Assembly (NCBI RefSeq): GCF_029023865.1
Contig: NZ_CP118969.1
Span: 558,001 to 622,000 of the forward strand
DNA length: 64,000 bases
Direction of reading: 5' to 3'
Source: Lactococcus lactis
GTDB taxonomy: Bacteria; Bacillota; Bacilli; Lactobacillales; Streptococcaceae
Part shown: positions 1 through 64,000 of the stretch, piece by piece
Numbering within the stretch: the first letter of the stretch is position 1
How the letters are laid out: each line of letters opens with the position of its first letter
Notes under the pieces: model-generated
The model's database searches: none
Seen by the model: the letters and a program-made list of their open reading frames with translations, nothing else
Told to the model about the DNA's origin: nothing
Position numbers and translations under genes: made by a program

Positions 1-308
1 TTGGTGTTTTACCGATGATAGTAACGGTGGCCTTTAATCGACCAGTAACAGCACTTATTGCCGTTATCTATGTCCTTGTTTTGCAACAGCTTGATGGAAA
101 TCTGGTTTATCCTAAAATTGTGGGGTCAGCTGTTAAAGTTCATCCAGTAACCGTTATGATTCTCATGTTAATTTCTGGAAGTTTGTATGGAATTTTAGGA
201 ATGATTATCGCTGTTCCTGCTTATTGCTTAGTCAAAGAGATTGTTAAATTTGCCAATAGCCTTTATAATAATCATAAAGCCGAACAAAGAAAAATTATTT
301 CAAGATGA
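1..308 (+). CDS. AI-2E family transporter-like membrane protein, C-terminal part (5' end outside window)
   Basis: The reading frame is open from the first bases of the window, so the gene starts upstream; about 101 codons are visible. The protein is very hydrophobic with at least two membrane segments. Its end carries the signature of the AI-2E transporter (UPF0118) family: an L-x-G-N-x-V-x-P-K-I-V-G stretch, then HPVTVMI, a glycine-rich helix (LYGILGMIIAVPAYC) and a basic tail. Members are 8-TM permeases; some export quorum signals or ions, so the substrate cannot be inferred. The gene ends in TGA. Confidence 0.8.
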   Translation, partial: GVLPMIVTVAFNRPVTALIAVIYVLVLQQLDGNLVYPKIVGSAVKVHPVTVMILMLISGSLYGILGMIIAVPAYCLVKEIVKFANSLYNNHKAEQRKIISR

Positions 309-319
309 GAACAAAAATA

Positions 320-328
320 TGATATAAT
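320..328 (+). promoter_or_regulatory. Extended -10 promoter element for the CNNM/CBS gene
   Basis: TG-A-TATAAT, the TG-extended -10 form. No good -35 is visible 17 bp upstream. The implied leader is about 95 nt, ending in a GGAG ribosome site at 421-424. Confidence 0.5.
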
Positions 329-429
329 GATTCTATCTAAATTGTTAACTCTCATTTTCATTAAATTTGAGTTGGCAAAGTTTTGAGTGTTAAAAATAAA
401 CACTATAATATTTTTCTCAAGGAGCACTA

Positions 430-1767
430 ATGTCAAACCCTGATCCCGAGAGTGTATCGATACTCTTGCAGATTCTTTTACTTATTTTTTTAACAGCTTT
501 AAATGCCTTCTTTTCAGCCAGTGAGATGGCCATGGTCAGTCTCAGCCGGACGAAAGTAGAACAAAAGGCTAGCGAAGGTGATAAGAAATATATCAACCTT
601 GTTAATATCCTTAATCAACCAAGTAATTTCCTCTCAACGATTCAAATTGGGATTACTTTGATTAATATTTTAGCGGGGGCTAGTTTGGCCGAAGCCTTAT
701 CTTCACGTTTAGCTCCACTGTTAGGTGGAACAGCTCTAGCTAAAACTTTGGCTCAAATTATTGTTTTAGCTGTCTTAACCTATGTCTCTCTCGTATTTGG
801 TGAACTTTATCCGAAGCGAATTGCCCAAAACCTTAAAGAAAAACTGGCCCTAAGAGTCGCACCACCTATCCAATTTTTGGGAAAAGTGATGAAACCTTTC
901 GTTTGGTTCTTGGCAAGTTCAACAAATTTCTTAAGCCGATTGACTCCAATGAAATTTGATGATTTGGATGAAGGGATGACTCGAGATGAAATTGAGTATT
1001 TGCTTAATACAAATGATGAAGCACTTGACGCTAATGAGCGTGAAATGATTACTGGGGTGTTCAGCTTAGACGAGTTGGTTGCGCGTGAAATCATGGTTCC
1101 AAGAACGGATGCTTTCATGATTGATATTAATGATGATTCACGTGAAAATATTACCGCTATTCTAAGTGAAACTTATTCACGGGTACCAGTTTATGATGAT
1201 GATAAAGATAATATTCTGGGAATTTTACATGTGAAAAAACTTTTAAGATATTCTTTTGACCATGGTTTTGATGATATTGACTTACGAGAAATTCTTCAAG
1301 AACCTTTGTTTGTTCCTGAAACAATCTTTGTTGATGACTTAATGCGTCAAATGCGTAAAACTCAGAATCAAATGGCTGTATTATTAAACGAATATGGTGG
1401 TGTTGAAGGCGTAGTTACCTTAGAAGATTTACTAGAAGAAATCGTTGGTGAAATTGATGACGAAACCGATATTGCTGAAGAAGAAGTCTTCAAAATCGGT
1501 GAAAATCTCTATGTTGTCCAAGGGAAAATGACTTTGAATGACTTCAATGAAGAATTTGATACACATCTTGAAAGCAATGACGTTGATACAATTGCAGGTT
1601 ATTTCTTAGCGACAACTGGTAAAATTCCAGCCAAAGGACAACAAATTGTCTGCAAAGTAGATAATGATGAAGATCATTTTTCACTGACAAGTTTAGAAGT
1701 CTCTGGAAAACGTGTGGTTAAACTTCGTGTTGAATTTGATGTCGAACCAGAAGAAACAGAAATTTAA
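430..1767 (+). CDS. CNNM/CBS-domain membrane protein (hemolysin C / CorC-type, UPF0053)
   Basis: A 445-residue protein with the usual three-part structure of this family. Residues about 10-200 form an N-terminal CNNM (DUF21) membrane domain with three to four TM segments. A pair of CBS domains follows at about 205-340, including VPRTD near residue 223 and GGVEGVVTLEDLLEEIVGEI near 325-344. A C-terminal CorC/HlyC transporter-associated domain lies at about 350-435. Relatives are linked to magnesium or cobalt efflux; the name hemolysin is historical. ATG 430 is chosen because GGAG lies six bases upstream. It appears to be a single-gene unit ending in a motif-type hairpin. Confidence 0.87.
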   Translation: MSNPDPESVSILLQILLLIFLTALNAFFSASEMAMVSLSRTKVEQKASEGDKKYINLVNILNQPSNFLSTIQIGITLINILAGASLAEALSSRLAPLLGGTALAKTLAQIIVLAVLTYVSLVFGELYPKRIAQNLKEKLALRVAPPIQFLGKVMKPFVWFLASSTNFLSRLTPMKFDDLDEGMTRDEIEYLLNTNDEALDANEREMITGVFSLDELVAREIMVPRTDAFMIDINDDSRENITAILSETYSRVPVYDDDKDNILGILHVKKLLRYSFDHGFDDIDLREILQEPLFVPETIFVDDLMRQMRKTQNQMAVLLNEYGGVEGVVTLEDLLEEIVGEIDDETDIAEEEVFKIGENLYVVQGKMTLNDFNEEFDTHLESNDVDTIAGYFLATTGKIPAKGQQIVCKVDNDEDHFSLTSLEVSGKRVVKLRVEFDVEPEETEI

Positions 1768-1769
1768 AA

Positions 1770-1800
1770 AAATTACTGACAGAAATTCTGTCAGTTTTTT
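1770..1800 (+). terminator. Rho-independent terminator made of an inverted ACTGACAGA pair
   Basis: ACTGACAGA and TCTGTCAGT (1775-1795) face each other around a tiny loop and are followed by seven Ts. It closes the CNNM/CBS gene and is a clear example of the window's recurrent motif used as a terminator stem. Confidence 0.85.
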
Positions 1801-1878
1801 TATAGAATAAAACTGATAATTATTTAGATAAGCCCTTACATCTAGGTGCTGACAAGAAATAATTTACTAAAATTTTTT

Positions 1879-1915
1879 ACTGACAGAGCCCTTATCTGTA
1901 ACTTTTACTGACAGA
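1879..1915 (+). repeat. Two direct copies of the ACTGACAGA motif
   Basis: Copies at 1879-1887 and 1907-1915 in the pflA upstream region, same orientation. The second lies just upstream of the pflA -35 box. Confidence 0.7.
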
Positions 1916-1922
1916 ATTTGAT

Positions 1923-1951
1923 TTGATAAAATCAATGAATTGCGGTATGAT
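1923..1951 (+). promoter_or_regulatory. pflA promoter
   Basis: TTGATA (1923-1928), 17-bp spacer, TATGAT (1946-1951). The start codon lies about 37 bp downstream. Confidence 0.65.
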
Positions 1952-1987
1952 AGGGGTGTGAAATAGTGTTTTGAATTGGAGAAGATG

Positions 1988-2779
1988 ATGTCAGAGAATA
2001 TAGATGAACTTAAAAAAGTTACTGGCCTGATTCATTCAACTGAATCTTTTGGTTCTGTTGATGGCCCTGGGGTCCGTTTTATTATTTTCATGCAAGGCTG
2101 TCGGATGCGTTGCAAATATTGTCACAACCCTGATACTTGGGCATTAAAGTCAGATAAAGCGACAGAGCGTACCGTAGAAGATGTCATGGATGAGGCACTT
2201 CGTTTTAGAGGTTTTTGGGGAGAGAAAGGTGGAATTACCGTTTCTGGTGGTGAGGCGCTCCTTCAAATTGACTTTGTATTAGCTCTTTTCAAATATGCAA
2301 AATCTCTCGGTATTCATACAACACTTGATACAGCGGCTCAACCATATTTGACTGATAAATATGTAACCGAAAAAATTGATGAGTTACTAGATTATACCGA
2401 CTTAGTATTATTAGACATTAAAGAAATAAATCCAGAACGACACAAAGAATTGACAGCTAATAAAAACGATAATATTTTAGCTTTTGCACAGTATTTATCA
2501 GACCGTGGTAATGCAATGTGGGTTCGTCACGTTCTTGTTCCTGGTGAAAGTGATTTTGATGAAGATTTAGTTCAATTAGGTGAATTTGTAAAAACTTTAA
2601 AAAATGTCTTGAAATTTGAAATTTTACCCTACCATACAATGGGTGAATTTAAATGGCGTGAATTAGGTTGGAAATATCCGCTTGAAGGTGTGAAACCTCC
2701 AACAAAAGATCGTGTTCATAATGCTAAAGAAATCATGAATACAGAATCTTATCAAGATTACTTAGAACGTATAAGATAA
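1988..2779 (+). CDS. pflA: Pyruvate formate-lyase activating enzyme
   Basis: A 263-residue radical-SAM enzyme. It uses S-adenosylmethionine and a [4Fe-4S] cluster to install the glycyl radical in pyruvate formate-lyase, which drives anaerobic mixed-acid fermentation. The cluster ligands are visible as C-x3-C-x2-C at Cys38, Cys42 and Cys45 (CRMRCKYC), followed by HNPDTW. The N-terminal TESFGSVDGPGVRF stretch is typical of PflA. The frame can be read from TTG 1976. ATG 1988 is preferred because GGAG at 1978-1981 is six bases before it, whereas ATG 1985 would be only three bases away. The pfl structural gene is not in the window. Confidence 0.93.
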   Translation: MSENIDELKKVTGLIHSTESFGSVDGPGVRFIIFMQGCRMRCKYCHNPDTWALKSDKATERTVEDVMDEALRFRGFWGEKGGITVSGGEALLQIDFVLALFKYAKSLGIHTTLDTAAQPYLTDKYVTEKIDELLDYTDLVLLDIKEINPERHKELTANKNDNILAFAQYLSDRGNAMWVRHVLVPGESDFDEDLVQLGEFVKTLKNVLKFEILPYHTMGEFKWRELGWKYPLEGVKPPTKDRVHNAKEIMNTESYQDYLERIR

Positions 2780-2785
2780 AAAATA

Positions 2786-2821
2786 AAAATGAATTTGAAG
2801 TTATTCAGATTCATTTTTTTT
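2786..2821 (+). terminator. pflA terminator
   Basis: AAAATGAATTTGA pairs with TCAGATTCATTTT (one G-U), followed by a T run. Confidence 0.75.
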
Positions 2822-2891
2822 GTTACAAAACGAACAATCAAATAAAATCAGTCCTAAATGAAAATGAAAATGTGCTTAATCAGCCATTTTT

Positions 2892-2900
2892 TGGTATAAT
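2892..2900 (+). promoter_or_regulatory. Extended -10 promoter for ppaC
   Basis: TG-G-TATAAT. The -35 region is weak. A GAGGT ribosome site lies at 2973-2977. Confidence 0.55.
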
Positions 2901-2983
2901 TTAAGGGATGATAGCCCAAATAATTTTTAGTTAAAACTAGAAGTTTAAGTGGGAAATTAAAATTTTTAAAATGAGGTAAAAAA

Positions 2984-3928
2984 ATGTCTGATAAAATACT
3001 TGTTTTTGGTCATCAAAAACCTGATACTGACGCTATCGGCTCATCATATGGATTTTCATATTTGAGCAACCACCGTCCAAATGGTGCCCTTAACACTGAA
3101 GTAGTTGCCCTTGGAACTCCAAATGAAGAAACACAATTCGTATTGGACTACTTTGGCGTGAAAGCTCCACGTGTAGTAAAATCAGCAAAAGAAGAGGGTG
3201 TGGATACAGTAATTTTGACTGACCACAATGAGTTCCAACAATCAATCTCTGATATTGAAGACTTAACAATTTATGGTGTAGTTGACCATCACCGTGTGGC
3301 TAACTTTAATACAGCAGCTCCTTTGTTTATGACTGTTGAACCTGTTGGTTCTGCGTCATCAATTGTTTACCGTAAATTCCTTGAAGCAAATGTTGAAATC
3401 CCTAAAGAAGTTGCTGGACTTTTACTTTCAGGTTTGATTTCAGATACTTTGCTTTTGAAATCTCCAACGACTCATGTAACAGACCATAAAGTTGCTAAAG
3501 AACTTGCTGAAATTGCTGGTGTTAACCTTGAAGAATATGGACTTGCAATGCTCAAAGCTGGAACAAATTTATCTACTAAAACAGCAGAAGAATTGATTGA
3601 TATTGATGCAAAAACTTTTGAATTGAATGGTTCAAATGTTCGTATTGCACAAGTTAATACAGTTGATATTCCAGAAGTTTTAGAACGTCTTTCAGATATT
3701 AAAGCAGCTATTAATGCTTCAATGACAGCAAATGGATACGATGACTTTGTCTTTATGATTACTGACATTGTTAACTCAAACTCTGAAATCATTGCTTTGG
3801 GTGCACATCCAGAAAAATCAGAAGCAGCTTTCAACTTTACACTTGCAGATGACCACGCCTTCCTTGCTGGTGCTGTTTCACGTAAAAAACAAGTTGTTCC
3901 ACAATTGACTGAAAGCTTCAATAAATAA
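2984..3928 (+). CDS. ppaC: Manganese-dependent inorganic pyrophosphatase (DHH family)
   Basis: A 314-residue cytosolic class II pyrophosphatase that hydrolyses PPi from biosynthetic reactions. Metal-binding signatures are in place: His10, Asp14 and Asp16 in [13 protein letters not shown], and the DHH motif at about 101-103. The C-terminal DHHA2 domain contains the [10 protein letters not shown] stretch near the end, typical of this family. Length is normal. The stop codon overlaps the start of the next gene (TAATG), so the two are translationally coupled and probably co-transcribed with pepT. Confidence 0.95.
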
Positions 3929-4725
3929 TGACTATTAAAATCTATAATGAAAATCGGCTGACAAGTCAGCCCTTTTTTAAAGATTTGATAGAATATTTAG
4001 CACAACATGATGAAGTCATGCTCAGACAGATTCATAAAGATTTTGCTGACGTAAAAAATATTGACCGGCAAATTGACTCATTTATTGCTGCTGGGTTAAT
4101 CTTACGTTCTGATAAACGTTATTCGCTGGGCTTTCATGTTTTTAATGACAGTGAGTTTGATTGGGAAACTTTAAAAGACAAAATTGCTGAACCACAGAAA
4201 AACATCTACGAAGCTCCAATTTTTATTGAAAAGGAGTCACGGATTGAAAAGTTATTATCCCAAAGTATGCTTTATCAATCTTTGACTAATCAAACGAATC
4301 AAGTTATCTTGAATTTCATGACATCTTTTTCTTACAAAGAATATCCACAGAATACTGAAATTCCACAATCACTTGCCAATTATTTTGATAAAGTGGCCAA
4401 AAATTTACCTTTAACTCCGCTTGAAACAGAGGTTTATCAAATGATTGGCGATGTTGACCCAGAATATGCACTTAAGTATATGACTACTTTTCTTTTGAAA
4501 TTTATGCGTAAAGAAGTTGTCAAATCTAAGTCGGATATTTTTGTCAATGTGCTGGAGAAATATAAGTATATTGAAAAAATTTCGGAAAAAGAATACAAAT
4601 GTCTTTTGAAATTTTCAGAACAAGTGATTCCAGAGCAGAAATATGCTGATGCTAAATCTTTCATTATTGCTCAAATTCAACAAACCACAGCTATTGAGCC
4701 GTTCATCTCACTTGGAGACAAATAG
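3928..4725 (+). CDS. Conserved hypothetical protein, possibly DUF1803 family
   Basis: A 265-residue soluble protein whose ATG overlaps the ppaC stop by one base. The N-terminal 70 residues (RLTSQPFFKDLIEYL, then DVKNIDRQIDSFIAAGLI) resemble the streptococcal DUF1803 proteins that also sit beside ppaC. This is recalled similarity, not a search. The rest is mostly helical and charged, with no catalytic motif I recognise. The N-terminal section could form a winged-helix-like fold. Function is unknown; the tight coupling to ppaC suggests co-expression only. Confidence 0.6.
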   Translation: MTIKIYNENRLTSQPFFKDLIEYLAQHDEVMLRQIHKDFADVKNIDRQIDSFIAAGLILRSDKRYSLGFHVFNDSEFDWETLKDKIAEPQKNIYEAPIFIEKESRIEKLLSQSMLYQSLTNQTNQVILNFMTSFSYKEYPQNTEIPQSLANYFDKVAKNLPLTPLETEVYQMIGDVDPEYALKYMTTFLLKFMRKEVVKSKSDIFVNVLEKYKYIEKISEKEYKCLLKFSEQVIPEQKYADAKSFIIAQIQQTTAIEPFISLGDK

Positions 4726-4744
4726 GCTATTAGAATAAATTTAA

Positions 4745-5995
<1,251 letters not shown>

Positions 5996-6041
5996 AAGAA
6001 AAAGAGAGAGTAATTAGTTTTTAAGCTCGATAATAAAAGAA

Positions 6042-6089
6042 CAAGTCGCCCAAGAAGGTTTTTGATTAAAAATCTTCATGAGCGGCTTG
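6042..6089. other. Long imperfect hairpin downstream of pepT
   Basis: CAAGTCGC (6042-6049) pairs with GCGGCTTG (6082-6089). Inside it GAAGGTTTTT pairs with AAAAATCTTC around a GATT loop. The structure has 8 + 10 bp with a few G-U pairs, but no clean T tract follows. It may end pepT transcription, stabilise the mRNA 3' end, or belong to the leader of the downstream permease. Confidence 0.5.
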
Positions 6090-6236
6090 CTTTGCGCTTA
6101 TCTTATAATTTTCAGACTAATTGCTACTTTTCGATAACTTTCTGCTACTGTATAAAATATTATTCTGTTTCTAAATATTTTACTGACAACTTTGTTAGTA
6201 AAATTGAGCTATTATTCAAGACTTTAAAAATAAAAT

Positions 6237-6255
6237 TGACTGATTATAAGTCAAT
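6237..6255. promoter_or_regulatory. Short dyad upstream of the YjeM-type permease
   Basis: TTGACT and AGTCAA flank a seven-base centre, 18 bp before the original ATG at 6274. It could be an operator or a weak RNA stem. Confidence 0.3.
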
Positions 6256-6273
6256 TAATGTAAAAGGAAAGAT

Positions 6274-6319
6274 TATGTCACAAAACACAAAAGGTAAACT
6301 CTCACTCGTAGGACTCTAG
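6274..6319 (+). pseudogene. Orphaned 5' end of the YjeM-type permease gene, closed by an in-frame TAG
   Basis: ATG 6274 follows a good AAAGGAAAG ribosome site and encodes 14 residues, MSQNTKGKLSLVGL. TAG at 6317-6319 then stops the frame, and the same frame continues into the permease. In E. coli YjeM, as I remember it, this position is hydrophobic (LTLVGLILMIF), so the TAG most simply derives from a leucine TTG or TTA codon. Confidence 0.75.
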
Positions 6320-6322
6320 TTG

Positions 6323-7801
6323 ATGATATTTACGACAGTCTTCGGTTTTGGGAATATCCCTGTCGCTTTCTACCAAATGGGTTACGGCGCCATTCCTTGG
6401 TATATTATTGGAGCCCTGCTCTTTTTCCTCCCTTTTGCCTTTATGGTAACGGAAATGGGTTCAGCATTTAAAGATGAAAAAGGAGGAATTTATTCATGGA
6501 TGAGTGAGGCAGTTAACCCTACCTTCGCCTTCGTTGGAACATTCATGTGGTATGCTTCTTATGTTATCTGGATGGTAAGTGTTGCCAATAAAATTTTGAT
6601 TCCAATGGTCAATTTGATTTTTGGTAACTCAACACACACCCCTTCATTACTTTGGATTTCAATTGCAGCTGTAGTTTGGATGGCATTGATTACCTTTATG
6701 GTCTCAAAAGGTGTGGAAACCATTAAAAAATTCACCTCTATTGCGGGGGTTGCCGTTCTTTCACTCAATGTTATATTAATTCTTGGTGCTGTTCTTGTAC
6801 TTGTTGTTAATGGTCATCCAGCAACACCAATTAACCTTGCTGCTTTTACTTCATCTCCTAATCCAACTTTTGATGGTAGTATTGTTGCCTTTATTGCCTT
6901 TCTTGTTTTTGCCATTTTTGCTTATGGTGGGGTTGAATCAATTGCTGGTTTAGTTGACCAAACTCATGAGCCTGAGAAAAACTTCCCACGAGGAATCATC
7001 ACGTCAGCACTTATTATTGCTGTTGGTTATGCTGTTGCTATTCTTAGTGTTGGTTTCTTTGTTGATTATTCACAATGGATTCCAGCCATTAAAGATGGAT
7101 CAATGAACCTTGGGACTGTTCCTTACATGCTTTTGCAAAACCTTGGTGAAGCGGTTGGTCATGCACTTGGACTTTCTACTTCCGGAGCAGATATGCTTGG
7201 TGGTATTTTCGCCCGCTATATTGGTCTTTCTATGCTTCTTGCTTACATGGGTGCCTTCTTTACCTTGACTTATAGTCCAATCAAACAGTTGATTACTGGT
7301 ACACCAGAAAAACTTTGGCCCGGTAAATTAGGAAAACTTGATGAAGAAGGAATGCCAAAATTTGCAATGTGGATTCAATTTGCAATTGTTACCTTAATTA
7401 TTGTTTTGAATTTCTTGACTTCACAAGGTGGAGCAAGTCAATTCTTCCTCATTTTGACTTATATGGCTAATGTTTCTATGACTTTGCCTTATCTCTTCAT
7501 CGTTATTGCTTTCTGGTACTTCAAGAAGAATAAAAATATTGTTAAACCAATTGAATTCTTTAAATCAAATTTTGTTGTGAACTTCTTGACAATTTTGGTC
7601 TTAGTTGTTGTTGGTGGGGCTAACTTCTTCACAATTATTCAACCAATTGTGAATTATGTTCAATTACCAGCTGTTGACCAAACTGGTAAAGCATTATCTG
7701 AAATGTTGACATCATTTATTTCAATGATTGGTGGGCCACTTATCTTTGGTGTAATTGCCTACTTCATGATGCGCAACTATAGAAAGAAAAATAACTTGTA
7801 A
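6323..7801 (+). CDS. YjeM-type amino-acid permease (APC superfamily), probably impaired by nonsense codon 15
   Basis: About 492 residues with roughly 12 TM segments, matching the APC permease subfamily of E. coli YjeM (MIFTTVFGFGN near the start; GGIYSWM near residue 60; FAYGGVESIAGLVD in the middle). Substrate unknown; relatives include glutamate/GABA antiporters. Reading from the normal start at 6274 is blocked by TAG 6317-6319. Restart at ATG 6323 or TTG 6320 is possible, because AGGA at 6310-6313 sits nine bases before ATG 6323, and only 14-16 cytoplasmic residues would be lost. The protein may therefore still be made at a low level, or the gene may be dead. Confidence 0.7.
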   Translation: MIFTTVFGFGNIPVAFYQMGYGAIPWYIIGALLFFLPFAFMVTEMGSAFKDEKGGIYSWMSEAVNPTFAFVGTFMWYASYVIWMVSVANKILIPMVNLIFGNSTHTPSLLWISIAAVVWMALITFMVSKGVETIKKFTSIAGVAVLSLNVILILGAVLVLVVNGHPATPINLAAFTSSPNPTFDGSIVAFIAFLVFAIFAYGGVESIAGLVDQTHEPEKNFPRGIITSALIIAVGYAVAILSVGFFVDYSQWIPAIKDGSMNLGTVPYMLLQNLGEAVGHALGLSTSGADMLGGIFARYIGLSMLLAYMGAFFTLTYSPIKQLITGTPEKLWPGKLGKLDEEGMPKFAMWIQFAIVTLIIVLNFLTSQGGASQFFLILTYMANVSMTLPYLFIVIAFWYFKKNKNIVKPIEFFKSNFVVNFLTILVLVVVGGANFFTIIQPIVNYVQLPAVDQTGKALSEMLTSFISMIGGPLIFGVIAYFMMRNYRKKNNL

Positions 7802-7824
7802 TAAAATTATTTTAAAAAAATAAA

Positions 7825-7847
7825 AGCTGAGTTTGCTCAGCTTTTTT
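7825..7847. terminator. Bidirectional terminator between the permease gene and recQ
   Basis: AGCTGAG and CTCAGCT around a four-base loop, with A-rich sequence on the left and a T run on the right. The recQ stop codon (7837-7839, minus strand) lies inside the structure. Confidence 0.8.
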
Positions 7848-9615
7848 TATATTCAGATATTTTGTCGATAAAAAGCCTTCCATATTTTTCGAGTTTAACA
7901 GGTCCGACACCAGAAATTTGTAAAAATTTACTTGGACTATCCGGCAGAACTTGAGCCATTTCTTTAAGGGCACTATCAGAAAAAATCATGAAAGGAGGGA
8001 CGCCTTCTTCCTTGGCTAGTTCAAGTCGAAGTGCACGAATACTTGCAAAACATTCTTCATCAAAATGATGAGAGATTTTTGTTTTCGATTCAATAATTAA
8101 GCTAGCTTTGCGATAAACTTTGATTTGTCCTTTGAGGACTTTTAATCCTTGGGCTGAAATAAGGAGAAGTGGGAATTTACCTGATGTAATGTTTAAATAA
8201 CTTTCAGCAGATAGAAAATCGATTAATTCACCCACGGTTTTTTGGGAATGGTTTTTCATAATTCCAAAAGTCGATAGAGATTCAAAATTCCATTTTGCAA
8301 TATTTTTATTTTTAGAACCAATCAAAACTTGTGCTACGGCCGTCTTACCAAAACGTTCACCCATTCGGACGACACAAGATAGGACTTTTTGAGCATCAAT
8401 TGTAATATCGAGAAGTTCTCTTTCATCAAGACAATTACTACACTTTTTACAATCTTCACCTTCATCACCAAAATATTGCAAGATATAGCGTTGCAAACAG
8501 GTTTCGGCACTTGTGTATGCTTGCATTTGTCGAAGCTTTTCGTATTCATGTTCCTTGTGCGCTTCATCACCTTCACCTTGCTCAATCAAGAAATTACGAA
8601 TTCGTAAATCATTTGGTGAAAAAAGGAGGATAGCATCAGATTCAAGCCCGTCCCGTCCTGCTCGCCCAGCTTCTTGATAATAACTTTCAATTGTTGCGGG
8701 AAGGGCATAATGAATCACAAATCGAACATTTGGTTTATTGATTCCCATGCCAAAAGCATTAGTGGCAACCATTATCGGTACTTCGTCAAAGAGAAAAAGT
8801 TCTTGATTTATTTGACGTTCCTGTTCGCTCAGTCCAGCATGGTAACGAACGGCTTTGAAATGATTATGGTTGAGCCATTCACAAATTTCTTCAACTTCTT
8901 TACGAGTGCTGGCATAGATAATTCCAGCAGCCTCACTTTCTTGATTTTTAAGATAATTTTTAAGAAAAGTTCTCTTATCCATCCCTTTGACTACTTCAAA
9001 ACGTAAGTTTTCTCTAAGAAAACCGGTTTTAATAGTATGACTGGGGGAAATTGAAAGAAGTTTTTGAATATCATCTGCAACTTTTGGTGTCGCAGTAGCC
9101 GTAAGGGCTAAGACGGTAGGATTTGTTGGTAAATATTGGAGATGAGAGGCAAAATCGACATAACTGGGTCTGAAATCGTGCCCCCATTGTGAAATGCAGT
9201 GTGCTTCGTCTATGGCAACTAAATCAATTGGAAGTTTTTGTAAAAAGGCATTGAAATAGTCTAATGAAAAACGCTCTGGTGCTACAAAAAGAAGCTTGAT
9301 TTCGCCATTTTCAACCTGTCGCATTCTTTGATAAGATTCGGAATCCTCTAAGGTAGAGTTAATAAATGTTGCTGGAATTCCGGCAATATTCAGCTGGTCG
9401 ACTTGATCTTTCATCAAGCTAATAAGTGGGGAGATTACGAGAGTAAGCCCTGGTTGAATAAGAGCTGGTAACTGATAGCAGATTGATTTTCCAGCTCCTG
9501 TGGGTAAAATACCAAGAGTGGCTTGTCCATCTAGGACTTGTTCAATAATTTGTTTCTGACCATTTCGGAAATTGTCATAACCAAAAATTTCTTTTAATTT
9601 AGCTTCTAAATTCAT
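7837..9615 (-). CDS. recQ: ATP-dependent DNA helicase RecQ
   Basis: A 592-residue SF2 3'-5' helicase for recombination and stalled-fork repair. Domains in order: helicase core with Walker A TGAGKS (39-44) and DEAH box (136-139) followed by CISQWGHDFRPSY; RecQ-C-terminal zinc region with cysteines around 373-395; winged helix; and a C-terminal HRDC domain (about 515-590, LQISGVGPVKLEKYG). Length is typical of Firmicutes RecQ. There is no Shine-Dalgarno before ATG 9615, and a TATAAT box lies only nine bases upstream, so the mRNA may be nearly leaderless. Confidence 0.95.
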   Translation of the reverse strand: MNLEAKLKEIFGYDNFRNGQKQIIEQVLDGQATLGILPTGAGKSICYQLPALIQPGLTLVISPLISLMKDQVDQLNIAGIPATFINSTLEDSESYQRMRQVENGEIKLLFVAPERFSLDYFNAFLQKLPIDLVAIDEAHCISQWGHDFRPSYVDFASHLQYLPTNPTVLALTATATPKVADDIQKLLSISPSHTIKTGFLRENLRFEVVKGMDKRTFLKNYLKNQESEAAGIIYASTRKEVEEICEWLNHNHFKAVRYHAGLSEQERQINQELFLFDEVPIMVATNAFGMGINKPNVRFVIHYALPATIESYYQEAGRAGRDGLESDAILLFSPNDLRIRNFLIEQGEGDEAHKEHEYEKLRQMQAYTSAETCLQRYILQYFGDEGEDCKKCSNCLDERELLDITIDAQKVLSCVVRMGERFGKTAVAQVLIGSKNKNIAKWNFESLSTFGIMKNHSQKTVGELIDFLSAESYLNITSGKFPLLLISAQGLKVLKGQIKVYRKASLIIESKTKISHHFDEECFASIRALRLELAKEEGVPPFMIFSDSALKEMAQVLPDSPSKFLQISGVGPVKLEKYGRLFIDKISEYKKS

Positions 9616-9624
9616 TCTTACTAT

Positions 9625-9630
9625 ATTATA
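9625..9630 (-). promoter_or_regulatory. recQ -10 box close to the start codon
   Basis: TATAAT on the minus strand ends nine bases before ATG 9615. Transcription would start about three or four bases before the ATG. A TTGTGA at 9655-9650 is a candidate -35 with a 19-bp spacer. Confidence 0.5.
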
Positions 9631-9680
9631 CGTAAAAGAAGAAAAAAAATCACAAATGACTCATAAAAATTGATAACGAA

Positions 9681-9708
9681 TGGTTCAAAGATTACATTAA
9701 AAGAACCA
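9681..9708. promoter_or_regulatory. Dyad between recQ and adhA
   Basis: TGGTTC (9681-9686) and GAACCA (9703-9708) are separated by 16 bp, in the divergent promoter region upstream of adhA. It is a possible operator of unknown regulator. Confidence 0.3.
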
Positions 9709-9751
9709 AGATGTTTTTGTTACTTTAAATGATACAAAATGAAGTGAAAAG

Positions 9752-9760
9752 TGATATAAT
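9752..9760 (+). promoter_or_regulatory. Extended -10 promoter for adhA
   Basis: TG-A-TATAAT. Transcription would begin around 9767, directly next to a cre-like sequence. Confidence 0.6.
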
Positions 9761-9762
9761 AA

Positions 9763-10833
<1,071 letters not shown>

Positions 10834-10853
10834 ATATAAAAGAGGCGATGCAG

Positions 10854-11114
10854 ATGAATTCGAAAAATTTGGTCAATTATTCAAGTGATGAATTTAACAA
10901 TCTTTCGCAATTTCAACAAGAAGAAATTACAAACAATTTTAAAGAAGCTATTTTGTACAAAATGAAAGAAAAAAATTTGCATATTGATGAGGTAAGTGAA
11001 AAAGCTGGCTATTCTTCACGGGATCTTTCAGCATTACTTTATTCGGATACTGTAAGTTATGAAACTCATGCGGAATTACAAAGAATTCTTGCTGTTGTTA
11101 ATTCTTTTGCCTAG
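10854..11114 (+). CDS. Small hypothetical protein with HTH-like segment
   Basis: An 86-residue protein just downstream of adhA, probably co-transcribed (20-bp gap). The second half (MKEKNLHIDEVSEKAGYS, then LSALLYSD) has the spacing of a lambda-repressor-type helix-turn-helix, although short and divergent. ATG 10854 is preferred to ATG 10848 because AGAGG at 10841-10845 is eight bases before it and only two before the other. The family is not recognised; it could be a small DNA-binding regulator. Confidence 0.6.
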   Translation: MNSKNLVNYSSDEFNNLSQFQQEEITNNFKEAILYKMKEKNLHIDEVSEKAGYSSRDLSALLYSDTVSYETHAELQRILAVVNSFA

Positions 11115-11128
11115 TCAGAAGAAAAAGA

Positions 11129-11157
11129 AAAAACGACTCCTATTGAGTCGTTTTTTT
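11129..11157. terminator. Bidirectional terminator between the adhA unit and murE
   Basis: AACGACTC / GAGTCGTT with a five-base loop, a T run on the right and an A run on the left. Confidence 0.85.
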
Positions 11158-11168
11158 ATGATTAATTT

Positions 11169-11189
11169 ACTGACAGAACTTTTGTCAGT
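11169..11189. repeat. Inverted ACTGACAGA motif pair downstream of murE
   Basis: ACTGACAGA faces TTGTCAGT, with TTTACTGACA and TGTCAGTAAA extending the arms. It lies four bases past the murE stop codon, so it is the 3' hairpin of the murE message. Confidence 0.7.
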
Positions 11190-11192
11190 AAA

Positions 11193-12644
11193 TTAGAGAT
11201 ATTTTTGAGCAGCAGCTGTATCTCCAATATAAGGTTGACGTTTTCCGTCTTTTAATTGGAACATATCAGTCCCTTTTCCAGCGATAATCACAGCATCGTC
11301 AGTACTTTTAGTTTTACTGACAGCTTTTTTTATTGCCAATTCACGGTCAAGTTCAAAATCAAGTGTGCGACTGACAAAAGAAGCAATCTCGTCAGCAATT
11401 ATTTTAGGGTCTTCTCGATTTGAATCATCAGTAGTTAAAATGACATCAAGTCGCGGATGTTTTTCAATCACTTGTCCGAAATCTTTCCGGCGACTTTCGC
11501 CTTTATTTCCGGTTGAACCAAGGACTAGAACAAGCTGACCAGCATGGTGTTCTTCAACAACTTCAACAAGATTTTCTAATGACAGGCCGTTGTGAGCATA
11601 ATCAATATAGATGTGGGCACCATTTTTGGCAGTAAGAAGTTCCATGCGTCCTGGAACAACAGCAAGAGCTAAACCGTCATGGATATTTTCTAATGAAGCG
11701 CCTAAAGCTTTAGTTGCTAATGCTGTAGCTAAGGCATTTTCTTGGTTGAAGCGTCCTAATAAGCGAATGTCAAATGCTCCGCTGACAGAACCGTCAGTAA
11801 CAAAATGAAGTCCTTTTGATTCAATAATTTTATTTTCAGAATCAGCACCATAGAAAGCATGTGGAATTTTACGTTCCTTAAGTTCCTCTTTAATGATAGC
11901 AAAGTGATTCATTTCGGAATTAGCAACAAAATAACGTGAATTTTTGAGAAGTTGACGTTTGCAGTAAAAATAATCTTCAAGCGTTGGATGTTCAACTGGG
12001 CCAATGTGGTCAGGAGAAATGTTTAAGAAAACTCCAACATCAAATGTTAAACCGTAAACCCGTTCTGTTTTGTAAGCTTGGCTTGAAACTTCCATGACCA
12101 AATGTGTCATTCCATTTGTCAGAGCTTTTGCCATCATTTCTAGTAAATCAAGACTTTCAGGAGTTGTCAATTCTGATTTAAAATAATTTTTTCCATCCAA
12201 AGTTGTTTGGGCAGTAGATAAAAGTGCAGTTTTGCCACCATTCATTTTGTCAAGTATTGCTTTAGCAAAATAAGCAGAAGTGGTTTTTCCTTTTGTACCA
12301 GTCAAAGCTAAGGTTTTGAGTTTATTTTGTGGAAAATCATAAAAGCTTGCAGCGATTAAAGCCATTGCTCGTTTAACATCAGTGACAATAATTGCTGGGA
12401 GAGCTACTTCATAATCAAATTCTGAAACATAAAAAGCAGCTTCTAAGTCTGTTAAATATTCTTTTTTAAAATTCAAACCCTTGGCAAAGAAAAGGGTATT
12501 TTCTGTTGATTTTCGTGAATCATAAGAGAGTTGGTCAAAGTTTACTTCCTTTGGCCAGTTGAAATAATATTCTCCAGCAGAAGAAATCTCACGGAAATTA
12601 TTATCTTTTTTTAGTATTTCTATAACTTGTTCAAGCCTAATCAT
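11193..12644 (-). CDS. murE: UDP-N-acetylmuramoyl-L-alanyl-D-glutamate--L-lysine ligase
   Basis: A 483-residue Mur ligase adding the third residue of the peptidoglycan stem peptide in the cytosol. The ATP-binding motif GTKGKTTS is at 116-123, and the central and C-terminal ligase domains are complete. The segment DDSNREDP (around 405) stands where DAP-specific enzymes carry DNPR, which fits L-lysine specificity as expected for lactococcal walls. It is transcribed away from the MurJ-like flippase gene. The coding sequence carries motif copies at 11316-11324 and an inverted pair at 11781-11799. The ribosome site is poor (TAGG about ten bases upstream). Confidence 0.93.
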
Positions 12645-12660
12645 GTGAGGAATGCCTATT

Positions 12661-12715
12661 TATCGCTAAATTCGCGATACCTTTCTAAAACAAGGAAACT
12701 AAGGGAAAAATCCCA
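12661..12715 (-). promoter_or_regulatory. Structured murE leader (two short hairpins)
   Basis: On the minus strand, TATCGC/GCGATA (12661-12679) and a GGGA/TCCC hairpin (about 12702-12715) lie between the promoter and the weak murE ribosome site. Together they suggest a folded 5' UTR of about 70 nt. Confidence 0.35.
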
Positions 12716-12724
12716 TTACCCTAT

Positions 12725-12733
12725 ATTATAGCA
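12725..12733 (-). promoter_or_regulatory. murE extended -10 promoter
   Basis: Read on the minus strand: TG-C-TATAAT (12733-12725). The -35 is weak. Confidence 0.5.
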
Positions 12734-12818
12734 CAAGCCAAGAGCTGGTGCATGTCCCATTTGTTTATAGATGGTAATAGATGATATCGTGAATTAATGA
12801 TCTAAAACCATTCTTTTA

Positions 12819-12847
12819 TTGTCAAAATACAGAACTTAGGGTAAAAT
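12819..12847 (+). promoter_or_regulatory. Promoter of the MurJ-like flippase gene, apparently leaderless
   Basis: TTGTCA (12819-12824), 17-bp spacer, TAAAAT (12842-12847). The ATG at 12854 is six bases after the -10, where transcription itself should begin. Confidence 0.6.
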
Positions 12848-12853
12848 GGAACA

Positions 12854-14527
12854 ATGGAAGATTCAGAAAAAATAATGAATACAGGTCAGCAGTCACCAAA
12901 AACGGCTGCAAAATCAAAAGATCAGATGCTCTCTGGTGCTGCTTGGCGGACTGGTGCGGACATGATTGGGAAAATACTAGGGGTAATTTATATTATTCCT
13001 TGGTATGCTTGGATGGGGCGTTTTGGTAATGAGGCCAACTCCCTCTTTAGTATGGGTTATAATATCTATGCTCTTTTCCTATTGATTTCAACAGTGGGGA
13101 TTCCGGCGGCAATTGCGCGTGAAGTGGCTCGCTATAATACATTAGATGACCCTAACATGGCTTACCGGCTCGTTCGGCAAATGCTCGGAGTGATGCTGGT
13201 TCTTGGAATTGTTGCGTCAGGGCTCATGTTCTTTCTTGCAGGTCCACTCTCAGCCCTTGTTGGCGGTAAGGATAGCGCAGATTTAATTCCAGTCATGAAA
13301 AGTTTAGCATTGGCTGTTTTGATTTTCCCATCGATGTCAGTTATTCGAGGATATTTCCAAGGTCTGAATCAGGTTAAAGCTTATGCTATGAGTCAGCTTT
13401 TGGAACAAATTGTTCGGGTCATTTGGATGCTAGCAGCAACTTTTGCTATCATGAAGTTAGGTTCGCATAATTGGCAAAATGCCGTGACACAATCTACCTT
13501 GGCTGCTTTTATTGGGATGTTAGGTTCCTACGCTGTATTATTCTATTACTTACAGAAATCAGGAAATCTTAATAAATTAATTAATCCTGGTCCTGTAAAA
13601 TCTAAAATTAATGCTTTAGAAATTTTTAGATCAACATTACACACAGCCATTCCATTTATTGTCATTGGTTCAGCTATTCAAATTTTTAAAATTATTGATA
13701 ACTCAACCTTTATGAATATGATGCCTTGGGTAACAAACTATAGTCATAATGAATTGCTTGTTCTGATGAGTTATTTCTCAGCAAATACTGATAAATTAAC
13801 GATGGTCTTGTTGGGTGTCGCATTGACGCTTGGTTCTGTTTCAGACCCTCTGATTACAGAGCATTATGTTCAAGGGAATCGGCGTGAACTTGCAACGTTA
13901 GTAGGTTATAATTTCCAATTATACGTTGGTTTTATGCTTCCGGCCGTGATTGGAATGTCACTATTGACTAAACCGATTTATACAATTTTCTTCCAAATTC
14001 CTTCTGGATTACAAAGTAGTTTGTTTGTCTTTGCTATTTTACAAACCTTCTTGTTGGGACTTTATATGATTGTCTATCCTCCACTGACAGTAATGGACCA
14101 TAAACGTTTGGCAATGCGAATCTTTACCTTGACTCTTGTCATTAAATTAGTTTTGCAAGTTCCAATGATTCTTATTTTCCATACTTATGGACCTTTACTT
14201 GCGACCACTGTTTCATTCTTAGTTGGTGTTTTCTTATTCATTAGAAAACTACATGAGTTAACTCATTTTTCAATTAAGAATACAGTTCGCGGAATTCAAG
14301 GGGCAACTTTACTGACAGGATTTATGGCTATTGTGGTTATTATTGTTGAAATCATTTTAGGTTTTATTTTCGGTAAGAGCCCAGGTCGAATTGCCTCAGT
14401 ATTTATTGCTGCCATTGCCGGTGGTGCAGGATTTTATACTTATCTCTGGTTTGCTGCTAAACTTGGACTTCTAGAAAAATGGTTTGGTCCAAGAGGTTTG
14501 TCACTTCGTCGAAAATTACATATCTAA
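12854..14527 (+). CDS. Lipid II flippase, MurJ/YtgP-like (MOP superfamily)
   Basis: A 557-residue integral membrane protein with about 14 TM segments and a short basic cytoplasmic N-terminus. It resembles the YtgP-type polysaccharide/lipid II flippases of streptococci and bacilli (GAAWRTGADMIGKILGVIY at the start of TM1; IPAAIAREVARYN in loop 2; YFQGLNQ). These move undecaprenyl-linked peptidoglycan precursor across the membrane. The divergent position next to murE supports a cell-wall role. No Shine-Dalgarno precedes ATG 12854; a second ATG at 12875 is possible. Motif copies occur within the gene at 14093 and 14311. Confidence 0.82.
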   Translation: MEDSEKIMNTGQQSPKTAAKSKDQMLSGAAWRTGADMIGKILGVIYIIPWYAWMGRFGNEANSLFSMGYNIYALFLLISTVGIPAAIAREVARYNTLDDPNMAYRLVRQMLGVMLVLGIVASGLMFFLAGPLSALVGGKDSADLIPVMKSLALAVLIFPSMSVIRGYFQGLNQVKAYAMSQLLEQIVRVIWMLAATFAIMKLGSHNWQNAVTQSTLAAFIGMLGSYAVLFYYLQKSGNLNKLINPGPVKSKINALEIFRSTLHTAIPFIVIGSAIQIFKIIDNSTFMNMMPWVTNYSHNELLVLMSYFSANTDKLTMVLLGVALTLGSVSDPLITEHYVQGNRRELATLVGYNFQLYVGFMLPAVIGMSLLTKPIYTIFFQIPSGLQSSLFVFAILQTFLLGLYMIVYPPLTVMDHKRLAMRIFTLTLVIKLVLQVPMILIFHTYGPLLATTVSFLVGVFLFIRKLHELTHFSIKNTVRGIQGATLLTGFMAIVVIIVEIILGFIFGKSPGRIASVFIAAIAGGAGFYTYLWFAAKLGLLEKWFGPRGLSLRRKLHI

Positions 14528-14533
14528 TAAAAA

Positions 14534-14570
14534 ATAAGTCTGTCAGTAAAAAAGTTACTGACAGACTTAT
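14534..14570. repeat. Perfect 16-bp hairpin built on the ACTGACAGA motif
   Basis: ATAAGTCTGTCAGTAA (14534-14549) and its exact complement (14555-14570) around a five-base loop, seven bases after the flippase stop codon. The T run is on the minus-strand side only, so it is either an mRNA 3' stabiliser or a terminator with a poor tail. Confidence 0.75.
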
Positions 14571-14595
14571 TAATAAGAGTTAAAAAGGATAATAA

Positions 14596-14901
14596 ATGGC
14601 AGAAATTACCGAAAATACAAAAAAGATTTTAGAAGTTATTCTAAATTTAAAAGAGGGGCAGGTCATGAGTTATCGAGATGTGGGAGCTTTAGCTGGATTG
14701 CCAAATGGTGCACGGCAGGTTTCTAGAATTTTGCATTCGATGTCTAAAAAATATGAACTGCCATGGTGGCGTGTAGTGCGTTCTGACAGAACAATTGGAT
14801 TGCCAGAGCCTGCTAAAAGTGAGCAAATGGAACTTCTAAAAAAAGAGGGAATTTCTTTTACAGCTCAAGGGAAAATAATTATTGAAGATGAACTGCTCTA
14901 A
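14596..14901 (+). CDS. Alkyltransferase-like (ATL) DNA-binding protein
   Basis: A 101-residue protein made of the DNA-binding domain of O6-alkylguanine-DNA alkyltransferases (YRDVGALAGLPNGARQVSRIL). The active-site PCHRV motif is replaced by PWWRV (56-60), so the acceptor cysteine is a tryptophan. ATL proteins bind alkylated guanine without repairing it and hand it to nucleotide excision repair. It cannot be an active alkyltransferase. The ribosome site AAAGGA precedes ATG. It sits alone between a motif hairpin and a strong terminator. Confidence 0.85.
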   Translation: MAEITENTKKILEVILNLKEGQVMSYRDVGALAGLPNGARQVSRILHSMSKKYELPWWRVVRSDRTIGLPEPAKSEQMELLKKEGISFTAQGKIIIEDELL

Positions 14902-14906
14902 TAAAT

Positions 14907-14939
14907 AAAAAGTACTTCTATATTTTAGAAGTACTTTTT
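14907..14939 (+). terminator. Terminator after the ATL gene
   Basis: AAAAGTACTTCT / AGAAGTACTTTTT stem with short AT loop. It can also serve pepO from the opposite strand. Confidence 0.85.
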
Positions 14940-14954
14940 GTATTCAATTAACTA

Positions 14955-16838
14955 TTACCAAATTTTAAGACGATTTTCTGGTGCACGATACATCTTATCA
15001 GTTTCTTTAACATCAAAAGTTTCGTAAAACTCTTCGAGATTTGTTGGAGGAATATTGGCACGAAGTTTAGCGGGTGCATGAACATCCATTGACAAAAGCA
15101 TTTGTTGGAATTCTTTACTTGCTTTCATGCGCCAAATCTTAGCCCACTGACTAAAGAAAGCCTTCAAATCAACGTCTTTCTCATCTTTAGCTGCTGTCAG
15201 TGCCGCTGTAATTCCTCCTTGGTCAGCAATATTTTCTGACACAATGAGTTTTCCGTTTGCTGGACCAGCTTCGGTTTCTACGCCGTCAAAGAGTGCAATC
15301 ATTTCTTTTTGCTTTTCTTCAAAAGCTTCATAATCTTCATCTAACCACCATTTGTTCAAATTTCCTTCTTTATCGAATTGGGCACCGTTGTTATCAAAAG
15401 CATGAGAAATTTCATGAGCAATGACAGCGCCAATTCCACCGTAATTTTGTGATGAAGATTGTTCAAGAGAGTAAAAAGGAGCTTGCAAAATTGCTGCTGG
15501 AAAAACAATTGTATTACTATCAGGACTATAATAAGCATTGACCATATGAGCAGGCATATGCCAGCTTGTTTTATCAACATCTTCTGAGAATTTTTCAAAA
15601 GTTCGAGCAGTCAAAATTTCATCGAATTTAAGGGCATCTTCATAGAGAGAGCCAGAAGTTGTTTTTAAACGACTATAAATTTCAGGCAATTTATCTGGGA
15701 AACCAATGAAAGGAGTAATAGCATCCAATTTTTCAATGGCTTTTTCAGCTGTTTCTTGACTGAGCCACTCATTTTTAGACAAACGCGCTTGGTAAACTTT
15801 AATCATCGCAGTGACCATCCGTTTGACATCGGCCTTAGCAGCTTCACCAAAATATTTTTTACCATAGAATAAACCAATCACTTGGCTAAAATAAGACTCA
15901 GTCAAATCAAGTTGATGTTTTTCTTGACTTCTTGCTTCTTGAACATTTGAAAGGAAACGTCCGTAAGCTCCACCAAGAATTCTAAGGTCTTCATTGAAGA
16001 AAGAAGTAGCGCCACGTGCAATTTTTGTCAGCATCGAAGCTTTAATGAGCGACCAATTTTCTTCATTGACAAGTGAATCAAATGATTCGTAAAAACGGTC
16101 TTCATAAACAATGACTTTATCAGGTTCAGTTTTTACTAAATCTTTAATTAAAGATTTTAAATCCAGGTTTTTAACTTTACTGCCAAAGTTGTCAGTAGAA
16201 ATTGGATGATAAAGTTCAGCATATTTTGCCCACTCTTCAGAAGTATTTGCTGACGGAACTAAAAGAGCATCGAATTTAAGGGCAGACTTTGCAATCTCTT
16301 CTGCATTTTCAACATCAAATGTCTTTAAAATTTCGCTTGTATTTTTAGCCCAAAAATCAAGTAATTCTTTTTTTCTAGGGTGTTCATCATTATAATAAGT
16401 GGTATCAGGTAAAATCAAGCCCGGACCAGAGAATCCAAGAGAATAGTGAATAGCATCTTTCATATCAGGTTCAACACTAAAAGAAAATGGAAGAGGAGCC
16501 TGTGAATGGAAAACGAGTTGAGTCAAATTATTTTTAAAATCTTCAAAAGTATTTAAAGTTTCAACTTTAGCAAGTTCATTTTTTACGGCAGAAAAATCCG
16601 CTTTTTCTCTTGCTTGCCAATCTCCTGCTTTATTATAAAATTTGATTGCTTCAAGCAATTCTGGATTATCAGTAGGTAGGTTTTGTGATAACTCAGCTAA
16701 ATCTTTAGCCAAATTTTTCTCATTTTTTAGTACTAATTCATCAAAAGCTGAAATTCTTGGTTTGTCAGCAGGAATTTCTGCATTTTCTAACCAATCAGCA
16801 TTAACAGTAGCGAATAAATCATCTTGAATCCTTGTCAT
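14955..16838 (-). CDS. pepO: Neutral endopeptidase PepO (M13 metallopeptidase)
   Basis: A 627-residue neprilysin-family oligopeptidase cutting casein-derived peptides. The zinc motif HEISH is at 475-479 and the third ligand is Glu535 in ENIADQGG; NAYYSPDSN and VFPAAILQ, also M13 signatures, precede it. There is no signal peptide, as expected for the cytosolic lactococcal enzyme. Length equals the known 627-residue lactococcal PepO. It is not next to an opp operon, so it may be the stand-alone paralogue (PepO2). An excellent ribosome site (TAGGAGG) and a TG-extended TATAAT box (16873-16868) precede it on the minus strand. Confidence 0.93.
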   Translation of the reverse strand: MTRIQDDLFATVNADWLENAEIPADKPRISAFDELVLKNEKNLAKDLAELSQNLPTDNPELLEAIKFYNKAGDWQAREKADFSAVKNELAKVETLNTFEDFKNNLTQLVFHSQAPLPFSFSVEPDMKDAIHYSLGFSGPGLILPDTTYYNDEHPRKKELLDFWAKNTSEILKTFDVENAEEIAKSALKFDALLVPSANTSEEWAKYAELYHPISTDNFGSKVKNLDLKSLIKDLVKTEPDKVIVYEDRFYESFDSLVNEENWSLIKASMLTKIARGATSFFNEDLRILGGAYGRFLSNVQEARSQEKHQLDLTESYFSQVIGLFYGKKYFGEAAKADVKRMVTAMIKVYQARLSKNEWLSQETAEKAIEKLDAITPFIGFPDKLPEIYSRLKTTSGSLYEDALKFDEILTARTFEKFSEDVDKTSWHMPAHMVNAYYSPDSNTIVFPAAILQAPFYSLEQSSSQNYGGIGAVIAHEISHAFDNNGAQFDKEGNLNKWWLDEDYEAFEEKQKEMIALFDGVETEAGPANGKLIVSENIADQGGITAALTAAKDEKDVDLKAFFSQWAKIWRMKASKEFQQMLLSMDVHAPAKLRANIPPTNLEEFYETFDVKETDKMYRAPENRLKIW

Positions 16839-16867
16839 ATCGACCTCCTATTATGGATATTTTTTAT

Positions 16868-16873
16868 ATTATA
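16868..16873 (-). promoter_or_regulatory. pepO -10 box (TG-extended)
   Basis: TG-A-TATAAT read on the minus strand, about 30 bases before the pepO start codon. Confidence 0.6.
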
Positions 16874-16883
16874 TCACACTTAC

Positions 16884-16917
16884 AAAAAAGCGCTGACGAA
16901 TTCCATCAGCACTTTTT
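16884..16917 (-). terminator. Terminator of the XRE regulator gene
   Basis: Minus-strand stem AAGTGCTGA / TCAGCGCTT (one G-U) ending in a T run. Confidence 0.75.
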
Positions 16918-16950
16918 AACAGCAATTTGAAAATTAATGTAAACTCGTAA

Positions 16951-17625
16951 TTAAATAGTTCTGAAACGATAAATTTTAGCAATTTTGCCAAAAAGTTCAG
17001 GGACTTCGGCAAGGCTTCCAGCATCACGGCTTAGACAAGTAAGCTTTTCATCTTTTACTGAAAGCTTGGCAAAATGGTCATGTTGCAACAAGAAATTATG
17101 GATCAGCTCTGCAAAATTTGCGTCAGTAAATTTTACAAAAAGTAAATCTCCATTACCAGGAGCTTCCGCATCTAAAGGACCCCCAACGAGTTCAAAAACT
17201 GCATCGTAATCATCAGGAAGTTGCTTTGTGAGCAGTTTGATTGTTTTGCGGCTTTCTTGTAGCGCCCAAGTATTATCACCACAAAATACAAATTGTTCAG
17301 TACTCAAAGAAATGGGCTCTCTTTCAAGAAGTTCAAGCTCATCAATTCGATTTTGAATATAATTTAACAAGTTTTGTTTATTATCTAATGTAAGATATTC
17401 AAACAAAAGCTTTGCCTTATTATAACTGTACTTGTCATCTTTACCAAGAAGGTATTCAGTTGTGACATTAAAATAATCAGCAATTTCTGTCAATCTTTTG
17501 GCAGAAGGTTCTTTTCCCAAGCGATAATTAGCAAGGGCGTTTCTGGGATATCTCAACTCTCTTTCGACCTGGTTGAAAGATTTCTGAGAATCAATAACTA
17601 AAGTTTTTAGACGGTCATAGAACAT
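16951..17625 (-). CDS. XRE-family transcriptional regulator with degenerate S24-like C-terminal domain
   Basis: A 224-residue protein. Residues about 3-63 form a Cro/CI-type HTH (SFNQVERELRYPRNALANY, then TEIADYFNVTTEYLLG). A helical linker follows. The last ~90 residues have the outline of a LexA/CI S24 domain (GNGDLLFV, KLSV, then LFGKIAKIYRFR at the end). Where self-cleaving members have GDSM, this one has GGPLD, so the nucleophilic serine appears missing and autocleavage is unlikely. The frame is open from GTG 17634, but ATG 17625 has GAGGTG seven bases before it. It is divergent from the CodY-like gene; no target is known. Confidence 0.75.
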   Translation of the reverse strand: MFYDRLKTLVIDSQKSFNQVERELRYPRNALANYRLGKEPSAKRLTEIADYFNVTTEYLLGKDDKYSYNKAKLLFEYLTLDNKQNLLNYIQNRIDELELLEREPISLSTEQFVFCGDNTWALQESRKTIKLLTKQLPDDYDAVFELVGGPLDAEAPGNGDLLFVKFTDANFAELIHNFLLQHDHFAKLSVKDEKLTCLSRDAGSLAEVPELFGKIAKIYRFRTI

Positions 17626-17776
17626 TAAAATCACCTCAACATGTATTGAATAAATATTTTTAATATTTGTAACAAATACATTATGTCATATAGTTATTAG
17701 ATATAAAATACCTAAAACTTAAAAAAATAGCAATATTTAAGTTAAAAAATTAATTGTTGCAAATTCGTTAACAAAA

Positions 17777-17805
17777 TTGACATCTATAGCGTTATATGGT
17801 ATTAT
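17777..17805 (+). promoter_or_regulatory. Strong promoter of the CodY-like gene
   Basis: TTGACA (17777-17782), 17 bp, TATTAT (17800-17805), with TG one base before the -10. Confidence 0.75.
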
Positions 17806-17858
17806 AAAAGTAATCATAGGAATACTCAAAATGCTTTTTGAGAAGAGAAAGGGAAAAA

Positions 17859-18467
17859 TTGAAAGAAATTTATGACAAAATCCAAGACATAAATATTATT
17901 TTGAAAAGATCATTTATTGACCTTGGAAAACCATTAGCTTATCAAGAGGTGGTAGAGAAAAGTGCCAAAGTTTTAGAGTCTAGCCTTTTTATCATAGATA
18001 CCAAACGAAATTGTTTAGGTTATGGTTTTACTGATTCTGATAATTCTTATCAGGATGATGTAAACCTCCAAAATTTTTTTATCTATCAAAAAATATCAAA
18101 AGATATCTCTAGTCAACTATTAAATCACTACGAAATGAGCGCAAGCCTACCAATGGCCCAATCAATTTTAGAACCAGTGAAAGAAATTTCGAGCAAATTT
18201 CCAAATAAATTTCTCAGCTTTCTACCTATAGAAGGAAATCATTTGAGATTGGGAACCCTTTTTCTACTGACAGATTCTCCTCTGGAAGAAGAAAAGAGAA
18301 TATTGGTAGATTTTTTATCAACATTCATAGGGAATCAAATGTCTTATATCATGCTGGCAGAACTGGAAGGGCAAAGACGAAATGAAACCTTTGTTTCTTT
18401 AGTTCAATCATTATCTCGTTCAGAATTAGAAGCATTTAAAAGCATCATTGAAAAAATAGACCGTTAA
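17859..18467 (+). CDS. CodY-like GAF-domain protein lacking the DNA-binding domain
   Basis: A 202-residue protein aligning by eye along the N-terminal ligand-sensing part of CodY: an N-terminal helix (KIQDINIIL against KTRKITSIL), LGYGF against LLGYS, HLRLGTLFLL against GMRLGTFI, and finally SLSRSELEAFKSIIEKID against SLSYSEMKAVKAIIEELD. It stops exactly there, where the C-terminal winged helix of CodY (about 260 residues) begins; no HTH is encoded downstream. The arginine that contacts branched-chain amino acids in B. subtilis CodY appears not conserved. Lactococci are reported to carry a CodY paralogue (CodZ); this may be it. Start TTG 17859 is chosen from AAAGGG five bases upstream and from CodY's N-terminus. 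Confidence 0.7.
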   Translation: MKEIYDKIQDINIILKRSFIDLGKPLAYQEVVEKSAKVLESSLFIIDTKRNCLGYGFTDSDNSYQDDVNLQNFFIYQKISKDISSQLLNHYEMSASLPMAQSILEPVKEISSKFPNKFLSFLPIEGNHLRLGTLFLLTDSPLEEEKRILVDFLSTFIGNQMSYIMLAELEGQRRNETFVSLVQSLSRSELEAFKSIIEKIDR

Positions 18468-18479
18468 ACTAGAAAAAGC

Positions 18480-18508
18480 TTGAAAATTTTCATATAAAAT
18501 AGTATAAT
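18480..18508 (+). promoter_or_regulatory. rpoB-rpoC promoter
   Basis: TTGAAA (18480-18485), 17 bp, TATAAT (18503-18508). The start site would be about 18515, giving a 218-nt leader before rpoB. Confidence 0.75.
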
Positions 18509-18565
18509 AGAAATAATGGTTTGTCAGCAAAATCTGTGGGATATATTGTCCCCATAGGCTTTGTA

Positions 18566-18600
18566 AGCAACGAAACACTACTGTTTTCGTTGCTTTTTTG
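18566..18600 (+). terminator. Terminator-like hairpin 1 in the rpoB leader
   Basis: AAGCAACGAAA pairs with TTTCGTTGCTT, an eight-base loop lies between them and six Ts follow. Transcription from 18515 would end after about 85 nt unless it reads through. No gene lies between promoter and hairpin. Confidence 0.7.
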
Positions 18601-18620
18601 GCGTCTTTTATATTGAATAA

Positions 18621-18668
18621 ACCAGAAAAGTTATAAAAAAGACAAACTACAGACTTTTCGGTTTTTTT
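18621..18668 (+). terminator. Terminator-like hairpin 2 in the rpoB leader
   Basis: ACCAGAAAAGT pairs with ACTTTTCGGT (one bulged base), with a loop of about 20 nt and a seven-base T run. It is weaker than hairpin 1 because of the long loop. Confidence 0.45.
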
Positions 18669-18732
18669 AATTAAAAATTCATCAAAAACACAGACTTTTT
18701 TAATCAAATCTAAAAAATAGAGGAGAAAACAC

Positions 18733-21700
18733 TTGGCAGGACATGACGTAAAATACGGTAAACACCGTACAAGACGCAGTTTTTCACGTATTAAAGAAGT
18801 AATCGGTTTGCCAAACCTCATCGAAGTTCAAACATTAAGTTATAAAAACTTCCTCGATGAAGGTCTTGCAAATGTCTTCAAAGAAATGTTTCCAATCGAC
18901 AACTTTGCGGGTACAATGGAACTCGAATTTGTTGGTTATGAAATGAAAACCCCAAAATACACTGTTGAAGAAGCTCGCGCACATGACGCAAACTATTCAG
19001 CACCTATCTATGTAACCTTCCGTCTTGTAAATAAAGAAACTGGTGAATTAAAAACACAAGAAGTCTTCTTTGGTGACTTCCCACTCATGACTGAAATGGG
19101 GACATTTATCAATAACGGTTCAGAACGTTTGATCGTTAGCCAATTGGTACGTAGTCCTGGTTCATACTTCCATCTTAAAGCTGATAAAAACGGTCTTGAA
19201 AGTTTTGGACATACAACCATTCCTAACCGTGGAGCTTGGTTTGAGTTAGATACAGATGCTAAAGGCATTGGTTATGTTCGTATTGACCGTACACGTAAAT
19301 TAACTTTTACAACTATGCTTCGTGCGCTTGGTTTTGGTTCAGATGAAGAAATCCTTGAATTGTTGGGAGAAACTCAACTTTTAACAGATACTATTGCAAA
19401 AGATGTTCATAAAAACCCAGCTGACACGCGTGTAGAAGAAGCGCTCAAAGACATCTATGACCGCTTGCGTCCAGGAGAACCTAAAACAGCAGATAGCTCA
19501 CGTGGCTTGCTTGTTGCTCGTTTCTTCGATCCAAAACGTTATGACTTCGCACCTGTTGGACGTTATAAATTTAACAAGAAATTAGCGCTAAAAAATCGTT
19601 TGCTTGGTTTGACTTTGGCTGAACCAATTGTTGACCCAGAAACTGGTGAAATTCTTGTTAATACAGATACTCTTGTTACTCGTGATGTGCTTGATTTAAT
19701 CGAACCATTGCTTGATAACGGTCTTGGAAACTTTGTTGTTGAACCATCTGACGACGCTGTAATTCCAGAACCAATTACTTTGCAAAGTATCAAAGTTTAT
19801 TCACCTAAAGATCCAGAACGTGTTGTTACATTGCTCTCAAATGGTAATCCTGATGCAGAATGCCGTGTCTTGACACCAGCCGATGTGATTTCAAATATCA
19901 GCTACTGGCTTGGTCTTGCTGAAGGAATTGGTAAAGTGGACGATATTGACCACTTAGGTAACCGTCGTATCCGTTCAGTAGGTGAATTGCTTCAAAACCA
20001 AGTACGTATCGGACTTTCACGTATGGAACGTGTGATTCGCGAACGTATGTCATCTTCAGAAAATGAAAACATCACACCACAAGGTTTGATTAACATTCGT
20101 CCTGTAACAGCTTCAATTAAAGAATTCTTTGGTTCATCACAATTGTCACAATTTATGGACCAACACAATCCTTTATCTGAGCTTTCACACAAACGTCGTT
20201 TTTCTGCCTTAGGACCTGGTGGTATCTCACGTGACCGTGCTTCATATGAAGTACGTGACGTTCACTATACTCACTATGGCCGTATGTGTCCTATTGAAAC
20301 ACCTGAAGGACCAAACATCGGTTTGATTAACAACTTGTCATCATATGCCAAAGTAAACGAATATGGTTTCATCATGTCACCATACCGTCGTGTTGACCGT
20401 GTGAACGGTGTGGTTACTGACGAAGTTGAATATTTAACTGCCGATGAAGAAGACAACTATACTGTTGCCCAAGCAAACTCACCATTGACTGAAGATAGCC
20501 GCTTTGCTAACGAAACAGTTATGGCTCGTCATACTGGTAACAATATTGAAGTTGAAGCTTCAACAGCAGACTATATGGACGTTTCACCTAAACAGGTTAT
20601 CGCCGTTGCTGCTGCATGTATTCCATTCTTGGAAAACGATGACTCCAACCGTGCCCTCATGGGTGCCAACATGCAACGTCAAGCAGTTCCATTGATTGAC
20701 CCACATGCACCTTGGATTGGTACTGGTATGGAACATCAAACTGCTCGTGACTCAGGTGCTGCGCTTATTGCAAAACATGCTGGTGTTGTTGAGTATGTTG
20801 ATGGTAATGAAATTCGTGTTCGTCGTACTTCTGGTGAACTTGATATTTACAATATTACAAAATATCGTCGTTCAAACTCAGGGACTTCGTATAACCAACG
20901 TCCATTGGCTCGACTTGGAGAAAAAGTTGAGAAAGGGGACATCATTGCTGATGGACCTTCTATGGAAAATGGAGAAATGGCCCTTGGTCAAAATCCACTT
21001 GTTGCTTATATGACTTGGGAAGGTTATAACTTCGAGGATGCGGTAATCATGTCAGAACGTTTGATTAAAGACGACGTTTATACATCAATTGCCATCGAAG
21101 AATATGAATCAGAAACACGCGATACAAAACTTGGCCCTGAAGAAATTACTCGTGAAATTCCAAACGTTGGGGATGAAGCACTCAAAAACCTTGATGAATC
21201 AGGAATTATCCGTATTGGTGCTGAAGTTAAAGATGGCGACTTGCTTGTTGGTAAAGTAACTCCTAAAGGTGAAACTGATCCAACACCAGAAGAACGTTTG
21301 CTTCGTGCAATCTTTGGTGAAAAAGCTCGTGAAGTTCGTGATACATCACTTCGTGTTCCTCACGGAGGTGGCGGTATTGTTCATGACGTTCGTGTATTTA
21401 CACGCGAAAATGGTGATGAATTGCCATCAGGTGTGAATAAACTTGTTCGTGTCTTCATTGCTCAAAAACGTAAGATTCACGTTGGGGATAAAATGGCCGG
21501 ACGTCATGGTAATAAAGGGGTTGTTTCAAATATCGTTCCAATGGAAGATATGCCTTACTTACCAGATGGTACACCTATTGATATCATGTTGAACCCACTT
21601 GGGGTACCATCACGTATGAATATCGGACAAGTTATGGAGCTCCATTTAGGTATGGCTGCTCGTACACTTGGAATTCACATTGCAACTCCAGTGTTTGATG

Positions 21701-22323
21701 GAGCATCTGATGAAGATATCTGGGATACTGTTAAAGAAGCTGGAATGGCTGATGATGCGAAAACAGTCCTTTATGACGGACGTACTGGTGAACCATTTGA
21801 TAACCGAATTTCAGTCGGTGTCATGTACATGATTAAACTTCACCACATGGTTGATGATAAACTCCATGCTCGTTCAGTTGGTCCTTACTCACTCGTTACA
21901 CAACAACCGCTCGGTGGTAAAGCGCAGTTCGGTGGACAACGTTTTGGAGAAATGGAAGTTTGGGCACTTGAAGCCTATGGTGCTGCCAATGTTCTTCAAG
22001 AAATCTTGACTTACAAATCAGATGACGTGATTGGACGTACGCGCGCTTATGAAGCTATTGTTAAAGGTGAACGTATTCCTAAACCAGGTCTTCCTGAATC
22101 ATTCCGCGTATTGGTTAAAGAGTTACAATCACTTGGTCTTGATATGAAAGTCCTTGATGCTGACCGTAATGTTCTTGACTTACGTGAATTGGATGAAGAT
22201 GAAGTAATGACTCGTCCAGATAATACAGAAATTACTCCTGAAATGCTTGAAGCACAGGAAGCTATTGTTGCACAAGCAGAAGCTGAAGAAGAAGCTTTGA
22301 TTAACGCTAATACTGAAAAATAA
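18733..22323 (+). CDS. rpoB: DNA-directed RNA polymerase subunit beta
   Basis: A 1196-residue beta subunit of RNA polymerase, full length for lactococci. The rifampicin pocket ([12 protein letters not shown], then [13 protein letters not shown]) is at about 465-495 with the usual sensitive-type residues. The C-terminal clamp region ([23 protein letters not shown]) is intact. Translation starts at TTG 18733 preceded by AGAGGAG, and no ATG fits the conserved N-terminus ([17 protein letters not shown]). The gene is unusually far from an rplJL cluster, which is absent here. It is followed by rpoC after 108 bp that contain a motif hairpin. Confidence 0.98.
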
Positions 22324-22350
22324 GATTTTGTAATTAATATTTTGAGATAG

Positions 22351-22380
22351 ATTTACTGACAAAAATTTCTGTCAGTAAAT
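22351..22380. repeat. Motif hairpin in the rpoB-rpoC gap
   Basis: ATTTACTGAC (22351-22360) and GTCAGTAAAT (22371-22380) are exactly complementary around ten bases. No T run follows, so it should not stop rpoC transcription. It could be an RNA processing or stability element. Confidence 0.65.
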
Positions 22381-22431
22381 CTCTAATCTCATAATCGTCT
22401 AGCGTTAAATTTATTAGAAGTGGAGAAAGAA

Positions 22432-25400
22432 TTGGTTGATGTAAATAAATTTGAGAGTATGCGTATTGGTATCGCATCTCCACAAAAAATTCGTTACTGG
22501 TCATTCGGTGAAGTTAAAAAACCAGAAACAATTAACTATCGTACACAAAAACCTGAACGTGAAGGACTCTTTGATGAACGTATTTTCGGTCCTCAAAAAG
22601 ACTGGGAATGTGCTTGTGGAAAACTTAAAGGTGTTTTCTACAAAAATCAAGTCTGTGAACTTTGTGGTGTTCAAGTAACAACTGCAAAATCACGTCATGA
22701 ACGTATGGGACATATTGAGCTTGCTGCTCCAATTTCACACATTTGGTACTTCAAAGGAATTCCATCACGTATGGGACTTGCTCTTGATATGAGTCCACGT
22801 GCACTTGAAGAAGTGATTTACTTTGCAAGTTATGTTGTGATTGATCCTAAAGAAACTGATCTTGAGAAGAAACAACTCTTGACTGAACGTGAATATCGTG
22901 AACAACTTTTGAAAAATGGTTTTGGTTCATTCGTTGCAAAAATGGGTGCTGAAGCGATTCAAGATTTGTTGAACGATGTTGATATTGATAAAGAAGTTTC
23001 TGAACTCAAAGAAGAGCTCAAAACAGTTACTGGACAACGTCGTGTAAAAATTATTCGTCGTTTGGACGTTTTGTCAGCTTTCAGAAAATCAGGAAATGCA
23101 TTATCTTGGATGGTCTTAAATGTATTACCAGTTATTCCACCAGATTTGCGTCCAATGGTTCAATTAGATGGTGGACGTTTTGCCACATCTGACTTGAATG
23201 ACTTATACCGTCGTGTTATTAACCGTAATAACCGTTTGAAACGTTTGATGGAACTTAATGCTCCAAATATTATCGTTCAAAATGAAAAACGGATGCTTCA
23301 AGAAGCTGTTGATACTTTGATTGACAATGGTCGTCGTGGTCGTCCAATCACTGGTGCTGGTAACCGCCCATTGAAATCTCTTTCACACATGTTGAAAGGG
23401 AAACAAGGACGTTTCCGTCAAAACTTGCTTGGTAAACGTGTTGACTATTCTGGACGTTCAGTTATCGCTGTAGGTCCAACACTCAAAATGTACCAATGTG
23501 GTGTTCCGCGTGAAATGGCGATTGAGTTGTTCAAACCATTCGTAATGGCTCAACTTGTTAAGAAAGAATTGGCTGCTAATATTCGTGCGGCTAAACGTAA
23601 AGTTGAACGTCAAGATTCTGATGTTTGGGACGTACTTGAAACAGTTGTTAAAGAACACCCTGTTCTTCTTAACCGCGCACCTACGCTTCACCGTTTAGGG
23701 ATTCAAGCTTTTGAACCAGTCTTAATTGATGGTAAAGCCATCCGTCTTCACCCACTTGCTTGTGAAGCCTACAACGCCGACTTTGACGGTGACCAAATGG
23801 CCATTCACTTGCCATTGTCTGAAGAAGCACAAGCTGAAGCACGTCTTTTGATGCTTGCTGCTGAACATATCTTGAACCCTAAAGATGGTAAACCAGTTGT
23901 TACACCATCTCAAGATATGGTCCTTGGTAACTACTACCTTATGATGGAAGAAAAAGGTCGTGAAGGCGAAGGAATGATTTTTGCAACTCCTGAAGAAGTT
24001 GAAATTGCAATGCGTAATGGTTATGTACATTTACATACTCGTATCGGTATCGCAACAAAATCACTCAACAAACCTTGGACTGAAAACCAAAAAGATAAAA
24101 TCTTGGTAACCACTGTTGGTAAAGTTATTTTCAACTCAATCATTCCTGAAGGAATGCCTTACTTGAACGAACCAACTGATGTTAACTTGACAACTTCAAC
24201 TGATGACCGTTTCTTTATGGATGCTGGTCAAGATATCAAAGAAGTTTTGGCTGGAATTGATACTGTTCGTCCATTCAAAAAAGGATATCTTGGAAATATC
24301 ATCGCTGAAGTCTTCAAACGTTACCGTACAACAGCTACATCTGAGTACCTTGACCGCTTGAAAGACCTTGGTTACCACCAATCTACTTTGGCTGGTTTGA
24401 CTGTGGGTATCGCTGATATCCCTGTTGTTGAAGATAAACATAAAATCATCGATGCTGCACACAAACGTGTGGAACAAATCACTAAACAATTCCGTCGTGG
24501 TTTGATTACTGATGATGAACGTTATAACGCTGTTACAGGTGTTTGGCGTGATGCAAAAGAAGCCCTTGAAAAACGATTGATTGATGAACAAGATTTGACA
24601 AACCCAATCGTTATGATGATGGACTCTGGAGCCCGTGGTAATATCTCTAACTTCTCTCAACTTGCTGGTATGCGTGGTTTGATGGCCGCTCCTAATGGTA
24701 AAATCATGGAATTGCCTATCATCTCAAACTTCCGTGAGGGTCTTTCTGTCTTGGAAATGTTCTTCTCAACTCACGGTGCCCGTAAAGGGATGACCGATAC
24801 GGCCCTTAAGACAGCCGACTCTGGTTATCTTACTCGTCGTTTGGTTGACGTTGCCCAAGATGTTATCATTCGTGAAGACGATTGTGGAACTGACCGTGGA
24901 CTTGTAATTTCTGATATTGCTACTGGTAAAGAAATGGTTGAACCACTCTTTGAACGTTTGGTAGGTCGTTATACTCGTAAATCAGTGCTTCATCCAGAAA
25001 CTGGTGAAATGATTATTGCTGACGACACTTTGATTTCTGAAGATGTTGCCCGTAAAATTATTGATGCTGGTGTTAAAGAAGTAACTATCCGTTCAGTATT
25101 TACATGTAAAACTCCACATGGTGTATGTAAACATTGTTATGGTATCAACTTGGCAACAGGTGATGCTGTTGAAGTTGGTGAAGCTGTTGGTACAATCGCC
25201 GCTCAATCAATCGGTGAACCTGGTACTCAGTTGACAATGCGTACATTCCACACGGGTGGTGTTGCGTCAAGTTCAGATATCACTCAAGGTTTGCCTCGTG
25301 TTCAAGAAATCTTTGAAGCACGTAACCCTAAAGGGGAAGCAATCATCACTGAAGTAACTGGTACAGTTGAATCAATCGTTGAAGATCCTGCTACACGTAC

Positions 25401-26055
25401 TCGTGAAATTACTGTTAAAGGTAAAACAGACACTCGTAGCTACACTGTAGGTATGGCTGATGTCTTGATGGTTGAAGAAGGTGAATTTATTCACCGTGGT
25501 GCACCTTTGATTCAAGGTTCTATCGAACCTAAACACTTGCTTCAAGTTCGTGATGCCTTGTCAGTTGAAACTTACTTGCTCGGTGAAGTACAAAAAACTT
25601 ACCGTTCACAAGGGGTTGAAATTGGTGACAAACACATCGAGGTAATGGTTCGCCAAATGCTTCGTAAAGTTCGTGTCATGGATAATGGTTCAACTGATAT
25701 CCTTCCAGGTACTTTGATGGATATTTCTGACTTTGAAGCTTTGAATGAAACTGCACTCTTGAATGGTGAAATGCCTGCAACTGGTCGTCCAGTCTTGATG
25801 GGTATTACTAAAGCCTCTCTTGAAACAAATTCATTCTTGTCAGCTGCATCATTCCAAGAAACAACTCGTGTCCTTACTGATGCCGCAATTCGTGGTAAAG
25901 AAGATCACTTGCTTGGTTTGAAAGAAAATGTTATTATCGGTAAGATTATTCCTGCTGGTACAGGTATGTTCCGTTACCGTAACATTGAACCTTTAGCTGA
26001 TTTAACAAATGCTCCAGAAGTAGAAGAAGTTGAAACAGAAACTGTGGAAAACTAA
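22432..26055 (+). CDS. rpoC: DNA-directed RNA polymerase subunit beta'
   Basis: A 1207-residue catalytic subunit. The N-terminal zinc ribbon has cysteines at 60, 62, 75 and 78 (CACG...CELCG). The Mg-binding NADFDGD motif lies at 448-454, with the catalytic aspartates at 450, 452 and 454. The trigger loop ([10 protein letters not shown]) and second zinc site ([13 protein letters not shown]) are present near 880-960. TTG 22432 is preferred: GGAG is six bases upstream and the protein then begins [10 protein letters not shown], the usual N-terminus. A longer reading from GTG 22420 would place the ribosome site inside the gene. Confidence 0.97.
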
Positions 26056-26080
26056 TTTTAAATCTAGAAAATAAATAAAA

Positions 26081-26112
26081 ATTACTGACAGAATTTCTGT
26101 CAGTAATTTTTT
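26081..26112 (+). terminator. rpoC terminator built on the motif
   Basis: ATTACTGACAGAA / TTCTGTCAGTAAT perfect stem with almost no loop, followed by a T run. Confidence 0.85.
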
Positions 26113-26162
26113 TATTAAATTTACTGACAAAATCATTAAAAACATAAAATATCTGTCATTTT

Positions 26163-26171
26163 TGGTAAAAT
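26163..26171 (+). promoter_or_regulatory. Extended -10 just before the diacylglycerol kinase-like gene
   Basis: TG-G-TAAAAT, ending six bases before ATG 26178. No Shine-Dalgarno exists between them, so the message would be leaderless. Confidence 0.5.
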
Positions 26172-26177
26172 AATTCT

Positions 26178-27086
26178 ATGACTTATTATCTCCTTGCAAA
26201 TCCCAATTCTGGTGCAGGTAAAGGTGCGCGGACTTTGGAGACTTTGATTCCATATTTGGAAAAAAATAATTATGAATATCGACTTTTTAAAACTAAAGCT
26301 GCTGGAGAAGAAGGCGCTTTGGTCAGACAAATATTAGACCTTAAAAATCCGGATGACCACTTAGTTATTATTGGTGGGGATGGTACCATTTCACTTGTCA
26401 TTAATGAACTTCCAGAAGAAGAGGCCTTTTCTTATATTCCTTCAGGTTCTGGCAATGATTTCGCCAGAAGCTTAAAGTTGAAGCTTGACCCAATTGAATC
26501 TTTTGAAGCTGCTCGTAGAGGAATTAATCATGAGATTTTTATCATGAATTATCAATCTAAAGGATTGAGTGGCTATGCTCTAAATAATATTGGAATTGGT
26601 TTAGATGCAACTATCGTGAAATCTGCCAATGAAGGAAAGCTTAAACAAGTGCTTAACAAATTGAAATTGGGAAGTTTTTCATATATTTTGACTGCCTTGC
26701 ACGTTTTGATAACTAAAAAACCATTTCCAGCTTTAATTGAAGTAGAAAATCAAGAAATTTCACTAGAAAATGCCTTTCTGATGACTTTTACCAAACATCC
26801 ATACTTTGGAGGTGGAGTAAAAATTTCTCCTGAGGCCACCAATGAAAATGCAGATATTCACCTTGTTGAATATAATAAACATCATTTATTACGGACTTTT
26901 TCATTAATTCCAAGTGTTCTTTGTGGAATGCATTTAAAACATCCCTTATTTTTACACCGAGTGAGTTCTCAGTTTTCTGTAGAATTAGCAGAAAGTCAAC
27001 CAGTCCAAATTGATGGAGAAATTCATGAGTTAGTAGCTGCTGACAGACTTTCAATCAGTACTGAAAGAAGAATGATTATTTACTGA
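26178..27086 (+). CDS. Diacylglycerol/lipid kinase family protein (DagK/YegS type)
   Basis: A 302-residue cytosolic lipid kinase. The nucleotide-binding GGDGT motif is at 66-70, preceded by NPNSGAGKG near the N-terminus and followed by the PSGSGNDFARS signature (about 94-104), all defining the DAGK catalytic family. Substrate is likely diacylglycerol or a related lipid, recycling it to phosphatidate, but this cannot be fixed from sequence. There is no ribosome site; it appears to be translated from a leaderless message. The last codons and TGA stop overlap an ACTGACAGA copy (27082-27090). Confidence 0.85.
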   Translation: MTYYLLANPNSGAGKGARTLETLIPYLEKNNYEYRLFKTKAAGEEGALVRQILDLKNPDDHLVIIGGDGTISLVINELPEEEAFSYIPSGSGNDFARSLKLKLDPIESFEAARRGINHEIFIMNYQSKGLSGYALNNIGIGLDATIVKSANEGKLKQVLNKLKLGSFSYILTALHVLITKKPFPALIEVENQEISLENAFLMTFTKHPYFGGGVKISPEATNENADIHLVEYNKHHLLRTFSLIPSVLCGMHLKHPLFLHRVSSQFSVELAESQPVQIDGEIHELVAADRLSISTERRMIIY

Positions 27087-27092
27087 CAGAAT

Positions 27093-27120
27093 AAAAAAAC
27101 TCCAATTATGGAGTTTTTAT
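27093..27120 (+). terminator. Terminator after the lipid kinase gene
   Basis: AACTCC / GGAGTT stem, six-base loop, A run before and T run after. Confidence 0.75.
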
Positions 27121-27151
27121 TTATTTTCAATTAATTATTATACATTAATTG

Positions 27152-27180
27152 TTGTATTTTTATACTTTTTATATTATAAT
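27152..27180 (+). promoter_or_regulatory. Promoter of the amino-acid ABC transporter pair
   Basis: TTGTAT (27152-27157), 17 bp, TATAAT (27175-27180). Confidence 0.65.
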
Positions 27181-27232
27181 TATGCTATTGTTTTTTATAA
27201 AAATAGAAATTATAAAACAGAAAAGAGAAAAT

Positions 27233-27919
27233 ATGAACTTTGATTTTTTACCGAAATATCTGCCCTATTTTAATGACGGGATGATTGTCACAATTTTGAT
27301 TTCAGCTTTCGTGGTTTTGATTGGAACACTCTTAGGGATTGTCACAGCCCTTGCCAAGATTTCTAAAATTGCTCCATTGCGCTGGTTGGCAAATATCTAT
27401 ATTGAAATTTTCCGTGGAACACCAATGCTCGTTCAAATCATGCTTGGTTTTGGCTTAATGGGAAGTCTATCTTTACCAACCTTTCAAGTTGGGATTTTAC
27501 AACAAGATTTGGGGCGCTTGATTCCAGGGATAATTGTAATCTCACTGAATTCGGGGGCTTATATGGCGGAAATTGTTCGGGCTGGAATTGAAGCTGTTCC
27601 TCTTGGTCAAAAAGAAGCCGCCTATTCATTAGGAATTCGGCCAAGACAAGCGATGGCAACCGTTATTTTACCTCAGGCTTTGAGAAACATTCTACCAGCC
27701 GTCGGCAATGAATTTGTGACAATTATCAAGGATAGCTCGCTTCTTTATACAATTGGGGTAATGGAAGTTTTCAATGGTGCACAAACAGTAGCAAATTTGA
27801 CTTATCAAACCATTAGCCCGATGTTATTTGTAGCTCTCTACTATTTTGTAGTCACTTTTGTTGTCAGTCGCTTACTTGTTTTATTTGAAAAGAAACTCGG
27901 GAAAGGATATGCAAAATAA
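27233..27919 (+). CDS. Polar amino-acid ABC transporter permease (HisM/GlnP type)
   Basis: A 228-residue inner-membrane subunit with about five TM segments and the EAA loop ([20 protein letters not shown]) that contacts the ATPase. It belongs to the polar amino acid uptake family. The open frame extends back to 27149, but ATG 27233, after AAAGAG, gives the normal N-terminus. It overlaps the following ATPase gene by one base. No substrate-binding protein is encoded alongside, so the pair must borrow one encoded elsewhere. Substrate not determinable. Confidence 0.85.
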
Positions 27920-28653
27920 TGAATGAATATTTAATCGAAATAAAAAATCTGCATAAATATTTTGGAAAAAATGAAGTCTTAAAAGGACTTGATATCCAAA
28001 TAAAAAAAGGTGAAGTTGTTGTGATGATTGGCCCCTCTGGTTCTGGGAAATCAACTTTTTTAAGAACGATGAACTTATTAGAAAAGCCAACAGATGGTCA
28101 AGTCTATTTTGAAGGAGTTAATATTGCTGATAAATCAGTGGATGTCTTCAAACACCGAGAAAAAATGGGGATGGTTTTTCAACAATTTAATCTATTTCCT
28201 AATATGACAGTCCTTGAAAATCTATATTTGGCTCCAGTTAAAACGGGTAAAATGACCAAAGAAGAAGCTAAAAAAACGGCGGAAGATTTACTTCAAAGAG
28301 TTGGACTCTCAGATAAAGCAGAGGCTTATCCACAAGCATTGTCAGGTGGGCAGCAACAAAGGGTAGCTATTGCTCGTGCTTTAGCCATGAACCCAGATGT
28401 GATGCTTTTTGATGAACCAACATCAGCACTTGACCCTGAAATGGTTGGTGAAGTTTTAGCCGTGATGCAAGAACTTGCCAAAGAAGGCATGACAATGGTT
28501 GTTGTAACCCATGAAATGGGATTTGCTAAAACAGTTGCTGACAGAGTTTTGTTCATGGCTGATGGGACAATTGTTGAGCAAGGAAAACCGGCTCAAGTTT
28601 TTGATTCACCAAAAGAAAAAAGAACACAAGACTTTTTAGCAAAAGTCCTATAA
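27919..28653 (+). CDS. Amino-acid ABC transporter ATP-binding protein (GlnQ type)
   Basis: A 244-residue ABC ATPase pairing with the preceding permease (coupled by TAATG). Walker A GPSGSGKS at 38-45, Q-loop QQFNLFP, signature LSGGQQQR near 137-144, Walker [15 protein letters not shown] near 157-170, and switch histidine VTHEMG. Very similar in style to the partial ATPase at the right end of the window, a sign of paralogy. The gene ends at a terminator shared with no other gene. Confidence 0.9.
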
Positions 28654-28682
28654 TTTAAAAGCTTATAGTTAAAGAGAATATC

Positions 28683-28712
28683 AAAAAAACGGCATGTCTG
28701 CTGTTTTTTTTC
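28683..28712 (+). terminator. Terminator after the ABC transporter pair
   Basis: AAAAAACGGCA / TGCTGTTTTTT with a four-base loop and a long T run. Confidence 0.8.
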
Positions 28713-28719
28713 TGGTCTG

Positions 28720-28728
28720 TGGTATAAT
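28720..28728 (+). promoter_or_regulatory. Extended -10 promoter for mecA
   Basis: TG-G-TATAAT immediately after the previous terminator. Confidence 0.6.
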
Positions 28729-28782
28729 ACTAATAAGACTGGTAAAGTGATAGAAGACAAATTATAGAAAAGAGAAAACAAA

Positions 28783-29484
28783 ATGAAATATGAGGATATA
28801 AACGAAAATACTATAAAAATCACCTTGTCTTTTGATGATTTGACAGATTATGATATCAAATTATCAGACTTTTTCGGAAATCAAGAAGTCATTGAACAAT
28901 TTTTCTATGAATTGGTTGATGAGCTTGGTTTAGAAAATCGCTTTGGAAATGTGGGAATGTTAACTTTCCAAATCCAACCTTTTCCTCAAGGTGTTCATAT
29001 GATTGTTCATGAAGAAGCGATGCTAGGTGAAGGTGGAGAAATTCCAGATGACCCAGAAGAGTTTGAAGAATTGATGACTGGTTTTTATAATAAATTAAAT
29101 GAAATAGGGGCAGATATGGCGCGCGAGCGAGGAATTACTGATTTTAAACCTGGGCTTGGTTTACCAGGAACAAAAAAAGACGAAGCTGAACAAGAGCCAG
29201 ATTTTATTTATTACTCTATTCGTTATGAAGATATTATGTCTGTCTTAACAGGAATAAAAAATGTGAAGTTTGCTGATGAAGAATCAGAGTTTTATCGTTA
29301 TGATGGCAATTTTTATCTTGTTGTTTTGGATAATCAAAAAGAAAAAGGCAAGATGCATGTTGAAAGTACCCGTTCACGAATGATGGAATATGGGGAAGCA
29401 ACAAAAATGAGTCGAGAATTTTTGCAGGAGTATGGTGAATGTCTTATCGCGACACGTGCTTTAGATGTTCTTAGAAAAATCTAA
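28783..29484 (+). CDS. mecA: Adaptor protein MecA
   Basis: A 233-residue adaptor that delivers substrates to the ClpC-ClpP protease; in competent Gram-positives it targets the competence regulator for degradation. The N-terminal substrate-binding part (SFDDLTDYDIKLSDFF) and a C-terminal ClpC-binding domain (about 125-230, with SIRYEDI and YRYDGNFYLVVLD) are separated by an acidic linker, as in the family. The tagO-type gene starts two bases after its stop, so the two form an operon. Confidence 0.93.
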   Translation: MKYEDINENTIKITLSFDDLTDYDIKLSDFFGNQEVIEQFFYELVDELGLENRFGNVGMLTFQIQPFPQGVHMIVHEEAMLGEGGEIPDDPEEFEELMTGFYNKLNEIGADMARERGITDFKPGLGLPGTKKDEAEQEPDFIYYSIRYEDIMSVLTGIKNVKFADEESEFYRYDGNFYLVVLDNQKEKGKMHVESTRSRMMEYGEATKMSREFLQEYGECLIATRALDVLRKI

Positions 29485-29486
29485 AT

Positions 29487-30818
29487 ATGGTTGATACATT
29501 AAAAGAAATCCCCTTTGCACTTAAGTTTCTAATTGTTATTATTATCACTTTTGGTATCTCTGTGATTTTAACGCCAATTATGACTTTTGTGTCCAAAGCA
29601 ATTGGTGCGGTGGACAAGCCAAACGAGCGTCGTGTGAATAAAAAACCAATGCCCTCTGCTGGAGGTTTGGTCATTTTCATTGCTTTTGCGATTGCGACCT
29701 TGTTTATTCTGCCACATATTGTTCATAACCAGCCTCCCATTCATTCGCAACCTCCAGTACATGGCGCAAGTCATCAGCCAATTCAGCTAGTCAGCTATTT
29801 TAGCTACATTTGGCCCTTTATTGTTGGTGCTGGAATTGTTGTTTTGACTGGTTTGATTGATGATATAAAAGAAATTTCACCTAAAATGAAACTTTTAGGA
29901 TTGACAGTTGCGGCGAGTTTTATCTGGTTCTTTACCAACGCCCGCTTTGATAATTTAAAAATTCCTTTCGGGGGGCCTTTACTAATCTTTCCTGCTTGGT
30001 TATCCTTTATTTTTACCGTTTTTTGGATACTTGCGATTACTAATGCAATAAATTTAATTGACGGATTGGACGGACTAGCAAGTGGAGTATCAATTATTTC
30101 ACTGACAACAATGGGAATTGTTTCTTACTTTTTCTTACCAAGTCCAAATGTATTTTTACCGATTACTATTTTTATAATGGTGGCTGCAATTATGGGATTC
30201 TTTCCTTATAATTATCATCCAGCGATTATTTATCTGGGAGATACGGGAGCACTGTTCCTTGGTTTTATCATCTCGGTTGCTTCTTTGCAAGGATTAAAGA
30301 ATGCAACGGCTGTAGCCGTTTTGACTCCTTTACTAATTTTAGGAGTACCAATTACGGATACAATTATGGCAATGGTTCGTCGGAAACTTAATCGTCAATC
30401 GATTGCAACGGCTGATAAACGACATCTTCACCATCGCCTAATGGCACTTGGTTTTACTCATCGTGGAGCTGTTCTAGTCATTTATGGAATTGCATCAATA
30501 TTTGCATTTATCTCCATTCTTTTGCAATTTTCAAGTCGTATCGGTGGGATTCTCTTAGTGATTGCTTGTCTCTTTGGATTGGAAATATTTATTGAACTTG
30601 TTGGAATTCTAGGCGAAAATCGGCAGCCAGTCTTAAAAGCACTGAAATTTGTTGGAAATTCTAGTTATCGTGATAAAGTTCTCCATTCTGATGAAGATGC
30701 AGATATAGATGAAAACGAAGAAGATATTGAAAATCATTCAATGATAGATGAGGAAATTGATGAACCAACACAAGAATTCCCAATTCAAAATTATCGTAGA
30801 AGTCGAAATAAAAAATAA
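29487..30818 (+). CDS. Undecaprenyl-phosphate GlcNAc-1-phosphate transferase (TagO/WecA, MraY family)
   Basis: A 443-residue polyprenyl-phosphate glycosyl-1-phosphate transferase with about 11 TM segments, starting teichoic-acid-like or wall-polysaccharide synthesis at the inner membrane. Motifs: NKKPMPSAGG in the first cytoplasmic loop, the metal-binding NAINLIDGLDGLASG near 188-202, and KRHLHHRLMALG late in the protein. Unusual features are a His/Pro-rich insert around 76-99 in the first outer loop and an acidic C-terminal tail of about 50 residues. No clear ribosome site precedes ATG 29487; translation is probably coupled to mecA. Confidence 0.88.
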   Translation: MVDTLKEIPFALKFLIVIIITFGISVILTPIMTFVSKAIGAVDKPNERRVNKKPMPSAGGLVIFIAFAIATLFILPHIVHNQPPIHSQPPVHGASHQPIQLVSYFSYIWPFIVGAGIVVLTGLIDDIKEISPKMKLLGLTVAASFIWFFTNARFDNLKIPFGGPLLIFPAWLSFIFTVFWILAITNAINLIDGLDGLASGVSIISLTTMGIVSYFFLPSPNVFLPITIFIMVAAIMGFFPYNYHPAIIYLGDTGALFLGFIISVASLQGLKNATAVAVLTPLLILGVPITDTIMAMVRRKLNRQSIATADKRHLHHRLMALGFTHRGAVLVIYGIASIFAFISILLQFSSRIGGILLVIACLFGLEIFIELVGILGENRQPVLKALKFVGNSSYRDKVLHSDEDADIDENEEDIENHSMIDEEIDEPTQEFPIQNYRRSRNKK

Positions 30819-30847
30819 GAAAAACCTCTAATTTTAGAGGTTTTTTG
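30819..30847 (+). terminator. Terminator of the mecA-tagO unit
   Basis: AAAACCTCTA / TAGAGGTTTT stem and T run. Confidence 0.85.
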
Positions 30848-30935
30848 ATATCTAAAAATGCCTGTTGTCATTTATTATTTATATTGCGATTAATAAAAAT
30901 AATGTATGCGAAAATAACAAATTTTGTCAATTTTT

Positions 30936-30944
30936 TGTTAGAAT
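30936..30944 (+). promoter_or_regulatory. SUF operon extended -10
   Basis: TG-T-TAGAAT; weak -35. The ribosome site AAAGGAG follows at 30978-30984. Confidence 0.5.
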
Positions 30945-30992
30945 AGAGACTATAAATGTCAAATACAATTGACAATTCAAAGGAGCGAAAAA

Positions 30993-31763
30993 ATGGCTAC
31001 ACTTGAAATTAAAAATCTTCATGTGGCGATTGAAGATAAAGAGATTCTCAAAGGGGTCAATCTAGTCATCAACACCAATGAAATCCATGCGATTATGGGA
31101 CCTAATGGGACTGGTAAATCAACATTATCTGCTGCAATTATGGGAAATCCTAATTATAGCGTGACACAAGGAGAAGTTCTTTTTGACGGTCAAAACGTTT
31201 TAGAAATGAGCGTTGATGAAAGAGCTCGTCTTGGACTTTTCCTTGCCATGCAATATCCATCTGAAATTCCAGGAATTACGAATGCAGAATTTTTGCGAGC
31301 AGCAATGAATGCTAAACGTGCTGAGGATGACAAAGTTTCTGTTATGGAATTTATCAAAAAATTGGATAAAAATATGGAAGTTTTGAGCATGAAAGAAGAA
31401 ATGGCTGAGCGCTATCTCAATGAAGGCTTTTCTGGTGGTGAAAAGAAACGTAATGAAATCCTTCAACTTTTGATGTTAGAACCAACTTTTGCTATTCTTG
31501 ATGAAATTGACTCAGGACTTGATATTGATGCTTTAAAAGTTGTTGCTAAAGGTGTTAATTCAATGCGTGGTGAGAAATTTGGGGCATTGATTATTACCCA
31601 CTATCAACGTTTGCTTGATTATATTACACCAGATGTTGTCCACATTATGATGGATGGTCGTGTGGTGAAAACAGGTGGCGCAGAACTAGCTAAACGTCTA
31701 GAAACTGAAGGATATGTCAATATCGCTGAGGAACTTGGATTAGAATATAAAGAAGAAGTTTAA
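30993..31763 (+). CDS. sufC: Fe-S cluster assembly ATPase SufC
   Basis: A 256-residue soluble ABC-type ATPase that works with SufB and SufD as the scaffold on which iron-sulfur clusters form. Walker A GPNGTGKS at 36-43, signature FSGGEKKRNE, Walker B FAILDEIDSGLDIDAL as in all SufC. ATG 30993 is chosen from AAAGGAG upstream and MATLEIKNLH; the frame is open further back to 30969. First gene of the SUF operon in the normal Firmicutes order C-D-S-U-B. Confidence 0.95.
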   Translation: MATLEIKNLHVAIEDKEILKGVNLVINTNEIHAIMGPNGTGKSTLSAAIMGNPNYSVTQGEVLFDGQNVLEMSVDERARLGLFLAMQYPSEIPGITNAEFLRAAMNAKRAEDDKVSVMEFIKKLDKNMEVLSMKEEMAERYLNEGFSGGEKKRNEILQLLMLEPTFAILDEIDSGLDIDALKVVAKGVNSMRGEKFGALIITHYQRLLDYITPDVVHIMMDGRVVKTGGAELAKRLETEGYVNIAEELGLEYKEEV

Positions 31764-31789
31764 GGAAAGGAGATAGTAAGTTATTTTTG

Positions 31790-31813
31790 CTTACTGACAG
31801 AGCTGTCAGTAAG
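31790..31813. repeat. Perfect palindrome made of the motif, between sufC and sufD
   Basis: CTTACTGACAG and CTGTCAGTAAG on either side of AG form an 11-bp stem. Another copy lies at 31842-31850. No T run follows. It may tune sufC relative to the downstream genes. Confidence 0.7.
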
Positions 31814-31900
31814 TCTAAAGTTCATTAATTTACTGACAGAATGTTTTGTCTGCAAATTAGTGAACTCAGTTAAGAAAATGCAAACTTGCTAATATTAATT

Positions 31901-34858
<2,958 letters not shown>

Positions 34859-34874
34859 AGAAAAAGAATAATCA

Positions 34875-34929
34875 AAAAGTTACTGACAGAAATTTTATAA
34901 GTCATTAAAGAAGGCTGTCAGTAACTTTT
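34875..34929. repeat. 15-bp hairpin with motif arms upstream of sufU
   Basis: AAAAGTTACTGACAG (34875-34889) and its exact complement (34915-34929) enclose 25 bases. Confidence 0.7.
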
Positions 34930-34973
34930 AGAATTTATTTTTATCAATATTAAAATAAAGAAAGTGTGAAAAT

Positions 34974-35432
34974 GTGGCTTTATCTAAATTAGATAATCTA
35001 TATCGTGCAGTAATTCTTGACCACTCATCAAATCCACGTCATGCTGGAGAATTACAGACAGGATGTATGGTTGACCTCAACAATCCAACCTGTGGTGATG
35101 TGATTCGCCTGACTGTTGAATTTGAAAATGATGCCATTTCAAACATTGCTTTTAGCGGTCATGGCTGCACAATCTCAACAGCTTCAGCTTCAATGATGAC
35201 CGTTGCTGTTCTTGGAAAAACAAAAGAAGAAGCAAAAGAGCTGGCAACTATTTTTTCAGCAATGGTGACCGGTGAAACTGACGAACGACAAGAAAAACTT
35301 GGAGATGCTCAGTTTCTTGCAGGGGTTAGTAAATTTCCAGCTCGAGTAAAATGCTCCACTCTGGCTTGGAATGCCCTAAAAAAAGCCATTGATGTTGGTG
35401 AAGCACAAGAAACAGTAATTCATGGCGAATAG
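34974..35432 (+). CDS. sufU: Fe-S assembly sulfur-acceptor protein SufU
   Basis: A 152-residue zinc protein that accepts persulfide from SufS. Zinc-ligand residues are Cys40 and Asp42 (NPTCGD), Cys65 (SGHGCTIS) and Cys127 (KCSTLAW), with the SufU-type insertion between the last two. Start GTG 34974; the ribosome site is weak (AAAG seven to ten bases upstream). It is in the normal SUF order, between sufS (and the small membrane gene) and sufB. Confidence 0.93.
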   Translation: MALSKLDNLYRAVILDHSSNPRHAGELQTGCMVDLNNPTCGDVIRLTVEFENDAISNIAFSGHGCTISTASASMMTVAVLGKTKEEAKELATIFSAMVTGETDERQEKLGDAQFLAGVSKFPARVKCSTLAWNALKKAIDVGEAQETVIHGE

Positions 35433-35439
35433 CTAAAAG

Positions 35440-35577
35440 TTACTGACAGATTTTTTATCAGTAAATAAAAACTCGTCAGTAAAACTGAGAAGTCTGTCAG
35501 TAAAAAGCGATTGAATTGAGCTTTTTATCAATGGATGAAGGATTTGTCAGCAAAGCTGACAAGTCTGTCAGTAATAA
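35440..35577. repeat. Dense cluster of motif copies between sufU and sufB
   Basis: In 140 bp: ACTGACAGA at 35442, CGTCAGTAAA at 35474, TCTGTCAGTAA at 35493, TTGTCAGC-AAA-GCTGACAA (35544-35562) and TCTGTCAGTAA at 35564. Several stems can form with each other; no T run points to termination. This is the densest intergenic cluster in the window. Confidence 0.7.
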
Positions 35578-35598
35578 ATATGCCAAAGAGGAAGAAAA

Positions 35599-37011
35599 AT
35601 GACAGAAAATAGTACACAAGAAGTCGTCAAAGACCTCGAAGAATATAAATTTGGATTTCACGATAATGCAGAACTTGAATTCACAACAGGTTTAGGTTTG
35701 ACCGAAGAAGTTATTCGCGAAATTTCTGAAACAAAAAATGAACCTGAGTGGATGTTAGAGTTTCGTCTGAAATCTTTTGAAGCTTTTAAAAAATTGGACA
35801 TGCCAAAATGGGGCCCAGATCTTTCTGGTATTGATTTTAATGATATTGTTTATTATCAAAAACCATCAGCAAAAGCTGCGCGTTCTTGGGAAGACGTTCC
35901 TCAAGAAATCAAAGACACGTTTGAAAAAATTGGTATTCCAGAAGCTGAACGTTCATATTTGGCAGGAGCTTCTGCTCAATATGAATCAGAAGTTGTTTAT
36001 CATAATATGAAAGATGAATTTGAAAAATTAGGAATTATTTTCACTGACACTGATTCAGGATTACGTGACTATCCAGAAATTTTCAAAAAATATTTCAGCA
36101 AACTCGTTCCACCAACGGATAACAAATTGGCAGCCTTAAATTCTGCCGTTTGGTCTGGTGGGTCATTTGTCTATGTTCCTAAAGGAGTCAAATGTGAGAT
36201 TCCGATTCAAGCCTATTTCCGTATTAACAACGAAAAATCAGGACAGTTTGAGCGGACATTGATTATTGTTGAAGAAGGGGCGTCTATTCAGTACGTTGAA
36301 GGATGTACTGCACCAACTTACTCTGCAAGTTCACTTCATGCAGCAGTGGTTGAAATCTTTGTTGAAGAGGGTGGTTATATGCGCTACTCTACTATTCAAA
36401 ACTGGTCAGATAACGTCTATAATCTGGTTACCAAACGTGCTGCTGCAGAAAAAAATGCGACGGTTGAATGGATTGACGGAAACTTAGGGTCAAAAGTATC
36501 CATGAAATACCCAGCCGTTCATTTGAATGGACCAGGAGCGCGTGGAACAATGCTTTCAATCGCTTTTGCTGGAGCAAACCAAAATCAAGACACAGGTGCT
36601 AAAATGATTCATAACGCACCAAATACTTCAAGTTCAATCATTTCTAAGTCTATTGCCAAAAATGGTGGAGCAGTCAATTACCGTGGACAAGTTACTTTTG
36701 GAAAAAATTCTAAAAAATCTGCTTCTCATATTGAATGTGACACAATTTTAATGGATGATTTATCAAAATCAGATACCGTACCATTCAATGAAATTCATAA
36801 TTCACAAGTCGCCTTGGAACACGAGGCGAAAGTGTCAAAAATTTCAGAAGAACAACTCTATTATTTGATGAGTCGTGGACTTACAGAAAAAGAAGCAACT
36901 GATATGATTGTCATGGGCTTCATTGAACCCTTTACCAAAGAATTGCCAATGGAATACGCTGTTGAATTAAATCGCTTGATTTCTTATTCAATGGAGGGTT
37001 CTATCGGGTAA
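35599..37011 (+). CDS. sufB: Fe-S cluster assembly protein SufB
   Basis: A 470-residue scaffold subunit. Family signatures include [18 protein letters not shown] near 190-207, EGCTAP near 234, the NMKYPA-like segment [32 protein letters not shown] (about 376-395) and a C-terminal REPF-like [15 protein letters not shown]. It is the last gene of the operon. The ribosome site is AAAGAGGA. The strongly conserved sequence makes this assignment firm. Confidence 0.96.
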
Positions 37012-37014
37012 AAT

Positions 37015-37053
37015 AAAAAAACTGCTCCCTTGATTTTGGGGAGTATTTTTTTA
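37015..37053 (+). terminator. SUF operon terminator
   Basis: Stem around CTCCC / GGGAG with flanking A/T runs and seven terminal Ts. Confidence 0.75.
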
Positions 37054-37151
37054 TGATTTATATCTTACTTAGTTTGTGATATTAGAGAAAATAGGTACAA
37101 TGAAAACTCTGATAGAATCACTTTAAATAATAAAGAGGATTAATCTAAATT

Positions 37152-37997
37152 TTATTTTTTCATAATTCGTTGAATAATATTTTCAACAGGCTCAATTTTT
37201 TCAAGATAAGCAGAAGAGCTACCAGCCATAAATGCACCATTGATTAAATCACCTTTTTCTACTGCGGCTTTCAATGATTTATTTAAAGGATATTCTGATG
37301 AGATATTTAATAGTCTGGTCAGATGGCCATTCTTATCTGAGATTAAACTTGTTCCATTTTCTTCACCTTTGCAGATTAATTCTTGGTAAATTGGTGAAAT
37401 TTGACATTCTTTTGCCAATAAAAAGGCGGTGCCAACTTGTACTCCATTTGCACCTAAAATATTAGCCAAAGAAGCAGTATGGTGATTATAAATTCCACCA
37501 GCAGCGATGAGCGGTAAGGGACAGATTGGAGCAATTTCTTTGAGAAGTGACGCCAAGTTTTGGATCCCCACGTGACCTCCTGCTTCATTTCCTTCTACAA
37601 TGATTCCGGAGATAGGAAGTTTTAACATTTTTAGGGCAATTTCTTTATTGGGAACCACAGGGAAAAGTTTGATATTATTAGCAATTATAGTATCAATAAT
37701 TTCTTTAGGACTCCCTGCACCAGTTGTCACTACTGATATTTTTTCTTCACAAATCACTTCTAAAAGTTGCTTGATATTTTTATCGAGTAACATTAAATTA
37801 ACGCCAAAAGGCTGTGAAGTGAGAGTTTTTGTTTTTCTTATCATTCTTCTCAGTTCATTTGCTGTCCGTCCGCCGCTACCAATAATTCCCAAAGCTCCAT
37901 TGTTTGAAACAGCAGCTACTAATTCAGCATTAGAAGCCCAAGCCATTCCACCTTGAAAAAGAGGATATTTTATTCCTAATTCGTGATACCAAGTCAT
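37152..37997 (-). CDS. FabK-like enoyl reductase / nitronate monooxygenase family flavoprotein
   Basis: A 281-residue TIM-barrel flavoprotein resembling FabK. Matching features: YPLFQGGMAWASN at the N-terminus, GIIGSGG, FGVNLMLL, VVTTGAG, EGNEAGGHVG (about 135-144) and the FMN phosphate site AAGGI, then VQVGTAFLLAKE. FabK proteins are about 315-325 residues; this one is about 40 shorter in the C-terminal half, so it is a divergent paralogue. Reaction inferred: NAD(P)H-dependent reduction of an enoyl thioester. It is the last gene of the acyl-chain cluster, 23 bases after the FabG-like gene. Confidence 0.72.
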   Translation of the reverse strand: MTWYHELGIKYPLFQGGMAWASNAELVAAVSNNGALGIIGSGGRTANELRRMIRKTKTLTSQPFGVNLMLLDKNIKQLLEVICEEKISVVTTGAGSPKEIIDTIIANNIKLFPVVPNKEIALKMLKLPISGIIVEGNEAGGHVGIQNLASLLKEIAPICPLPLIAAGGIYNHHTASLANILGANGVQVGTAFLLAKECQISPIYQELICKGEENGTSLISDKNGHLTRLLNISSEYPLNKSLKAAVEKGDLINGAFMAGSSSAYLEKIEPVENIIQRIMKK

Positions 37998-38019
37998 TTA
38001 ATTCTCTTTCTATACCTTA

Positions 38020-38765
38020 TTAAAGTTTATGAAATGTAGGTTCTTGCCAATAGCCAATCTCAGAGCCGTTAACGGAAAAAATTTTGCCTGTCATTTCGCT
38101 TTCAATTAAATCAATAATAATAAAATTAGCGACATCAGAGCTTGAACCCATTTTCCATTCATCAGGGATATTCTGACCATAAGTTTCTTTTAAACTTTTT
38201 AATACTGGTAGAGTCATATCAGTTAAGGCAGCAGGAGAAACAGAATTTACTCGTATCATACTTTTTTGCAATTCTTTAGCTAGTGTTTTCGTAAAAGCAA
38301 TGATGCCGGCTTTGGACGCCGCGTAGTTTGCTTGCCCAAAGTTACCAAATAAAGCTGATTTTGAAGTTAGTGTAATGATTTGTCCACCTTGATTGATTTT
38401 ATCAAGCAAAGCGTGAGTACTATTAAATACACCAGTCAAATTGACAGAAATGACTTCATCCCAAATTTCTGGGCTCATTTTCTTAAAAGTACTATCAGCA
38501 GTAATTCCAGCATTATTAATTAGAATATCAATATCCTTTATTAATTTGGCTGCATTAGCAACGCTAGAGCGATTAGAAACATCTAGTGGAATAGCTTGGA
38601 TTTCTGTTTTGGGAAATTTTTTTTCAATTCTTCAGCTCTACTTTTTAAACTAAGTGGGTCACGGCCAGTTAAAATGACTTTGTGATTGGCCTGAGCAGCT
38701 TTCTGAGCAATTGCCCAGCCGATTCCCCTTGTTGCACCGGTAATCAAAATTGTTCGTTTGTTCAT
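38020..38765 (-). pseudogene. FabG-like 3-oxoacyl reductase (SDR), frameshifted in an A8 tract
   Basis: Two pieces in different frames make one short-chain dehydrogenase of about 248 residues. The 5' piece (from ATG 38765, AAGGAG ten bases upstream) has the NAD(P) motif TGATRGIG. The 3' piece has NNAG (in the restored frame), the SDR catalytic YAASK motif and the C-terminus. The break is at 38617-38624, eight Ts on the plus strand (A8 in the coding strand). Adding one A restores the frame through KNFPKTEIQAIPLDVSN. The gene could be dead, phase-variable, rescued by slippage, or a sequencing artefact. Confidence 0.8.
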
Positions 38766-39055
38766 TGCTTCCATTCTCCTTTTAGGATTAATGTTTGATT
38801 TCTGTCAGTAATTTGAAAAGCGTTTTGATTAAATATAAAACAAAAGCGTTCATTCAAATAGGCTGGTGAGCAGAAATTTGCTTTTAAGTATGATAAAGGC
38901 ACAGAATAGAACTCTTGATACATCTCTTCTAAAATAAATAATAAAAAATTTCCAGGTATAATGGGATTTTTACCGTAGTGTAAAGAATTGGTATCTTTAA
39001 CTGATTGAAGATAATCAATTAAATCAGCCTTATTGATTTTTTTGTATAATTTCAT
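38762..39055 (-). CDS. Small MaoC/FabZ-like hot-dog protein
   Basis: A 97-residue protein with the layout of the catalytic half of MaoC-type (R)-hydratases: DTNSLHYGKNPIIPGNFLLF (about 22-41) resembles the D-x-N-x-x-H...P-I-x-P-G active-site loop, and SPAYLNERFCF resembles the following hot-dog strand. Inferred role: dehydration of a 3-hydroxyacyl thioester. It overlaps the upstream gene by 26 bases and the FabG-like gene by four, so it is part of a tight operon. The family assignment is by eye and needs a profile search. Confidence 0.55.
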   Translation of the reverse strand: MKLYKKINKADLIDYLQSVKDTNSLHYGKNPIIPGNFLLFILEEMYQEFYSVPLSYLKANFCSPAYLNERFCFIFNQNAFQITDRNQTLILKGEWKQ

Positions 39056-39380
39056 TCCAGGAATCCTCAGATAATAGACTTAGGTTAATTTGTGCCAATA
39101 ACTTTGTATTGCTAGTTATTTCAAGACTTAGATTGATTATATATTTTTTTGAATGACGAGTGATGTGTTCACTTAGTAAATAAAGTTTCAGTTTATCAAA
39201 TGAATAATTAGAAGATGGATAGCGAATAATTTCTTCGGATAGTAACCAATTTTCTCCATTTTTAAGACTGTAGGGAATTCCTTCTAATTCTTGCCACAAT
39301 TGTGGAAGTAAGGAGAGAAAATTTTTTTGGCCCTCTAATTTAAAATGTCTTGGAAGACTTTTTTGAGCGATTAAAATCAT
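39030..39380 (-). CDS. Unrecognised small protein, possible second hot-dog subunit
   Basis: A 116-residue protein between the thiolase and the MaoC-like gene, overlapping both (four and 26 bases). Its C-terminal half alternates hydrophobic residues in long strands (KYIINLSLEITSNTKLLAQ), as in hot-dog folds, and the size fits a non-catalytic partner of a two-subunit dehydratase. I see no active-site motif. The role is inferred mostly from position. Confidence 0.5.
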   Translation of the reverse strand: MILIAQKSLPRHFKLEGQKNFLSLLPQLWQELEGIPYSLKNGENWLLSEEIIRYPSSNYSFDKLKLYLLSEHITRHSKKYIINLSLEITSNTKLLAQINLSLLSEDSWNEIIQKNQ

Positions 39381-40525
39381 TTTTGATACCAGTGATTACC
39401 TATCAGTACACTGATTCCCATACCTCCAGCTACGCACAAAGTTGCGATGCCAAGACATGGTTTTTGCACTTGGTTTAGGCGATTTAAGAGTCGAGAAATT
39501 AGAATGCCACCAGTTGCACCGTAAGGATGACCAAATGCAAGGGCACCACCATAAGCATTTAATTTTATATCATCAAGCTTAAAATAATTTTGGAATAAAA
39601 TGGCCTGACTGGCAAAGGCTTCATTTAATTCGATAGCCTCAATATCATTAAGTTTAAGGTTAAATTTCTGTAAAAGTTTTTCAGTTGCTTTTATTGGGCC
39701 TAATAAGAAATCTGATGGAGATAAAGCAATAGTTGTTTGTCCTAAATAATAGCCTTGAAAATCAAAAGGATTATTAGTGGATGACAATATGATTGAAGAA
39801 GCACCATCGTTTATTGGGCAAGAGTTTCCAGCAGTGGCTGTTCCGTTAGTGGTAAAAGCAGGGGTTAATTTGCTCAAAGCTTCCATTGAGGATTTAGGGC
39901 GAACAGTTTGATCGCTACTTATTGTAAATTCTTCATCTTGATAGGGGAAAACTTCATTTTCTAAAAGTTTTCCTTCAATAGCTTGAGACGCTTTTTTATG
40001 ACTATTTAGAGCGTAAAGGTCTTGAACACTACGAGAAATATTGTATTTTAGGGCTGTCATATCGGCAAGTGTTCCCATGTCGAAATCTTCATAGGGTTCA
40101 GGAGCCATTTTAAATCGCTTAATTGGCTGATAACTCTCTGAATCAAGAACAATATTGGCTTGAGATGTGCTTTCTACCCCTCCTGTACAAATAATGGAAG
40201 CTTCACCAGAAATAATGTAGTTTGCAGAGCTAATCATAGCTGTCAGTCCAGAACCGCACTGCTGGTCAATTGTAAAAGCTGGGACCTGGCTAGAAAATCC
40301 TGCTTTTAAGGCACAACGTCGAGCTAAATTTCCTCCTTGATTAGTCACATTTCCCAAAATAATATAGTCAATATCAGCTTTTTTGAGAAGTGGATTTTTA
40401 TTAAACTGTTGTTTAATTATATTTTGATATAAAGTTTCAGGAGAAATTTTTTTATAAAAACCATTGATTTTTCCTATAGGTAAACGGTTTGCTGCTATGA
40501 TACCGACGGGATTTTTAAAGCTCAT
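39377..40525 (-). CDS. Thiolase (acetyl-CoA C-acyltransferase family)
   Basis: A 382-residue thiolase. The nucleophile is Cys90 (DQQCGSG), the general base histidine is in AFGHPYGATGG, and the second cysteine in LCVAGGMG near residue 371. The ELNEAFASQ motif is present. It condenses acyl-CoA with acetyl-CoA or cleaves 3-oxoacyl-CoA; direction cannot be read from sequence. ATG 40525 is chosen (AGAGGTG seven bases upstream); it overlaps the upstream ligase gene by 11 bases. It is different from a mevalonate-pathway thiolase context, since no mva genes are near. Confidence 0.88.
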   Translation of the reverse strand: MSFKNPVGIIAANRLPIGKINGFYKKISPETLYQNIIKQQFNKNPLLKKADIDYIILGNVTNQGGNLARRCALKAGFSSQVPAFTIDQQCGSGLTAMISSANYIISGEASIICTGGVESTSQANIVLDSESYQPIKRFKMAPEPYEDFDMGTLADMTALKYNISRSVQDLYALNSHKKASQAIEGKLLENEVFPYQDEEFTISSDQTVRPKSSMEALSKLTPAFTTNGTATAGNSCPINDGASSIILSSTNNPFDFQGYYLGQTTIALSPSDFLLGPIKATEKLLQKFNLKLNDIEAIELNEAFASQAILFQNYFKLDDIKLNAYGGALAFGHPYGATGGILISRLLNRLNQVQKPCLGIATLCVAGGMGISVLIGNHWYQK

Positions 40526-41756
40526 GATAGACACCTCTAAAATATTCTTTTTCTAATTCTTTTCTAGATATTTTTTGATTTTTAGTAAAATTAAGAGTGG
40601 GAGTTTCTAAATATATTTGAGGAAGTTTGTATTTAGGAAGTCTTTGAGCTAGTATTTTGATTAATTTCTCTTTCTCGATAGGATTTAAGAGTAGTAGAGC
40701 AATTTTTTGACTATATCTTTCATCAAAAACTCCAAAAGCGATGCAGTCTTCACATAAATCTTTTGCCATACGCTCAATTTCTTCTGGAAAAATTTTATTT
40801 GCACCATGCTCGATAATGTCAGACCGACGTCCAAATAAATAAAGATGATTATTTTTTAAGGTTCCTAAATCATCAGTTGTCCATGATTGTGGATAAGGTT
40901 GATTAAGATAGCCAGAAAATAAATAAGGACTTTTAACTGTAAGACGATATTTTGGTCCTAAAGTGAGCTCTACGTGTGGAAAGAGTTTTCCTACAGATGA
41001 TGTTTTTTTACCATCATTAACTGCTTGCCATGAAATAAAACTTGTTTCAGAGCTTCCATAAAACTCAATCATTTGAGTTTGCGGAAGTTTTTTTCTTACT
41101 TTATTAATTGCCTCTGGGCTGAGTGTTCCTCCACCTAAAAAAATAATCTCTGGAGAAGTTAAAGCAAATAATTCATTGAGGTTATTTAAGAGGTAGGTTG
41201 GGACGGTAAAGAGAGCATAGTTTTCCGTAATATTTATAAATTGTGAAGGATTTGTAATTGCTAGGAAGGTTTTTCCTAGATATAAAGCACACATGAGTGT
41301 ATGAAGTCCTAATGAAGTAGTGAGTGGGCTAGTAGTTGCAAGAGCTTGTGAGTTGCTCAAATGAAATAAATCATCACAAACTTCAAAACCCATTTTCCAA
41401 GATTCCCAGTTACGATAATAGATTTTGGGCGGTCCAGTTGTCCCAGATGTGCTTGCTAAGAACAAAGTATCCTCAGGGATAAGTCCGAATTCAAAAGACT
41501 TTTTCTTAAAAGATTTATCCACGACAAGTGGATAATTTCCACTTTCGATAATTGCGAGAAAATCAATAATAAAATTCAAGGGACTATCATTTATTAGAGT
41601 AATAACAGTTTTAGAGGAGTGGCTATAATCTGTTAATTTTCTTTGTATTAAATCATTGATTTGTTGGTAGCTATATGAAATTTCGTCTATTTTAAGAGCT
41701 GGATAATCAGTAAAAAGTGCGGCCAGTTTTGAAAAATTAAATTTATTTTTTTCCAT
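40515..41756 (-). CDS. Acyl-activating (AMP-forming) synthetase, ANL superfamily
   Basis: A 413-residue adenylating enzyme, short for the family (usually about 500). The phosphate-binding loop TSGTTGPPK is at 103-111, the YGSSET A5 motif near 230, D-D-L-G and GRRSDII in the hinge, and the C-terminal catalytic lysine in NQKISRKEL. It makes an acyl-CoA (or acyl-ACP) from a free acid and ATP. Similar in context to B. subtilis YhfT. First gene of the minus-strand acyl cluster, divergent from bioY. Ribosome site AAGGA nine bases before ATG. Confidence 0.83.
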   Translation of the reverse strand: MEKNKFNFSKLAALFTDYPALKIDEISYSYQQINDLIQRKLTDYSHSSKTVITLINDSPLNFIIDFLAIIESGNYPLVVDKSFKKKSFEFGLIPEDTLFLASTSGTTGPPKIYYRNWESWKMGFEVCDDLFHLSNSQALATTSPLTTSLGLHTLMCALYLGKTFLAITNPSQFINITENYALFTVPTYLLNNLNELFALTSPEIIFLGGGTLSPEAINKVRKKLPQTQMIEFYGSSETSFISWQAVNDGKKTSSVGKLFPHVELTLGPKYRLTVKSPYLFSGYLNQPYPQSWTTDDLGTLKNNHLYLFGRRSDIIEHGANKIFPEEIERMAKDLCEDCIAFGVFDERYSQKIALLLLNPIEKEKLIKILAQRLPKYKLPQIYLETPTLNFTKNQKISRKELEKEYFRGVYHEL

Positions 41757-41789
41757 CTAAAATTTTCCTTTGTGTGAATAAAAAAGCAA

Positions 41790-41795
41790 ATAATA
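41790..41795 (-). promoter_or_regulatory. Candidate -10 of the acyl cluster
   Basis: TATTAT on the minus strand, about 33 bases before the ligase ATG. The matching -35 position falls inside the BirA-like dyad. Confidence 0.35.
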
Positions 41796-41803
41796 AAATT
41801 AAC

Positions 41804-41833
41804 AGTTAACCTAAACTTGATTTTAGGGTTACT
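41804..41833. promoter_or_regulatory. BirA-operator-like dyad between the acyl cluster and bioY-birA
   Basis: AGTTAACC (41804-41811), 14 bp, GGGTTACT (41826-41833). This matches the spacing and half-sites of the Firmicutes BirA signal (GTTAACC-N14/16-GGTTAAC) with one or two changes in the right arm. It covers the likely -35 of bioY and lies at the -35 region of the divergent cluster, so bound BirA could repress both. Confidence 0.65.
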
Positions 41834-41850
41834 ATTTGATATGATATCAG

Positions 41851-41856
41851 TATAAT
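41851..41856 (+). promoter_or_regulatory. bioY -10 box
   Basis: TATAAT; the -35 position 17 bp upstream (41828-41833) lies inside the BirA-like dyad. Confidence 0.6.
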
Positions 41857-41900
41857 AAAAAATTCTTTTATTGTAAAATATAAAATCAGGAGTAGCAAAT

Positions 41901-42470
41901 ATGACTAAGAATCAAAAAGTCAAAACATTAACGTATTCAGCCTTTATGACTGCATTTATTATTATTCTAGGATTTTTACCAGGAATACCAATTGGTTTTA
42001 TTCCTGTCCCAATTATCTTGCAAAATATGGGAATAATGATGGCTGGGGGACTTCTTGGCCCCAAATATGGTACAATTTCGGTAGGAGCATTTCTTACTTT
42101 AGCTTTAATTGGCTTACCTGTTTTAACGGGTGGAAATGGCGGAGCAGCGAGCTTTTTAGGGCCTTCGGGAGGCTACCGAATGGCTTGGCTTTTTACACCA
42201 TTTTTAATAGGTTTTTTCCTTAAGAAATTGCAAATTACAGCTTCAAAGAATTGGATTGGAGAATTAATCATTGTTTTAGTGTTTGGAGTTATTTTTGTTG
42301 ATCTAGTCGGAGCAATCTGGCTATCTATTCAATCTAATATTCCATTAATTACTTCGTTGATTTCTAATTTAGTTTTTATTCCTGGTGATTGTATCAAAGC
42401 CATTTTGACTGTTCTTATCGTGCGACGTCTTAGAAAAGAAGGAGGCTTTGAAATGTATTTTAGAAAGTGA
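41901..42470 (+). CDS. bioY: Biotin transporter BioY (S component)
   Basis: A 189-residue membrane protein with about six TM segments. Family features: IPVPIILQNMGIMMAGGLLGPKYG and the GPSGGYRMAW motif (about 91-100). It captures biotin, alone or as the substrate-specific part of an ECF transporter. Its stop overlaps the beginning of birA by four bases, so importer and biotin sensor are one unit, under a BirA-like operator. Confidence 0.93.
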   Translation: MTKNQKVKTLTYSAFMTAFIIILGFLPGIPIGFIPVPIILQNMGIMMAGGLLGPKYGTISVGAFLTLALIGLPVLTGGNGGAASFLGPSGGYRMAWLFTPFLIGFFLKKLQITASKNWIGELIIVLVFGVIFVDLVGAIWLSIQSNIPLITSLISNLVFIPGDCIKAILTVLIVRRLRKEGGFEMYFRK

Positions 42471-43447
42471 TAATTATGCGAACAACAAAACAATTTGTCT
42501 TGTTAAAACTTCTTCAACAAAAAGGAAACTGGGTTTCGGGTGATGAATTAGCTGAGGAGCTAAAGCTTAGTCGAGAAAGTATCTGGAAAGCAATTAATAC
42601 TTTAAAGCGCAAGGGCAATCAAATCGAAAGTCGTAAAAATTTGGGCTATAAGTATGTTGGAAATAATTCATTAGATGAAGATACGATAAATTTTTATAGT
42701 GGAATGAAATTTGAAGATAAAATTTTTGTTTTTGATGAGGTGACTTCTACGCAAGAGTTAGCGAAGCAATATTTGTCTTCACATGAGGTCAAACAACCTC
42801 TTATTTTTGTTGCAAATAATCAAACGGAGGGACACGGTCGGCGTGGCCGAAATTTCTATTCTCCAAGTGATACTGGATTATATTTTAGTATTATTTTACC
42901 CAACCCCAGTCATGATATTTTGAAAATAGGATTATTGACGACAAGTACGGCTGTGGCCGTTGTCAAGGTCCTTGAACAATTTTATAAAGATAAAAACTTT
43001 CAACTCAAATGGGTTAATGATATTTATTTGGGGACCTATAAAGTTGGCGGAATTATCACTGAAGCTGCTTTAGATTTAGAATCAAGCTCTGCTGGAAATT
43101 TCATTATGGGAATTGGCTTAAATCTGTCAACAAAAGATTTTCCAGCAGATTTATCCGAAAAGGCTCAGGGAATAAATCCTGAGTTTAAGATAGACAGAAA
43201 TCAGCTTTTAGCAGAAATGGCTAAAGAAGTGATAAATAATTTCGCAAATTATAGACAGCCAGATTTAATTGATGAGTATCGAAAGAGGTCATTGTTGTTT
43301 GGTAAAAATGTGACTTTAAAATTGGGAACAAAAGCTGTTAATGGACAAGTAGAAGGAATTTCTGATGACGGAAGCTTGATTTTAAAAGCAAAATCAGGAG
43401 AATTACAAACTTTTAAAAGTGGCGAAGTTGTGAAAGTTGATTGGTAA
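42467..43447 (+). CDS. birA: Bifunctional biotin--[acetyl-CoA carboxylase] ligase / biotin operon repressor
   Basis: A 326-residue protein. An N-terminal winged helix (about 5-60; SGDELAEELKLSRESIWKAINTLKRKG) shows that it can bind DNA. The ligase domain has the biotinyl-AMP loop GHGRRGRNFYSP (about 122-133) and KWVNDIY near 180. The C-terminal SH3-like domain ends the protein. It attaches biotin to acetyl-CoA carboxylase and, when biotin is plentiful, represses biotin genes. The first in-frame ATG is at 42467; a second at 42476 is possible. Confidence 0.93.
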   Translation: MIIMRTTKQFVLLKLLQQKGNWVSGDELAEELKLSRESIWKAINTLKRKGNQIESRKNLGYKYVGNNSLDEDTINFYSGMKFEDKIFVFDEVTSTQELAKQYLSSHEVKQPLIFVANNQTEGHGRRGRNFYSPSDTGLYFSIILPNPSHDILKIGLLTTSTAVAVVKVLEQFYKDKNFQLKWVNDIYLGTYKVGGIITEAALDLESSSAGNFIMGIGLNLSTKDFPADLSEKAQGINPEFKIDRNQLLAEMAKEVINNFANYRQPDLIDEYRKRSLLFGKNVTLKLGTKAVNGQVEGISDDGSLILKAKSGELQTFKSGEVVKVDW

Positions 43448-43463
43448 TGAAAGGTGAATTTTA

Positions 43464-43769
43464 TTGCGAGAAAAAATCTGGGGGAAAGTGATAGATGAGG
43501 AAGGCAGGTGTACTCATTATCATCAAGAAAATGATATTGTCGCCCTAAAATGTTCAGACTGTGAAAAGTATTTTTCTTGTTATCATTGTCACGATGAATT
43601 AGAGAATCATTTATTTAGGGCTACTGATAAAGAAGACTTTCCAGTACTTTGTGGCCATTGTGGAACAAAATTAAATTTTAATGATTATTCGCGAGGAGAG
43701 TGTATCAAGTGCAGCTCCGCTTTTAATCCAAATTGTCATCGACATTGGCAAGTTTATTTTAATGAATAG
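43464..43769 (+). CDS. CHY-type zinc finger protein
   Basis: A 101-residue cysteine- and histidine-rich protein: CTHYHQ near the start, then CxxC (CSDC), CYHC, C-G-H-C and C-I-K-C pairs, the ligand pattern of the CHY zinc finger. The start is TTG 43464, with AAAGGTGA about seven bases upstream. It is 16 bp after birA and may be transcribed with it. Function unknown; bacterial members are small stand-alone zinc proteins. Confidence 0.8.
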   Translation: MREKIWGKVIDEEGRCTHYHQENDIVALKCSDCEKYFSCYHCHDELENHLFRATDKEDFPVLCGHCGTKLNFNDYSRGECIKCSSAFNPNCHRHWQVYFNE

Positions 43770-43804
43770 GCATATGTTTTTAATATTATGAAGGAAGAAA
43801 TGAA

Positions 43805-44461
43805 ATGTTATTTACTGAATTAGCAAGAGAAAAATCATCAATATTTTGGGAAAGAAGTTTTGAGCATCCTTTTATTCAAGGATTAGTGAGTGGAGAATTA
43901 GCTCCTGAGGTTTTTCGCTATTATTTGTTGCAAGACCGTTATTATCTTGAACATTTTAGTAAGTTATATTTTCTTATTGCCAAGAAATCTGCTAGTGAAG
44001 AGATTCAAGCGCATTTAAGATTAAATGCCGAAGAACTAAAAAATGGAGAGATTTTTGTTCGCGAGGGATTTTTTAAAGAATTAGAGATTGGTGAACAAGA
44101 AATTTTAGAAACGCCGGTTGCTCCCACTGCTTATCATTATGTTTCTCATATGTATCGTCAGCTTATTGATGGCTCTGTTAATAGTGCAATTGCGGGAATG
44201 TTGCCTTGTGCTTGGCTATATCATGAAATTGGTTTACGATTAATTAAGGTGGGGTCGCCCAATCCTTTGTATCAAAAATGGATTGAAACCTATGCGAGTG
44301 AAGAAGCTACCGTCCAAATCGCAAAAGAGTGTGATATTATTAATCGGCTTTATCAAGAAAGTGATGAACAAGAGCAAGAACAGATGCTTGAGGCTTTTTT
44401 GATTAGTAGTAAAATGGAGGCTGATTTTTGGGAAATGGCTTTGGTCTTAGAAAAATGGTAG
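43805..44461 (+). CDS. tenA: TenA family thiaminase II
   Basis: A 218-residue helical enzyme that recovers the pyrimidine part of thiamine breakdown products (aminopyrimidine aminohydrolase). The catalytic cysteine is Cys135 in MLPCAWLYHEIG, the conserved YYLLQDRYYL region is at 39-48, and the C-terminal glutamate in SSKMEADFWEMA is present. No thiamine riboswitch is visible upstream. It may be the end of the bioY-birA transcript (35-bp gap to the CHY gene). Confidence 0.9.
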   Translation: MLFTELAREKSSIFWERSFEHPFIQGLVSGELAPEVFRYYLLQDRYYLEHFSKLYFLIAKKSASEEIQAHLRLNAEELKNGEIFVREGFFKELEIGEQEILETPVAPTAYHYVSHMYRQLIDGSVNSAIAGMLPCAWLYHEIGLRLIKVGSPNPLYQKWIETYASEEATVQIAKECDIINRLYQESDEQEQEQMLEAFLISSKMEADFWEMALVLEKW

Positions 44462-44540
44462 TTGAAATTTTTCTGTAAAAGTTAAAAAGTCTTATATGAC
44501 TTCTAATATAAAAAAAGATTAAATCTATTTCAGTTAATTC

Positions 44541-44569
44541 TTGCAAACGGATACACAAAATGATAAAAT
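44541..44569 (+). promoter_or_regulatory. Promoter of the candidate small RNA
   Basis: TTGCAA (44541-44546), 17 bp, TAAAAT (44564-44569) with TG one base before the -10. Transcription should start about 44576. Confidence 0.65.
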
Positions 44570-44583
44570 ATATTTATCCTTAT

Positions 44584-44598
44584 AGGAAAGCGTTTACC
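44584..44598 (+). promoter_or_regulatory. Candidate cre (CcpA) site over the small-RNA start
   Basis: Thirteen of 15 positions fit WTGNAANCGNWNNCW, with core AAAGCGTTTAC. It sits at about +9 to +23, a position for repression by CcpA. Confidence 0.5.
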
Positions 44599-44649
44599 TA
44601 AAAGTCATGGTTACGTAAATAAGCTATAGCGAGTAGCTTAATTTCTTTC

Positions 44650-44677
44650 AAATCCCTCCTAGTCAGGGGGATTTTTT
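44650..44677 (+). terminator. Terminator of the candidate small RNA
   Basis: AAATCCC / GGGATTT with loop of 11 bases and six Ts. Confidence 0.75.
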
Positions 44678-44770
44678 GATGAAATTTTATATGGAATATA
44701 TAGATAATAAATGTATTTTCTACTTGAAAAAGTCCCTTTGAAATTAATTTACTTTTATATGAGAAAAAGC

Positions 44771-44799
44771 TTGTCACTGTCATCTTTAGATGTTATAAT
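44771..44799 (+). promoter_or_regulatory. Promoter of the anion permease gene
   Basis: TTGTCA (44771-44776), 17 bp, TATAAT (44794-44799), TG-extended. Confidence 0.75.
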
Positions 44800-44840
44800 T
44801 TATTGTGGTGCAAAATTTTATATGCTAGTTAGGAGAAGTA

Positions 44841-46019
44841 GTGGAACATTCAGCTACTCAGCGCGAATCCCAAAAAGTATGGACGGCTATTAAAAATTGG
44901 TTTCTAGTGGACAAAGTTTTTCTGATTTCGTTTATTATTGCAATTATTGCCATTAGTTTGGGTGGAGTGACAACGCGTTTCTTTAATTATCACGTCATCG
45001 TTACAGTTTCAGGTTTGATGCTTGTAATTGGTGGTTTTAAAGAAACAGGTTTGTTACAGTATTTGGGACAATCCTTAGTTAAAAGAAGTACAACAACGCG
45101 TCAGCTCGTTCGATTTACGACGCTACTTACCTTCTTTTTAGCCGTTTTTTTTACAAATGATTTAACAATTTTGACGGTTTTACCGCTCTATTTAGCGATT
45201 ACTAAAGAAATTAAAAACCGAAAGTCAGTTTATATTGGAGCAGCATTGATTGTTCCAGCCTGTCACATTGGTTCTGCCTTACTTCCGCAAGGTAATCCGC
45301 ATAATCTTTATTTGTATTCTTTTTATAAAGTAGCAGCACATCATGGTGGTGCCGCTTTAACTAATTTGGACTTTTTTAAAGGAACAGGCGCTTTATGGAT
45401 TTTGGGTTTATTGATTTTGATGATTGCTTGTCAATTCATTGATAATGAGCCTTTGGTGATTGAAACTAAAGTGACGCAATTTAATAAAGTTGAAACTTCT
45501 ATTTTTGTTGTTTTGATGTTATTGATGGCAGCTTCGGTTTTTGGCTATGTGAATTTTTATCTTGCTGGAGCAATTGTTGCTTTGGTTGTATTAATCTATC
45601 GTCCGAGACTTTTTAAAGGAATTGATTATCATCTTTTATTTACATTTATCTTTTTCTTTTTGATTGTAGGAAATATTGCTAATATCAGTGTGTTGACTGA
45701 TTTTATCAGTAATACTTTAGTTGGACCGCAGGCTTCTTTTTTAGGAACTGTGATTATGAGTCAATTTATCTCTAATATCGCGGCCCCAATTTTGATTTCT
45801 CCGTTCACTCCTCATGCTGTTTCTTTGGTGCTTGGAGCTGATATTGGGGGAATTGGTACAATTGTTTCGTCAATGGCAACGCTGATTGCTTACAAAGTTA
45901 TTAGAATGAATGCGCGTGGTGAAACGCGAGGATTTGTAAAATATTTTACAATTGTAAATGCAGGATTTGTTGTGATTCTAACTTTGATTGGTTTAGTCAT
46001 TGTGACAATTGTTGGTTAA
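44841..46019 (+). CDS. Citrate/arsenite-type anion permease (ArsB/NhaD/CitMHS-like)
   Basis: A 392-residue membrane protein with about 10-11 TM segments. A conserved internal segment (FFTNDLTILTVLPLYLA near 93-109; LLPQGNPHNLYLYSF near 148-162) and the related later half (MSQFISNIAAPILISPF) are typical of the ion transporter superfamily with inverted repeats. The substrate could be a dicarboxylate, citrate or another anion. Start GTG 44841 follows AGGAGA. It stands alone between its own promoter and terminator. Confidence 0.75.
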   Translation: MEHSATQRESQKVWTAIKNWFLVDKVFLISFIIAIIAISLGGVTTRFFNYHVIVTVSGLMLVIGGFKETGLLQYLGQSLVKRSTTTRQLVRFTTLLTFFLAVFFTNDLTILTVLPLYLAITKEIKNRKSVYIGAALIVPACHIGSALLPQGNPHNLYLYSFYKVAAHHGGAALTNLDFFKGTGALWILGLLILMIACQFIDNEPLVIETKVTQFNKVETSIFVVLMLLMAASVFGYVNFYLAGAIVALVVLIYRPRLFKGIDYHLLFTFIFFFLIVGNIANISVLTDFISNTLVGPQASFLGTVIMSQFISNIAAPILISPFTPHAVSLVLGADIGGIGTIVSSMATLIAYKVIRMNARGETRGFVKYFTIVNAGFVVILTLIGLVIVTIVG

Positions 46020-46025
46020 GATGTA

Positions 46026-46051
46026 AAAGTTGGAGCATCCAGCTTTTTTAT
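46026..46051 (+). terminator. Terminator of the anion permease gene
   Basis: AAGTTGG / CCAGCTT (one G-U) with a five-base loop and T run. Confidence 0.7.
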
Positions 46052-46065
46052 TATGGAAAATTTTT

Positions 46066-46083
46066 ACTGACAGAGCTGTCAGT
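46066..46083. repeat. Palindromic motif pair and extra copy
   Basis: ACTGACAG-AG-CTGTCAGT, the same core as the sufC-sufD palindrome, flanked by T-rich sequence. A further TCTGTCAGT lies at 46137-46145, at the -35 position of the acetyltransferase promoter. Confidence 0.7.
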
Positions 46084-46160
46084 AATTTTTTATTTATCTC
46101 TGATAAAAAAATGTTAAATAAAAATGTGTAGAAATTTCTGTCAGTAATTAATAAATGGTG

Positions 46161-46166
46161 TATAAT
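46161..46166 (+). promoter_or_regulatory. -10 box of the acetyltransferase gene
   Basis: TATAAT. The likely -35 (TTCTGT, 46137-46142, 18-bp spacer) is formed by a motif copy. Confidence 0.5.
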
Positions 46167-46191
46167 AGTTAAAAATGTAAAGGAGAAGGAA

Positions 46192-46755
46192 ATGGAGTTT
46201 AGATTAGCGAAAAAGTCTGATGCTAAAAGACTTTTAGAAATTTATAAACCTTATGTTGAAAAAACTGCCATTACTTTTGAGTATGAAGTCCCAACGATTG
46301 CAGAATTTGAAAAGCGAATTGAAAAAATAGGAAGTCGCTATCCTTATATTGTGGCGATTGAAAATGACAAAATCATTGGTTATGCTTATGCTGGCGCTTA
46401 TCGAGAACGGGCGGCTTATGATTGGGTGGTTGAATTATCAATTTATTTAGATGAAAATGAACGGCAACATGGCGCTGGTAGTGCCCTTTATCAAAAGTTA
46501 CTGACAGCTTTATCGGTACTTAATTATCAGCGTGCTTATGCTTGTATTACCTATCCAAATCCAGCAAGTGTTGCATTTCATAAAAAATTTGGTTTTGAAC
46601 AAATTGGACTTTTTCCAAAAGCGGGTTATAAGTTTGAACAATGGTATGGTATTGTTTGGTTAGAACGCTCTCTCCAAACTACTGATAAAGTTACTGCGAT
46701 AAAATTACTGACAGATTTGTCAGAGAATGAACTAGAAAAAATTTTGGCTAATTAG
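46192..46755 (+). CDS. GNAT N-acetyltransferase (phosphinothricin acetyltransferase / MnaT type)
   Basis: A 187-residue enzyme resembling Pat/YncA acetyltransferases: RLAKKSDAKRLLEIYKPYV at the N-terminus, acetyl-CoA loop ERQHGAGSALY (near 100), ITYPNPASVAFHKKFGF (about 119-135) and GYKFEQWYG near 145. It acetylates small amines, for example methionine analogues or phosphinothricin-like compounds. Good AAGGAG ribosome site. An inverted motif pair lies in the coding region at 46705-46724. Confidence 0.85.
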   Translation: MEFRLAKKSDAKRLLEIYKPYVEKTAITFEYEVPTIAEFEKRIEKIGSRYPYIVAIENDKIIGYAYAGAYRERAAYDWVVELSIYLDENERQHGAGSALYQKLLTALSVLNYQRAYACITYPNPASVAFHKKFGFEQIGLFPKAGYKFEQWYGIVWLERSLQTTDKVTAIKLLTDLSENELEKILAN

Positions 46756-46858
46756 TCAAGATTTTTTATTATTTTATTGAAAAAGTAAAACATTTTGTGT
46801 TTGGTAAGAAAAATATTAAAATAAAATTAAATAAATTAAAAGTAGAAAGGAAGAAAAA

Positions 46859-47257
46859 ATGAACAAATTTATCTGGTCCATTTTTATCCCCGTCCTGATT
46901 TTTGCAGGACTATTGACAGTTATTGGTTTTAGCCTTGAGAGTCGGCATTTTTACTGGCTTCAATCCGTTGAGCTCATTTATCTTTTTGGAAGTTTAATCT
47001 TTACTTTTGCTGCTTTTTGGATTTGGCATCTGGGGATAAAATCTCGGAAAATGAAAAGCTTAAAAGTTTTGTGGTTCATTCTGAGTTTAGTTTTTCTAAT
47101 TGACTTAATCAACACAGGAGTTTATTTAGCTCAGGGGCAAGGATGGCTGTGGGGTATGAGTAGTTTTAGTTCTGCTGGACCTGCTTTTTTTGCAAGCATG
47201 CTCCTTTTGAGCCTAAGTTTTTTAGGATTTAGAGGTCAAATGAAGAAAGAAAATTAA
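46859..47257 (+). CDS. Small membrane protein of unknown function
   Basis: A 132-residue protein with four predicted TM helices and short charged loops, ending in a basic tail. Good ribosome site (AAAGGAAG). No family is recognised. It lies between the acetyltransferase and the NatAB-type exporter with about 100-bp gaps, so its expression may be independent. Confidence 0.65.
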   Translation: MNKFIWSIFIPVLIFAGLLTVIGFSLESRHFYWLQSVELIYLFGSLIFTFAAFWIWHLGIKSRKMKSLKVLWFILSLVFLIDLINTGVYLAQGQGWLWGMSSFSSAGPAFFASMLLLSLSFLGFRGQMKKEN

Positions 47258-47324
47258 AATGACAAAATTAAGACATTTTTTGTCTTACCTAAGAGGGAAA
47301 AGGAGGTTAAAAGTGAAAATAAAA

Positions 47325-47333
47325 TGATATAAT
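47325..47333 (+). promoter_or_regulatory. Extended -10 promoter of the ABC exporter
   Basis: TG-A-TATAAT; the ribosome site TAAGGA lies eight bases before ATG 47362. Confidence 0.55.
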
Positions 47334-47361
47334 TAGAAAAAAAGGAAGAGTAAGGAAAATT

Positions 47362-48294
47362 ATGACATTAAAGATTGACAAAGTTCGAAAAAGCTTTGGT
47401 GATAAAATCGCTGTTGATAATCTCAATATGGTTGTTAAACCAGGTGAAGTTATGGGCTTAATTGGTCAAAATGGTGCTGGGAAAACAACGACTTTTCGGA
47501 TGATTCTTAATTTTATATCAGCTGACCAAGGGAAAATTACTTGGCAAGATGGACCGATTACGCAAGAAATCAAGCAAAAAATTGGTTTCTTACCCGAAGA
47601 ACGTGGTCTTTATCAAAAGATGACAGTTGAAGACCAAATTCTTTATTTTGCGGAACTCCATGGAATGAAACGAGCAGATGCCCGGATAAAGCTACAAGAC
47701 TGGATGAAACGTTTAGAGGTCGTTGGTAAACCAACCGACAAAGTTCAAACCCTTTCTAAAGGGAATGCCCAAAAAATTCAATTCATTGCCACTTTGATTC
47801 ATGAGCCTGAATTTTTGATTTTGGATGAGCCATTTACAGGGCTTGACCCAGTGAATACAGAACTCTTGCGAAATGAGATTAAACGGAGTCGTGATAAGGG
47901 AGCGGCGGTTATTTTCTCTAACCATAATATGAGTGATGTTGAGCTTTTATCTGACCATTTGTTAATGCTAAAAGGCGGTCAAACAATTTTAAATGGAACG
48001 GTTGAAGCCATTCGAGCTTCTTATGGCCGTACCCGTATTTATTTGGAGTCTGATCTGCGCAATGAAGAGCTCTCTGTAATTACAGGAGTTGAATCAATTG
48101 AAAAAAGAGGAAGTGGTCGTTCAATAAAAATATCTGAGGCAGAAGTTGGACGTGAAATTTTCCAAAAAGTGGCTAAAGATGGCTATGTTCAAGCATTTGT
48201 TCAGTCTCCACCGTCACTAGATGAAATTTTCCGAATGGAAGCAGCTGAGAACAATCAAGAAAATTTAAGTGCAAGAAGTGAGGAAATAAAATGA
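47362..48294 (+). CDS. ABC exporter ATP-binding protein (NatA/YhaQ type)
   Basis: A 310-residue ABC ATPase with a C-terminal extension of about 90 residues. Walker A GQNGAGKT is at 35-42. The signature is LSKGNAQK instead of LSGGQ, a variation seen in the NatA/YhaQ group, and Walker B is FLILDEPFTGLDPVN. It overlaps the permease gene by four bases (ATGA), forming a typical two-gene exporter. Relatives export sodium or confer resistance to lipophilic compounds. Confidence 0.88.
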   Translation: MTLKIDKVRKSFGDKIAVDNLNMVVKPGEVMGLIGQNGAGKTTTFRMILNFISADQGKITWQDGPITQEIKQKIGFLPEERGLYQKMTVEDQILYFAELHGMKRADARIKLQDWMKRLEVVGKPTDKVQTLSKGNAQKIQFIATLIHEPEFLILDEPFTGLDPVNTELLRNEIKRSRDKGAAVIFSNHNMSDVELLSDHLLMLKGGQTILNGTVEAIRASYGRTRIYLESDLRNEELSVITGVESIEKRGSGRSIKISEAEVGREIFQKVAKDGYVQAFVQSPPSLDEIFRMEAAENNQENLSARSEEIK

Positions 48295-49652
48295 AAAATC
48301 AAACTTGGCTTGTTGCAAAAAATATTTACCGAAGTCGTGTCAAAGGAGTGGGCTTTTGGGCACTTGTCCTTTCACCATTTTTGCTAGGAGCGATTTATTT
48401 AATTATCGGTTTAGTCATCAGTAGCGGGGCTAATCAAAGTCCAAAAATGGTTGTAGTCGATAATCCTGCTCTAACTCAGATTCTTTCTAAAAATGACACT
48501 TTAAAAGCAGATATTCGTAACGAGTCTTCTTTAGATGACGCTAAAAAAGACCTTTCTTCCGGAAAAATTGATGGATTTTTAACCGAAGATAATGGAGCTT
48601 ATACCATTGTCACTGATAATAAATCAAGTGTCAAATTTGACCAATCAAGTTTTCAAACTGCACTGACTCAAGTTAATATTTCAAAAACAGCACAACGTCT
48701 CAATCTGTCAGCCGCCGATGTTCAAGAACTTCTTAGTCCAGCTAAGTTTACAATGAAAACACAAACAAGTTCTGGACAAAAGTCAACAGGTGATGGACAG
48801 ACTGGCGCGAATATTGCAATTGGCTCCATTGCCTCGATTTTAATTTTCACATTGATGATGATGTATGTGGGAATCATCGGACAGGAAATTGGTAATGAAA
48901 AATCTAGTCGAATTATGGAGACGTTACTCGCGGCCACTAGCTCAAACGTACAGTATTATGGGAAAATTATTGGTGTAATTCTACTATTAGCGACTCAGCT
49001 TGGAATTTATGTGCTTGGTTTTGGAATTGCTTATCCTTTTATCAAAAATTTAGATCAGATTAAAGCAATTGGTACCATGCTTTCAGGGATTACTTTCGGT
49101 TTCGGAATTTATTTGGTAGCCATGTCTTTAATTGGGATTTTAGGTTATTTAATTCTCGCGTCAATTGTGGCATCTCTGGTTAATGAACAAGCTCAGGTGC
49201 AACAAGCTACTCAGCCAATTGCTTTTTTAGCGATGATTGGTTATATTGGGGGAATTGCTGGCTCGACTGTTCCGGGGAATATTGTTTTGAAAGTTCTTGG
49301 TTTTATTCCATTTATCAGTCCAACATTGATGACTAGCCGACTGGCTATTCAATATTCAACAACGACAGAAGCCTGGATTGCTCTTGGATTACAACTTTTA
49401 GCAACACTTGCCATAGCAAAAGCGGGTGAGAAAATTTATGCGCGAAATGTTCTTTCTTACAGTGATGAAAAAATTATGAGTCAACTTTTTAAAGGACTGA
49501 CAGGTCGAAATTCGAAGAAAAAAACAACTGACAAACTGGTCAGTGAAAATGGTGAAAAGAAAAATCCATGGCGGAGAAATTCTCCACTGCGTCTGGCTCT
49601 TGTCATCATTATCATTCTAATAATTTTGGCTTATCGATTCATCTTTAAATAA
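48291..49652 (+). CDS. ABC exporter permease (NatB/YhaP type)
   Basis: A 453-residue ABC-2 permease. One TM helix near residues 20-45, an outer domain of about 120 residues, then five TM helices (from about 175) and one final helix at the C-terminus. IGQEIGNEKSSRIMETLLA before the second group of helices is the family signature. Works with the preceding ATPase. The C-terminus has a basic segment before the last TM. Motif copies lie in the gene at 48694 and 49496. Confidence 0.87.
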   Translation: MKNQTWLVAKNIYRSRVKGVGFWALVLSPFLLGAIYLIIGLVISSGANQSPKMVVVDNPALTQILSKNDTLKADIRNESSLDDAKKDLSSGKIDGFLTEDNGAYTIVTDNKSSVKFDQSSFQTALTQVNISKTAQRLNLSAADVQELLSPAKFTMKTQTSSGQKSTGDGQTGANIAIGSIASILIFTLMMMYVGIIGQEIGNEKSSRIMETLLAATSSNVQYYGKIIGVILLLATQLGIYVLGFGIAYPFIKNLDQIKAIGTMLSGITFGFGIYLVAMSLIGILGYLILASIVASLVNEQAQVQQATQPIAFLAMIGYIGGIAGSTVPGNIVLKVLGFIPFISPTLMTSRLAIQYSTTTEAWIALGLQLLATLAIAKAGEKIYARNVLSYSDEKIMSQLFKGLTGRNSKKKTTDKLVSENGEKKNPWRRNSPLRLALVIIIILIILAYRFIFK

Positions 49653-49670
49653 AAAATATTTTATAATTCA

Positions 49671-49699
49671 ACTCTTGGAAACTTTCCAAGAGTTTTTTC
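49671..49699 (+). terminator. Terminator of the ABC exporter
   Basis: ACTCTTGGAAA / TTTCCAAGAGT perfect stem with very short loop and six Ts. The T run is also part of the comEA upstream element. Confidence 0.88.
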
Positions 49700-49704
49700 G
49701 TATA
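49697..49704 (+). promoter_or_regulatory. Candidate ComX-type competence promoter (cin-box-like)
   Basis: TTCGTATA resembles the streptococcal cin-box TACGAATA at six of eight positions and is preceded by a T run, as late competence promoters are. ATG of comEA follows eight bases later with no ribosome site. Confidence 0.4.
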
Positions 49705-49711
49705 TAAAAGT

Positions 49712-50359
49712 ATGGATAAGATTTTAGAAAAAGTAAAAGAATATTGGAAAATGATTGTTTTAGTTGTTTGTGGGCTCATTGCTGGTGGGATTTTTTACGT
49801 TTTAACCAACGGTCAAAAGCCAACTACAAATCTGTCAGTAGAAAATTTAAGTTCTGTCAGCAGGCAAAGCTCTGTCAGTAAATTTAGTGAACCTAATGAA
49901 AAATCTGTCAGTAAAATTATGGTTGATTTAAAAGGTGCGGTAACAAAGCCTAATGTCTATCAAATTTCGTCAGATGAACGTCTAGTTGATATAATTAAGG
50001 AAGCTGGTGGTTTTACTGACCAAGCTGACCAGAAATCAATTAATCTGTCAGCAAAATTAAAAGATGAAGAAGTAATTTATGTCCCAAAAATTGGTGAAAA
50101 TTCAAGCACAGAAAATACTGATAGCTCTGCTAATTCGGTCACTAGTCAAGTCTCAACAACCACTGAAAAAATAAATATCAATCAAGCAGATTTGACTGAA
50201 CTACAAAAATTAACAGGTGTTGGTCAGAAAAAAGCTCAAGACATCATCGATTTTCGGACGAAAAATGGTGATTTCAAATCACTTGAAGACTTGGGAAAAG
50301 TTTCTGGTTTTGGAGATAAAACACTAGAAAAATTGAAAGATGAGTTGTGTTTTGAATAA
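49712..50359 (+). CDS. comEA: Competence protein ComEA (DNA receptor)
   Basis: A 215-residue membrane-anchored DNA-binding protein. Order: short cytoplasmic start, TM helix (about 12-33), Ser-rich linker (about 38-70), SLBB-like domain (about 70-118), a second Ser/Thr linker, and a helix-hairpin-helix pair at the C-terminus (INQADLTELQKLTGVGQKKA, about 150-169, then FGDKTLEKLKDEL). It receives DNA for ComEC during transformation. The linker is encoded largely by repeated TCTGTCAGT copies (49831, 49853, 49871, 49904; a fifth at 50044). It overlaps comEC by 20 bases. Confidence 0.9.
   Translation: MDKILEKVKEYWKMIVLVVCGLIAGGIFYVLTNGQKPTTNLSVENLSSVSRQSSVSKFSEPNEKSVSKIMVDLKGAVTKPNVYQISSDERLVDIIKEAGGFTDQADQKSINLSAKLKDEEVIYVPKIGENSSTENTDSSANSVTSQVSTTTEKININQADLTELQKLTGVGQKKAQDIIDFRTKNGDFKSLEDLGKVSGFGDKTLEKLKDELCFE
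49831..49912 (+). repeat. Four direct motif copies inside comEA
   Basis: TCTGTCAGT/C at 49831, 49853, 49871 and 49904, all in the same orientation and reading frame, encoding Leu/Ser-Ser-Val-Ser type tracts. A fifth copy lies at 50044-50052 in the SLBB region. Confidence 0.85.
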
Positions 50360-52550
50360 AATTCCTTTGATATTTTTAGCTTATCTTTCTGTTATCTTGT
50401 ATTTTTTAATCTTCAATTTTAATTTACTTTGTCTCATTTTGTTCATTTTTTCAAGTTTACTTGCCTCATATAGAAAATATTATTTAGTCATCCCATTTTT
50501 ATTAGTTATGGGAAGTTTTTTCTTAGTAGTAAAAATGGATACGATTAAGAATAGTGAAAATCAGCCAACCACTCTTTCCAAAATTACAATGATCCCCGAC
50601 ACTATCCAAGTTAATGGTGATTTACTAAGTTTTCAAGGAAAAGAAAGAGACCAAAATTATCAAGTTTACGAGACTCTAAAAAGTAAAAAAGAACAAAAAT
50701 TTTATCAAAATCTAAGTCAAAATTGTCAGCTGAGTTTCACAGGAAACCTTCAAATTCCAGAAAAACAAAGAAATTTTAATGGATTCGATAATCAAAAGTA
50801 TTTAGCGAGCCAGGATATTTATCGGCAAATTACGATTGATAAAATTAATAAAATAGTTTTAAACGACACTTTTGACCTCCGTGTTTTAAGACGAAAAGCA
50901 ATTGTCTGGTCACAAACTCATTTTCCAAAGCCAATGAATGATTATATGACTGGCTTACTTTTTGGCTTTTTAAGTAAAGATTTTAATCAAATAGGAGACA
51001 TTTACAGTTCATTAGGAATTATTCATCTTTTTGCCTTATTGGGAATGCAAGTTAATTTTTTCATTGATTGGTTTCGTAGAATTATTCTTCGACTAGGAAT
51101 AACGAGAGAAAAATTAAATATTTGGCAAATTCCCTTTTCAATTTTTTATGCATTTATGACAGGATTTTCGGTTTCAGTATTACGAGCTTTATTTCAAAAA
51201 AATATTCGTCTAAATCCTTTAGATAACCTAGCAGTGACAACCTTTCTTCTGATGATTGTCAGTCCTAAATTTTTACTGACAACAGGAGGACAACTAACTT
51301 TATTTTATGCTTTTGTCATTTCAATGATTAATCATAAATTTTCAGAACTAAAAGGAATAAGAAAATTACTGACAGAATCATCAGTGATTTCTTTGAGTGT
51401 TTTACCTTTACTCATTTTGGATTTTCATATCTTTCAGCCTTTTTCAATTTTACTGACGATTGGCTTTGGCTTTTTATTTGATGTAATCTTATTGCCTTTA
51501 CTATTAGGAACTTTTCTCTTGTCTCTAATTGGCTATAATTTTAATATAAATCATATTTTTCAAATTCTAGAATGGCTAATTCATGAGGTTGATTTACCCT
51601 TACATTATCCTTTGGTTTTAGGGAATCCCCGGCCAATTGAATTATTAATCTTATTTTTCCTAATCGGTTTGTTAATTGATAATCTCTTTAAGAAAAGAAG
51701 ACAAATAATTTTTGCTGGCCTAATTGTTTGTAGTTTTTTTATTTGTAAAAATCCAATTTACCCCAGTATCACAGCAGTTGATATTGGTCAAGGAGATAGT
51801 ATTTTTTTGCAAGATAAATTTAATAAAGAAACAATTTTGATTGATACAGGCGGACGATTAGCCCTTCCGCAAGAAAGTTGGCAAAAACCTCAAAGTCAAA
51901 CAAATGCCGAAAAAACACTCATTCCATATCTTGAATCTGTTGGAGTAAGTCAAATCGACCAGCTCATTTTGACGCATACGGACGCTGACCATGTTGGAGA
52001 TTTTTTGAATTTAGCTGATAAAATAAAAATAAAAGAAATTTGGGTTAGCCCCGGTGAACTGACAAATAATCATTTTGTAGAAAAATTGAAGAAAGCAAAT
52101 ATTGCGATTCACATCAGTAAAGTTGGAGATAAAATTCCAATCTTTGATAGTGCTTTACAAGTTTTATCAAATGGTTATACAGGAAAAGGGGATAATAATG
52201 ATTCTATCGTGACTTATGGAAATTTTTATCATACAAAATTTCTATTTACAGGGGATTTAGAACAAGAAGGAGAAAAAGAACTGCTCAAGAATTATCCTAA
52301 ATTGAAAGTTGATGTCTTAAAAGTAGGTCATCATGGCAGTAAAACAAGTTCAAACTCTGACTTTATTAAAGAAATTAATCCCAAACTTGCCCTCATTTCG
52401 GTTGGAGAGAAAAATCGATATGGACATCCCAATCAAGAAACTTTAGAAACATTAAAAAAAAACCAAATCAGAATACTGAGAACCGATCAAAAGGGAGCGC
52501 TTAAACTAATGCAAATCAATCAACAGTGGCGAATCCGAACAGTTAGATAA
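50340..52550 (+). CDS. comEC: Competence protein ComEC (DNA uptake channel)
   Basis: A 736-residue polytopic membrane protein. Layout: N-terminal TM helices and DUF4131-like outer domain, the ComEC channel domain (about 190-460, with LLFGFLSKDF and HLFALLGMQVNFFIDWF), and a C-terminal metallo-beta-lactamase-like domain (ILTHTDADHVGDF near 540 and HHGSKTSS near 660) presumed to degrade the non-transported strand. ATG 50340 overlaps the comEA 3' end. Full length and free of stops, so the DNA-uptake machine seems intact at this locus. One exact motif copy at 51368. Confidence 0.92.
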   Translation: MSCVLNKIPLIFLAYLSVILYFLIFNFNLLCLILFIFSSLLASYRKYYLVIPFLLVMGSFFLVVKMDTIKNSENQPTTLSKITMIPDTIQVNGDLLSFQGKERDQNYQVYETLKSKKEQKFYQNLSQNCQLSFTGNLQIPEKQRNFNGFDNQKYLASQDIYRQITIDKINKIVLNDTFDLRVLRRKAIVWSQTHFPKPMNDYMTGLLFGFLSKDFNQIGDIYSSLGIIHLFALLGMQVNFFIDWFRRIILRLGITREKLNIWQIPFSIFYAFMTGFSVSVLRALFQKNIRLNPLDNLAVTTFLLMIVSPKFLLTTGGQLTLFYAFVISMINHKFSELKGIRKLLTESSVISLSVLPLLILDFHIFQPFSILLTIGFGFLFDVILLPLLLGTFLLSLIGYNFNINHIFQILEWLIHEVDLPLHYPLVLGNPRPIELLILFFLIGLLIDNLFKKRRQIIFAGLIVCSFFICKNPIYPSITAVDIGQGDSIFLQDKFNKETILIDTGGRLALPQESWQKPQSQTNAEKTLIPYLESVGVSQIDQLILTHTDADHVGDFLNLADKIKIKEIWVSPGELTNNHFVEKLKKANIAIHISKVGDKIPIFDSALQVLSNGYTGKGDNNDSIVTYGNFYHTKFLFTGDLEQEGEKELLKNYPKLKVDVLKVGHHGSKTSSNSDFIKEINPKLALISVGEKNRYGHPNQETLETLKKNQIRILRTDQKGALKLMQINQQWRIRTVR

Positions 52551-52586
52551 ATGAAAGGAAAAAGTGAGCAAAAGACATCTATAAAA

Positions 52587-52595
52587 TGTTACAAT
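52587..52595 (+). promoter_or_regulatory. Candidate promoter of the estA leader
   Basis: TG-T-TACAAT, 36 bp after comEC. The mRNA leader before estA would be about 230 nt. Within it CACTTT / AAAGTG (about 52693-52712) can form a hairpin; I recognise no riboswitch class. Confidence 0.35.
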
Positions 52596-52834
52596 AAAGA
52601 AGACGTTGAAGGCCTGTAGAAACGTAAAAATACTACCATTATTTGATTTCTAATGTACCCCAAAAATAAAATGGAGTAATGACTTCACAGCGCACACTTT
52701 GAAAAAAAGTGAAAGAAGGTCAGAATAAAAGAGAAAGGAAATTTCAAAATTAAGGGATTGAAGAAAATCCACTTTTAATAGGTAGAGAGTTGTCAACAAA
52801 TGACAACAACATAAATTTATTAAGGAGATATTTT

Positions 52835-53611
52835 ATGGCAGTAATTAATATCGAATACTATTCAGAAGTTCTTGGGATGAATCGAAAAGTTAATGTTATT
52901 TATCCTGAATCAAGTAAAGTGGAAGATTTTACCCAAACAGATATTCCGGTGCTTTATCTTTTGCATGGAATGAGCGGAAACGAGAATTCTTGGATAATTC
53001 GTTCAGGAATTGAACGATTGATTCGGCATACTAATTTAGCAATTGTCATGCCCTCAACGGATCTTGGTTTTTATGTGAACACCACATATGGTATGAATTA
53101 TTTTGATGCGATTGCTCATGAACTTCCCAAAGTAATTAACAATTTTTTCCCAAATCTATCCACAAAAAGAGAAAAAAGCTTTATCGCTGGTTTATCAATG
53201 GGAGGATATGGAGCTTATCGTCTCGCATTAGGAACTGACCATTTTAGTTATGCGGCTAGTTTGTCTGGCGTTTTGACTTTTGATGGAATGGAAGAAAATT
53301 TCAAAGAAAATCCAGCTTACTGGGGAGGAATTTTTGGAAATTGGGAAACTTTTAAAGGGTCAGATAATGAAATTTTATCTTTGGCAGATAGAAAACAAGA
53401 AAACAAACCCAAACTTTATGCTTGGTGTGGGAAACAAGATTTTCTTTTTCCAGGAAATGAATACGCGACAGCCGAGTTGAAAAAACTAGGTTTCGATATT
53501 ACTTATGAAAGCTCAGATGGCGTTCATGAATGGTATTATTGGACCCAAAAAATCGAATCTGTATTAAAATGGCTCCCAATAAATTATAAACAAGAAGAAC
53601 GCTTGAGCTAA
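52835..53611 (+). CDS. estA: Esterase EstA (tributyrin esterase)
   Basis: A 258-residue alpha/beta hydrolase, the same length as the known lactococcal EstA, which hydrolyses short-chain esters and can form flavour esters. The nucleophile is Ser121 (GLSMGGYG), the acid lies near residues 203-206 (KQDFLF) and the histidine is His231 (DGVHEWYYW). The LLHGMSGN oxyanion segment is at about 48-55. No signal peptide, so it is cytosolic. AAGGAGA ribosome site seven bases before ATG. Upstream reading from 52790 is only an extension of the frame. Confidence 0.92.
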   Translation: MAVINIEYYSEVLGMNRKVNVIYPESSKVEDFTQTDIPVLYLLHGMSGNENSWIIRSGIERLIRHTNLAIVMPSTDLGFYVNTTYGMNYFDAIAHELPKVINNFFPNLSTKREKSFIAGLSMGGYGAYRLALGTDHFSYAASLSGVLTFDGMEENFKENPAYWGGIFGNWETFKGSDNEILSLADRKQENKPKLYAWCGKQDFLFPGNEYATAELKKLGFDITYESSDGVHEWYYWTQKIESVLKWLPINYKQEERLS

Positions 53612-53661
53612 TCTAAAAAATTTTCTCTGTTTATTCAGTACAAAATTTAAAAATTTTGTCT

Positions 53662-53676
53662 ATCAAACGCTTACAA
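53662..53676 (-). promoter_or_regulatory. Candidate cre (CcpA) site upstream of the atp operon
   Basis: On the minus strand 14 of 15 positions match WTGNAANCGNWNNCW (TGTAAGCGTTTGA core). It lies about 80 bp upstream of the atp start site and shortly after estA, so activation of atp is more likely than roadblock repression. Confidence 0.5.
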
Positions 53677-53720
53677 AGACAAAAATGAGAGAAATGATGA
53701 AATTCTCATGCTTGTCTTTG
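53674..53720. promoter_or_regulatory. Large dyad between estA and the atp promoter
   Basis: CAAAGACAA (53674-53682) with TTGTCTTTG (53712-53720), and inside it ATGAGA (53685-53690) with TCTCAT (53704-53709). It overlaps the end of the cre-like site on the left and the -35 box of atp on the right. No T run, so it is more likely an operator than an estA terminator. Confidence 0.55.
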
Positions 53721-53746
53721 ACAAAAACTACGAATAGTAGTAGAAT
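53718..53746 (+). promoter_or_regulatory. atp operon promoter
   Basis: TTGACA (53718-53723), 17 bp, TAGAAT (53741-53746). Confidence 0.75.
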
Positions 53747-53756
53747 TTCTTAGTAA

Positions 53757-54011
<255 letters not shown>

Positions 54012-54055
54012 AATTTTTCTCAACAAAATTTTAAAAACAGAAAGGAAGAACAGGT

Positions 54056-54769
54056 ATGGAATCAACATGGACCTTTAATATTGGGCCAATTCCATTTGAT
54101 GGAACAATCACAGTAATGACTTTTGTGACTGTCCTCATTGTGTTCGGTCTGGTATTCTGGGCGAGTCGCAATATGCAGCTCAAACCCAAAGGTAAACAAA
54201 ATGTTCTTGAGTGGGTTGTTGATTTTGTCAATGGAGTTTCCAAAGATAACGTCGGCCCTCATGAAGCACCACGCTTTGCGCTCATGAACTTTACCCTCTT
54301 TTCTTTCCTTCTTATTGCCAACTGCATTGGGCTAGTAACCAAAATTAGTACGCCAGGTGATGTTTCCCTTTGGAAATCACCAACTGCAAATCCAACAGTC
54401 GATTTGACTCTTGCACTACTTGTTGTTGTAATGTCAAATACACTGGGTGTACAAAAATTCGGTTTTAAAGGTTACCTCAAAGTTGCCTTCTGGAAAGATC
54501 CGAAAGGTCTTCTTCCAATGAATATTCTGGAAGAATTTACAAATGCACTTTCACTTGGTTTACGGCTTTATGGGAATATCTTCGCGGGTGAAATCATGCT
54601 TGGTCTTATCGCCGGTATGATTCAATCAACCATGTGGATGCTTCCAGTTGCGTGGATTCTTGAAGTTGCATGGATTGGCTTTTCACTTTTCATTTCAGCC
54701 CTCCAAGCTTATGTCTTTGTCCTTTTGACAAACTTGTACATTAGCCACAAAATTATAGCAGAACATTAA
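54056..54769 (+). CDS. atpB: F1Fo ATP synthase subunit a
   Basis: A 237-residue membrane subunit forming the proton half-channels. The essential arginine lies in LGLRLYGNIFAGE (about 174-186), followed by the conserved last helices with QAYVF. GGAAG ribosome site before ATG. The residue pattern and length are those of the streptococcal subunit. Confidence 0.95.
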   Translation: MESTWTFNIGPIPFDGTITVMTFVTVLIVFGLVFWASRNMQLKPKGKQNVLEWVVDFVNGVSKDNVGPHEAPRFALMNFTLFSFLLIANCIGLVTKISTPGDVSLWKSPTANPTVDLTLALLVVVMSNTLGVQKFGFKGYLKVAFWKDPKGLLPMNILEEFTNALSLGLRLYGNIFAGEIMLGLIAGMIQSTMWMLPVAWILEVAWIGFSLFISALQAYVFVLLTNLYISHKIIAEH

Positions 54770-54783
54770 GAAAGGAGTAGAAA

Positions 54784-55290
54784 TTGTCAACATTATTATT
54801 AGAAGCTGCTCCGAATACCGTTCTCGGTAACATCATCGTTGTATCTGGTGCATTTATTATCTTATTGGTATTGTTGCGCCTCTTTGCATGGAATGCAATT
54901 ACTAGTGTTTTTGCAAGTCGTGCGAAAAAAATATCTGATGATATCGATGCAGCAGAAGCGAACAACAAACAAGCTGCTGACTTGGTTAAACAACGTCAAG
55001 CAGAACTTGCACGTTCAAAAGAAGAAGCTGCTAACATCATTCAAGTTGCAAACGATACTGCCTCACAAAACCGTGCGAAAGTACTTGCAACAGCAAATGA
55101 AGAAGCAACTAGTTTGAAAAAACGTGCGCAAGAAGATATCGAGCAAGAACGCAAAGAAGCTCTTAACACAGTTAAAGTCGATGTTGCGGACATCTCAGTT
55201 CAAATTGCTGAAAAGCTTATTGGACAATCATTAGATGCTTCTGCACAACAGGAATTAATCGACTCTTATCTCGCTAAGTTAGGAGAATAA
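54784..55290 (+). CDS. atpF: F1Fo ATP synthase subunit b
   Basis: A 168-residue peripheral stalk subunit: one N-terminal TM helix (about 12-32), then a long charged helix for dimerisation. Start is TTG 54784, with AAAGGAG about seven bases upstream. The one-base gap to atpH suggests tight coupling. Confidence 0.93.
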
Positions 55291-55291
55291 G

Positions 55292-55819
55292 ATGACAAAA
55301 GTAAATTCACAAAAATACAGTAAAGCTTTACTAGAAGTTGCCCAAGAAAAAGGACAACTTGAAGCAATTCTTTCTGAAGTTAGCGAAATGATTCAACTTT
55401 TCAAAGAAGATAACTTAGCTGCTTTTTTAAGTAGCGAAGTTTATTCATTCTCTGCAAAATCTGAATTGATTGATACTTTACTTCAAACTTCTTCAGAAGT
55501 AATGTCAAATTTCCTTAATACCGTTCGTTCAAATGGTCGTTTAGGAGATTTGGGTGAAATACTTGATGAAACTAAAAATGCAGCAGATGATATGTTTAAG
55601 ATTGCTGACGTTGAGGTGGTTTCAAGCATTGCTTTGACAAATGCTCAGATTGAAAAATTTACAGCTATGGCGAAAGCAAAATTTGACCTAAATGAAGTAA
55701 CAGTAATTAACACAGTCAATGAAAAAATTCTCGGTGGATTCATTGTGAATTCTCGTGGAAAAATTATTGACGCCTCACTAAAAACACAATTGGCTAAAAT
55801 CGCCGCTGAAATCCTCTAA
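55292..55819 (+). CDS. atpH: F1Fo ATP synthase subunit delta
   Basis: A 175-residue soluble subunit linking the stalk to F1. N-terminal helical domain ([16 protein letters not shown]) and C-terminal [26 protein letters not shown]-type region (GGFIV near 149), as in all delta subunits. Ribosome site TTAGGAG lies within the end of atpF. Confidence 0.93.
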
Positions 55820-55827
55820 TCAGGATA

Positions 55828-55871
55828 GAAAAATTTTCTTTCTCTGCTCAAAACTCAGTGGAAAATTTTTC
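55828..55871 (+). other. Hairpin in the 186-bp atpH-atpA gap
   Basis: GAAAAATTTTC (55828-55838) and GAAAATTTTTC (55861-55871) are exactly complementary around 22 bases. No T run. The remaining gap up to atpA holds no gene. It may mark mRNA processing between Fo and F1 genes. Confidence 0.5.
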
Positions 55872-55981
55872 AAACTCATACTGTTAAACTTTTGAGAACA
55901 TATAAAGGTGATTTCAAATCTTACCTATCATGCTCAAACGGTATAACTGCAGTTTAAAGCTAAATAGCCTTGAACTAGTAA

Positions 55982-57508
<1,527 letters not shown>

Positions 57509-57523
57509 TAAGGAGGCTAACTA

Positions 57524-58393
57524 ATGGGAGCTTCACTTAATGAAATAAAAACTAAGATTGCCTCAACGAAGAAAACAAGTCAAATAACTGGAGCCATGCA
57601 AATGGTTTCCGCTGCGAAACTTCAAAAAGCTGAATCTCATGCCAAAGCATTTCAAATTTATGCTGAAAAAGTTCGTAAGATTACAACTGACTTGGTTTCC
57701 TCTGACAATGAGCCTGCAAAAAATCCGATGATGATAAAACGAGAAGTTAAAAAAACTGGCTATCTTGTAATTACTTCGGATCGTGGACTTGTCGGTGGCT
57801 ATAATTCAAATATTTTGAAATCTGTCATGAATACTATCCGTAAACGTCATGCTAATGAAAGTGAATATACTATTCTTGCACTTGGCGGTACTGGAGCAGA
57901 TTTCTTCAAAGCACGCAATGTTAAAGTTTCTTATGTCCTTCGTGGTCTTTCAGACCAACCAACTTTTGAAGAAGTTAGAGCGATTGTTACAGAAGCGGTA
58001 ACTGAATATCAAGCAGAAGAATTCGATGAACTCTATGTTTGCTATAATCATCATGTGAACTCATTGGTAAGTGATGCACGTATGGAAAAAATGTTGCCTA
58101 TTTCTTTTGAAGAATCAGGTCAACAAAAACCATCTCTTGAAACATTTGAATTAGAACCAGATCGTGAAACAATCTTAAACCAATTGTTGCCACAATACGC
58201 TGAAAGTATGATTTATGGTTCAATCGTTGATGCTAAGACAGCAGAACATGCTGCAGGTATGACAGCAATGCGTACTGCAACTGATAATGCTCACTCTGTT
58301 ATCAATGATTTGACTATTCAATACAACCGTGCTCGTCAAGCATCGATTACGCAAGAAATTACGGAAATCGTTGCAGGAGCCTCAGCGCTTTAA
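57524..58393 (+). CDS. atpG: F1Fo ATP synthase subunit gamma
   Basis: A 289-residue central rotor shaft. N-terminal coiled-coil ([21 protein letters not shown]) and C-terminal helix ([21 protein letters not shown] then [15 protein letters not shown]) are the two conserved ends. GGAGG ribosome site. Confidence 0.96.
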
Positions 58394-58396
58394 TTT

Positions 58397-58467
58397 ACTG
58401 ATAGGAATTCTGTCAGTGATGCCTTTGAATCTTAATTGTTTTTGTCAGTAAAATTTTTACTGACAAA
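58397..58467. repeat. Two motif hairpins in the atpG-atpD gap
   Basis: ACTGATAGG / TCTGTCAGT (58397-58417, imperfect) and a 13-bp perfect palindrome TTTGTCAGTAAAA / TTTTACTGACAAA (58441-58467). Transcription must continue into atpD, so they are likely RNA processing or stability elements. Confidence 0.65.
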
Positions 58468-58498
58468 CATAAAAATGAATAGAAATTCTGTTCTTTGA

Positions 58499-59935
<1,437 letters not shown>

Positions 59936-59986
59936 TTCGATTTCTGATGAATTGAGAAAGTGAAAATACTCTATTGACTAAAAAAA

Positions 59987-60012
59987 TTACTGACAAAAAA
60001 TTCTGTCAGTAA
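59987..60012. repeat. Motif hairpin in the atpD-atpC gap
   Basis: TTACTGACA (59987-59995) and TGTCAGTAA (60004-60012) are complementary. A third motif-type hairpin within the atp operon. Confidence 0.65.
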
Positions 60013-60119
60013 AAGTTGATTGAATTGTAAAATTTGAGTGACTGTTAGAGTTTTGTTTTTAGAAAAGTATTTTTTATCTTTGTAATTTAAATTTTCATAG
60101 AAAAAATTGGAGGAATCGA

Positions 60120-60545
60120 ATGTCTGAAAACGTCATGACACTTCAAGTAATTACCCCTGCTGGTATGATTTACGATCACCATGCAAATTACATTACTGCT
60201 CGAACTACGAATGGTGAAATTGGTATTTTGCCAAATATGATTTCAACGATTGCTGGACTTGAAATTGATGAACTTAAAGTTCGTCGTCCAGATGATGAAA
60301 CACATGTTGATTATATTGCAGTAAATGGTGGAATTATCGAAATAAAAGATAGTCTTGTAACAATTGTTGCAGACTCTGCAGAACGTAATCGTGATATTGA
60401 TGTATCACGTGCGGAACGTGCAAAAATTCGAGCTGAAAAAGCACTTGAAGTTGCTAAAGCTGAGAAGAAATCAGATGAAATAAATAGAGCGGAAGTAGCA
60501 CTCCACCGAGCGCTTAACCGGTTGAATGTTTCGTCTCATAGATAA
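60120..60545 (+). CDS. atpC: F1Fo ATP synthase subunit epsilon
   Basis: A 141-residue subunit: beta-sandwich N-terminal domain ([12 protein letters not shown]) and C-terminal helix pair rich in Ala and Arg ([20 protein letters not shown]), which can inhibit hydrolysis. GGAGGAA ribosome site. Last gene of the operon, followed by a terminator. Confidence 0.95.
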
Positions 60546-60574
60546 AAAGCACCTACGGGTGTTTTTTTATTTTA
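60543..60574 (+). terminator. atp operon terminator
   Basis: A-rich strand, AGCACC / GGGTGTT with three-base loop, seven Ts. Confidence 0.75.
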
Positions 60575-60660
60575 AGGGAATAAGATTGCAAAATAAAGAC
60601 AAACATATTAAAATTGATGGAGTTCTTTAAATAAAATACTGCAAATTAGAGAGGGGCAAC

Positions 60661-61302
60661 GTGATTCTTGATTATTGTCATCAGCTATTGGATGTACTAA
60701 CAAAGCTAGAAGAACTTTTGCAAAGTTCAGATGAGCTGAAACAAAATTATGAACGACGAGTCGCCCGTCAGGTTGAGTGGCAAGCAATTTTTCTAGGATT
60801 TCTCATTTCTTCGATTTTAATTGTTTGGTTTATGACCGAAAAATCTGGTATGTTTGGGAGAGTAGCAGCAAAAACAGGTGCCACAGAAGTTTTTGTAAGA
60901 ATGTTCTCAATCAGTTTTGTTGCCCTGGTGTTAGGTAATGGTATACGTATAGGCTCCCGATGGTTATGGATGAGAGACCATTTTCCTTTAGGGAAAAGAA
61001 TGGTTAAAAGATTATTTTTGAAAAAATATCAAAAAAAAGAAAATGAAATTATAAAAAAAATAAACCAGATTCTAAAAGAAGAAATTTTAGAGGTGCCTCA
61101 ACTACCAGAAAAATATCTTAATTCGCGAAGCTTGAATTATATCATCGGATGTATAGAAGATAAAGAAGTTAAGAATTTATCAGAAGCGATTAACTTATTA
61201 GAATTAGAATCTCAAGATTTGCAAGTTCGTGATTTAATTATGAATGAAAAGAGTGCTCTTCTTAAATCAAGGCAGTTAGTGAGTGAAAGTCAATTACAGT
61301 AA
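60661..61302 (+). CDS. Membrane protein of unknown function, two TM helices and a coiled-coil tail
   Basis: A 213-residue protein. N-terminal helix with many charged residues, TM segments at about 42-58 and 81-100 (FLGFLISSILIVWF; SISFVALVLGNGI), then a long basic, lysine-rich helical C-terminus likely in the cytoplasm. GTG start with GAGAGGGG upstream. The surface-protein gene starts 21 bases after its stop, so they form an operon; it could help export or anchor that protein. No family recognised. Confidence 0.65.
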   Translation: MILDYCHQLLDVLTKLEELLQSSDELKQNYERRVARQVEWQAIFLGFLISSILIVWFMTEKSGMFGRVAAKTGATEVFVRMFSISFVALVLGNGIRIGSRWLWMRDHFPLGKRMVKRLFLKKYQKKENEIIKKINQILKEEILEVPQLPEKYLNSRSLNYIIGCIEDKEVKNLSEAINLLELESQDLQVRDLIMNEKSALLKSRQLVSESQLQ

Positions 61303-61323
61303 TTTATAAGAAAGGAATTAAGT

Positions 61324-63243
61324 TTGAACAATAACGACAAATATTTTAAGTTAACAACTTCTTATTTAATAAAGAAAATTAATTTTTGTTCAAAATTGAT
61401 TCTTTTTATAATAATTTTCACTTATTCACTGTCATTCCATTTTTTAAATGATGCTTTCTACAAGAGTGTTCAGGCAGATACTACAATTTCTCAGCTAGTT
61501 CCAGATCAGAGTTTTGATACTGGAAACCATATCTATCCTCCGCAGTCGAATCAGAATTCGGCGTTATGGACAAATATAGGGTCAGCTGAGACTGTAGAAA
61601 CGTCTACCTTTTCAGTGAATTTAGTAAATAATAAGTCTAAATCTGCTGGATATGCTTTATTTAATGGTGCGATTGATATGACTCAGAAAGTCAGCTTTTC
61701 GGGTAATTTTTCATTACAAGCTAATTCTAGTACAGACCCTTTTGCTGCTGGTGATTCTCTAGGATTTATCTTAACACCAAAATCTACAGATTTTATTGCA
61801 AATAATTTGAAATCAAATTTAGCTGCCGATGGGACTTCAAATGTTGTTGGAAAGTATTTGGGTATTGGTGGCCTGTCAGATTCAATCTTCATGGGTAGAG
61901 ATCTATATCAAAACTCTGATGTAGATTTAGACGGATCTGGTACAGAAAACGCGGCATCTAACAATGTTTCAATTCGTCAGACAAATAATTTGGGGGAGTT
62001 AATTAAACAGGCTTATCCAACCACTTCAGTTCCAAATACTGGAAGTACAATTACTGAAAATATGAAAATAGACTGGCAGCCAAGTAGCACACTTACTAAT
62101 GATAAGAATGTAACAGGGGAATTAACATATACAATCTCGTCAGAAAATAGGGGGAAAGCTACAACTCTTTCGGAAAAAATAACAGTTGCTCGTTCAATGT
62201 CACTGGGAATAATTGGCTCGACTGGAGGTAATTTTGGACGTTTGACCTATTCGAGTACAGAAGATGAGTTTAATGCTTATAAAGGAACGCAGAGTGTTCA
62301 GGTTAACTATCTTGATCAAGATACCAACCAACCAATAACAAATTTTTCCCCTTCCATTATAAAAGCTAATGTGGGAGATACAATTAAGGTGTTAGGTAAA
62401 CAGCTCAGGGATATTGTTGATATAAATACCTTTTCTTTCCTTACGCCAGAAATACCCGGGTATATTTTTGTGTCTGCCCCTCCTTTAGTTGTGGCAAATA
62501 ATGATTCGGAAAATAATGTAATTAATGTTACTTATAAGAAGCTTCCTATTGGAAAAGCACATTTTAATTATCAATATAGTTCTGATGTGGTAGACCAGTC
62601 GATTTTACTGCCAACAATTAATGATACTGAAGGTGAGATAAATGAAGCAGTTATTATGCCTGAACTCCCTAATTTACCGGACAATTACTATATTTCGAAA
62701 GTAGTGACAACTGATGGTCAGCAATATGCTACTTTAAAAGATGCAATCTCAGGTGAGAAATATAAAAATCAAGAGTTGCACTTTACACTCATCGTTTCAA
62801 AAGTTGTTGTACCTACCACAAGTGATAACAATTCAAGTAAGCAGAGTTCTACAGCAGAAAGAAAAAATGAACAAGGTAAACAAACTAGCAAGGATTCAAC
62901 AACAGTAGATCAACCACAGGAACAAGAGACTATAAAAAAAGAAGCAATTCATAAAAACGAGAAACCTAATAGTGAATCAAATGATACCTTCAAAGAAGTA
63001 AACAAAGAGATTGATTCACCACTTAAACTGCCTTTAAAAATGCCTACAGAGATTTCCCAAATGCCTCAATCATCTGTTGTAGCAATAAATAACGAGCAGT
63101 CTAAATATCCAAACGTGTCTGCTCATAATTTGGAAATACAAGTGGCAGGAACAGCTGGAATATTTGCTGGCGGTGTAGTTGCTATTGGAACAATTACAGG
63201 ATTTAATAAGTTTTATAAATTTTTGAAAATAGTAAAAAAATAA
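61324..63243 (+). CDS. Cell-surface adhesin with L-type lectin-like and MucBP-like domains
   Basis: A 639-residue secreted protein. Signal peptide with hydrophobic core at about 24-45 and likely cleavage after Ala51 (VQA-DTT). Residues about 60-320 resemble bacterial L-type lectin domains of surface proteins (GYALFNGAIDM, GDSLGFILTP, VGKYLGIGGLSDSIFMGRD). A MucBP-like unit follows at about 325-395 (VQVNYLDQDTNQPI), then a second unit and a Ser/Lys/Glu-rich stalk (about 500-560). The C-terminus is a hydrophobic helix with a basic tail (about 612-639), but no LPxTG precedes it. TTG 61324 start, AAAGGAA upstream. AT-rich and typical of strain-variable genes. Confidence 0.75.
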   Translation: MNNNDKYFKLTTSYLIKKINFCSKLILFIIIFTYSLSFHFLNDAFYKSVQADTTISQLVPDQSFDTGNHIYPPQSNQNSALWTNIGSAETVETSTFSVNLVNNKSKSAGYALFNGAIDMTQKVSFSGNFSLQANSSTDPFAAGDSLGFILTPKSTDFIANNLKSNLAADGTSNVVGKYLGIGGLSDSIFMGRDLYQNSDVDLDGSGTENAASNNVSIRQTNNLGELIKQAYPTTSVPNTGSTITENMKIDWQPSSTLTNDKNVTGELTYTISSENRGKATTLSEKITVARSMSLGIIGSTGGNFGRLTYSSTEDEFNAYKGTQSVQVNYLDQDTNQPITNFSPSIIKANVGDTIKVLGKQLRDIVDINTFSFLTPEIPGYIFVSAPPLVVANNDSENNVINVTYKKLPIGKAHFNYQYSSDVVDQSILLPTINDTEGEINEAVIMPELPNLPDNYYISKVVTTDGQQYATLKDAISGEKYKNQELHFTLIVSKVVVPTTSDNNSSKQSSTAERKNEQGKQTSKDSTTVDQPQEQETIKKEAIHKNEKPNSESNDTFKEVNKEIDSPLKLPLKMPTEISQMPQSSVVAINNEQSKYPNVSAHNLEIQVAGTAGIFAGGVVAIGTITGFNKFYKFLKIVKK

Positions 63244-63270
63244 AAACCAGAGCTCTGGTTTTTATTTTTT
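63242..63270 (+). terminator. Terminator of the surface-protein operon
   Basis: AAAAACCAGAG / CTCTGGTTTTT perfect palindrome, then T-rich tail. Confidence 0.82.
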
Positions 63271-63310
63271 CAAAAACACTTGTATTTATAATAAAATAGA
63301 GTATGAATAA

Positions 63311-63346
63311 ATAAAAAAATCCCATTTAAATTTTAATGGGATTTTT
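63311..63346 (-). terminator. Terminator of the glnQ-like gene
   Basis: AATCCCATT / AATGGGATT stem read on the minus strand, followed by Ts. It can act in both directions. Confidence 0.8.
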
Positions 63347-63351
63347 CTATT

Positions 63352-64000
63352 TTATGCATTCAAAACTTTTGATAAGAAGTCTTGTAAACGGGGATGTTTT
63401 GGGCTATCAAAGAGTTCTTCTGGTGTACCATCTTCCAAGATAACTCCACCATCCGTAAAGATTACACGGTTAGCAACTTTACGTGCAAAGCCCATTTCGT
63501 GAGTAACAATAAGCATTGTCATTCCTTCTTCGGCCAATTTTTGCATAACGGCTAGAACATCACCAACCATTTCAGGGTCAAGTGCTGAGGTTGGCTCGTC
63601 AAAGAGCATAACGTCAGGATTCATTGCGAGGGCACGGGCGATAGCAACACGTTGTTTTTGACCTCCTGAAAGCATTTCAGGCATTGCATCTTTTTTATCT
63701 AACAAGCCAACTGTTTCAAGAAGTTGAATTGCTTTTTTATCTGCATCATCTTTTGACATCTTTTTCAGTTCAACTGGAGCATAAGTAATATTTTGCATCA
63801 CAGTCATATTTGGGAAAAGGTTGAAATGTTGGAAAACCATTCCAACGTTTTGACGAACAAGATTAAGATTTGTATTTTTATCAGTAAGGTTAAATCCGTC
63901 AATAATAATATCGCCAGAAGTAGCTGTTTCAAGCCCATTTAAAGCTCTAAGAAAAGTTGATTTTCCAGAACCTGAAGGGCCAATGATGCAGACTACATCA
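63352..64000 (-). CDS. glnQ: Glutamine/amino-acid ABC transporter ATP-binding protein, partial (N-terminus beyond window)
   Basis: The frame is open to the right edge, 216 complete codons. Walker A (GPSGSGKS) lies at the edge (about 63983-63960), then Q-loop FQHFNLFP, signature LSGGQKQR, Walker [15 protein letters not shown] and VTHEMGFA. The sequence fits the lactococcal GlnQ, partner of the GlnP substrate-binding/permease fusion, which would lie just outside or elsewhere. The symbol is my recognition of family style and should be confirmed with the missing N-terminus and neighbour. Confidence 0.75.

Follow-up and report, generated by a model that had tools for sequence, protein, structure and literature searches.

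A putative BirA-controlled acyl-CoA elongation module beside the biotin transporter gene bioY of Lactococcus lactis and its possible role in biotin scavenging

The window, i. e. the whole stretch of 64,000 nucleotides analysed here, comes from Lactococcus lactis (assembly GCF_029023865.1, NZ_CP118969.1, positions 558,001 to 622,000 of the forward strand), and all coordinates refer to it. The enzyme genes lie on the minus strand and diverge from bioY and birA on the plus strand (Table 1), as an earlier note on this DNA had described. The same note counted six tightly overlapping minus-strand genes. The open reading frames and overlaps of 4, 13, 20 or 26 bases between adjacent genes were found; however, the SDR is split into two open reading frames, and the FabK-like gene starts 22 bases past the end of the SDR without overlapping it. 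For BioY, the sole solved match was 4dve, itself a BioY (6.9e-110). A CHY gene was present in 20 of the best 80 ligase-anchored loci of the relatives surveyed, and its product may be part of the system.

Table 1. Genes and predicted operator of the cluster (positions within the window)
Feature	Position	Strand	Remarks
AMP-forming acyl-CoA ligase	40515-41756	-	413 aa; PF00501 1.5e-18
Thiolase	39377-40534	-	385 aa; TIGR01930 411 bits, above cut-off
P3, HadA-like hot-dog protein, putative dehydratase subunit	39030-39380	-	116 aa; orthologues match PF13452
P4, MaoC/HadB-like hot-dog protein, putative catalytic dehydratase subunit	38762-39055	-	97 aa; orthologue matches PF01575
FabG-like SDR, frameshifted	38020-38774	-	ORFs 38583-38774 and 38020-38478
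FabK-like enoyl reductase	37152-37997	-	281 aa; aligns to solved FabK chains
BirA operator (predicted)	41802-41835	.	32/34 bases as in the IL1403 bioY1 site
bioY, S component of the biotin ECF transporter	41901-42470	+	PF02632 3.8e-36
birA, biotin protein ligase with N-terminal HTH (repressor)	42467-43447	+	HTH_11, BPL_LplA_LipB, BPL_C
CHY zinc-finger protein, adjoins birA	43464-43769	+	PF05495

The dyad between the divergent genes, already noticed as BirA-like, was confirmed: 32 of its 34 bases are identical to the published BirA1 site of strain IL1403, where BirA1 gave a gel shift with the bioY1 promoter (PMC4861984). Under a generic consensus score alone the dyad is not beyond chance, as 18 of 300 mononucleotide shuffles reached its score. 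With a threshold of at least 14/18, a BirA box was found in 61 of the best 80 ligase-anchored loci, compared with 4 of 309 controls, and was absent from 19; where the ligase is the first gene, the box precedes it in 16 of 26 loci. The operator match and the frequency of the box both argue for the linkage to biotin and the BirA control that had been proposed. From the BirA site, induction of the enzyme genes by low biotin is predicted.

PRK07638, the top NCBIfam model of the ligase, scored 140.5 bits (cut-off 518), and PRK06690 scored 269.2 bits with the thiolase (cut-off 498); they are the best or second-best models, yet both proteins stay below the cut-offs for membership. We take the two models, from the look of them, to be those of yhf-type ligases and thiolases. 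The ligase contains the motifs TSGTTGPPK, YGSSE, TDDLG and the lysine of a C-terminal NQKISR. Its closest solved relatives are ligases of the o-succinylbenzoate and fatty-acid type, with modest scores. In the thiolase, CGSG, NEAF, GHPYGATG and CVAGGMG were found. The cluster thiolases separate from ordinary thiolases in a tree (support 0.836), and an orthologous thiolase was found in 1 of 18 genomes of the genus.

The window copies of P3 and P4 gave no Pfam match and no meaningful NCBIfam match. Profile searches of their relatives agree with the earlier view that both are hot-dog-like, P3 being HadA-like and P4 MaoC/HadB-like. Positional orthologues of P3 match PF13452 (FAS1_DH_region), and the P3 profile matches HadA at 9.3e-5 as well as, in a chance-like manner, multicystatin at 1.9e-4. 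A P4 orthologue matches PF01575 (MaoC, 4.8e-14), and the P4 profile matches the (R)-hydratase 1iq6 (2e-11), which was also the first Foldseek match. The alignments comprised 33 sequences each, hand-picked from those available, with P3 of locus L141 left out; Asp21, His26 and Gly35 of P4 are invariant in them, and thus the catalytic Asp/His of the HadAB type is retained. For structure prediction each chain was folded singly. With the P3 model (pLDDT 88.1) Foldseek returned thioesterases and Had-type chains at weak scores, a thioesterase ranking first. A thioesterase is nevertheless disfavoured by the match of the orthologues to FAS1_DH_region and of the profile to HadA; the sequences lead us to prefer, short of proof, a dehydratase subunit, which may form a heterodimer with P4. 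The pair thus resembles the (3R)-hydroxyacyl-ACP dehydratase HadA/HadB and the (R)-hydratase PhaJ in the likeness of P3 to HadA and of P4 to HadB and in the catalytic Asp/His of P4. Unlike these, P3 and P4 are shorter, stand in a biotin context and probably act on CoA substrates.

The SDR had been taken for one intact gene, a frameshift having been overlooked. It consists of two open reading frames in different frames, across which an intact related SDR aligns successively. It is probably L. lactis fabG2, for which IL1403 has a listed gene, and the break may be specific to this strain or a sequencing error. With the SDR frameshifted, the route may be impaired here or may use another reductase. 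The catalytic Ser-Tyr-Lys is present in all 62 cluster SDRs and in the C-terminal piece of the window SDR. In contrast, the ACP-binding residues of FabG, Arg129 and Arg172 in E.coli numbering (PMC13293336), occur in 5/62 and 4/62 cluster SDRs, respectively, counts that are tempered by the common absence of these arginines among SDRs in general; the window SDR has Gln and Ser at these positions. Their absence agrees with the published lack of ketoacyl-ACP reductase activity of L. lactis FabG2 (PMC4861984, PMC13293336). An active FabG2 without both arginines is known from Xanthomonas (PMC13293336). The FabK-like protein aligns to solved FabK chains (7.9e-59 at best) and remains below the cut-off of TIGR03151 (263.2 against 453.1 bits).

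The conserved association of the enzyme set with bioY that had been anticipated was recovered in the neighbourhood survey. Ligase, thiolase, both hot-dog proteins and SDR occur together in 62 of the best 80 ligase-anchored loci; bioY lies inside the scanned stretch in 57 and the ECF module (EcfA1, A2, T) in 45 of them. The transporter genes are often situated between SDR and FabK, and in many genera the enzymes sit inside a BioY-ECF operon. The identical gene order recurs in many genera, which puts the whole cluster beyond chance. Reduced forms were found as well. In three Paenibacillus genomes the ligase stands beside BioY-ECF and no thiolase was found, an arrangement that links ligase and transporter. 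Loci L100, L109, L110, L125 and L091 are free of thiolase, and loci from Leuconostoc and Bartonella MAGs have ligase and thiolase only; in the Bartonella loci, bioY and a BirA box are both missing from the stretch that was scanned. In L007 the SDR and P3 frames are shortened.

Genomes with the cluster mostly lack complete biotin synthesis. In this genome, the best scores were 24.9 bits for BioF (cut-off 426.45) and 20.8 bits for BioB (cut-off 225). A BioF above the cut-off turned up in 3 of the 50 cluster genomes that were tested and in none of a set of 18 genomes, of which about four probably do not carry the cluster. Ligase and BioB are nearly mutually exclusive in one family (2/35/142/116 of 295, p 1.9e-9), both being present in 2 of 295. 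Hence the first of two roles suggested earlier, synthesis of pimeloyl-CoA for biotin, for instance by joining acetyl-CoA to a C5 diacyl-CoA, finds no support. It is chemically possible and would suit the biotin regulation, but here it would need an unrecognised replacement of BioF. The absence of BioF and BioB from this genome, the rarity of BioF elsewhere and the exclusion between ligase and BioB make it very improbable, and we rejected it as a general role. Also of bearing on pimeloyl-CoA synthesis are BioF-type matches just under the cut-off (425.5 and 419.0) and BioB, which passes in 22 of the 50 cluster genomes.

The best explanation in our view, put forward tentatively at a probability of roughly 0.38, is that the genes encode an acyl-CoA elongation module for biotin scavenging that is repressed by BirA and would repair the side chain of catabolites imported by BioY-ECF by rebuilding it with acetyl-CoA. 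The sequences show the enzyme classes, the key residues, the gene order and the operator, and we infer the direction, the carriage on CoA rather than ACP, the heterodimer, the substrate, the product and the release step. The ligase would activate a carboxylic acid that enters with biotin, or like it, via BioY, and the thiolase would add acetyl-CoA. The SDR would then form the (R)-3-hydroxyacyl-CoA, the P3-P4 pair would dehydrate it and the FabK-like enzyme would reduce the enoyl-CoA. The most economical substrate would be a catabolite of biotin in which beta-oxidation has cut back the valeryl side chain, either bisnorbiotin, from which one turn would lead through biotinyl-CoA to biotin, or, with two turns, tetranorbiotin. 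The users would be bacteria without complete biotin synthesis; hydroxy- or dehydro-biotin might perhaps be imported too, and partial clusters would handle less degraded forms.

Biotin scavenging is favoured by the full set of (R)-type activities, by the frequency of bioY, ECF genes and BirA boxes, by the near exclusion of BioB and the rarity of BioF, and by SDRs that keep Ser-Tyr-Lys but rarely the ACP arginines. Bisnorbiotin is present in human milk, serum and urine, according to the available parts of PMC12673392 and PMC9106636. However, PMC9106636 also states that biotin metabolites could not be determined by microbial assays; the organisms employed in these probably make no use of such compounds. 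Further points against biotin scavenging are the cluster's lack of a thioesterase that would release biotin, the thiolase-free loci, which misfit a strict one-turn scheme, the ligase-thiolase-only loci, which would require other enzymes, the Bartonella and other boxless loci, and the damaged frames here and in L007.

The earlier reading of a reductive turn of acyl elongation holds in that thiolase, ketoreductase, dehydratase and enoyl reductase classes are all encoded, albeit with a frameshifted SDR; by sequence they would form one coherent (R)-type turn of reverse beta-oxidation. Plain fatty-acid degradation, already considered unlikely, was rejected given the FabK-type reductase and the absence of an acyl-CoA dehydrogenase among the annotated cluster genes. 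The mechanism would be unchanged if the module elongated another, non-biotin carboxylic acid, imported or internal, when biotin is low. The sequences do not name the substrate, the solved relatives of the ligase would suit such an acid, and clusters without adjacent bioY retain a BirA box (16 of the 26 ligase-first loci); yet BioY and ECF genes are so closely associated with the module that this is rather unlikely.

The second role suggested earlier was elongation independent of malonyl-CoA: low biotin disables acetyl-CoA carboxylase, and elongation with acetyl-CoA would supply fatty acids. This stands insofar as every enzyme of the cycle is encoded, low-biotin induction is predicted and cluster genomes mostly cannot make biotin completely. 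It is weakened to an unlikely option by the reported lack of ketoacyl-ACP reductase activity in FabG2 and the ACP arginines missing from nearly all cluster SDRs, by priming with acetyl-CoA, which needs no ligase, by the ligase kept without thiolase in some genomes, and by the interleaved transporter genes. It is quite unlikely, too, that a formerly functional module is merely being lost in this strain. The frameshift, the orthologous thiolase in just one of the 18 genus genomes and the shortened frames of L007 would fit such decay, but the five other genes are open, ligase, thiolase, P4 and FabK contain the motifs that were looked for, and the break may have one of the causes named above.

The closest known systems are yhfS-yhfT of S.aureus, whose repression by biotin was shown with promoters (available part of PMC6391492), and bioY(yhfU)-yhfT-yhfS in the BirA regulon of B.subtilis, which likewise place an acyl-CoA ligase and a thiolase under BirA. 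The Lactococcus cluster adds the dehydratase pair, the SDR and the FabK-like reductase, which complete the cycle; its likeness to the yhf genes is by the models PRK07638 and PRK06690, below cut-off, and not by the yhf sequences themselves. In L. lactis IO-1, yseC-yseD-fabG2-yseE are predicted BirA targets and would correspond by gene order to P3, P4, SDR and FabK, the SDR being broken in our window; in the available part of the source (PMC7051946) we found no pathway or substrate for them. Reverse beta-oxidation, i. e. thiolase-driven chain elongation, shares thiolase, ketoreductase, dehydratase and enoyl reductase with the cluster, which differs in its BirA control, the added ligase, the (R)-type dehydratase, the FabK-type reductase and the linkage to a vitamin importer.

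We found no literature that combines Lactococcus lactis, BioY, BirA and thiolase, nothing on this cluster in the literature on bisnorbiotin and malonyl-CoA-independent synthesis, and no role assigned to the BirA-controlled ligase-thiolase genes of Firmicutes or to L. lactis fabG2. With a complete conserved module beside a biotin importer, these unassigned roles can be tested as a single question. Should a biotin catabolite be the substrate, the module would salvage a form of the vitamin that has been called inactive, and this would affect how biotin is exchanged in milk, soil and gut.

All genes of the cluster described in the earlier note are present in the window; the SDR gene, whose interruption was not reported there, consists of two separate ORFs that differ in frame and are matched in succession by one intact related SDR. 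The FabK-like gene starts 22 bases after the SDR, whereas the remaining adjacent genes share 20, 4, 26 and 13 bases. BioY aligns with the solved BioY 4dve, of L. lactis type, at 6.9e-110. Beyond birA follow a CHY zinc-finger gene and, next after it, a frame whose product resembles TenA (thiamin salvage) when judged by eye; in Rfam, the L. lactis RNA family LLnc147 is matched with a score of 127.6 (gathering score 127). Together with the published operator, this match points to a Lactococcus, taken to be L. lactis or a close relative. The window's second thiolase (L049) has neighbours that we read as mevalonate genes.

Features of the window and of two related loci
Feature	Location	Coordinates	Strand	Description
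FabK-like gene	window	37152-37997	minus	ORF
SDR region	window	38774-38020	minus	two ORFs in different frames
P4	window	38762-39055	minus	ORF
P3	window	39030-39380	minus	ORF
Thiolase	window	39377-40534	minus	ORF
Acyl-CoA ligase	window	40515-41756	minus	ORF
Putative BirA site	window	41802-41835		
bioY	window	41901-42470	plus	ORF
birA	window	42467-43447	plus	ORF
CHY zinc-finger gene	window	43464-43769		next after birA
TenA-like frame	window	43805-44461	that of bioY-birA	next after CHY gene
LLnc147 match	window	44576-44677		RNA family
Ligase-hot-dog fusion	L091	9647-11422		Streptococcaceae MAG
Cluster with short frames	L007	465-1390		genome G041

The two small hot-dog proteins of the window, P3 and P4, had no match in a Pfam search. 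Their positional orthologues in Paenibacillus anaericanus (locus L094) matched PF13452 FAS1_DH_region (3e-8) and PF01575 MaoC (4.8e-14), respectively. A P4 profile matched the (R)-specific enoyl-CoA hydratase 1iq6 (2e-11) and HadB (3e-8), and Asp21, His26 and Gly35 are invariant across an alignment of 33 P4 sequences. The predicted P4 structure (mean pLDDT 95.9) also had 1iq6 as its top Foldseek match (E 3e-5, TMq 0.80). The P3 profile matched HadA (9e-5); the P3 model (mean pLDDT 88.1) gave weak and mixed matches, with a thioesterase on top (8.3e-4) and HadBD next (1.3e-3).

Ser-Tyr-Lys is present in 62 of 62 cluster SDRs. The residues reported to bind ACP, Arg129 and Arg172 (PMC13293336), occur in only five and four of them, and the window SDR has Gln and Ser at these positions. 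The gene identifiers of bioY1, fadA and fabG2 run almost consecutively; from this and from the BirA target list, we infer that the window SDR is L. lactis FabG2, for which absence of ketoacyl-ACP reductase activity has been reported; the same source describes one Xanthomonas FabG that is active although it lacks these arginines (PMC13293336). Alternatively, the inactivity of FabG2 could reflect a defective protein. The FabK-like protein can be aligned to solved FabK chains, yet scores under the FabK family cut-off.

The putative BirA site of the window is identical at 32 of 34 positions to the site before bioY1 of L. lactis IL1403, whose promoter is reported to be bound by BirA1 in gel shifts (Zhang et al. 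2016, PMC4861984). The generic score of the window dyad alone was not significant (reached by 18 of 300 mononucleotide shuffles). A box scoring 14/18 or more precedes bioY or the ligase at 61 of 80 related loci, compared with 4 of 309 regions ahead of other ORFs in these loci; where the ligase was taken as first gene, the box was found in 16 of 26. The 19 loci below threshold comprise all five Leuconostoc, all four Bartonella MAGs, two Trichococcus, three Paenibacillus and one each of Lysinibacillus, Peribacillus, Psychrobacillus, Floricoccus and Listeria grayi. In L. lactis IO-1, yseC, yseD, fabG2 and yseE, which by gene order would be P3, P4, SDR and FabK, are listed as predicted BirA targets (PMC7051946). 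BirA control has been shown for the S. aureus yhfS-yhfT promoters (PMC6391492; see also PMC7235819, PMC11089781).

An orthologous thiolase (E 1e-100) was found in one of 18 genomes of the genus, that of the window. In the family survey, 66 of 147 genomes had some thiolase match, and the loci of the best 30 matches yielded at least six cluster members (window, G018, G053, G041, G027, G020). In a tree built from 75 thiolases of the cluster and 28 others, the two groups separate with a support of 0.836; three 'other' thiolases on the cluster side (L005, L007, L009) are cluster members, the loci of L005 and L007 having been examined. In the L007 cluster, from a genus related to Lactococcus, the frames for SDR and P3 are short, at 135 and 82 aa; this cluster is perhaps decaying.

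A neighbourhood survey of the kind suggested in the earlier note supported the linkage to bioY, which lies at 57 of the 80 ligase loci. These are the best of 225 confirmed loci, a non-random sample in which the window's own genome records may be absent. Within a stretch that begins 3.5 kb ahead of the ligase start and ends 9.5 kb beyond it (the ligase was the query, hence 80/80 by construction), they contain thiolase in 75, P3 in 63, P4 in 65, SDR in 64, FabK in 46 and EcfA1+A2+T in 45. Ligase, thiolase, P3, P4 and SDR occur together in 62, of which 45 have FabK, 48 bioY and 37 ECF; the ECF genes frequently lie between SDR and FabK. The CHY gene, which in Paenibacillus and its relatives is also part of biotin operons with ECF genes, is present in 20 of the 80 loci, all 20 with the ECF module. 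Variants exist: L091 carries a natural fusion of ligase and P3-like domain, followed by P4, without thiolase, and in four Paenibacillus loci (L100, L109, L110, L125) the ligase stands beside BioY-ECF without an adjacent thiolase. Three of these four genomes have no thiolase at E 1e-60; the fourth has one (43% identity). Four MAGs labelled Bartonella (L142, L145, L147, L148) contain ligase-thiolase pairs, possibly transferred, with no bioY or BirA box in the scanned stretch.

Neither BioB nor BioF is present in the window genome, where the best matches score 20.8 bits (cut-off 225) and 24.9 bits (cut-off 426.45), respectively. BioB exceeds its cut-off in 6 and BioF in none of a set of 18 genomes, about four of which have thiolases in frames above 800 aa and are probably non-cluster genomes. 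For 50 of the 80 locus genomes the numbers are 22 and 3, with BioF-type matches under the cut-off in 13 more, of which two miss it by less than 8 bits. Of the 295 genomes in the family to which P. anaericanus belongs, 37 have the ligase (E 1e-150, at most five candidates scored per genome; ligase-only genomes included), 144 BioB and two both (Fisher p 1.9e-9, related genomes being non-independent). In Trichococcus, Viridibacillus and Kurthia, by contrast, cluster and BioB coexist. The factor common to cluster genomes is the absence of a confident BioF. Synthesis of pimeloyl-CoA for biotin, as proposed earlier, does not fit the cluster.

Malonyl-CoA-independent lipid synthesis at low biotin, the other role proposed, is possible; however, the FabG2 report, the presence of the ligase and the transporter context argue against it. 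The comparisons show what would be a coherent (R)-type elongation turn, predicted to be BirA-controlled and tied to the biotin importer. Searches of an open-licence library yielded no pathway for the whole cluster and no bacterial bisnorbiotin salvage. The reading that fits best is a pathway that would add two carbons to an imported acid. The biotin side chain is shortened by beta-oxidation, and bisnorbiotin, one turn short of biotin, would be a candidate for this acid. It is reported from human milk (where it is termed inactive), serum and urine (PMC12673392, PMC9106636). Against bisnorbiotin stand the lack of a thioesterase in the cluster, the thiolase-free variants and a report that biotin metabolites could not be determined by microbial assays (PMC9106636). 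If bisnorbiotin is nevertheless re-extended by the full cluster, one may speculate that the partial clusters serve less degraded forms of biotin.
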